The notes below the pieces were generated by a model. That model was not told the origin of the DNA. It worked only from the letters and a program-made list of their open reading frames with translations, and made no database searches. DNA of 35,342 bases, taken from the NCBI GenBank assembly GCA_025059745.1, contig JANXDH010000006.1, forward strand, positions 1 to 35,342, written 5' to 3'. Below are positions 1 to 35,342 of the stretch, in pieces (the first letter of the stretch is position 1; each line of letters begins with the position of its first letter). The position numbers were made by a program, and so were the translations under genes. The DNA is from Aigarchaeota archaeon. Lineage in GTDB: Archaea > Thermoproteota > Nitrososphaeria_A > Caldarchaeales > Calditenuaceae.

Positions 1-415
<415 letters not shown>

Positions 416-492
416 CCGCCTGGAACGACCTTTACAGGGGTGAAGTGGCCCGCCTCAGGCCCAAACAGTCAATTTGAGCCCTCATTATGTGA

Positions 493-568
493 CCAGGACC
501 GGAGTTTGCCCCTCCATTGTAAGGACTTACTATCCCACCTCGGGGGCAACGCCGCCTTTTAGTCCTGG
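493..568 (-). other. Nested stem-loop in the 16S rRNA leader
   Basis: Three inverted repeats nest inside each other upstream of 16S: CCAGGAC (493-499) pairs with GTCCTGG (562-568), TTGCCCC (506-512) with GGGGCAA (543-549), and GTAAG (519-523) with CTTAC (526-530). In the minus-strand transcript this forms a long interrupted hairpin close to the likely transcript start. It may be a precursor-rRNA structure used in ribosome assembly or processing. The classical 16S processing stem cannot be checked because its 3' half is outside the window. The pairing is seen directly; the role is inferred. Confidence 0.5.
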
Positions 569-577
569 CGCCAAATC

Positions 578-604
578 TATTTGTAAAGCCATTGGTTAAT
601 AAAC
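578..604 (-). promoter_or_regulatory. Candidate rRNA promoter (TATA elements)
   Basis: Two TATA-like elements face the rRNA gene on the minus strand: TTTATTAAC at about 596-603 and TTTACAAATAG at 578-588. The first would start the transcript near 574, just ahead of the nested leader hairpin; the second near 557, inside it. I favour the first because it leaves the hairpin whole. No protein gene lies between 416 and 616, so this gap holds only leader and promoter. Confidence 0.4.
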
Positions 605-616
605 GTTACTTGACAG

Positions 617-1717
617 TCACCCCCTCAATGCCAATTCGTATACCTCAATGAACCTCTCGGCCACCACCTCCGGCGCGAATCTTCTGGACAGAGCCCTTCC
701 CCTCCTACCCATCTCCCTCGCTATCCCCTCCTCGACCAGGAGGTACTCAATCTTCTCGGCGAGGTCCCTTGGATCTCCTGGTCTCGCGAGTAGGCCGTTC
801 ACTCCGTCCTCCACTATCTCCCTCAGACCCCCAGTATCCGAGACTACGACCGGTCTGGACCCCGCACCACCCTCGGCGGCAGGCATCCCGAAAGGTTCGT
901 AGAGAGAGGGGAGCACCAACATATAGGACTCACTGATGAGGTCCTCGACGGTATCGACGTGACCGAGCAACTTGAAGCGACCTCTGAGGTCGTGCCTATC
1001 TATCATCGACTGGAGCTTGCCTCTCAAGGGACCCTCGCCGGCAACCCAGAATTCCAGTTCGCGCCTCCCCTTCAGGATGGTGGCGGCCCTCAGTAGAACG
1101 TCGACCCCCTTGACCACGTCAAGCCTGGCCAGAGAGAGCACCACCTTCCTCTGACCGTTCCACTCCTCTATCCGCGAGAACCTCTCCACATCGATGGGGT
1201 TCGGTATACCCGTTATCTCCCTTCCTATCCTTGAACGCAACCGTTTAGCGAGCCACTCGGAGCACGCGGTGATCGCATCCGATCTCGACATCACCCTCTC
1301 GCCCACCACGTTGATAACTCTGTCAGCGGGAGCGTTCTGATGTAGTGACACCTCGTAGAGCGCATCGCCCTCAAAGGTGGCGACCGTCCTGCAGCCCGAA
1401 CTTAATGTCGGTACAGCGTAAACAAAGGCCTCCCTAGGCGAGTGGACGTGGTAGATCGAGTCCTCACTCTTTATCAAGCTCATTAACCTCACAGACGTCA
1501 TAAGTCTAGCGAGGGGTGCGCTGTCCGCATCGTCTACGGCCTCGATGATCACGCCTCTACCCTTGGCTCTCCTGAGCGCGGGGTTAGACCGTACCGTGCT
1601 CTTAGTTGTGACAGCCGTGACGTCCAGCCCGTGCCCCCTGAGGCCTATGGATAGGTTCAGCATGGCCAGGGAGGAGCCTCCGAGTCTCCTGCCCGACAGC
1701 ATCATCACTATCCGCAT
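617..1717 (-). CDS. GT4-family glycosyltransferase
   Basis: A 366-aa retaining GT-B glycosyltransferase of the GT4 (glycosyl transferases group 1) type. The N-terminal domain opens with RIVMMLSGRRLGGSS, a typical first strand and glycine-rich loop. The C-terminal nucleotide-sugar domain (from about residue 190) has VLSLARLDVVKGVDVLL and the E-x7-E signature in YEPFGMPAAE, followed by a DTGGLREIVEDG segment. It should transfer a sugar from an NDP-sugar to a lipid, glycan or protein acceptor on the cytoplasmic side; donor and acceptor are unknown. A TATA-like CTTTATTTTTTT (1738-1749) lies about 27 bp before the ATG, so the mRNA is probably leaderless. It sits between the archaellin gene and the rRNA operon; a role in archaellin or S-layer glycosylation is possible but unproven. 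Base composition matches the backbone. Confidence 0.9.
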   Translation of the reverse strand: MRIVMMLSGRRLGGSSLAMLNLSIGLRGHGLDVTAVTTKSTVRSNPALRRAKGRGVIIEAVDDADSAPLARLMTSVRLMSLIKSEDSIYHVHSPREAFVYAVPTLSSGCRTVATFEGDALYEVSLHQNAPADRVINVVGERVMSRSDAITACSEWLAKRLRSRIGREITGIPNPIDVERFSRIEEWNGQRKVVLSLARLDVVKGVDVLLRAATILKGRRELEFWVAGEGPLRGKLQSMIDRHDLRGRFKLLGHVDTVEDLISESYMLVLPSLYEPFGMPAAEGGAGSRPVVVSDTGGLREIVEDGVNGLLARPGDPRDLAEKIEYLLVEEGIAREMGRRGRALSRRFAPEVVAERFIEVYELALRG

Positions 1718-1775
1718 CTGTAAGAAAGGTGAGAATGAAAAAAATAAAGGTTAGAATTTGGGAGCAGGTCCGGTT

Positions 1776-2357
1776 CTAGCCTAGATCCATGACCAGGTCT
1801 ATCGACGGGGGCAGCCTCCGCTCGACCTTTAGTATCGATCCGGTCGTGGGCTTAATCTCCGCAGCGAAGACGTCGTTCGGCCTCAGTTGCGTTAGGTCGG
1901 TGATTGCCAAAACTATCCTCCACGTCTCACCGTACTCGAGTAGGTTGTCTCCGTCACCCGTAACTTGCTGCACGCTCACCCTGTTGTTGGCGACGTTCGA
2001 GGAGGTGTAGACGTTCGGGATGAAAATGTATGGGTCACGGTAGCTTATTGAGAGGTTACCGACCCTCATATCTATCGGTTTCTTCCCCACCGACGTCTTG
2101 ATGAAGATCGAGATGTTTGCGACCTGACCTCCCGACGTTCCCCTAGCTATAACGCTCCCCGATAGCTCTATACCAGTACTAGCCTCGTCGAGACCTGCCA
2201 TCAATACCTCTCCGCTCTTCTGCGTCGTGAAGAAGCCCAAGTTCAGCACGGCGAAGGCGAAGGCGGAGGCCACGATTACGAAGCTTATCAGTATTATCGC
2301 CGTCTCCAGTCCCGTCACGCCTCTTCGAGTATTTTTGTTGTAGTATTGATTCTTCAT
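1776..2357 (-). CDS. Archaellin (archaeal flagellin, FlaB/ArlB family)
   Basis: A 193-aa protein with the class III (type IV pilin-like) signal of archaellins. A basic start (residues 1-12) ends in RRG, with predicted cleavage by prepilin peptidase (PibD/FlaK) after Gly13. The mature protein begins VTGLE, with the conserved Glu at +5, followed by a 20-25 residue hydrophobic helix (AIILISFVIVASAFAFAV). The rest is beta-rich and polar, as expected for the outer filament domain, and the length is normal for an archaellin. It would polymerise into the archaellum filament. No archaellum motor or assembly genes (arlCDEFGHIJ) are adjacent, so it is a detached filament gene here. A related pilin-like surface protein is the alternative. 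A TATA element lies 27 bp upstream of the ATG. Confidence 0.85.
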   Translation of the reverse strand: MKNQYYNKNTRRGVTGLETAIILISFVIVASAFAFAVLNLGFFTTQKSGEVLMAGLDEASTGIELSGSVIARGTSGGQVANISIFIKTSVGKKPIDMRVGNLSISYRDPYIFIPNVYTSSNVANNRVSVQQVTGDGDNLLEYGETWRIVLAITDLTQLRPNDVFAAEIKPTTGSILKVERRLPPSIDLVMDLG

Positions 2358-2383
2358 ACTTCAGATTATAGTATGATAGAGGT

Positions 2384-2393
2384 TTTTAATAAA
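2384..2393 (-). promoter_or_regulatory. TATA box of the archaellin gene
   Basis: On the minus strand TTTATTAAAA ends 27 bp before the archaellin ATG, with CC just upstream. This spacing predicts a leaderless or nearly leaderless transcript. The upstream gap to 2471 is very A+T rich and holds no gene. Confidence 0.6.
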
Positions 2394-2471
2394 GGTATCT
2401 TTGATTTTAAGGAAACTTTTTTATATTACTATTTGGTTCAATGCAATAAAGATACTACAAGTTGCAGTATG

Positions 2472-2867
2472 CTATTCTCTTCTTACCTGATGAATGAGAT
2501 ACCTGTTTAAGATCTTCCAAAACTCAACAGTAGAGCCCAAGGAGACGCTAGATCGGAGTTTCTCGTCACTCGGCAGGGGCACCTCGACGACATCCAAGGT
2601 CTCCTTGTCCATGACGCTGACCACGTCGCCGATCGATATCACCTGGCCAATCCTCTTCTCTATGACCGGTACCTCGACCTTGCTGTCCGCTGGGCCTACC
2701 ATGCTCCGCTTGACGCCGTCGAATATCCCTATGCCGACCAGCCTGACCTTTGCGGAGCCGTGCTTGCCCGGCTTGGACTTCTCGACCTCAACGACCCTGC
2801 ATGGCTCTCCCTCTATGATGACGTTACTGCCCTCCTTGATCGAACCGAGATCCGTCGGTCTGCTCAT
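2472..2867 (-). CDS. eif5A: Translation initiation factor 5A (aIF5A)
   Basis: A 131-aa protein matching archaeal aIF5A in length and layout. The N-terminal SH3-like domain carries the hypusination loop KSKPGKHGSAK, with Lys35 as the predicted hypusine (or deoxyhypusine) site. The C-terminal OB-fold follows (VPVIEKRIGQVISIGDVVSVMD). The factor binds the ribosome and helps peptide-bond formation at difficult sequences such as proline runs. It lies 39 bp downstream of nadE on the same strand; an A+T-rich TTAATA near 2892-2897 could be its own promoter, so co-transcription is uncertain. No unusual residues are seen. Confidence 0.97.
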   Translation of the reverse strand: MSRPTDLGSIKEGSNVIIEGEPCRVVEVEKSKPGKHGSAKVRLVGIGIFDGVKRSMVGPADSKVEVPVIEKRIGQVISIGDVVSVMDKETLDVVEVPLPSDEKLRSSVSLGSTVEFWKILNRYLIHQVRRE

Positions 2868-2906
2868 AGGCGTTCAGGTAGTATGCGACGATATTAACGT
2901 GAAAGG

Positions 2907-3728
2907 TCAATCATTGCGCGGCTCCCGGACCCTTGGAGACGGAGGCATCCTCAGCTTGTGCTCGTTGTACTTGGACATCTCGATCACGCGCCTGACTTTC
3001 TGTTCAGGTAATCCGAACCTCCTAGTTATCTCCTCAGCCTGCATGTTCATATCGAAGAGCGCGGAGAGTATGGTGTCCAGCTCGACGTACGACATACCTA
3101 TCTCGCCCTCGTCCGTCTGACCCTCCCAGAGCCCTGCGGTTGGAACCTTGTCGATTATCTGTCCTGGGATATTTAGGTACCGTGCCAACCCTCTCACCTG
3201 GGTCTTGTAGAGGTCACCTATAGGTAGGATGTCAACTCCACCGTCGCCGTATTTAGTGAAGTACCCTATCAGCAACTCGCTCCTGTTACCCGTGCCCGCG
3301 ACCAGTAGGTCACTCTCGTTGGCGTGAAGGTAGAGGAGCGTCATCCTGACGCGCGGGGAGATGTTGCCTCTCGCGACTCTTGACCGAACGTTCTCGGGCC
3401 CGTACGCCGATAGAACAGCGTCAACGATCGTGGAGATCTCTATCGACCTGTACCTGATCCCCAGCCTCTCTGCAATCGATCTTGCGTCCTCGATATCTTC
3501 CCTCTTCGTCTGTTTGGAGGGCAGTATCAACCCTTCAACGCGTTCGGGGCCCAGCGCCCTCACGGCCAGAGTGGCAACCGTCGAGGAGTCCACGCCCCCG
3601 CTCATACCGATTACAACGCCCCTCCTCCGGCTCTCCCTCACAGCCTCGGATATGAAGCTCTCAATACTCTTGGCGGCCTTTCCGAAGTCCATCCTGAGCA
3701 AGAAGTCGGCTAGAACGCTCGCGCTCAT
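2907..3728 (-). CDS. nadE: NH3-dependent NAD+ synthetase
   Basis: A 273-aa protein of the NadE family. It adenylates nicotinic acid adenine dinucleotide and amidates it with ammonia to give NAD+, the last step of NAD synthesis. The ATP-pyrophosphatase P-loop SGGVDSS lies at residues 43-49. The second conserved region includes GTGNRSELLIGYFTKYGDGG, and KVPTAGLWEGQTDE covers the acidic loop near the active site. There is no glutaminase domain, so free ammonia is the nitrogen source. A TATA-like TTTAAATAA (3755-3763) is about 30 bp before the start. Two other NAD genes, nadM (15.5 kb) and pncB (22.8 kb), are in the window but in different units. Confidence 0.96.
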   Translation of the reverse strand: MSASVLADFLLRMDFGKAAKSIESFISEAVRESRRRGVVIGMSGGVDSSTVATLAVRALGPERVEGLILPSKQTKREDIEDARSIAERLGIRYRSIEISTIVDAVLSAYGPENVRSRVARGNISPRVRMTLLYLHANESDLLVAGTGNRSELLIGYFTKYGDGGVDILPIGDLYKTQVRGLARYLNIPGQIIDKVPTAGLWEGQTDEGEIGMSYVELDTILSALFDMNMQAEEITRRFGLPEQKVRRVIEMSKYNEHKLRMPPSPRVREPRND

Positions 3729-3771
3729 CTTTCGAGTCTATCCGGACCGAGTTATTATTTAAATATTGAAA

Positions 3772-6742
<2,971 letters not shown>

Positions 6743-6796
6743 ATTGATGATCTGCCCTGCACTATTTAACTACTTTCAAATAACTACTTAATTGGA

Positions 6797-6822
6797 GATT
6801 AAAGATTCTTCAATCTTTAATC
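6797..6822 (-). terminator. Perfect 11-bp inverted repeat after hsp20
   Basis: GATTAAAGATT (6797-6807) and AATCTTTAATC (6812-6822) are exact reverse complements separated by CTTC. The hairpin overlaps the last base of the Hsp20 stop codon and lies about 30 bp upstream of the ferredoxin oxidoreductase TATA box. It may act as a 3'-end or termination structure for hsp20, or as an operator for the downstream operon. The stem is A+T rich and has no long T tract after it. Confidence 0.5.
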
Positions 6823-7403
6823 TATTCGATCTTAATCGTTCTAGATGGTCTCGGCGGGGCCTTCTTCCTCAGAGTGACCTCGAGGACTCCGTTCTTGTAG
6901 CTCGCGGATGACGACTCGGGATCTATCTCCTCGGGGAGGTCGATCTCCTTGAAGTACTTCCTCTCCTGGGTATCGACCCTCACAGTCAGTTTGTTCCCGG
7001 TTACAATTAGATTGATGTCCTCTTTGGTGACTCCGGGAAGCTCCGCGACCACCCTTATCTGCTGATCCTCGTTGATCACGTCGACTAGCGGCTCCCTCTC
7101 CCTCTTTACCTCCAAGAGGTCTCCTCGCCTACCCGGCCTCAAGTTGCCGAACTCCCTTATGATTGGCCTGCCGTCCGGACCGACTGTGATCGAGTAACCC
7201 CAAACCAGCGGCCCTATCTCCCTCCTTATCCCGGTGGGGGTGCGGACCTCCTTCACCAGCTCGGACGGGAGAAGGGACTCGAACCTCTTCAGCTCCTCCG
7301 TGAACATGCGCTCCATCTCCCTCATCATCTCGTCGACGTACTCGAAGAACGTGGGGTACCTTCTCCTCCTGAACCACCTATCAATAGGGAGACCCTCGGA
7401 CAC
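6822..7403 (-). CDS. hsp20: Small heat-shock protein (Hsp20/alpha-crystallin)
   Basis: An ATP-independent holdase of about 193 aa. The N-terminal arm is charged and helical (MMREMERMF), followed by a G-P-rich middle containing REFGNLRPG that is typical of archaeal members. The alpha-crystallin domain covers about the last 90 residues (LVDVINEDQQIRVVAELPGV ... KNGVLEVTLRKK). The C-terminal IKI matches the I-x-I tail that docks between dimers. An upstream in-frame TTG at 7409 would add two residues. I prefer GTG at 7403 because AGGTG (7411-7415) gives a ribosome-binding site 7 nt before it. An A-rich TATA (7421-7432) lies ahead. The gene is divergent from the methyltransferase at 7451. Confidence 0.95.
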   Translation of the reverse strand: MSEGLPIDRWFRRRRYPTFFEYVDEMMREMERMFTEELKRFESLLPSELVKEVRTPTGIRREIGPLVWGYSITVGPDGRPIIREFGNLRPGRRGDLLEVKREREPLVDVINEDQQIRVVAELPGVTKEDINLIVTGNKLTVRVDTQERKYFKEIDLPEEIDPESSSASYKNGVLEVTLRKKAPPRPSRTIKIE

Positions 7404-7450
7404 AAACAAACACCTGTAAAGTATTTTTTTATGCCCTCCTAATAAATCAT

Positions 7451-8605
7451 TTGGGGGGGTCCGTGAGCGAACAGTCGTCTCAGAAAGTGGAGGAGAGGTA
7501 TGACCTCTGGAGGTTGGTCACATTCCTACCTAACAAGGAGGTGCCGGTCCACAGGTGGTTCTATTACAAGGAGGGGTTCTCGAGGGAGCTCGTGTGGAAC
7601 CTCCTCACCGAGTTCGGAATCGAGGGCGGCGTCGTACTAGATCCCTTTGTAGGTTCAGGGACGACCACCCTCACCTGCATGGAGCGCGGTATCGAGTCAA
7701 TTGGTATCGATACCTCTCCGTTGGCGGTGCTAGTATCCTACGCTAAGACAAGGGTATATGACCCCGTGAGACTCGAGACGTACTTCGAGTCACTGATCAG
7801 GAGGTCCCCGATCAAGGTGAGCGAGGAAGGGTTGAGGCCGATCACGATGAGGGTCTTCAAGAAACCTACGCTCCTCGAGATTTTAGCTATGAGGGAGCAC
7901 GTATCGGAGATACCGGAGTTCGATTACCGGTCTTTCTTCACGCTAGCCCTCATGAGGGCCGCGATGAGGTGTTCCTACGTCTACAAGGACGGGTCTTCGA
8001 TTCGGATAGTCAAGAGGCACGTCCCTCCCTTCAGGCCTACCTTCAGGCGCGTGGTGAGGGAGATGGTATCTGATGTCAAATCGATTAAACTCCTCTCGGG
8101 GCCTGCTACGATAATTAAAGGCGACGCACGGAGCATGGAGAGGATCGAGGGGCAGACTATAGACGCCATTATCACGTCTCCCCCCTATCTCAACAAGATA
8201 GAGTACACTAGGGTTTACGAGGTCGAGGAGGACCTGTTCTTACACGATACCAAGAGGGAGTCCATGAGGTCCTACATAGGGACCGTTCCCAAGTCCCTCA
8301 AGAGCCTCCCTCTTGACGTCGATGGGCTCCCGGACTCTGCCATCGCTTACTTATCGGACATGGAGGAGGTACTGAGGGAGATGTACCGCGTGCTCGTCTC
8401 AGAGGGGACGGCTGCGATCGTCGTGGCAGGAGCGGTCTATAATCAGATAGTCGTGGAGACCGATGTCTTGATAGCGGAGATAGCCCAGAGGATCGGGTTC
8501 GAGGTGAAGAAAATACTTGCGGTCAACCGCCGAGCAGTCACTTCATCGAGGGTGAAGAAGATCGGGGAGGCCCGCGAGAGCATCGTATATCTAATGAAGC
8601 CCTGA
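7451..8605 (+). CDS. SPPY-type (N4-cytosine-like) DNA methyltransferase
   Basis: A 384-aa SAM-dependent amino-methyltransferase. Motif I, DPFVGSGTT (residues 64-72), is followed by GIDTSPLA, and motif IV, SPPY (243-246), comes about 170 residues later in TSPPYLNKIEYTRVYE. S-P-P-Y is the motif IV form of N4-cytosine enzymes. The order I then IV, with a middle region that could recognise the target, is the reverse of common beta-class m4C enzymes. Trm11/UPF0020-like RNA methylases share this order but normally carry (D/N)PPY, so an RNA target is a weaker alternative. No restriction endonuclease is adjacent, so it is an orphan here. The first possible start is TTG 7451; GTG 7463 is an alternative. 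The 3' end overlaps the GT2 gene by 15 bp, tail to tail. Confidence 0.85.
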   Translation: MGGSVSEQSSQKVEERYDLWRLVTFLPNKEVPVHRWFYYKEGFSRELVWNLLTEFGIEGGVVLDPFVGSGTTTLTCMERGIESIGIDTSPLAVLVSYAKTRVYDPVRLETYFESLIRRSPIKVSEEGLRPITMRVFKKPTLLEILAMREHVSEIPEFDYRSFFTLALMRAAMRCSYVYKDGSSIRIVKRHVPPFRPTFRRVVREMVSDVKSIKLLSGPATIIKGDARSMERIEGQTIDAIITSPPYLNKIEYTRVYEVEEDLFLHDTKRESMRSYIGTVPKSLKSLPLDVDGLPDSAIAYLSDMEEVLREMYRVLVSEGTAAIVVAGAVYNQIVVETDVLIAEIAQRIGFEVKKILAVNRRAVTSSRVKKIGEARESIVYLMKP

Positions 8606-9769
8606 GTCGTCGCTCCTCACCGTGTACACCCTACCCCTCCAGCTAATGGTCATGGAGCCCCTCAGTCCTGTGACGACCGCGAACGTTATGGCGCAGAGTA
8701 TTATGAAGCCCGACACCAGTGACAGCGGCGCCGTCCATACCGGTCGCCCCATACGCCTCAGCCTGAGGGCTGTCGCGGCCATCGTGATTACCAATGTCGA
8801 TGAGGAGGTCAACAGAATTAGGAGGGCATTCGTAATCAATCCTAACGCTACGAATGCTATGGGGAGGGTGAAGACTAGGAACGCTCCCAATCCGTAGATG
8901 AGGAGGTGACTCCATGAAGAGGTCTTCATGTACTCCCCGAAGAGTCTGAGCATCGCATTGAAGTACTCCGAGAAGGTCTCGTTGAAGGTCGCAGTGAGTC
9001 TCCTCTCCGCGTTGAGCAGGGCCACCTTGAAGCCCGATTGCTTGATACGCTCTCCTAAGGCCTTGTCGTCCAAGAGGTGGGACCTCACTCCCTCGTGACC
9101 GCCGACGTACTGGTAGACGCCTTTCTTAACCAGTATGAATGCGCCGAAGAAGAACGATAACCTGTCATTCGGGTCGTTCGTCCTCGCGGGAGGGGTGAGC
9201 ATGTACAAGAGGTTCCAGAGGGTCGGGAGGAGGGTCTTTGACGCGATGGTCTCCGCCTTCAGGTCCGGTACCAAGGATACCGCGTCTGCCCCAGTCCGTT
9301 CCATGTAGGTTATGGCGTCGGCCACCACGCGATCGTCTAAGAACTCCGTGTCAGAGTCGACGAAGAGTAATAGCTCTCCCCTCGACTCAGAGTAACCGGT
9401 CCAGCAGGCCCACGACTTACCCTGCCACTCGGCTGGTTTCCTTGGCGGCCGGATGTACGTCACACCTAATGGTACGAAGTCACGCAACGTTATCGTCGCG
9501 GTCGAGTCGGTCGATTCGTCGTCCACCAGCAGGACCTCCATCGTCACGTCTCTCTGGGAGATCAGAGAGGATAGACAAGATGCGATCCTTCGCTCCTCGT
9601 TCCTCGCGGGCACGATCACCGAGACCCTGACGTTACCGACGCCTCCACCGAGTCTCTCTAGGTAGATGTTCCTCCTCTCGTTCCTGTACATCAAGAGGAG
9701 GAGGACGGTCCAAGCCAAGAGGATCAACGCAGAGAGGAGGTTCAGCAAGAAGAAGATAGCATCGACCAT
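8591..9769 (-). CDS. Membrane-bound GT2 glycosyltransferase
   Basis: A 392-aa family 2 glycosyltransferase. One N-terminal membrane segment (about residues 5-27) precedes the GT-A domain: SVIVPARNEERRI, the LLVDDESTDST nucleotide-binding loop and the VDSDTEF DxD motif. KPAEWQGKSWACWTG resembles the HpnB/CrtQ group, which glycosylate lipids. Two to three further membrane helices lie near the C-terminus (about residues 285-375). The likely acceptor is a lipid or lipid-linked glycan at the cytoplasmic face; neither donor nor acceptor is certain. A TATA-like TTAAAAATA (9789-9797) is 24 bp before the ATG. The gene is divergent from the SufT-like gene and converges on the methyltransferase with a 15-bp antisense overlap. 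Confidence 0.88.
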   Translation of the reverse strand: MVDAIFFLLNLLSALILLAWTVLLLLMYRNERRNIYLERLGGGVGNVRVSVIVPARNEERRIASCLSSLISQRDVTMEVLLVDDESTDSTATITLRDFVPLGVTYIRPPRKPAEWQGKSWACWTGYSESRGELLLFVDSDTEFLDDRVVADAITYMERTGADAVSLVPDLKAETIASKTLLPTLWNLLYMLTPPARTNDPNDRLSFFFGAFILVKKGVYQYVGGHEGVRSHLLDDKALGERIKQSGFKVALLNAERRLTATFNETFSEYFNAMLRLFGEYMKTSSWSHLLIYGLGAFLVFTLPIAFVALGLITNALLILLTSSSTLVITMAATALRLRRMGRPVWTAPLSLVSGFIILCAITFAVVTGLRGSMTISWRGRVYTVRSDDSGLH

Positions 9770-9788
9770 GCGCTGGTCTCTCTGGACC

Positions 9789-9850
9789 TATTTTTAAGAA
9801 GATATTAAACTATCTGCTCCGGCGTATAGAGAGCGTGCTTAAATAAAACT
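9789..9850. promoter_or_regulatory. Divergent promoters of GT2 and SufT-like genes
   Basis: In the gap 9770-9872 two TATA-like elements point outward: TTAAAAATA on the minus strand (9789-9797) for the glycosyltransferase and CTTAAATAAAA on the plus strand (9838-9848) for the DUF59 gene. Each sits about 25 bp from its start codon. Confidence 0.55.
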
Positions 9851-9872
9851 GCACAGGAAGTCCATAGTAGGC

Positions 9873-10181
9873 ATGAGTGAGATAACGGTGGAGAAGGTCC
9901 TTGAGACGCTGAAGAGCTGCTATGATCCAGAGATACCGGTTAACATAGTCGATCTTGGACTGATCTATGACGTCAAGATAGAGGGGGACTACGTGAAGAT
10001 AAAGATGACACTCACCGCTCCCGGATGCCCGGTCGGCTTCTTCCTGAACGAGCAGGTTAAAGAGGCCATCATGACGGCCTTCCCCTCGATCAAGAAGGTG
10101 GACGTCGAGCTTGTCTTTGATCCTCCGTGGACTCCCGAGAAGATGAGCGAGGAGGCCAAGGCCATATTGGGGATGCTCTGA
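9873..10181 (+). CDS. SufT/MIP18-like (DUF59) iron-sulfur assembly protein
   Basis: A 102-aa single-domain protein of the MIP18/PaaD/SufT family (DUF59). It has the conserved YDPEIPVNIVDLGLIY start and the TAPGCPVG motif with the single conserved Cys52. Relatives help insert or transfer Fe-S clusters to client enzymes; in archaea the free-standing form is widespread and presumed to work with the SUF system or the ApbC/Nbp35-type carrier. No other Fe-S assembly gene is adjacent. Start ATG 9873 is supported by the TATA at about 25 bp upstream. The next gene, inositol-1-phosphate synthase, has its own promoter. Confidence 0.93.
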   Translation: MSEITVEKVLETLKSCYDPEIPVNIVDLGLIYDVKIEGDYVKIKMTLTAPGCPVGFFLNEQVKEAIMTAFPSIKKVDVELVFDPPWTPEKMSEEAKAILGML

Positions 10182-10265
10182 GATCAGAATATCCTCCCAG
10201 TTCGACCCTGCACCTAAAAGGCAATTGAAGATGGGCTTAAGTAGAGGTGTCTCTACGCTAACTCC

Positions 10266-11345
10266 GTGGGAAAAATAAGGGTAGCGATAGTAGGGGTCGG
10301 GAACTGCGCATCTGCTCTGGTTCAGGGCGTTCACTACTATAAGGACGCTGTGGACGATGAGTTAGTACCGGGATTGATGCACGTGAGGCTAGGCCCCTAC
10401 CACGTGGGAGATATCGAGTTCGTCGCTGCGTTTGATATAGATAAGAACAAGGTGGGTAAGGACCTTGCGGAGGCAATATACACGCCTCCTAACTGCACGA
10501 TAAAGGTCGCTGAGGTCCCCAAGCTAAAGGTGGAGGTCATGAGGGGGATGACGCACGATAGTATAGGTAAGTACTTACAGGACGTTGTGGTCAAGGACAG
10601 GTCACCCACCGTGGACGTCGCAGAAGTCCTGAAGGAGACGGGGACGGACGTGATGGTTAACTTCTTACCGGTCGGCAGCGAGTCTGCCACCAAATGGTAC
10701 GTAGAGCAGGCGTTAGAGGCCAGGACCGGGGTGGTGAACGGGATACCGGTCTTCATCGCCAGGGAGAAGAGGTGGCAGGACATATTCACCAAACGCGGCG
10801 TCCCAATCTGCGGTGATGACGTGAAGAGTCAGGTGGGCGCCACCATACTTCACAGGACGCTGATAAACCTCCTGGTTGAGAGGGGTGTGAAGGTCGAGAG
10901 GACGTATCAATTGAACTTCGGGGGGAATACAGACTTCCTAAACATGCTAGAGAGGGAGAGGCTGGCATCGAAGAAGGAGTCCAAGACCCATGCGGTAACG
11001 TCCCTCCTACCCTATCAGTTAAATGAGGGTGACGTTCACATAGGGCCGAGCGATTACGTGCCCTGGCTCACTGACAGGAAGTGGGCTTACATCCGGTTAG
11101 AGGGGAAAGGGTTCGGGGACACCCCACTGAGTATAGAGACGAAGTTGGAGGTATGGGACTCGCCCAACTCCGCCGGGGTCGTTATCGACGCCATAAGGTG
11201 CGTCAAGATCGCCAAAGATAGGGGCGTCGGCGGCCCCCTCATCTCCGCCTCCGCGTACCTCATGAAATCTCCCCCTCAGCAGTTCCCCGATCACGTAGCC
11301 AAGAAGATGTTGGAGGAGTTCATAGAGGGAAGGAGGGAGAGGTAA
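10266..11345 (+). CDS. ino1: Myo-inositol-1-phosphate synthase
   Basis: A 359-aa NAD-dependent L-myo-inositol-1-phosphate synthase of the archaeal/actinobacterial type. It converts glucose-6-phosphate to inositol-1-phosphate, the precursor of archaeal inositol phospholipids and of di-myo-inositol phosphate, a thermoprotectant. The Rossmann motif is [12 protein letters not shown] near the N-terminus, and conserved catalytic segments include [27 protein letters not shown] and [18 protein letters not shown]. The length matches the family. Translation starts at GTG 10266; CTTAAGTA (10236-10243) sits about 26 bp upstream, predicting a leaderless mRNA. The gene converges on the DUF763 gene with a 5-bp gap. 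Confidence 0.95.
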
Positions 11346-11350
11346 AGGGG

Positions 11351-12460
11351 TCAGTAACCCAGAGACTCGTTCACGTAACTCGACACTCTCGCCATGGCCA
11401 CCTTCGCCGCGTCCTTACTCATCCCGGAGAACTTTATCGCCTCCATGAGGTCGTATATCAATCCCTTCACCCTCTCAGGATCGACGGGTCTTATGAGCTG
11501 GTTTATCAGCTGTGCCCTGTCGGTCAGATTTATCTTCACACCGTACATGTTTGCAGCACAGACCGCGAGGAACCTCAGCAACTGTTCGCCTACCTTCCTC
11601 CACGCCAGGAGTTCCGTGAAGTTCCTGATCGTGTGAGACCTGAGTTCCTCTATTACCTGCCAGTTGACTTTTACGGGGAGTGATAGTGGATTGAATTCAG
11701 ATGATTGGGCGTCGTTTTCCTCGTCTCCAAAACTCGTCAACCTCAACTGTAGGCCGTCCGGGCGAGCTAATTTCACCGTCCTCAGCTTCGAGATCGGTTC
11801 CTTTATCACGTCTATCAGCGCTGACCTCAACTCGCCGTTGGATCTGAACGTGAAGTCGAGTACGTACTTTGAGCTGGCCTCGGATATGAGACCGGTGTGG
11901 GGCTCCTCCACGAAGTTCGATGCTATGGCCCTCTCAGAGAACCAGTGATAGACCCTGTTCACCGACGGACGAGAGCCTATCTGGACTATCGACCACTCAC
12001 CGCGTCTGGAGAAGACCATGCAGTGGAACCAGATCCGGTACCCGTCCTGTACGGCGTAATTATCGACCTTCCCCACGAGGGTACTGCACCGCCTCAGGTG
12101 ATCTGCGGTCGATGACGGTAAACCCAGATCGTACGCTGCCCTGTCGAAGCCCTTCGGCAGAGAGAGCTCACGGTTGTTGACCCAGCCCACCACCGCGAAG
12201 CCATACTCCAACGATGAGTTGTCCTTCAGGATTGATAGCAATGCAGTCACCGATGACGTGGTGTAGGGCTCGAGCGATGCAGCCGCGCAGAGGGCGTTGA
12301 AACTCTGGGGATGGCCGAGGAGCTCTATGAACTGACCGGTGTCGAAGTACCCGATGTATGAGTCGATTATGTACCTGACGTTTCTAGACGTCTGTTCGTA
12401 TAACCTCCTCGGTAACCGGACGCCGTCGCTGTTGAGCTCTCTGATGCCGACTCTATACAT
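11351..12460 (-). CDS. DUF763 family protein
   Basis: A 369-aa protein that I assign to DUF763. Family-like landmarks in order are an early LPRRLYEQ segment, the LLGHPQSFNALCAAASLEPYTTSS region, VDNYAVQDGYRIWFHCMVF, then GEWSIVQIGSRPSVNRVYHWF and FVEEPHTGLI. The second half is mostly helical (WQVIEELRSHTIRNFTELLAWRK). The molecular function of the family is not established to my knowledge. The enclosed Q-D-G-Y, W-x-x-V-Q and E-E-P-H-T motifs suggest an enzyme-like core rather than a structural protein. It has its own TATA (TTTATAATA, 12485-12493) 25-30 bp before the ATG, so it is an independent unit. Assignment rests on remembered motifs, not a search. Confidence 0.78.
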   Translation of the reverse strand: MYRVGIRELNSDGVRLPRRLYEQTSRNVRYIIDSYIGYFDTGQFIELLGHPQSFNALCAAASLEPYTTSSVTALLSILKDNSSLEYGFAVVGWVNNRELSLPKGFDRAAYDLGLPSSTADHLRRCSTLVGKVDNYAVQDGYRIWFHCMVFSRRGEWSIVQIGSRPSVNRVYHWFSERAIASNFVEEPHTGLISEASSKYVLDFTFRSNGELRSALIDVIKEPISKLRTVKLARPDGLQLRLTSFGDEENDAQSSEFNPLSLPVKVNWQVIEELRSHTIRNFTELLAWRKVGEQLLRFLAVCAANMYGVKINLTDRAQLINQLIRPVDPERVKGLIYDLMEAIKFSGMSKDAAKVAMARVSSYVNESLGY

Positions 12461-12557
12461 CTGAGGGTCGGCTGAAGTCTGGCCTATTATAAACGTATTT
12501 CTAGAAAAAAGTTGAGAAGATACTGAACGGGATTAGAAGGTAGATACGGGGGTATTA

Positions 12558-12809
12558 TCAGGCGGTGCTCGCCTTCAGGACCTCTACCTCTCTCAGCTTC
12601 TGGAGCGATATGTCTTCGTAGGTTCCGTCCGGGAACCTCCTCCTTATTATGATGGGTAGGACTCCGGCTCTGAATTCCCTTTCCGCGAGCTCGTAGGGGG
12701 ACTCGTTAGGTCTCGGCGGCAAGAGAGGGAAGGCGCCTAATGCCAGCTGCAGCGCGCGACCACCGATAATCCTAGTGATCTCGTATTTAGTGAGACCCGG
12801 GTACTCCAT
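12558..12809 (-). CDS. rpoK: DNA-directed RNA polymerase subunit K
   Basis: An 83-aa protein matching archaeal RpoK, the counterpart of bacterial omega and eukaryotic Rpb6, which stabilises assembly of the large polymerase subunits. LTKYEITRIIGGRALQLALGA and the later GVLPIIIRRRFPDG are the signature segments. An A+T-rich TATA region (12835-12852) lies upstream. AAGGA just before the ATG could serve as a weak ribosome-binding site. The gene sits immediately downstream of the thermosome gene on the same strand but probably has its own promoter. Confidence 0.95.
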   Translation of the reverse strand: MEYPGLTKYEITRIIGGRALQLALGAFPLLPPRPNESPYELAEREFRAGVLPIIIRRRFPDGTYEDISLQKLREVEVLKASTA

Positions 12810-12859
12810 AATTCCTTGTATCTATTGAGACTAGAAATTATTAAATATAAATTTAATCC

Positions 12860-14518
12860 TCAGTCTAGGCTTGTCTCCTTCTCCTCTTCCTCTCCCTTCG
12901 CCGGTTTCTCGGGCTTCTTCTCGGAGAGCTTCGAGGCGGCGATGATGTCGTCTATCTTCAATATCATAGTGGCGGCCTCGGTCGCTGACTTTATCGTCTG
13001 CTTCTTGACTATTATGGGATCCAGGACGTTCTGCTCGTACATGTTCGCGTACCTCGTGTTCAACACGTCCACGCCGTACCACTTGTGGCCGTCCTTGTGC
13101 TTGGCCCTCAACGTCACCAAGGTATCTATGGAGTCCAGACCAGCGTTCTCAGCCAACTGTGCAGGCACTATCTCGAGAGCCTCAGCGAACTTCTCGACCG
13201 CAAGCTGCTCCTTGCCGGGTAACGACTTCGCGTAGTCCCGCAGTGCCAGAGCCACCTCGATCTCAGGTGCACCTCCACCAGCGACCACCTTCGGCTCCAG
13301 TAGCACGTCCTTCACGACGTTGATGGCGTCTTTTATCGACCTCTCGGCCTCATCGATCACCCTCTGCGACCCACCTCTGATCAGGATCGTTACTGCTTTC
13401 GGGTTCTCGCAGCCCTCTATGAAGACCATCTTGTCCTCGCTGACCCTCCTCTCCTCTACAAGCTTGGCCCTCCCGAGGTCCTCGGGGGTGAGGTCGTCGA
13501 TCCTAGATACCACCCTGCCGTTACTCGCCTTGGCGAGCTTGTCTATGTCGCTCTTCTTTACCCTCCTAACTGCCAGTATGCCCTTGCGCGCCAGATAGAA
13601 CTGAGCGAGGTCGTCGATGCCCTTCTGGCATATGACCACGTTCGCACCCGTGGACGCTATCTTCTCAACCATCTCTTTCAGCATCTTCTCCTCCTGTTCC
13701 ATAAAAGCCCTCATCTGCTCCGGCGACTCGATGTTCAGTTTCGCATCGAACTCCGTCTTCTCGATCTCCAACGACGCGTCGAGGAGGGCTATCTTTGCGT
13801 TCTTCACGGTCTTCGGCATATCCGGGTGCACCACCTCCTTGTCCAGGACTATGCCCTCGATCATCTGGGTAGCGTTCATGGACTCCCCCTCCTTCTTCTC
13901 GATCTTTATGTCGTCCAGGTCGATCTTGTAACTTCCATCAGCCTTCTCCGCGACCTTCAGGACCGAGCCGACCGCGACCTCAGCCAGGTGGTCTGCGTAC
14001 TCAGCCACCAGCTTGCTGTACATGGCCGTCTTCGCTATCTTAAGAAGACTCGGTCTATCGTCCACCCGTATCGGAATACCTATCTTATCGAGTATGTTAA
14101 GTGACTCTTTCGCGGCCTTGCGGTAGCCTTCGATTATGATCGTCGGGTGGACCTCCTTCTCTATCAGCTCCTCCGCCTTTATGAGTAGCTCGCCCGCTAT
14201 CACCACGGACGTCGTTGTACCGTCTCCGACCTCCTCGTCCTGGGCCTTTGCGACCTCGACGAGCATCTTCGCGACCGGGTGCTCTACGTCCATCTCCTTC
14301 AGTATCGTCGCGCCGTCGTTCGTTATCACTATGTCACCGAAGCTATCTACCAGCATCTTGTCCATACCCCTCGGTCCTAGAGAGGACCTCATGGTCTCCG
14401 CGATGACCTTCGCCACCATTATGTTCGAGGACTGTGCCTCTCTTCCGCGAGTCCTCTGCGTCCCTTCCTTCAATATAATTACCGGCGTACCTACCGCTTG
14501 ACCACTAGGTATAGCCAT
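12860..14518 (-). CDS. thsA: Thermosome subunit (group II chaperonin)
   Basis: A 552-aa Cpn60/TCP-1 family chaperonin that forms double-ring ATP-driven folding chambers. ATP-site motifs are [20 protein letters not shown] and GDGTTTSVV (98-106); [10 protein letters not shown] near residue 415 is the second conserved ATPase segment. The C-terminus is acidic and lysine-rich (KGEEEEKE) rather than carrying a GGM repeat. Only one subunit gene is in the window; alpha or beta identity is not resolved. A strong TATA (TATATAAAAA, 14551-14560) lies about 37 bp before the ATG, and GGTGAT sits about 8 nt upstream, so this gene appears to have a short leader with a ribosome-binding site, unlike many neighbours. 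Confidence 0.97.
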
Positions 14519-14549
14519 CCCATATCACCGGATTAGCTACTTTACCTGC

Positions 14550-14561
14550 CTTTTTATATAC
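14550..14561 (-). promoter_or_regulatory. TATA box of the thermosome gene
   Basis: GGTATATAAAAAGG on the minus strand is one of the strongest TATA-like elements in the window. It lies about 37 bp before the start codon, leaving room for a short 5' leader that contains GGTGAT. Confidence 0.6.
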
Positions 14562-14603
14562 CCTTTCCCAGTATTGGTCCTCTAGAGAGGGTGAATCGAT
14601 CGA

Positions 14604-15389
14604 CTACCCGTGCCTCCTCCTCTTCTCCCACCAAGGCGGCTCACTGACGTCGACTACCCTCGCGTAATAGTACTTCATGTCGCTTATTCCATCAACAAAT
14701 GACGACTCCTCCTTTCCGCCTACCGCCATGTACCTGATGAACCCGCCTGTCTCCCGGTCCTCCCGTTCGACGTAAACGAAGATGGGGAGCGCGTTCGCAT
14801 CGTAGTAATCGAATATGGGTACTAGGGCTCCGAGGATCTGCCTGTCCTTGTGATTGAAACGTAGGATCGGTGGTGAGGAATAGGAGTCTGACATTATGTA
14901 GCACAACCTTACGAGGGAGTTGAGGTCCTTCGCTACGCTCATCAAGGGCCTCCTCTGGTGTAACTTTCTACCGTTCTCCAGTGAGGCTATGAGTACTCTG
15001 GGGGGTTCCTTCGCATCGATCACGACACCGTATACGTACTTGGGGTCCTCGTTAGAGTTGGTGAAGAAGACCTCCTCGCTCCCCATCCCCTTGTAAGCGA
15101 GGTAGGCCCCGGGAACCGTTGACGGCTCTAACCTCACGAACGAGAAGAACGGCAGATTCCCCTTCCAGTACGGAATCGAGAAGAGACTGCCGATGATGAG
15201 GTCTGACCTGTAATTGAACGTCCAGAAGAGTGCCTGAGAATCGGCCCTACCGAGTATCAACCTCGCGAGTCCGAGCAAACCACCTACCTCGAGAGGGATA
15301 GGTGGCTTCAGCTTACCTTTTCCCATCATAATAAGAACCGAGGCCTTGTCTATATGAGCGTTAAAACTCCGGGTGCTCGCGGACTGCAT
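14604..15389 (-). CDS. Uncharacterised 261-aa protein
   Basis: I do not recognise this protein. It is 261 aa and mixed alpha/beta, with no obvious signal peptide or membrane helix. It contains a proline-rich KPPIPLEVGGLLGLARLILG segment, repeated 'YxYGVVIDAKEPPRVLI' and 'YYYARVVDVSEPPWWEK' strands that look like an internal duplication of a beta unit, and a basic tail ending RRRHG. No cysteine motifs or nucleotide-binding loop are seen. Codon use and composition match neighbours. It is upstream of the thermosome on the same strand, 85 bp away, and has its own TATA (CATTAATAGG, about 15410-15419), 25 bp before the ATG, flanked by the palindrome GGTCTGAGACC. A later ATG pair (MMGKGK, residues 21-22) is an alternative start. 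Confidence 0.72.
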   Translation of the reverse strand: MQSASTRSFNAHIDKASVLIMMGKGKLKPPIPLEVGGLLGLARLILGRADSQALFWTFNYRSDLIIGSLFSIPYWKGNLPFFSFVRLEPSTVPGAYLAYKGMGSEEVFFTNSNEDPKYVYGVVIDAKEPPRVLIASLENGRKLHQRRPLMSVAKDLNSLVRLCYIMSDSYSSPPILRFNHKDRQILGALVPIFDYYDANALPIFVYVEREDRETGGFIRYMAVGGKEESSFVDGISDMKYYYARVVDVSEPPWWEKRRRHG

Positions 15390-15418
15390 GGAACCACTTA
15401 GCTGACGGGCCTATTAAT

Positions 15419-15429
15419 GGTCTGAGACC
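15419..15429. promoter_or_regulatory. Palindrome GGTCTGAGACC beside a TATA box
   Basis: GGTCT-G-AGACC is a perfect inverted repeat directly upstream of the TATA-like element of the 261-aa gene, at the position where archaeal activators or repressors commonly bind. The same gap (15390-15475) must also hold the promoter of the divergent nadM gene, so the site could affect both. Confidence 0.35.
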
Positions 15430-15475
15430 TCCAGTAGAAACGATACCACGTAGATATTATCACGGCTATCCTTTC

Positions 15476-16069
15476 ATGATTATCGAGAGAGTTAGATTTA
15501 TCGGCGACCCGATAGACTATAGACCAAATTTGAGGAGGGCGGTATTCATAGGAAGGTTCCAACCATTCCACCTCGGTCATCTCCACGCAATAAAGGAGAT
15601 CCTCGAGAGCTACGATGAACTGATCATAGTGATCGGCAGCGCCCAGTATAGCCATACAGTAACCAACCCCTTCACGACAGGCGAACGAGTGGAGATGATA
15701 AGGAGGGGGTTGCGATCCTCGGGGATCGATCTGGCCAAGATCATTATCATACCCTTACCTGATATCGGAGAACACGCTCTATGGGTCAGCAGGCTGACGT
15801 CCTTCCTGCCACCTTTCGATGCAGTCTTCACGAACAACAAGTTCGTGCAGCTCCTGTTGGCCGAGAGGGGCCTGAAGTATTCAGAGCCCAAGCTCGCTGA
15901 TAGAGAGACGTTGAATGCGACCTACATAAGGTCCCTGATGATTAAAGGGGAGAGGTGGAGGGAGTTCCTGCAGAAGGACGTTGCGGACTACATAGACTCC
16001 ATAGATGGAGCGAGGAGGTTGAGGATCATAGCGGAGAGCGACGCTAAGTCCGAGAGGTCACCGGGATAG
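15476..16069 (+). CDS. nadM: Nicotinamide-nucleotide adenylyltransferase (archaeal NadM type)
   Basis: A 197-aa nucleotidyltransferase that joins NMN (or NaMN) and ATP to make NAD+ (or NaAD). The archaeal signature FIGRFQPFHLGH (residues 24-35) includes the HxGH active-site motif, and LNATYIRSLM near residue 145 corresponds to the C-terminal S/T-x-x-x-I-R ATP motif. Family members are usually about 170-180 aa. Here about 20 residues precede the first strand, so TTG 15530 (179 aa), which is preceded by GATTTATCGG at a leaderless-type distance, may be the true start. I keep ATG 15476 as the longest supported frame. The C2H2 protein gene follows after 5 bp. Confidence 0.93.
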   Translation: MIIERVRFIGDPIDYRPNLRRAVFIGRFQPFHLGHLHAIKEILESYDELIIVIGSAQYSHTVTNPFTTGERVEMIRRGLRSSGIDLAKIIIIPLPDIGEHALWVSRLTSFLPPFDAVFTNNKFVQLLLAERGLKYSEPKLADRETLNATYIRSLMIKGERWREFLQKDVADYIDSIDGARRLRIIAESDAKSERSPG

Positions 16070-16074
16070 AGTCC

Positions 16075-16482
16075 ATGAAGAGGACCGTTGACGTGGAGAT
16101 CGCGGGGTGCGATGGTGTGGAGGGATTCATAGCTTATCACCTCTCCGAGGCGCTCGGCACAGTCGGCGGCTACGCCTTCGTAAAGAAGAACAGGATAACC
16201 ATAGACCTCAGCGAGGTTAAGACACCTCTCACACCTGGCCAGATCTCGGACTTATTGGTGAGTCTCTTGAGGGCCTTCGGTCTCGATCTGCACTGCAACG
16301 TCAGCGTTACCGAGGACGGGTTGATGGTCTCGGTCGTCGATTGTGATGCCGTCCGGAATATATTGAGGGGTTCAACGGAGGGTGGTCTAGAGCAGCTATA
16401 TCAGTGTCCGGTATGCGGGTACATCACACCGTACAGGGAGCTACTCTCTGAGCACGAGAAGCTACACTACGTCTTCATATGA
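16075..16482 (+). CDS. Small protein with C-terminal C2H2 zinc finger
   Basis: A 135-aa protein I do not assign to a named family. Residues 1-105 form an alpha/beta domain (VDVEIAGCDGVEGFIAYHL...), and the tail holds a classic C-x2-C-x12-H-x3-H zinc finger starting QCPVCGYIT and ending HEKLHY. Fingers of this form occur in small archaeal proteins that bind nucleic acids or other proteins. It starts 6 bp after the nadM stop and is almost certainly co-transcribed with it. This could indicate a regulator or partner linked to NAD synthesis, but nothing in the sequence proves that. Composition matches the backbone. Confidence 0.8.
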   Translation: MKRTVDVEIAGCDGVEGFIAYHLSEALGTVGGYAFVKKNRITIDLSEVKTPLTPGQISDLLVSLLRAFGLDLHCNVSVTEDGLMVSVVDCDAVRNILRGSTEGGLEQLYQCPVCGYITPYRELLSEHEKLHYVFI

Positions 16483-16530
16483 GTCCATCAACAACGTTAA
16501 TAACATGCGTGTCCGTAAGTCTCTGGGGAG

Positions 16531-18243
16531 ATGGTAGAGAAGATTACCCACGACGTTGTCGTGATCGGGTCCGGGTTGGCCGGACTGAGGGCCGCTATAG
16601 AGGCGGCGCGCGTGGGTAACAGCAAGCTGAGCATTGCGGTCGTCTCGAAGACTCAGGCCATGAGGTCTCACAGCGTCTCCGCAGAGGGTGGTACCGCGGC
16701 GGTCCTCTACCCCGAGGAGGGCGACTCGATCGAGTCTCACATATACGATACGATAAAGGGGAGCGACTTTCTAGCCGATCAAGACGCCGTCGAGCTCTTC
16801 GTGAACATGTGTCCAGTGGAGGTGCTACTTCTGGATCATTGGGGCATGCCTTGGTCGAGGAGGCCGGATGGGAAGATAGCTCAGAGGTACTTCGGGGGGA
16901 TGAGCTACCCGAGGACGTGCTACGCCGAGGACAAGGTCGGTTTCTTCGAGATGAGTACTCTCTATGACACGTGTCTGAGGTTCGACCAGATAGAATTCTA
17001 TCACGAGTATTACGTGACCTCCTTGCTCACTAACGATGGAAAGTTCGCCGGCGTCACTGCGGTCAATCTATCCGAGGGGGATTTAGTAGCGTTCGAGGCC
17101 AAGGCGGGGGTCATCGCAACGGGCGGGGCCGGGAGGTTGTACAATCTCGCAAGCTTCGGGCACAGCTCCACACCAGACGGGTTGTACGTAGCCTTTAGGG
17201 CCAACATCCCGTTGAAGGACATGGAGTTCGTTCAGTTTCATCCGACCGGCCTGGTACCCAGCGGCATACTGATAACCGAGGCCGCTAGGGGCGAGGGGGG
17301 CATTCTGAGGAACAACAAGGGAGAGAGGTTCATGGAGAGGTACGCCTCCAAGAGCAAGGAGCTCGCCCCGAGGGATATAGTATCGAGGTCGATAATGAAA
17401 GAGATATACGAGGGCCGCGGGTTCAAGGACGAGCACGGTAACGAGTACGTGGAGCTGGACCTAACCGTGATAGAGCCCGAGAAAGTCAAGACGAGGCTCT
17501 CGGGTATAAGGGAGATTTGTATGAAGTTCATCGGCAAGGACCCCGTAAACGAACCCATACCTATCAGGCCTATAGCACATTACTACATGGGAGGTATCGA
17601 TACCGACATCGACGGTGCGACCTCGTTACCCGGCCTCTGGTCTGCAGGTGAGGTGGCGTGCGTCTCAATTAACGGCGCCAACAGGCTCGGATCGAACTCT
17701 ACCTCCGAGTGCCTAGTATGGGGGAGAATCACGGGCGAGAAGGCCGCACGATATGCCTTATCCTCCTCATCCAACTCTATCGATAAATCCAAAGTAGCTG
17801 AGGAGGAGAAGAGGGTGTTCGATAGGTTGCTCGGCCCCCGTCCTCGCACCTCCCCATACGATGTGAAGAGAAAGGTGCAGTCGATCATGGAGAACCACTT
17901 CTACGTATACAGAGACGGTGAGAGTATGTTGGAGGGTCTGAAGAAGCTAAGGGACCTCAAGAATACGCTAGAGCTCGGCGTCGAGGACAAGAGCAGGAAA
18001 TATAACACGAACCTCATGAACGTCTTCGAGATAGAGGCCATGGTACACGTTGCCGAGACGATAGCGATCTCTGCGGTCAACAGATCCGAGTCTAGGGGGG
18101 CTCATTATAGAGTAGATTACCCGAAACGTGACGATGTGAACTGGTTGAAACACACATTGGTCTACAAGACGGTTGACGGTCCGGAGATAGGCTACAAGAA
18201 CGTGGTCATAACTCGGTTCCAGTCCGTCGAGAGGACCTACTAG
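16531..18243 (+). CDS. sdhA: Succinate dehydrogenase / fumarate reductase flavoprotein subunit
   Basis: A 570-aa FAD subunit that oxidises succinate to fumarate (or the reverse) in the citric acid cycle and respiratory chain. The FAD dinucleotide motif VIGSGLAGLRAA is at residues 11-22. His47 in RSHSVSAEGG is the predicted covalent FAD attachment site. Substrate-site motifs are FVQFHPTG, TEAARGEGG, ELAPRDIVSR and AHYYMGGI. The C-terminal domain is complete. The iron-sulfur (sdhB) and membrane subunits are not adjacent: the next gene, 1 bp away, is an unrelated convergent HIT gene. A TTAATAAC element (16497-16504) may be its promoter. L-aspartate oxidase is the main look-alike, but the context and length fit SdhA better. 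Confidence 0.95.
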   Translation: MVEKITHDVVVIGSGLAGLRAAIEAARVGNSKLSIAVVSKTQAMRSHSVSAEGGTAAVLYPEEGDSIESHIYDTIKGSDFLADQDAVELFVNMCPVEVLLLDHWGMPWSRRPDGKIAQRYFGGMSYPRTCYAEDKVGFFEMSTLYDTCLRFDQIEFYHEYYVTSLLTNDGKFAGVTAVNLSEGDLVAFEAKAGVIATGGAGRLYNLASFGHSSTPDGLYVAFRANIPLKDMEFVQFHPTGLVPSGILITEAARGEGGILRNNKGERFMERYASKSKELAPRDIVSRSIMKEIYEGRGFKDEHGNEYVELDLTVIEPEKVKTRLSGIREICMKFIGKDPVNEPIPIRPIAHYYMGGIDTDIDGATSLPGLWSAGEVACVSINGANRLGSNSTSECLVWGRITGEKAARYALSSSSNSIDKSKVAEEEKRVFDRLLGPRPRTSPYDVKRKVQSIMENHFYVYRDGESMLEGLKKLRDLKNTLELGVEDKSRKYNTNLMNVFEIEAMVHVAETIAISAVNRSESRGAHYRVDYPKRDDVNWLKHTLVYKTVDGPEIGYKNVVITRFQSVERTY

Positions 18244-18244
18244 C

Positions 18245-18670
18245 TTATCGGAGGGCACTCGTTAGTCTCTGAGCAGTTTGTATTAGGTCTTCTTTTTCGA
18301 CCTTCAACCTCTTTACGTTGAAGACGTGATGGGTCCTGTGATCACTACCCCACCTCCTCGGGACCAGATGGACGTGGACGTGAAATACCACTTGGCCTGC
18401 GGCCGCACCGTTATTCTGGACCACGTTCAGGCCATCCGGTCTGAGGGCGTCCCAAATTGAACGCGCTATTCTCGCTGCGAACGCGTAAAGGCTACCCACC
18501 TCTGTTGCCTCCATCTCGAATATGTTCTCATAATGCCTCTTCGGTGCGACCAACGTGTGACCGACCTCTACCGGGTACCTGTCCATGAAGGCTATGCAAT
18601 CCGAGTTCTCGTCCACGATCGCGGCCCACTCCTCCCTCTGAACTATCCTACAGAAAGTGCAATCCTTCAC
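18245..18670 (-). CDS. HIT family nucleotide hydrolase
   Basis: A 141-aa histidine-triad protein of the Hint/PKCI type. HVHVHLVPR carries the H-x-H-x-H catalytic triad (His97, 99, 101), and the N-terminal C-x2-C (CTFC) with further histidines may bind zinc. HIT proteins hydrolyse nucleoside phosphoramidates or acyl-nucleotides. Start codon is GTG 18670. It converges on sdhA with a 1-bp gap, and no operon partner is evident; the AmrS-like gene upstream ends 49 bp away. Confidence 0.94.
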   Translation of the reverse strand: MKDCTFCRIVQREEWAAIVDENSDCIAFMDRYPVEVGHTLVAPKRHYENIFEMEATEVGSLYAFAARIARSIWDALRPDGLNVVQNNGAAAGQVVFHVHVHLVPRRWGSDHRTHHVFNVKRLKVEKEDLIQTAQRLTSALR

Positions 18671-18719
18671 GCGTGTAGAGGCTGCAGGCTCACCCTATTA
18701 GTCTTAGCCCGGATATCTT

Positions 18720-19781
18720 TCAGGTTGCTGATCTAGTGACACGCGGGATGAGGGGCGGCCTCCCCACTATGGGTATCCTGTTCCCGCACGTTGAGCACCT
18801 GTTCTCGTCGGTTAAATTCCATTCGAGTATGCTGAATCCGTACCTCCTGACGACTACGCTCGAGCAACCCGGACAGTAGGTGCTCTCGTACTTGTGGCCA
18901 GGCACGTTCCCTATGTAGACGTACTGAAGGCCCTCTTGTTTAGCGATCTCATAGTGCCTCTCGAGCGTGGTTACGGGGGTCCACGGTAGGTGCATCAACT
19001 TATAATCTGGGTGGAATCTCAGGAAGTGCACAGGCGTCTCTGGCCCTAAGTTATCGCATACCCACCTGCACAGCCTCCTCGCTGCGTTCAGATCGTCACC
19101 TATCTCCGGGACTATCAGGTCAGTTATCTCTATGTGTATCCTGGTCCTCTGTTTCAACTCGAGGAGCGTCTGGAAGATCGGTTCAACGTTTGGTATACCG
19201 ATGTAGCGTCTAACGAAGTTGACCTCTCCGCTGCCCTTGAAGTCCACCGTTGCTGCGTCCAGGAACTCGTTCGCCATACTTACAGAGTCAGGAGTCCAGT
19301 AACCGTTAGTGACGAAGACGTTTATGAGTCCCGCCCTCCGAGCCTCAACTCCCACGTCGCGCGCAAATTCCATGAAGATCGTTGGTTCGTTGTACGTGTA
19401 CGCTATCCCGTGCGAGCCGTACCTCTTTGCAGCCCTCACCAGCTCTTCTGGTGTAACATGAACGCCCTCGACCTTACGGCGTTGACTGATATCGAAGTTC
19501 TGACAGTACTGACATAGCCAGTTGCACCCGGTGGTAGCTATGCTGAAGATCTTAGTTCCTGGCATGAAGTGTGTGACGGGTTTCTTCTCTATCGGGTCGA
19601 CGTGACTCGCGGCCACCCTGCCGTACACGAAGAGGTAAAGCCTCCCGTTGACCACACCCCTGACGCCACAGAGGCCTACCTGACCTTCACCTATCTGACA
19701 GTACCTCGCACATGCGGTACACTTTATCCTGTCACCGCTCACTGGTCTCCACAACAACGCCTCCTTTCCCGGTACCTCCAA
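18720..19781 (-). CDS. amrS: AmmeMemoRadiSam radical SAM enzyme (AmrS-like)
   Basis: A 353-aa radical SAM protein of the AmrS / pyruvate-formate-lyase-activating-like family. The [4Fe-4S]-SAM motif is CNWLCQYC (Cys86, 90, 93). It is preceded by an N-terminal cysteine cluster (KCTACARYC, Cys21/24/28, and GLCGVRG, Cys38) typical of AmrS. It is followed by a C-terminal zinc-like pair, CPGC and CSTC. AmrS is normally linked to AMMECR1 and Memo proteins in the AmmeMemoRadiSam system, whose reaction is not settled; neither partner gene is in the window. The start is TTG 19781. A TTATAA element at 19816-19821 may be the promoter, giving a short leader. Confidence 0.93.
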   Translation of the reverse strand: MEVPGKEALLWRPVSGDRIKCTACARYCQIGEGQVGLCGVRGVVNGRLYLFVYGRVAASHVDPIEKKPVTHFMPGTKIFSIATTGCNWLCQYCQNFDISQRRKVEGVHVTPEELVRAAKRYGSHGIAYTYNEPTIFMEFARDVGVEARRAGLINVFVTNGYWTPDSVSMANEFLDAATVDFKGSGEVNFVRRYIGIPNVEPIFQTLLELKQRTRIHIEITDLIVPEIGDDLNAARRLCRWVCDNLGPETPVHFLRFHPDYKLMHLPWTPVTTLERHYEIAKQEGLQYVYIGNVPGHKYESTYCPGCSSVVVRRYGFSILEWNLTDENRCSTCGNRIPIVGRPPLIPRVTRSAT

Positions 19782-19893
19782 AAGTTTCCCTGTCTGTTAC
19801 ATGTGATCGCTCAGGTTATAAGCGTTAATCGATTACATATGATTCGTCGAACTCTTCAGATCAGGGTTATATACGGGGTAGACTATCTCTCAT

Positions 19894-20562
19894 ATGGTAA
19901 TGATTTCTTTTAAAGTCGTGAGTCTGGTCACGCTTCTAATCGTTTTGAGTGGTGTGGCCGGATTCTTCACCTACCAGTCCCTCACTGGGGAAGAGCCCCC
20001 CCGTAATTGGGGCGTAGTGGAGAACCCGATGCCCGCTCCGGAGATAAGGTTGCATGACGTGGCGAAGGAGGGCGAGTTTCTCTTGTCCGCTCAGAGAGGT
20101 AAGGTCGTCCTTATCTTCTTCGGGTACACCAACTGCCCTGACGTCTGTCCATTGGCGATGCTCATGTACAGAGAGATCCACGAGAGGATCAGGGGGACCC
20201 CGATGGAAGGGAAAGTAGAGACTGTCTTCATAACGGTCGATCCGTATCGCGACACACCGGAGGCACTCTTAAAGTACGCACGACAGTACAGAACTCCGGC
20301 AACCATGCTTACTGGCGATTTGAATGAACTCAGGTCCTTAGCGAAAATTTACGGCGTGCCGGTGGAGTACTACACGACGACGGGTGAAAAGATATCAGAG
20401 GAGGTCGTGCGAGGACTTCTTGCGAGGAACGAGAACTACCTCGTCGGACACGGTAGCTTCGTCTACGTCGTGGACCGTCAGGGACTCTTACGAGGCTTCT
20501 TCATGATCGGGACCGAGATAAAAGAAGTGCTCAGAATAATCGAATACGTCATGAGGGCATGA
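19894..20562 (+). CDS. Sco1/SenC copper chaperone (first copy)
   Basis: A 222-aa membrane-anchored thioredoxin-fold protein. One N-terminal helix (about residues 7-26) anchors it outside the cell membrane. YTNCPDVCPL carries the C-x3-C copper pair (Cys81, Cys85), and the distal copper ligand is His186 in LVGHGSFVYVVD. Sco proteins deliver copper or reduce cysteines for the CuA site of cytochrome c oxidase, so a haem-copper oxidase is expected elsewhere in the genome. A TATA (GGTTATATACG, 19865-19875) is about 25 bp before the ATG. The stop overlaps the start of the next gene (ATGA). Confidence 0.95.
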   Translation: MVMISFKVVSLVTLLIVLSGVAGFFTYQSLTGEEPPRNWGVVENPMPAPEIRLHDVAKEGEFLLSAQRGKVVLIFFGYTNCPDVCPLAMLMYREIHERIRGTPMEGKVETVFITVDPYRDTPEALLKYARQYRTPATMLTGDLNELRSLAKIYGVPVEYYTTTGEKISEEVVRGLLARNENYLVGHGSFVYVVDRQGLLRGFFMIGTEIKEVLRIIEYVMRA

Positions 20563-21095
20563 ACCATCGATACATATTGGTCCTGGTTGTGTTAACCGTC
20601 ATCTTCTCAACGAATCAGGTTTACTCCGTTGAGATCGTCCCCACCTCGGGAATTGACTACGGCCCGGTCTTATGTAAGGGCAAGGTCATCGATGATTACA
20701 GGATCCAGATCGTTACGTACCCCTTCACGCCAGCGGCGGGTAAGCCAGTGGAGATCGTGATCACCGCGGAGTATTTGGACTCAAGGCCTGCAGCAGACGT
20801 TGAGCTAGGTCTTCAGGTCTACAAGGGGGTAGTCCATAGGGCGACCTTCGGCCCCGTCTCTTCGAGCAACGGTATATTCAGGTTCCTCTATGAACCGACC
20901 GATCACGGTGAACTGACTCTGGCTATAATAATAATGAGGGGGGTGAACGTAACTGTCACCTACCTCTCCCTGCCCGTAAGAGCTCCCGACGAGGCCGGTC
21001 TCCTCGGAGTCTTGAACATGCTGAGCCTACCTCTGCTCTCAATATCCTTGTTCCTGGTGATCTTTGTAATACTGAGGAGGTACGGCGTTATCTAA
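20559..21095 (+). CDS. YtkA-like membrane-anchored protein
   Basis: A 178-aa exported protein. It has a signal peptide (residues 1-23, ending VYS), then an immunoglobulin-like beta domain of about 100 residues (YRIQIVTYPFTPAAGKPVEIVITAEY ... GIFRFLYEPTDHGELTLAIII), and finally a C-terminal membrane helix (about 150-170). The fold pattern resembles YtkA/FixH-like domains that often accompany Sco and cytochrome oxidase genes. The gene overlaps the first sco by 4 bp (ATGA), so they are coupled. That suggests a role in copper delivery or oxidase maturation on the outer face. No clear Met/His copper-binding cluster is seen, so the copper link rests on context. Confidence 0.75.
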   Translation: MNHRYILVLVVLTVIFSTNQVYSVEIVPTSGIDYGPVLCKGKVIDDYRIQIVTYPFTPAAGKPVEIVITAEYLDSRPAADVELGLQVYKGVVHRATFGPVSSSNGIFRFLYEPTDHGELTLAIIIMRGVNVTVTYLSLPVRAPDEAGLLGVLNMLSLPLLSISLFLVIFVILRRYGVI

Positions 21096-21703
21096 TTGGT
21101 CGAGAGATATCTGATGGCCTGAGGGATCCCCTCAGATAAGTTCTCGAAAGTGACCGCGAACCTCAGCCGAAGGTCTCTGTCCAAGACGTAGACGTTGGTA
21201 GGGTGCACGACTACGTAGAATCCCTTCTCGTCCTTTGGTGATGGGAGTGGTCTAACCTTGTATTCGTCCCAGACCTTCTGAAGCTCCTCCGGACTACCGG
21301 TCAATCCGATCACGTTTCCGAAACGATACCGAGATAAGAACCTCGAGAGTGCCTCAGGTGTGTCCCTCTCTGGATCACAACTGATGAAAAGGAGCGCAAC
21401 ACTTTCTCTCTCTACGCGTTCACTCCTCATCGAGCTATCGTAGACCTCCAGGACCAAGGGGCAGTAATCCGGACAGTTCGTGTACCCGAAGAAGAGGAGG
21501 ACTATCTTACCTCTGAGGGAGTAGAGTGAGAAACGATTACCGTTGTGGTCTGTCAGTGTGAAATCAGGGACCTGCACCGGCTCCAACGTGATCAACGACG
21601 CTGGTCCAGCTGGTCGGTTGACCACAAAGTTGCTGAATACGATGAAGCCGAGAATAAAGGAGGCTATCACGCTCAATAGAACTACCAAAAAGATTTTTTT
21701 CAT
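21092..21703 (-). CDS. Sco1/SenC copper chaperone (second copy)
   Basis: A 203-aa Sco family protein on the opposite strand to the first copy and only partly similar to it. It has one N-terminal membrane anchor (about residues 4-25), the YTNCPDYCPL copper motif (Cys77, Cys81) and the distal ligand His167 in VVVHPTNVYVLD. Both copies keep all three copper ligands, so neither looks inactive. It overlaps the YtkA-like gene by 4 bp, tail to tail. A TATA (minus strand of 21727-21736) lies about 28 bp before the ATG, in a 51-bp gap shared with the divergent exchanger gene. Two copies may serve different oxidases or CuA versus CuB. Confidence 0.94.
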   Translation of the reverse strand: MKKIFLVVLLSVIASFILGFIVFSNFVVNRPAGPASLITLEPVQVPDFTLTDHNGNRFSLYSLRGKIVLLFFGYTNCPDYCPLVLEVYDSSMRSERVERESVALLFISCDPERDTPEALSRFLSRYRFGNVIGLTGSPEELQKVWDEYKVRPLPSPKDEKGFYVVVHPTNVYVLDRDLRLRFAVTFENLSEGIPQAIRYLSTN

Positions 21704-21754
21704 CCGATAGTATAGATTTAATACGTGAAATAAAAACCTAAATCCACACGGGCT

Positions 21755-22714
21755 TTGCAGGTTCTTCTCGATGAGACCTACCTTCTGATAGCCGTTGGGA
21801 CGTTGACTCTGATCTCTATGACCTTTCTCTTCATCGATGGCGTGGAGTCACTCGCTAGCAGAAAGAACCTGACGAGGTTCGCAACCGGAGCGCTACTCGC
21901 GGCCGTACTCACCGCGTTACCGGAGACCATCATAGCGCTGACGTCCCCTTTTCACTCGGACGCTGTGGCTTTAGAGATAGGCATAGGGAGCGTCTTGGCA
22001 GCGCCCTCAATGACGCTGTTCATAGGGGTAGCGATCGTTGGGCTGTCGTGGAGGAGGGTCGATCTACATAAGTTGACGCGGCGCCAAATATCTGTCAATT
22101 ATGCGGGGTTCATGGCCTTTATCTCTATCGCTCTCATCGCCTCGATGCTGCCTCCATTCTTGAGGTTCTTGGTGGGCATCTCGCTGATCTTGGGATACGT
22201 AGCCTTCGCGAGGCACTTCTACCTTCAGGGTGGTGAGAGGGTGGAGGAGGGGAGGGTCTCCTACTTTGAGCGAGTGCTAGATAGGAAGTGGACTGGGTTG
22301 ATACTGATGCAGGTGCTCATGGCGTCCATCCTGATGGTCATCGGCGCGAACGCGTTTATATCTGGAATAAGTCGACTGACGGATCCGTTTACCTACTCGC
22401 TCCTCGTATCGCCCTTCGCCACCTGTCTGGAGGAGTTAGTCGTGGCGATCTTCTGGATGATCTTCGGTAAGCACGACATATCGCTGAGTCTCCTCTCAGG
22501 TGAGAACCTTACGCAATCAACGCTCGTCATGGGACTGGCATCGATATTCACCGGCTGGGACCTCCCGGAGAGTTCCATGTACGTCTTCGCGCTCTACTGG
22601 GGCGCGGGCTCTCTCTACATCGCGTTGTTGATGCTGAGTAGGGTCAGGGCGCTCACCCTGGGGTTCGCGTTCTACGCGGCGTACTTCTTGATATCTCTGT
22701 CAAGGGTCTTGTGA
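21755..22714 (+). CDS. Sodium/calcium exchanger family membrane protein
   Basis: A 319-aa integral membrane protein of the Ca2+:cation antiporter (CaCA) superfamily with about ten hydrophobic helices. The two alpha-repeats that form the ion path are visible: GALLAAVLTALPETIIAL (repeat 1, about residues 46-63) and LVSPFATCLEELVVAI (repeat 2, about 213-228), each keeping the conserved acidic residue. The loop between the halves is short (ARHFYLQGGERVEEGR), as in prokaryotic members. The substrate (Ca2+, Na+, K+ or another cation) cannot be read out. The start is TTG 21755, at a leaderless-type distance from an A+T-rich element in the shared promoter gap. Confidence 0.88.
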   Translation: MQVLLDETYLLIAVGTLTLISMTFLFIDGVESLASRKNLTRFATGALLAAVLTALPETIIALTSPFHSDAVALEIGIGSVLAAPSMTLFIGVAIVGLSWRRVDLHKLTRRQISVNYAGFMAFISIALIASMLPPFLRFLVGISLILGYVAFARHFYLQGGERVEEGRVSYFERVLDRKWTGLILMQVLMASILMVIGANAFISGISRLTDPFTYSLLVSPFATCLEELVVAIFWMIFGKHDISLSLLSGENLTQSTLVMGLASIFTGWDLPESSMYVFALYWGAGSLYIALLMLSRVRALTLGFAFYAAYFLISLSRVL

Positions 22715-22743
22715 TTCTCAGTCAATAGGCAAAATTTGCAGTA

Positions 22744-22760
22744 GTGTACTCAAAGTACAC
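22744..22760. promoter_or_regulatory. 17-bp palindrome abutting the pncB TATA box
   Basis: GTGTACT (22744-22750) and AGTACAC (22754-22760) are exact reverse complements around CAA. The palindrome touches the TATA box GTTATATATG (22761-22770), which sits about 25 bp before the pncB ATG. A dimeric regulator bound here would cover the BRE/TATA region or recruit transcription factor B. It is a strong operator candidate for NAD-salvage control. Confidence 0.55.
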
Positions 22761-22793
22761 GTTATATATGTGGGTTGACATGCGGGTCTAGGT

Positions 22794-24008
22794 ATGTCGG
22801 ACGGAGAGAAGAGACTCTTCTTTTACGCGAAAGAAGAGGAGGTTCTGTCCGGTAGCGTTACCGACGTGTACTTCCAGAGGGCCCGGCAGGTCCTTCGGTC
22901 TTTGAACTTAAGTGAACGTCATGTGGCCGCGGAGGTACACGCCTACTCGCTCCCGCAGGGTTACAGCTGGGGCGTGCTAGTGGGCGTAAAGGAGGTAGTT
23001 AATCTCCTCAAGGGTTTACCTGTGAACGTTTACTCTATGGAGGAGGGCGAGCTATTCTTCGCAAAGGAGCCGGTGATGTGCATAGAGGGGAACTATCTAG
23101 ACTTCGGGATATACGAGACCGCGGTCCTCGGCATATTGAGACACGAGAGTAGCGTCGGCACTAAGTCAGCACGCATAAAGTTCCACTCAATGGATAAACC
23201 TGTAATATTCTTCGGGATGAGGTGCGTACACCCCATCATCTCACCGGTAATAGATAGGGCCGCATACATCGGCGGCTGTGACGCTGTCTCGAACGTCCTT
23301 GGTGCAGAGCTGCTTGGGGAGAGACCTGTCGGCACCATGCCTCACGCGTTTATCATAGTGATAGGTGATCAGAGAGAGGCTTGGACTGCCTTCGATAAGT
23401 TCATGCCAGAGTACGTCCCTAGAATAGCGTTGTGCGATACCTGGTACGATGAACGGATAGAGTCGCTTATGGCTGCGGAGGCGTTGGAAGGTCGACTTTA
23501 CGGTGTCAGGCTCGACACGCCCGGATCGCGGAGAGGGAACATGAGGATGATAACGCAGGAGGTACGATGGTCGCTGAACATCAACGGATACAGCCATGTG
23601 AAGATTTACGTGAGCGGAGGTATAGACGAGGAGGACGTGAAGGAACTGGGCGATGTGGCCGATGGATTCGGAGTGGGCACATCTATAGCCTTTCCTCCCT
23701 CGATAGACCTAGCCATGGATATAGTCGAGGTGGAGGGTAAGCCGATCTCTAAGAGGGGTAAGCTCCCGGGAAGGAAGCAGGTTTACCGGTGCAGAAGCTT
23801 TCACGATACAGTGACTCCATGGGAGAGGAGGGTGGAGAGGTGTGTGAGGTGTGGAGAGAGGGTCGAGCCCCTCCTGAGGCCCCTCATAGTGAATGGAGAG
23901 GTAGTAGATGAGGGCCCCGAGGAAAAGGTGCTGAGGAGTAGGGTGCTCGAGAGGGTCTCCCTGCTGAAGAGAGTCCCTCAGGTGGAACCACCACTCTTCA
24001 TCTCTTGA
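22794..24008 (+). CDS. pncB: Nicotinate phosphoribosyltransferase
   Basis: A 404-aa enzyme that makes nicotinate mononucleotide from nicotinate and PRPP, the entry step of the Preiss-Handler NAD salvage route that nadM and nadE complete. Family segments include GSVTDVYFQRARQVL at the N-terminus, GMRCVHPIISPVIDRAAYIGG, RPVGTMPHAFI, and YVSGGIDEEDVKELGDVADGFGVGTSI in the phosphate-binding barrel. C-terminal CxxC-like pairs (YRCRSF, RCVRCGE) suggest a small zinc site, as in the archaeal Thermoplasma-type enzyme. It has its own promoter with an adjacent palindrome and is 28 bp upstream of kae1, so read-through to the KEOPS genes is possible. Confidence 0.94.
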   Translation: MSDGEKRLFFYAKEEEVLSGSVTDVYFQRARQVLRSLNLSERHVAAEVHAYSLPQGYSWGVLVGVKEVVNLLKGLPVNVYSMEEGELFFAKEPVMCIEGNYLDFGIYETAVLGILRHESSVGTKSARIKFHSMDKPVIFFGMRCVHPIISPVIDRAAYIGGCDAVSNVLGAELLGERPVGTMPHAFIIVIGDQREAWTAFDKFMPEYVPRIALCDTWYDERIESLMAAEALEGRLYGVRLDTPGSRRGNMRMITQEVRWSLNINGYSHVKIYVSGGIDEEDVKELGDVADGFGVGTSIAFPPSIDLAMDIVEVEGKPISKRGKLPGRKQVYRCRSFHDTVTPWERRVERCVRCGERVEPLLRPLIVNGEVVDEGPEEKVLRSRVLERVSLLKRVPQVEPPLFIS

Positions 24009-24036
24009 TAGAGACGACCTTAAATTTATAGCTTCG

Positions 24037-25053
24037 ATGGGCATTATAATTGACAACTTGGAGGAGGGTTTCGTCTCTCTGGGTATAGAGTCAACCGCCC
24101 ACACGTTCGGTGTCGGAGTAGTCAGATCTGACGGGAAGATACTCGCGAATGAGTACTCTGTATACCGTCCGGTGAAGGGAGGGATACATCCGCGCGAGGC
24201 TGCTCAGCACCACTCGATGGTGGCCAGTAAGGTTTTGGCCTCAGCGCTTGAAAAGTCCAGTCTATCCCCCCGCTCGATCGACGTCGTCGCGTTCTCCATC
24301 GGACCCGGCATGGGACCTTGCTTAAGGACTGGTGCAACCGTGGCGAGAGCCCTTGCGCTGAAACTTGGCGTGCCCTTGGTAGGTGTCAATCACGGGGTGG
24401 CGCATATAGAGATCGGGAAGTTACTGACTGGGGCGAGGGACCCGCTCGTGCTCTACGTCGCAGGTGGGAACACCATGATAACGACCTACCTAGAGGGCAG
24501 GTACAGGATACTCGGAGAGACCCTCGATATAGCCGCAGGCAACTGCCTCGATTCGTTCGGGATCACAGCCGGGATCGGGCCCATGCCGGCTCCTGAGATA
24601 CACGCCAAGGCAGGCAAGGTAATACACCCCCTGCCACTTCGTGTGAAAGGAATGGAGGTGTCCTTCTCTGGTCTACTGACGGCCGCGGAGTCGATGCTCT
24701 CCTCGGGTGTACCCTTACCTGACGTATGCCTCAGCATCACCGAGTCAGTCTACTCCATGCTGACAGAGGTCCTAGAGCGCGCGCTCGCGATGACCAAGAA
24801 GGAGGAGGTCCTCATCGTGGGAGGGTTGGCTAAGAGCAGACGTTTGAGGGAGATGATTGAGCTGATGGTCAGGCCTCATAACGCCAAGCTCCTAGAGATA
24901 AGCGATGAGTACTTGGGAGACAACGGCGCCATGATAGCGTGGACTGGTGCGTTGATGCACGCGCACGGTATGCACATCTCAATAGATGAGAGCCGCGTGA
25001 GACCGAAGTATAGGATCAACGAGGTGGAGATCCCTTGGGGCTCCCCGGTGTAG
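24037..25053 (+). CDS. kae1: tRNA threonylcarbamoyladenosine synthase subunit Kae1
   Basis: A 338-aa ASKHA-fold protein, the catalytic subunit of the KEOPS complex that adds threonylcarbamoyl to A37 of ANN-decoding tRNAs. Landmarks are LGIESTAHTFGVGVV at the start of the fold, SIGPGMGPCLRTG, the metal-binding HGVAHIEIG (His119, His123), YVAGGNTMI and the late YLGDNGAMIAWTG. Family members usually start a few residues before the first strand; here about 12 extra residues (GIIIDNLEEGFV) are encoded. CTTAAATTTATAG (24018-24030) may be a TATA. TTG 24058 is an in-frame alternative start. It overlaps bud32 by 19 bp; in many archaea the two are fused, but here they are separate. Confidence 0.96.
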   Translation: MGIIIDNLEEGFVSLGIESTAHTFGVGVVRSDGKILANEYSVYRPVKGGIHPREAAQHHSMVASKVLASALEKSSLSPRSIDVVAFSIGPGMGPCLRTGATVARALALKLGVPLVGVNHGVAHIEIGKLLTGARDPLVLYVAGGNTMITTYLEGRYRILGETLDIAAGNCLDSFGITAGIGPMPAPEIHAKAGKVIHPLPLRVKGMEVSFSGLLTAAESMLSSGVPLPDVCLSITESVYSMLTEVLERALAMTKKEEVLIVGGLAKSRRLREMIELMVRPHNAKLLEISDEYLGDNGAMIAWTGALMHAHGMHISIDESRVRPKYRINEVEIPWGSPV

Positions 25054-25709
25054 AGCTATTCGATGATACTGACTTCAGATTGGTTAGGCCGGTCAGTATC
25101 GGAGCTGAGGCTACGATATACGAGGTCACCCTGAGGGGCACTCCATTGATTGCCAAGGTCAGGGTCCCCAAGCCCTACAGGAACGCAGTCATAGACAGAG
25201 ACGTTAGGGAGAGGAGAACTTTGAACGAGGTGAGGACTATGTCGAAAGCGCACGATATAGGGATAGTAGTGCCGCATATCGTGCACGTGGATCTCCCGAA
25301 CAGCATCATCTTCATGGAATACGTTAGAGGCACCGAGCTCAGGGAGGTGCTTTACAAGTCTCCAGAGACTCATTTGAAGTTCGCGGGAGACCTCGGCAGA
25401 TATCTCGGTGAGATGCACGAGCACGGACTTTACCACGGAGACCCCACACCGGCCAACCTCATAGTAAGAGACGGCGAGCTGTGTATAATCGACTTCGGGC
25501 TGAGCGGCTACTCCGACGACGTCGAGGAGCACGCGGCAGACGTTAACTTGGTCGAGAGGAGCGTATACAGCAGCTACCCTGTGATGGCAAGGGATTTCAT
25601 TGAGCTTTTCTGGAGGGGCTATAGGGAGGTACGTGGCTCTTTCAGTGAGGCTGAGGTCAAGAAGAGGGTCGCCGAGATAAGGCGGAGGGCCAGGTACGTG
25701 ATGAGGTAA
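25035..25709 (+). CDS. bud32: KEOPS kinase/ATPase subunit Bud32
   Basis: A 224-aa small protein kinase-like protein, the KEOPS partner of Kae1. It has the kinase core without most of the C-lobe: IGAEATIYEV (glycine loop equivalent), catalytic Lys41 in LIAKVRVPKPYR, EYVRGTELRE hinge, HGDPTPAN (residues 134-141, catalytic Asp136) and DFGLSGYS (153-160). The basic C-terminal tail (RRRARYVMR) is typical. It starts at TTG 25035 inside the end of kae1; GGAG (25026-25029) lies 5 nt upstream, which supports that start and translational coupling. Other KEOPS subunits (Cgi121, Pcc1) are not in the window. Confidence 0.95.
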   Translation: MGLPGVELFDDTDFRLVRPVSIGAEATIYEVTLRGTPLIAKVRVPKPYRNAVIDRDVRERRTLNEVRTMSKAHDIGIVVPHIVHVDLPNSIIFMEYVRGTELREVLYKSPETHLKFAGDLGRYLGEMHEHGLYHGDPTPANLIVRDGELCIIDFGLSGYSDDVEEHAADVNLVERSVYSSYPVMARDFIELFWRGYREVRGSFSEAEVKKRVAEIRRRARYVMR

Positions 25710-25710
25710 C

Positions 25711-26277
25711 ATGATATTCGTTGTGACGAGTAATGACAACAAGTGGGAGGAGATGAGGCACCTGTTGCGAGCTTACGGTCTCAGGGTCGGACGCATCAAG
25801 ACTGCGTTACCGGAAGTCCAGTCTCAGAGTCTGGAGGAGGTGGTCACTTTCTCGGCTAAAGCCGCTCTCAATGAGATCGGGCAAGCTGAGATGCTGATCG
25901 AGGACTCCGGTCTCTTCATAGATCGGCTCAACGGATTTCCCGGTCCCTTCTCGTCGTACGTCTACAAGACACTGGGCTGTGAGGGGGTCCTCAAACTGAT
26001 GGAGGGGGAACGTGAGAGGACTGCAAAATTCGTCTCGGTGATTGCATACGTACGAAAGGACGGTGAGGTGCGGACGTTCCACGGCGAGTGCAGAGGGAGG
26101 ATATCGGACCGACCTCGGGGTACTAAGGGATTTGGCTTCGACCCCATCTTCGTACCTGAGGAGGGGGAGGGACAAACGTTCGGAGAGCTAGATGTCGCTA
26201 TAAAGAACGAGTACTCTCATAGATCAAGGTCTATCGCGAACTTTTTGAGGTGGTACGGAACAACGTCCGGAAGTTGA
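25711..26277 (+). CDS. rdgB: XTP/dITP diphosphatase (RdgB/HAM1 family)
   Basis: A 188-aa house-cleaning pyrophosphatase that hydrolyses non-canonical purine triphosphates (XTP, dITP). Motifs in order are TSNDNKWEEM (T/S-x-N-x-x-K), IEDSGLFIDRLNGFPGPFSS, RGTKGFGFDPIFVPE, and SHRSRSIANF. The length fits the family. The ATG follows the bud32 stop by 1 bp, so kae1, bud32 and rdgB form one coupled operon. It converges on the winged-helix gene with a 2-bp gap. Confidence 0.96.
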   Translation: MIFVVTSNDNKWEEMRHLLRAYGLRVGRIKTALPEVQSQSLEEVVTFSAKAALNEIGQAEMLIEDSGLFIDRLNGFPGPFSSYVYKTLGCEGVLKLMEGERERTAKFVSVIAYVRKDGEVRTFHGECRGRISDRPRGTKGFGFDPIFVPEEGEGQTFGELDVAIKNEYSHRSRSIANFLRWYGTTSGS

Positions 26278-26279
26278 GT

Positions 26280-27389
26280 TCAGGGGCTCTCTATATCCAG
26301 TTTGACGATCTCCAGTCCCTCGTCGACTCCCGGCGCCACGAGAACCTTGTCAGGATAGACGATCATCAGGTTGTTCAGTAACTCCCTAATGACCCGCGTG
26401 GTGACGTAGTGATTGTTCTCCAGCAGCCTGAAGGACGTCGCTACCTCGATCAGTCTCAGGTCGACCGATTGCTGTCCGTCCTGGGAGAGGGTCTTGTACG
26501 TACTCAACAACTCGCCGATTACGGTCTCCTTAATCGCTTTGGTACCGTAGGTGATGAAGAGGGGTGCGACGTGGGCGAGTAGGTAATCGGTTACGTTCTC
26601 CTTGGACTGTGAGATCAGTCTAGAGAAGATGTCCGCGTTCCGCCTGACCAAGTTACTGACCCTGTACTTACCCCTCCCCTCCCTCTCCAACAGTCCCACG
26701 TCGACTAACCACTCGACCCTAGGAGGGGCCACGTGACGGTACTTCGCGTAGAGGCTGCTCTTTATCCAGTCAATCTTCAGGGTATACTTCATCCGTTCTT
26801 CTTTGAACCTCCTCGCCTCCTCCAGCTTCGGCATCAGCGCCTCCTTCAACCGCTTGGGAGAGGAATCTATCACATTTTGGAGGGATCTCGGGTATACCTC
26901 CTCCATTATCCAGTTCATGGCGTCGACCCTATTGAACTCGTCCCTCTCGAGAATCCAACCTATTATGCCTCTGATCATGTAAGGGTCCTTCGTCAGGAGC
27001 ACGTTCAGGAAGAAGGTCTTCTCGACGTCGTTCAGCGCTATCAGATCCGATAGACTCGGTTTTCTGGTGCCCTTGACGATGGCGTCTAACTTGTTGGAGC
27101 TCCTCAGTCCCAAGTAAAGGAGGCCGTTTACGCCCAGATGCCTTCTGGTCCTGTTGATGAAGTCGAACTCCTGTGATAGGGTGATGTAGTTCCTTGCAAC
27201 CACCCTGCTCCTGACGAACCCCGGAACGTTCTCCAAACCGGACGCGATGGGGCCAGATGCGCTTACAGACACGCTCTCAAGCTGGGAGGCTAGATAGTCC
27301 AGACTTATCTCGTTCAGCCCTCTCATTAGGGGAGGGATGATGCGTAAGTATCCTAGCCTGCAGACCTCTCCGTGCGTCTCCACGATCAT
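26280..27389 (-). CDS. Uncharacterised winged-helix protein coupled to a DNA methyltransferase
   Basis: I do not recognise this family. The protein is about 369 aa and largely helical, without membrane segments or cysteine clusters. Around residues 220-250, VEWLVDVGLLEREGRGKYRVSN reads like the recognition helix and wing of a winged helix-turn-helix; a charged helix (EEARRFKEERMKYTLK) precedes it. No Walker A, HNH, PLD or clear PD-(D/E)xK motif is visible. A longer frame begins at 27437, overlapping the methyltransferase by 47 bp. I prefer ATG 27389 because it lies 1 bp past the methyltransferase stop and GGAGG (27399-27403) sits 9 nt upstream. The tight coupling implies a joint role, such as a DNA-binding partner, specificity factor or effector of a modification system. 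Confidence 0.78.
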   Translation of the reverse strand: MIVETHGEVCRLGYLRIIPPLMRGLNEISLDYLASQLESVSVSASGPIASGLENVPGFVRSRVVARNYITLSQEFDFINRTRRHLGVNGLLYLGLRSSNKLDAIVKGTRKPSLSDLIALNDVEKTFFLNVLLTKDPYMIRGIIGWILERDEFNRVDAMNWIMEEVYPRSLQNVIDSSPKRLKEALMPKLEEARRFKEERMKYTLKIDWIKSSLYAKYRHVAPPRVEWLVDVGLLEREGRGKYRVSNLVRRNADIFSRLISQSKENVTDYLLAHVAPLFITYGTKAIKETVIGELLSTYKTLSQDGQQSVDLRLIEVATSFRLLENNHYVTTRVIRELLNNLMIVYPDKVLVAPGVDEGLEIVKLDIESP

Positions 27390-27390
27390 C

Positions 27391-28557
27391 TCAGATCGCC
27401 TCCGGGACTCCGCTCCGTTCAGCTGAGCGTATGTCATCTCCCTTAATAAGTTCTAAAATCAGCTCTCTGCTCACGCCCTGGTCCGTCCTCAGGTACATCA
27501 GGTACTTGCTCGCCTTCGGAATCTGATCGGCGATTATACGTACCGGATGCAGTCCCGCTCTCTCTGCGATGGGTGCGATCAGCTCAGCCATATTTATCGA
27601 TACGCCCTTTAACTTGACCATACCGATCACGATGAAGCACCGGCCGCCCTCCCTCAACACCCGGTGAATCTCTTCGAGCGTCTCGCGCATGAACTGACAA
27701 AACCTTTCTAAAGAGCTGGTATGGAACAACCGTCTCGCGACCTCGTGGTAGTCGTACCCCAAGAACCAGAGCCTCAACCAGTTGTCCCAGGCGTAAGTCT
27801 GCATCGTGAGGTACGGAGGTGACGTGACTACGAGATCCACGGACCCGTCATCCAACGGGGACCTCCTAGCGTCCGAATTATAGGCGTAACCCCTCATCAC
27901 TGGTAATCCGTTAGATAGTACCCTCTCGGCCTTCACCATGAGACATTCGAGGAGGTTCCGTCTGGGCTTTATCAGTCCCATCTCACTTATCGAGTTCCTC
28001 ACGTAGTTCGGCGACATTGAGAAGGAGTGGGAGCACCTCACGCTCAAGCTGACGGTGCTGGAGCCGTGTAATATTCCAAGTATCACAGCCTTTATGAAGT
28101 TGGAGGTGTCGTCGTCCTCATTAATCAACAGCTCTCTCGCGGCCAATAGTTGTTTCAGGGTGTACTTGCTGTAAAAGACCTTGACCTCGTCCGGTGCGTC
28201 GGTGCCGGTGAACCCCTCTATGAAGCTCCTATTCTCCGAGACCCAGTGTCGGACTTCATCGATCGAGACCGGCCGAACCTTCGCCCTCGTCAGCACGTAT
28301 GCCTCAGGCGCTAGATCGTTACCTATACCTACTCTACCGTGGATACACGCCTCTAGTGGAGAGGTCCCCTTCCCCGAGAACGGGTCGAAGACTACGTCTC
28401 CCTCCCTCGAGTATCTCAATATGAAGTACCGCGGGATCTCTGGTGGAAACGATCCTGTCCTCGAGCAGATGCTGTGTAGGGCGTGCGGACGGCCGCTATC
28501 ATAAGACTTCCAAGACCCATCCAGATCGTTACTCGATATGTATTGAAGTTGCTGCAA
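27391..28557 (-). CDS. SPPY-type (N4-cytosine-like) DNA methyltransferase
   Basis: A 388-aa SAM-dependent amino-methyltransferase. Motif I, DPFSGKGT (residues 58-65), is followed by GNDLAPEA, and motif IV, SPPY (246-249), in DLVVTSPPYLTMQTYAWDNW. The C-terminal EIHRVLREGGRCFIVIG corresponds to the later core strands. As in the gene at 7451, motif I precedes motif IV with about 180 residues between, which could hold the target-recognition part. The two are only distantly alike in sequence. S-P-P-Y suggests m4C modification; activity on RNA is an alternative. The start is TTG 28557. The promoter (TTAAAATA, 28586-28593) carries an inverted repeat just downstream. It forms a coupled pair with the winged-helix gene; no known restriction enzyme is visible. 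Confidence 0.85.
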   Translation of the reverse strand: MQQLQYISSNDLDGSWKSYDSGRPHALHSICSRTGSFPPEIPRYFILRYSREGDVVFDPFSGKGTSPLEACIHGRVGIGNDLAPEAYVLTRAKVRPVSIDEVRHWVSENRSFIEGFTGTDAPDEVKVFYSKYTLKQLLAARELLINEDDDTSNFIKAVILGILHGSSTVSLSVRCSHSFSMSPNYVRNSISEMGLIKPRRNLLECLMVKAERVLSNGLPVMRGYAYNSDARRSPLDDGSVDLVVTSPPYLTMQTYAWDNWLRLWFLGYDYHEVARRLFHTSSLERFCQFMRETLEEIHRVLREGGRCFIVIGMVKLKGVSINMAELIAPIAERAGLHPVRIIADQIPKASKYLMYLRTDQGVSRELILELIKGDDIRSAERSGVPEAI

Positions 28558-28560
28558 GTC

Positions 28561-28593
28561 CGGGGCTTTCCAACCCCGCCCTCTGTATTTTAA
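28561..28593 (-). promoter_or_regulatory. Methyltransferase promoter with inverted repeat
   Basis: A TATA-like TTAAAATA (28586-28593) is followed, between TATA and the predicted start site, by CCCCG/CGGGG repeats (28574-28578 and 28561-28565) around an 8-nt spacer. In DNA this could be an operator over the initiation region; in RNA it would be a hairpin just ahead of the TTG start if transcription begins early enough. Placement within the core promoter suggests repression. Confidence 0.4.
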
Positions 28594-28617
28594 GCACCGA
28601 TGTTGTTATATTATGAG

Positions 28618-28655
28618 CATTCTCAATAAAATTTGTAGAAATTATTAAGAGAATG
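28618..28655 (-). terminator. A+T-rich inverted repeat after the phosphoribosyltransferase gene
   Basis: CATTCTC (28618-28624) and GAGAATG (28649-28655) are exact complements, extended imperfectly by AATAA/TTATT, around an A+T-rich loop. It lies 30-70 bp beyond the phosphoribosyltransferase stop and ahead of the methyltransferase promoter, where a transcript end would be expected. Confidence 0.3.
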
Positions 28656-28685
28656 TCATGAAATTATTTGCAATTCATCGTGGAG

Positions 28686-29252
28686 TCAACGTCTCTTAAA
28701 GAGTGGGAGGACGCCTAGGTGGTATATGTCATGGGGTACCTCGCCCTCAGCTAAGATGACGGCTTTCTTCACGACCTTGCCCCCTGCAAGGGTAACTATC
28801 TCTTCTATCGCCCTGAAGGTCTCTCTCGTACTCACGATGTCGTCAACTATGCCGACTCTCCTGTTTCGGATCTTCTCGGCTTGCCGGCCGTCTATGCTCA
28901 ACTTGAGTCTCTCAGAGCTGGTCACCGGCCTGTACTCCACCACTATCGGATCCCTCATGAACGACTTGACGCCTTTCCTGCACACGATGTAGTACCGATG
29001 TCCTAGGATCTTCGCGATCTCGTGTGCCAGAGATACGCCCTTCGTCTCAGAGGTCACCAGAACCTCGCAATCTGAGAGGACCTCCGCGAGTCTCTTCGCG
29101 CAGTGTGAGATGAACTCCAAGTCACCCAAGCTATCGAAGTAAGCTATCCACGTGTCCGGCGAGACCTGTATCAGTGGTAGCCTTCGCCTCAGACCGGCGA
29201 TATCCAGATCAAAAAAGACCTGGCCCTCGTAAGGCACTATTACTGCAGTCAT
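28686..29252 (-). CDS. Purine-type phosphoribosyltransferase (Apt/Hpt-like)
   Basis: A protein of about 188 aa with the type I phosphoribosyltransferase fold. The PRPP loop is VGIVDDIVSTRET (about residues 133-145), and an earlier VLVTSETKGVSLAHEIAKILG is the pyrophosphate-loop region. This resembles adenine or hypoxanthine/guanine phosphoribosyltransferases of archaea, which return bases to nucleotides. The base specificity is uncertain, and orotate phosphoribosyltransferase is less likely because of the layout. A TTG one codon upstream (29255) is possible, but the TATA (TATTTATTATTAC, 29271-29283) places transcription start at ATG 29252, predicting a leaderless message. Confidence 0.88.
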   Translation of the reverse strand: MTAVIVPYEGQVFFDLDIAGLRRRLPLIQVSPDTWIAYFDSLGDLEFISHCAKRLAEVLSDCEVLVTSETKGVSLAHEIAKILGHRYYIVCRKGVKSFMRDPIVVEYRPVTSSERLKLSIDGRQAEKIRNRRVGIVDDIVSTRETFRAIEEIVTLAGGKVVKKAVILAEGEVPHDIYHLGVLPLFKRR

Positions 29253-29301
29253 CAATGGCCATGTTTACGAGTAATAATAAATATCTTTACATAAAGGTGG
29301 G

Positions 29302-29322
29302 AGTGCTCGGCTAACGAGCACT
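29302..29322 (-). terminator. 8-bp hairpin at the stop codon of the CocE-like gene
   Basis: AGTGCTCG (29302-29309) and CGAGCACT (29315-29322) are exact complements around a 5-nt loop that contains the stop codon of the upstream hydrolase gene. It is likely a 3'-end structure or termination aid between the hydrolase and the phosphoribosyltransferase promoter. Confidence 0.45.
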
Positions 29323-30984
29323 TATGATGGGTAAGAGGAGGTGGGACTGGTTCCCCGGGTCCCGGTAGATCCTGTGGACCACGGTCATGTTGCTGCACAC
29401 GTGCCAAGGGTGGTGCATCCTCCCGTGGGCTGGTACTGCGAAACCCGGGTAATCCGCGCTCGTTATCTCGAGCTTGATACGATGTCCCTTCTTGAAGACG
29501 TTCGAGGTCGGTGCGAGAGAGATCGCGTACTCGTATACCCTCATAGGTTCCACTGGCACGGCCTTGGTGTGTGGATGGTATGGTGCCCATGGTCTGGACC
29601 TGGCCTCGTCGACCTCCCTGTGGGATGCCTTGAGAAATCCCTTCGTTAGCTCCACCTCGGTCCCGTCTGGGGCGACGTCCCTCAACGAGACTATCCAGTT
29701 GGTATCTGTTTTGTCAATGGAAGCGAAGAGGTAGAGTGCGATCGGGCCTGTCACTTCAGTATCGGAGTCTAGAGGCCGAGTAGCGTAACTGATGGACTCA
29801 ATCTTGGTCGTCTCATATAGGGGCCTGTGAACGAAGACGTCCGGATCTGAGGTATGAGATTCAGGAGTCGTATCGAGTAGACCCCACCTCCTGAGGTAAA
29901 ACTTAGTCCACTTGGTCCCGGGGATCGGCCATTCGGTCTCGTATCTGTACCTATTCTCTCCCATCACGTAGATCTTTATAGGCGGTTCATTCATGACCTC
30001 GGTATCGATGCCCTTCAACCAGTAATCGAACCACCTCAGCGCCTCTTCGTTGAAGTCCCTCGGTAAGGGGTGCCAAGTGTCGATCGGTCCGTCTATCAGG
30101 AGCTTCTTGGGAGCCTTTATCCCCTCGTACAATATGAACGAGCCGACGAGGTGCATGTGTGCGTATGCGAACCAGCCCGACCGTATGTAGCAGGGGACCT
30201 TTATCTTATCGAGTTTGGTGTACGCGGACCTCTCCCAATAGAAGGGGCCGTCGAGGGGGTTGAGCACGATGTCTAAGAAGCAGGGGCACTTGTTCGGCTT
30301 ATCGACTACGGCGTATATCGACGGGTACATCCAGAGATCGGGGTCCTGCTTTGCCGACTCGAGTAGGACATTGAACTGCTCAGGGGGTGTAGTCTTCCTG
30401 ACTATGGAGACCGACCTCTCTGCACCGATAGGCGTGGTATAAAGGTAGTAGAAGAAGGTCTGGAGTATACCTCCGTGATGCGTCGCCTCCCGGTAGAAAT
30501 CAGCGACAGCGTTCCACGGCATTATCACCTTCAGGTGAGGGGGTTGTTCAGCCGCTACGCTCAGCTGTACCGTACCGTAATAGGAGATGCCCACCATTCC
30601 CACTTTACCGTCACACCAAGGTTGACCTGCGACCCACTCGATCAGGTCGTAGCCGTCCTCAGCCTCCTTCTTGGACATCCATCCGTAGTACTCTCCCTCT
30701 GACCTGCCGGTCCCCCTGCAGTCAGCGATGACGTGCGCGTACCCTCTCGACGCGAAGAAGTATGGGTCTCCTGACTCTATCGGCCTGGCTAACTGGTGAA
30801 GGTGAGACTCTGGAGGCTGCGGAGGTATCGGGAGCGACTGCATCCCCTTCCCGTAAGGTGAGATAGAGACCAACGCTGGGAATCTACCCTCTGACTTAGG
30901 ACGGAATATGTCGACTGCCAACCGTACTCCGTCGCGCATCGGTACGAAAACGTCCCTCTCTACGATCACGTTACTTTCATTCAC
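29311..30984 (-). CDS. CocE/NonD family alpha/beta hydrolase
   Basis: A 557-aa X-Pro dipeptidyl-peptidase/cocaine-esterase-like hydrolase. The N-terminal alpha/beta-hydrolase domain has PMRDGVRLAVDIFRP, the oxyanion segment ISPYGKG, VIADCRGTGRSEG and the nucleophile elbow GISYYG with Ser134. The C-terminal half is the jelly-roll domain of the family (GPIALYLFASIDKTDTNWIVSLRDV ... GHRIKLEITSADYPGF). No signal peptide is seen, so it is probably cytoplasmic. The substrate (peptide, ester or acyl group) cannot be assigned. Start codon is GTG 30984, with TTATAGG (31014-31020) about 30 bp upstream. It sits at the edge of the A+T-rich region but has backbone composition. Confidence 0.92.
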   Translation of the reverse strand: MNESNVIVERDVFVPMRDGVRLAVDIFRPKSEGRFPALVSISPYGKGMQSLPIPPQPPESHLHQLARPIESGDPYFFASRGYAHVIADCRGTGRSEGEYYGWMSKKEAEDGYDLIEWVAGQPWCDGKVGMVGISYYGTVQLSVAAEQPPHLKVIMPWNAVADFYREATHHGGILQTFFYYLYTTPIGAERSVSIVRKTTPPEQFNVLLESAKQDPDLWMYPSIYAVVDKPNKCPCFLDIVLNPLDGPFYWERSAYTKLDKIKVPCYIRSGWFAYAHMHLVGSFILYEGIKAPKKLLIDGPIDTWHPLPRDFNEEALRWFDYWLKGIDTEVMNEPPIKIYVMGENRYRYETEWPIPGTKWTKFYLRRWGLLDTTPESHTSDPDVFVHRPLYETTKIESISYATRPLDSDTEVTGPIALYLFASIDKTDTNWIVSLRDVAPDGTEVELTKGFLKASHREVDEARSRPWAPYHPHTKAVPVEPMRVYEYAISLAPTSNVFKKGHRIKLEITSADYPGFAVPAHGRMHHPWHVCSNMTVVHRIYRDPGNQSHLLLPIISAR

Positions 30985-31082
30985 ACCAAATGCACCACGA
31001 GGCGCTATCGCGGCCTATAAGACGAGGTGTTTTAGTAAGCGGGGATCCCATACTCTGTCACTTAGTGTTAGGATATTTGAAG

Positions 31083-31151
31083 CTTATAAAATTACAGTTA
31101 CTTTCTATGTGGAACTCAGGAGGGCTGGTGCGTCCATATTATCGTGATTAA
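31083..31151 (+). promoter_or_regulatory. TATA box with a 14-codon open frame (gap 30985-31384)
   Basis: CTTATAAA (31083-31090) is a good TATA element, followed at leaderless distance by ATG 31107, but that frame stops after 14 codons (MWNSGGLVRPYYRD). This could be a live promoter with a leader peptide or the remains of a gene start. The rest of the 400-bp gap has coding-like pieces in different frames, such as a stretch at about 31152-31235 reading RALQCILRGYRYGVLIGS, but no complete gene. Confidence 0.25.
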
Positions 31152-31196
31152 ACCCGGTTCATAGAGCTCTTCAATGTATTTTGAGGGGCTATCGGT

Positions 31197-31391
31197 ATGG
31201 TGTCCTCATCGGTTCGATTGCCGAAGGAAAGCCCGTATAGTCTTTATTCAATGATTGGCCGTATCACTGGAGAGCTAGGCTTCAATCGTAGACCTAGACA
31301 ATTCACTCAAATACCGCTTGATCAGATATTATCGAACACATCGGCAATACTAATAAATATTGCCCCAATTAAGCAGTTAAACGTATGCTGA
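31197..31391 (+). CDS. Doubtful 64-aa open frame
   Basis: A 64-codon frame from ATG to a TGA that overlaps the next gene's ATG (ATGcTGA arrangement). The product is polar, then hydrophobic at the end (SAILINIAPIKQLNVC). I recognise no family. The overlap looks like translational coupling, but the second promoter-like element inside it (31343-31364) argues that the next gene starts its own transcript. It may be a fragment of a decayed gene. Low confidence. Confidence 0.25.
   Translation: MVSSSVRLPKESPYSLYSMIGRITGELGFNRRPRQFTQIPLDQILSNTSAILINIAPIKQLNVC
31343..31364. promoter_or_regulatory. Inverted repeat flanking the TATA box of the 218-aa gene
   Basis: GGCAATA (31343-31349) and TATTGCC (31358-31364) are exact complements with an 8-nt spacer CTAATAAA, so the TATA-like AATAAATA lies across the centre of the repeat. 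The distance to ATG 31385 (about 27 bp) fits a leaderless start. A factor binding this palindrome would block the TATA-binding protein directly. Confidence 0.4.
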
Positions 31392-32041
31392 CCTGTGACG
31401 AGTTGCTTGGCGTCATCAGGATAGGTCGTAGGAACGGAAAAATAAGATTGCTGTCGAACGTAAAAAGGGGGTTGCTTTTCGCCGCTTTTAGCTATACTAA
31501 GAGAGGAAATTTTATAAGGAATCCAGTAGTCCTGAAGGCACTCAACCCTATTCTGGATTACCTGAAAGATGATAAGACGGAGGTACTTGCTGGCTCTTCT
31601 AATTATGGAATAGGAGTACAAGCGACCCGAGGCTCAGATATAAAAAGAGTTTCTAGGTCTGAGACAGATAACCGATATTTTCCTATGCGCCTTAAAGAAT
31701 ACGTTTACCGGTGCTTGAACAAGTTGTCCAGGAGTCCTGAAATAAAGAGGGAGGTCAATCCTTTGAACATACACATCTTGAGGCTATTGGTTAAGATTCC
31801 AGTTGAGGCGAGTAGTAATCTCCTCTCAGCCGCCACGAGGGTCGTAAGGGAGGTAATGGAGGCTATGAGTCCCAAGCTTAGGTTGATGAGAACAGGGTTG
31901 ACCCATGCATGGAAGAATAGTCAATTAGCTCAATTATGGGGACATAAGGATGCGTTGAGGTGGAGAGATGACCCCGCATACTCGTTGTACTGGGGGGCGA
32001 CCATAATGAACTGGCCGAAGGCCTTTGATACTCCTACGTAG
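31385..32041 (+). CDS. Uncharacterised 218-aa basic protein
   Basis: I do not recognise this protein. It is basic and rich in Arg/Lys in the first half (IRIGRRNGKIRLLSNVKRG). It has a helical middle (LLSAATRVVREVMEAM) and a tryptophan-rich end (AWKNSQLAQLWGHKDALRWRDD ... YWGATIMNWPKAF). No signal peptide, membrane helix or metal motif is evident. Codon use is intermediate between the backbone and the A+T-rich island. Its own TATA sits inside an inverted repeat. It precedes the nucleotide-sugar genes on the same strand, so it may belong to the surface-glycan island; it may also be a truncated gene, because coding-like fragments follow directly in other frames. Confidence 0.5.
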   Translation: MLTCDELLGVIRIGRRNGKIRLLSNVKRGLLFAAFSYTKRGNFIRNPVVLKALNPILDYLKDDKTEVLAGSSNYGIGVQATRGSDIKRVSRSETDNRYFPMRLKEYVYRCLNKLSRSPEIKREVNPLNIHILRLLVKIPVEASSNLLSAATRVVREVMEAMSPKLRLMRTGLTHAWKNSQLAQLWGHKDALRWRDDPAYSLYWGATIMNWPKAFDTPT

Positions 32042-32084
32042 GATAGCTGAGAACTTCTGTGAGCCCCTCCCCGTTCACGGATAA

Positions 32085-32234
32085 GGCGATGATAGTCGGT
32101 ATAACGGGTCGTTTTTCAGGCCGACATTACGAAAGACCAATGACTCATTGGACAGAAACATAGAATTGATCTCTGGTGAAACATTGCAGGAAACTTTTGA
32201 CTTGCATTTCAATGAGGCGGTCCGCATTGGATAA
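32085..32234 (+). pseudogene. Possible C-terminal gene remnant
   Basis: Between the 218-aa gene and the sugar dehydrase, one frame is open for 49 codons up to TAA 32232-32234 and reads like real protein (RNIELISGETLQETFDLHF). It has no credible start codon and overlaps the first codons of the next gene. In the same frame, 32013-32084 reads RRIAENFCEPLPVHG before a stop. Another short frame (MIVGITGRFSG, from 32089) also looks coding-like. These are best explained as remains of one or more broken genes. I cannot name the family. Confidence 0.25.
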
Positions 32235-33528
32235 TGCACAGTTTCAACTTTTGAGTGAGATAGAAAAGCTACTGAGAGAGTATTATGAGAAAGAGCAAGA
32301 TAGGCGTCCATCAAATCGATATGAGATAAGAACTAACAGCGTGCTTTTTGATCATCGTGAGGTGATATCAGCACTTAAAGTACTTCTCAGTGGTTGGATC
32401 ACACAAGGTCCTTTAACTATAGAACTTGAAGAAAAGTTTGCGAGATATTATGGAGTAAAACACGCAGTATCTGTTAACTCAGGTTCGTCAGCGAACTTGG
32501 TGTCCATTATGGCGCTAGCCCATGACTCGCTGGGAAGCGAAAGAATAAAGCCAGGCGATGAGGTGATAACGTCACCCGTAACGTTCCCCACGTCGGTTTT
32601 TCCGATAATACAAGCTGGCGCTATACCCGTATTCATTGATGTGGATGAGACGATGTGCATGAGCGCTGATCTCGTTGAAGAAGCAATCTCTGACCGCACA
32701 AAGGCCATTTTACCAGTCCATCTTCTTGGTCATCCATGTGATATGCCCAAAATTCTCAAACACGGGTATCCTGTAGTTGAGGACGCTTGCGAGAGTCATG
32801 GTGCGGAATGTTACAGCAAAAAGGTTGGAGCGTGGGGAAAATTAGGTACGTTCAGCTTGTTTGCGGCTCACCATATAACGATGGGCGAGGGAGGGATGAT
32901 AGTGACCAATGACGATACGATAGCCGATTTAGCTCGCAGCATTAGGGCATTTGGTAGGGTCATCGACGTGGCTAGAGATCCATATGCGGCGCAAGAGTTG
33001 GGCACGCGTTGGAAAGAGTTATTTCCGGAGCTCGGACCATTTGATATAAGACAAACCTATGATAAGCTCGGCTATGGGTTAAAGATTACCGATATACAGG
33101 CTGCTATTGGATTAGAGCAGTTGAATAAGCTCGATAAATTTATAGAAGCTCGGAGGAGAAATGCAGAGTACCTCAGAAAGGGGTTGGAAGAGTTCAACCA
33201 CCTGATCAGATTACCAATAGAGAAAGATTGGGCTAAACATACCTATCATCACTTTGCTATCCTGGTCAGAGAGGACGCACCGTTCACAAGGCTAGAACTC
33301 GTTAACTATCTGGAAGCAAATGGTATAGAGACTAGACCCATTGAAGCTGGTAATATGGTTGATCAGCCTTGCATGAGAGGAGTTCGATATAGAGTCGTAG
33401 GCAATCTTAGGAACTCTCAGCTGATAAGGAAGAACGGATTCTTCATAGGCTGCCATCCAAGCTTGTCTAAAGACGACCTCGATTACGTAATTTTAACATT
33501 CGAAAACTTCTTTAGAGGTTACCGCTAG
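32212..33528 (+). CDS. RfbH/E1-type NDP-sugar 3-dehydrase (DegT family)
   Basis: A PLP/PMP enzyme of the DegT/DnrJ/EryC1 family, closest by eye to RfbH (CDP-6-deoxy-4-hexulose 3-dehydrase, E1), which removes the C3 hydroxyl on the way to 3,6-dideoxysugars. The usual PLP lysine is replaced by histidine in AAHHITMGEGG; this is His220 if translation starts at ATG 32212, the same number as in Yersinia E1. The ends also match RfbH (YRVVGNLRNSQLI, LDYVILTFENFF). Unlike RfbH, the loop after RAFGR has no cysteines, so the [2Fe-2S] site appears missing, as in ColD-type dehydrases. A GTG at 32176 would add 12 residues; I prefer ATG 32212 from family length (438 aa). Composition is A+T rich. Confidence 0.85.
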   Translation: MRRSALDNAQFQLLSEIEKLLREYYEKEQDRRPSNRYEIRTNSVLFDHREVISALKVLLSGWITQGPLTIELEEKFARYYGVKHAVSVNSGSSANLVSIMALAHDSLGSERIKPGDEVITSPVTFPTSVFPIIQAGAIPVFIDVDETMCMSADLVEEAISDRTKAILPVHLLGHPCDMPKILKHGYPVVEDACESHGAECYSKKVGAWGKLGTFSLFAAHHITMGEGGMIVTNDDTIADLARSIRAFGRVIDVARDPYAAQELGTRWKELFPELGPFDIRQTYDKLGYGLKITDIQAAIGLEQLNKLDKFIEARRRNAEYLRKGLEEFNHLIRLPIEKDWAKHTYHHFAILVREDAPFTRLELVNYLEANGIETRPIEAGNMVDQPCMRGVRYRVVGNLRNSQLIRKNGFFIGCHPSLSKDDLDYVILTFENFFRGYR

Positions 33529-33627
33529 ATTCAATGTTGAAAGTTCTTAAACAGAGTTAGATGTTGGGGTATAGACGGTGGGTCGTCGTTGGGCTCACTG
33601 ATCAACGAGTTCAACCAAGGGTAAGAC

Positions 33628-33798
33628 GTGGCGGGGACCAGGACCGCGATTATAATAATAGCCTATTTGATCGGAATATACATTGGACGCGCTGATCCTG
33701 AAAGCCAACATCTTATGAGGCATACACAATGCTCGAAGTTAATGTCGTGCCTTGAGGTGATCATAGGGAATTGCCCGAGAGGTTTCTGTGTGCCCTAA
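33628..33798 (+). CDS. Small cysteine-containing membrane protein candidate
   Basis: In the 260-bp gap between the dehydrase and the GT4 gene, a GTG-initiated frame of 56 codons encodes a short N-terminal region, a hydrophobic segment (AIIIIAYLIGIYIG) and then a tail with four cysteines (TQCSK, MSCLE, GNCPRGFC). It resembles a small anchored or exported protein. The stop overlaps the longest version of the next gene. No TATA or convincing ribosome-binding site precedes it, so it may be a chance frame. The rest of the gap (33529-33627) shows nothing I can assign. Confidence 0.3.
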   Translation: MAGTRTAIIIIAYLIGIYIGRADPESQHLMRHTQCSKLMSCLEVIIGNCPRGFCVP

Positions 33799-33820
33799 AC
33801 CCAGCCCATCTAATGTTGTG

Positions 33821-35056
33821 ATGACCAGTAAGTCTAACCGAGTGATTGTATTGGGCGCTTCGCTTGCGAAAAAGGACGGTATCTCAAGAATAGTCTCGGA
33901 CCTTAGCGCGTTTCTTAAGGGACGATTAACGATTATTACGGACAGGTATCAACCATCCAGTACTTTTAGGGTGAGTGAGGAGAGTACCATAATAGAGTGC
34001 GGAATGTTATCGCTGAAAAATGATGTACTGAAGTACCTCCTCCCATTTATATTCAATACTGTTAAGATGGTCGTTCTATTAATAACAATGGCTGCAAAAT
34101 CAAGCGCTACAAGGCGTGATTTAGTTCTAAACACGCATACGTTCAAGGCGTTGATAGTAGCAGCCATTGCAAAAATAGCCCTGTTACGTCCCTCGAATGT
34201 TCGTCTTATTAGCGTCATTTACGACCTAGATGATTTCTTTTATTTTAAAGAGAGATTTAGAGGGATCTTCATGCTATTTTTATTGTTATTTCTACGGTTA
34301 AACGTGGTAGATCGTATAGTGGTTTTGGACAACAGGGTCGCTAAATCAATTGGAGAGGTAATACGACCTATTGGTGACAAAAAGATCTCTGTAATCAGAG
34401 TCGGAGTCAGCCCATCGCTATTAAAGCTAGCTGAAATGAATAATTTGTCTCCCTCACAAGAGATATCTCAATTATTAAGAGGGGCAAGCGGGGGTAAAAT
34501 CAAGCTCTTCTTCCACGCAATATTAATACCTCGTAGGAGGCTGGAAGATCTGTTGTATGCGCTTAACTTGGTCATAAAAACTAGAAAAGACGTAATACTG
34601 TTTATTGGAGGTTCCCTAAAAACTGACACTAATTATACTAATTACATTTTTCATCTTGTTGATAAATTATCATTAAATGAGTATTGCGTTTTTCTAGATC
34701 AATTGTCAGAGACGGACCTTGCTTACATGTACAAAACAATCGATATCTTCATTTTTCCTTGTGCGAATCAAACATGGGGCATCGCTCCGTTGGAAGCGAT
34801 GGTCTTCGGAAAACCGTGTATCGTCTCAACCGGTTCCGGTGTGTCTGAAGTATTGACAGAGGATCTTGCACTTTTAGTGCCTCCATTTAGCCCTGAAAAG
34901 ATTGCCGAGGCCGTTTTAAAACTTATAGAATCTGAAGAACTTCGAAATAGGATAGGTTCAGATGCTAGGACTCACGTGTTGAAGAGTTTGACTTTTGAGA
35001 GGACGGTGGATGAACTTGTTAGCTTATTCAATGAACGCGTATCCTACTCAAAATGA
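33821..35056 (+). CDS. GT4-family glycosyltransferase (island)
   Basis: A GT-B glycosyltransferase of about 411 aa. The N-terminal domain begins RVIVLGASLAKKDGISRIV, with a hydrophobic stretch (about residues 140-160) that may touch the membrane. The C-terminal domain has HAILIPRRRLEDLLYAL and FIFPCANQTWGIAPLEAMVFG. The first Glu of the E-x7-E motif is Gln here (Q-T-W-G-x4-E), as I recall in some archaeal GT4 enzymes. I prefer ATG 33821 over GTG 33788 because the extra residues (CPKPSPSNVV) are unlike a family start. It lies between a dideoxysugar-type dehydrase and a nucleotidyltransferase, so it probably transfers an island sugar to a lipid-linked glycan. Clearly A+T rich. Confidence 0.88.
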   Translation: MTSKSNRVIVLGASLAKKDGISRIVSDLSAFLKGRLTIITDRYQPSSTFRVSEESTIIECGMLSLKNDVLKYLLPFIFNTVKMVVLLITMAAKSSATRRDLVLNTHTFKALIVAAIAKIALLRPSNVRLISVIYDLDDFFYFKERFRGIFMLFLLLFLRLNVVDRIVVLDNRVAKSIGEVIRPIGDKKISVIRVGVSPSLLKLAEMNNLSPSQEISQLLRGASGGKIKLFFHAILIPRRRLEDLLYALNLVIKTRKDVILFIGGSLKTDTNYTNYIFHLVDKLSLNEYCVFLDQLSETDLAYMYKTIDIFIFPCANQTWGIAPLEAMVFGKPCIVSTGSGVSEVLTEDLALLVPPFSPEKIAEAVLKLIESEELRNRIGSDARTHVLKSLTFERTVDELVSLFNERVSYSK

Positions 35057-35089
35057 CGTCATGCCTCAAATATCTTTAATGGGCCGTTG

Positions 35090-35342
35090 ATGAAGGGCGT
35101 TGTACTTCATGGTGGATCGGGCACTAGACTTAGACCCTTTACATTCATTGGGCCGAAGCAGCTTATGCCAATCGCCAATAAGCCAGTCTCGGAGTACGTG
35201 GTGAGGGACTTAGTAGCCTGCGATATTAAGGAGATAGCGATAATTTTAGGCGGCACTCATCCTGAGCGCGTAAAAAACCATTATCGGGATGGCTCTTCTT
35301 ACGGGGTGAAGATCACGTACATAGATCAAGGGGAACCACTGG
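35090..35342 (+). CDS. Glucose-1-phosphate thymidylyltransferase (RmlA-like), 5' part
   Basis: The first 84 codons of a sugar-phosphate nucleotidyltransferase, cut by the right edge. The nucleotide-binding signature VLHGGSGTRLRPFT at the N-terminus and GPKQLMPIANKPVSEYVV are diagnostic. The VVLHGG form and the YIDQGEPL end match the archaeal/actinobacterial RfbA-like group that makes dTDP-glucose (or a related NDP-sugar). It starts 33 bp after the GT4 stop and would supply activated sugar to the cluster. The exact nucleotide and sugar cannot be fixed from this piece. Confidence 0.92.
   Translation, partial: MKGVVLHGGSGTRLRPFTFIGPKQLMPIANKPVSEYVVRDLVACDIKEIAIILGGTHPERVKNHYRDGSSYGVKITYIDQGEPL

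Follow-up and report, generated by a model that had tools for sequence, protein, structure and literature searches.

A gene in the window (by which we mean the whole stretch of DNA analysed, 35,342 nucleotides of a contig from an Aigarchaeota archaeon) on balance probably encodes a PMP-dependent, cluster-free NDP-4-keto-6-deoxyhexose C-3 dehydratase that would release its product by hydrolysis. We read it as a cluster-free C-3 dehydratase because it keeps the dehydratase state at 16 of the 19 columns that separate dehydratases from aminotransferases, because its predicted fold matches E1 and ColD while its counterpart of the E1 cluster loop has no cysteine, and because it shares the ColD states Glu194, Phe217 and Ala246 and has cluster-free relatives whose genes lie beside SDR genes in six of seven neighbourhoods. 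Counted against this reading are Lys291, which is the E1 state, His346, a pairwise score nearer to E1 than to ColD, the weak candidate 4,6-dehydratases of the genome, and one neighbourhood (L236) without an adjoining SDR.

Gene and predicted structure

The open reading frame is intact, starts with ATG and encodes 438 aa; an alternative GTG start lies 36 bases further upstream and would extend the product to 450 aa. Upstream of the gene, positions 31385-32041 hold a 218-aa ORF for which a Pfam scan at E 0.001 gave nothing. Features of the gene are as follows.

32212..33528, + strand: homologue of sugar C-3 dehydratases, cluster-free (PF01041; E1 and ColD are the closest structures solved)
32788..32793, + strand: codons of Cys193-Glu194, the Cys being shared with E1 and ColD rows
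32860..32871, + strand: codons of Phe217-Ala-Ala-His220, with His where aminotransferases have the PLP lysine
32953..33066, + strand: residues 248-285, counterpart of the three-Cys cluster loop of E1, without Cys (alignment, AF2 model)
33076..33078, + strand: codon of Gly289, which is Asn in 46/46 dehydratases and 11/12 aminotransferases

The protein belongs to the DegT/DnrJ/EryC1/StrS fold family (PF01041, 319.9 bits, gathering cut-off 19.8). Among solved chains it scores highest with E1 (3bcx, 297.6 bits) and next with ColD (2gms, 211.3 bits); PDB 9wvy, a putative NDP-4-keto-6-deoxyglucose-3-dehydratase, also matches (182.5 bits). Residue numbering coincides with that of E1, Cys193, Glu194, Phe217 and His220 standing opposite C193, D194, Y217 and H220; we take D194, Y217 and F345 of E1 to have active-site roles. 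The protein carries HHITMGEGG, and the E1 alignment bears out the initial annotation in matching this motif and His220, the catalytic histidine that replaces the PLP lysine, to E1/RfbH.

The AF2 model is confident (pLDDT 92.9, pTM 0.91). Its weakest part is the replaced loop (62-75 for residues 251-280), where helices are predicted at 252-255 and 257-270; N-terminal residues 1-10 and 31-40 are also lower (71-74). Of the solved folds E1 comes closest (TM 0.90; for 3bb8 Z 56.3, with rmsd 1.8 across 413 residues), with ColD (3b8x; Z 52.7, rmsd 1.8, 377 residues) and perosamine synthase (Z 50.6) also superimposing. As far as the model goes, this common fold does not settle the reaction. GDP-perosamine synthase (3bn1/3dr7), which likewise has Phe at the third position ahead of its catalytic residue, is an aminotransferase with the PLP lysine and not His.

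A loop without cluster cysteines

The E1 loop GRDCYCAPGCDNTC holds C251, C253 and C261 (by chain count), which together with C193 we take to be the ligand set of its cluster. The segment GRVIDVARDPYAAQELGTRWKELF of our protein aligns opposite this loop and has no Cys at all, just as had been noted initially, against a CxC..C pattern in the relatives compared. That the E1 cluster has four cysteines is also given in the available part of a review. As for cluster cysteines supplied from elsewhere in the protein, which the initial annotation had named as a finding that would undo its reading, no candidate set was found by alignment column: of the six cysteines (149, 176, 193, 200, 387 and 414) only C193 falls on a ligand column, and it is the only one of the four E1 cluster cysteines present. 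The columns of C149 and C176 have Cys also in 4/12 and 5/12 Lys-type aminotransferase rows; those of C200, C387 and C414 have it in 0, 0 and 2 of the 32 E1-clade rows and in 0/14 ColD-clade rows. The combination found in ColD, a catalytic His with a loop free of cluster cysteines, is present.

The loop pattern CxC..C was found in 80/80 cellular relatives (best ORF of the best 80 genome_contigs loci, which are those listed) and in 80/80 relatives on viral contigs. The latter are the best ORFs of the best 80 (L119-L198) among 303 stretches of predicted viral contigs that encode RfbH-type relatives. Judged from the alignments, absence of loop cysteines among these relatives is well beyond chance, yet it is not unique, being shared with 11 archaeal loci and with one member of the E1 clade, L217.

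Relatives of the protein

The phylum was searched in part, including a set of 256 genomes. The nearest relative among the genomes searched is L212, at 46% identity, and none above that value was seen in these phylum genomes or among the matches listed. Within the class of the source, 3 of the 44 genomes searched, the source genome among them, gave a match with E no higher than 1e-44; since the other two, L007 (2.6e-52) and L008 (2.3e-51), keep the PLP lysine, the gene looks isolated in its class. His-type relatives in the phylum comprise Cys-loop RfbH proteins, ordinary or re-spaced, the archaeal group without loop cysteines, L217 and L224. Plasmid matches came to 109 records, with sequence comparison from L199 alone, and phage matches to 11 records, the sequences of 3 of which were compared. 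A literature search, with ambiguous terms, did not find a cluster-free RfbH-type enzyme; we do not claim that none is in print.

The 11 archaeal loci without loop cysteines (L107, L110, L111, L118, L212-L216, L225 and the Haladaptatus plasmid protein L199) form a clade that groups with ColD in trees, and pairwise scores agree: L199 scores 281.5 bits with ColD vs 240.3 with E1, and L212 279.5 vs 254.8. For comparison, the bacterial ColD reference L057 scores 637.5 bits with 2gms, and L217 scores 326.5 bits with E1 vs 193.0 with ColD. One genome, G069, has two copies of the archaeal ColD-like gene (L111 and L118).

In 6 of 7 neighbourhoods (L230-L234, L236, L237) an SDR similar to the Haladaptatus oxidoreductase adjoins the archaeal ColD-like gene; in L236, the neighbourhood of L107, the nearest such SDR is about 3 kb off. 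Two SDRs adjoin in L230, L232 and L234, one LegB/RmlB-like (255-262 bits on LegB, below the cut-off of 475) and one GDP-fucose-synthase-like (267-294 bits, below the cut-off of 500), while the single SDR scanned in L233 was GDP-fucose-synthase-like and the one in L237 LegB-like. On the Haladaptatus plasmid the gene comes after genes annotated gmd and NAD(P)-dependent oxidoreductase. Since a review, in the part available, gives the colitose pathway set as a 4,6-dehydratase, a C-3 dehydratase and a reductase, these neighbours, which resemble that set, support C-3 dehydratase function for the archaeal clade. The support covers that clade and not the window gene directly.

Several His-type relatives are unusual in other ways. 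L217 (G490:C3:140167-141366) lies in the E1 clade and keeps Asp194, Tyr217, His220 and Trp-Phe while having no loop Cys; its neighbourhood (L235) includes RmlB (449.3 bits), a DegT aminotransferase and RmlA-long (417.7 bits). L224 (G783:C11:49877-51037) is a divergent DegT protein in which His occupies the PLP-lysine column, Ser stands in place of C193 and the loop, ECDCPICTRSKGYC, holds four cysteines; in the tree it branches off basally to the dehydratases, on a long branch. In L106, L112, L219, L222 and L223, which are archaeal and RfbH-type, the loop cysteines are re-spaced with no CxC, and their cluster ligands may differ from those of E1.

Family model and tree placement

The initial annotation had placed the protein on an RfbH scaffold. 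Taken as membership, this does not hold: the protein scores 398.2 bits with the NCBIfam RfbH model (NF011936), under its cut-off of 423, and it falls outside the E1 clade. Controls with the same model were an E1-type protein (L073, 783.1 bits), an archaeal variant (L106, 560.3), the cluster-free L217 (430.6), the archaeal ColD-like L212 (367.6) and L199 (356.0), ColD (L057, 267.3) and L224 (253.1).

Trees were built on a chosen subset of the 80 genome_contigs and 80 viral loci. The long-branched L202 and L003 were left out of every tree after the 48-row one, the truncated L225 was left out of the 59-row tree and of the tree without L224, and L224 itself was left out of one tree and of the residue counts. 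The C-3 dehydratase superclade (E1 and ColD), with our protein in it, stands apart from Lys-type aminotransferases at 100/100 in three trees and at 100/97 in the 59-row tree. In that tree, from which the loop columns were removed, the E1 clade (32 rows) excludes the protein at 100/99, and ColD with its archaeal relatives (13 rows) excludes it at 100/98. The safe statement, as the sequences place it, is thus membership of the superclade and a position outside both named clades as sampled.

Within the superclade, the protein was sister to E1 and ColD together at 87/55 (53 rows), 94/86 (59 rows) and 81/26 (L224 removed), and it joined E1 in the 48-row tree, where the loop was kept (86/34), and in the 46-row tree (52/16). 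Placement as sister to E1 was not rejected in the tree without L224 (p-AU 0.521), nor was placement as sister to ColD (p-AU 0.186 in the 46-row tree, 0.481 without L224). The sister-to-both placement is therefore not firm, since support drops without L224 and trees that set the protein beside E1 or ColD are equally good, but the protein seems, from these trees, to branch near the common root of the E1/RfbH and ColD clades.

Active-site residues

Residue states were compared across 46 dehydratase rows (32 E1-clade and 14 ColD-clade) and 12 Lys-type aminotransferase rows. The 16 dehydratase states kept include Cys193, His220 and Gly380-Asn381; column 220 is His in 46/46 dehydratase rows and Lys in 12/12 aminotransferase rows. 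At the ten columns that separate E1 from ColD, the protein has five E1 states (Phe125, Ala219, Met224, Lys291, Ala297), four ColD states (Glu194, Ala198, Phe217, Ala246) and one that is neither, so that ColD-clade states make up 4/10. Phe125, Ala297 and Ala198 are uninformative because each is also the commonest outgroup state. Glu194 is shared with 13/14 ColD-clade rows, whereas 32/32 E1-clade rows have Asp; Phe217 is shared with 12/14 ColD-clade rows. Lys291, the E1 state, contrasts with Arg in 14/14 ColD-clade and 11/12 aminotransferase rows, and His346 with Phe in 42/46 dehydratase rows.

The likeness to E1/RfbH (the bacterial CDP-4-keto-6-deoxyglucose-3-dehydrase, 3bcx/3bb8) takes in the fold over about 412 residues, the N-terminal stretch, His220, Cys193, HHITMGEGG and the states Ala219, Met224 and Lys291; the differences, besides the missing equivalents of C251, C253 and C261 and the place outside the E1 clade, are Glu194 for Asp, Phe217 for Tyr and Tyr345-His346 for Trp-Phe. 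Part of this likeness is probably ancestral, because GEGG and Phe125 occur in aminotransferase outgroup rows and the N-terminal stretch occurs in archaeal ColD relatives. With ColD (GDP-4-keto-6-deoxymannose 3-dehydratase, 2gms/3b8x) the protein shares the catalytic His, the loop without Cys, Glu194, Phe217 and Ala246, but it has GEGG and not MEGG/IEGG, Lys291 and not Arg, Gly289 and not Asn, an N-terminal stretch absent from the bacterial ColD rows of the alignment, and RmlA, RmlC-like and RmlD gene neighbours.

The protein could instead belong to the archaeal ColD-type clade, or be closely sister to it, and so in effect be an archaeal ColD with a divergent loop. The two are alike in being archaeal and lacking loop cysteines, Glu194 is found in 10/11 of the clade, the top identity among the genomes searched is to a clade member (L212, 46%), and grouping with ColD was not rejected (p-AU 0.186, 0.481). 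We nevertheless consider this unlikely: the tree puts the protein outside the 100/98 ColD clade, and it has none of the Trp125, Ser219, Thr224, Arg291 and Gly297 of the archaeal clade. Genes of that clade are often beside sugar-nucleotide SDR genes.

An artefact or pseudogene as the main reading is ruled out by the open frame and the confident fold. The protein does depart from the dehydratases at 7 positions conserved in at least 88% of the 46 rows (of these, 251 is alignment-dependent), and it comes from a single gene in a MAG, as would suit a non-catalytic or decaying copy; the full-length frame, the confident fold and the 16/19 dehydratase columns kept make such a copy highly improbable.

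Genomic context

The source MAG is 1.17 Mb in six contigs and 88.8% complete. Downstream of the gene the window holds the following.

33788..35056, + strand: GT4-type glycosyltransferase, a neighbour of the gene (PF00534)
35087..35342, + strand: start of an RmlA-long glucose-1-phosphate thymidylyltransferase extending beyond the window (full-length score 480.6 bits, cut-off 320.25)

Further downstream come an RmlC-like protein (PF00908, 43.8 bits, cut-off 27), another glycosyltransferase, RmlD (249.6 bits, cut-off 224.05) and another SDR. The same contig carries a Pus10 gene with an archaeal THUMP domain.

With RmlA-long and RmlD nearby, our first guess at the substrate is a dTDP sugar, a weak one since none of the nine SDRs found in the genome passes the RmlB cut-off; nor does any reach that for GMD or CDP-glucose dehydratase. 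A CDP-sugar context was considered and set aside, no CDP-glucose 4,6-dehydratase being above cut-off among the nine. A stretch of the SREVYG type was not seen in two of them (L204 and L208). On another contig, the SDR L207 has SREVYG, with the Glu placed as in the 4,6-dehydratase-like SDRs compared, and adjoins L209, a GDP-fucose-synthase-like SDR (G000:C3:130061-132098); it is a possible supplier of a 4-keto sugar.

An E3-type reductase is about 330 aa long. Four Fer2 matches were found in the 88.8%-complete genome, all in open frames of 163-243 aa, so that no E3-sized ORF is among them, an apparent difference from E1/RfbH systems; as far as an incomplete genome can tell, this fits the cluster-free reading. 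It also bears on the idea that the gene is an E1/RfbH descendant which has lost the cluster and whose adduct is still reduced, by electrons from an outside ferredoxin. E1 is the nearest PDB chain (297.6 vs 211.3 bits for ColD), Ala219, Met224 and Lys291 are E1 states, L217 shows that an E1-clade member can be without loop cysteines, and sisterhood to E1 was not rejected (p-AU 0.521). Set against the Fer2 frames, the 100/99 exclusion from the E1 clade and Glu194, however, these points leave such a descent very unlikely.

Proposed mechanism

ColD hydrolyses the PMP adduct and glutamate restores PMP, whereas E1 and SpnQ pass electrons to the adduct through a cluster, according to the available part of PMC8987622. 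In the accessible part of PMC10440746, 2-oxoglutarate was produced when Campylobacter ColD-type C3-dehydratases were supplied with PLP and glutamate, and oxygen-18 uptake showed that one oxygen came from water. Because without the loop ligands the cluster of E1 is not expected in our enzyme, hydrolytic release is likeliest. PMP and the 4-keto sugar would be joined as a Schiff base; His220 would deprotonate the PMP carbon and the hydroxyl at C3 would leave; the resulting 3,4-ene adduct would undergo hydrolysis instead of reduction, yielding PLP together with an enamine sugar, from which ammonia would be lost; and PMP would be restored by an amino donor, glutamate by analogy.

The donor is where the residues disagree. 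In a related aminotransferase, as the portion of PMC5936713 at hand describes it, the donor gamma-carboxylate is bound by Lys257 and His196; Lys257 equals Lys241 of ArnB and is Asn in PDB 2FNU and 3DR7, and His196 equals ArnB His185 and is Phe in 3DR7. We map ArnB Lys241 and His185 to columns 289 and 217 of our alignment, the first by inference; for 3DR7 the Phe three residues ahead of the lysine is visible in the alignment. By these mapped contacts Phe217 suits a glutamate cycle and Gly289 does not. With its column so mapped, the change of Asn289 to Gly is counted against a standard ColD glutamate cycle, although Asn289 must have another role too, as it is kept in E1, which needs no glutamate. 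Of the ColD-like, cluster-free PMP enzyme on an RfbH scaffold that had been proposed initially, the cluster-free PMP mechanism stays plausible, and it is fitted both by the ColD states found in columns 194 and 217 and by the four Fer2 matches, none of which lies in an ORF of E3 size; RfbH membership fell away, and a ColD-type glutamate cycle is not established, given the loss of an Asn kept throughout the dehydratases.

A same-fold PMP/PLP enzyme could also catalyse another reaction, such as epimerisation, or dehydration plus transamination to an amino sugar. The mixed residues would fit, as would Asn289Gly, His346 and Lys291 and the transamination that SpnQ performs without its reductase (reported in the available part of PMC8987622). 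The dehydratase hallmarks Cys193, His220 and Gly380-Asn381 are all kept, however, and we hold such a change of reaction to be somewhat unlikely. We know of no superclade relative that has epimerisation or dehydration plus transamination as its normal reaction.

Implications

The protein is of an ordinary kind, a deep cluster-free member of a known superclade, but its residues are mixed, Asn289 is oddly lost, and the combination is unusual. Beyond the cluster-free C-3 dehydratase that we favour, we put forward tentatively, as a possibility, that it represents a third lineage of C-3 dehydratases, split off before E1 gained its [2Fe-2S] cluster, retaining an active site of mixed E1/ColD character and, because the donor-pocket Asn289 is Gly, using PMP with an amino donor other than glutamate or holding glutamate in a new way.

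Some consequences are practical. The automatic name RfbH need not mean an iron-sulfur enzyme, since L217 passes the cut-off without loop cysteines. Related enzymes deoxygenate C-3 in two modes: E1 and SpnQ use a cluster and a reductase, and ColD uses hydrolysis and glutamate. A cluster-free lineage branching close to the root that they share, along with L217, offers natural test proteins for the change between the modes. If the third lineage is true, cluster-free hydrolytic dehydration would be the ancestral chemistry, and the reductase-linked chemistry of E1 would have been added later.
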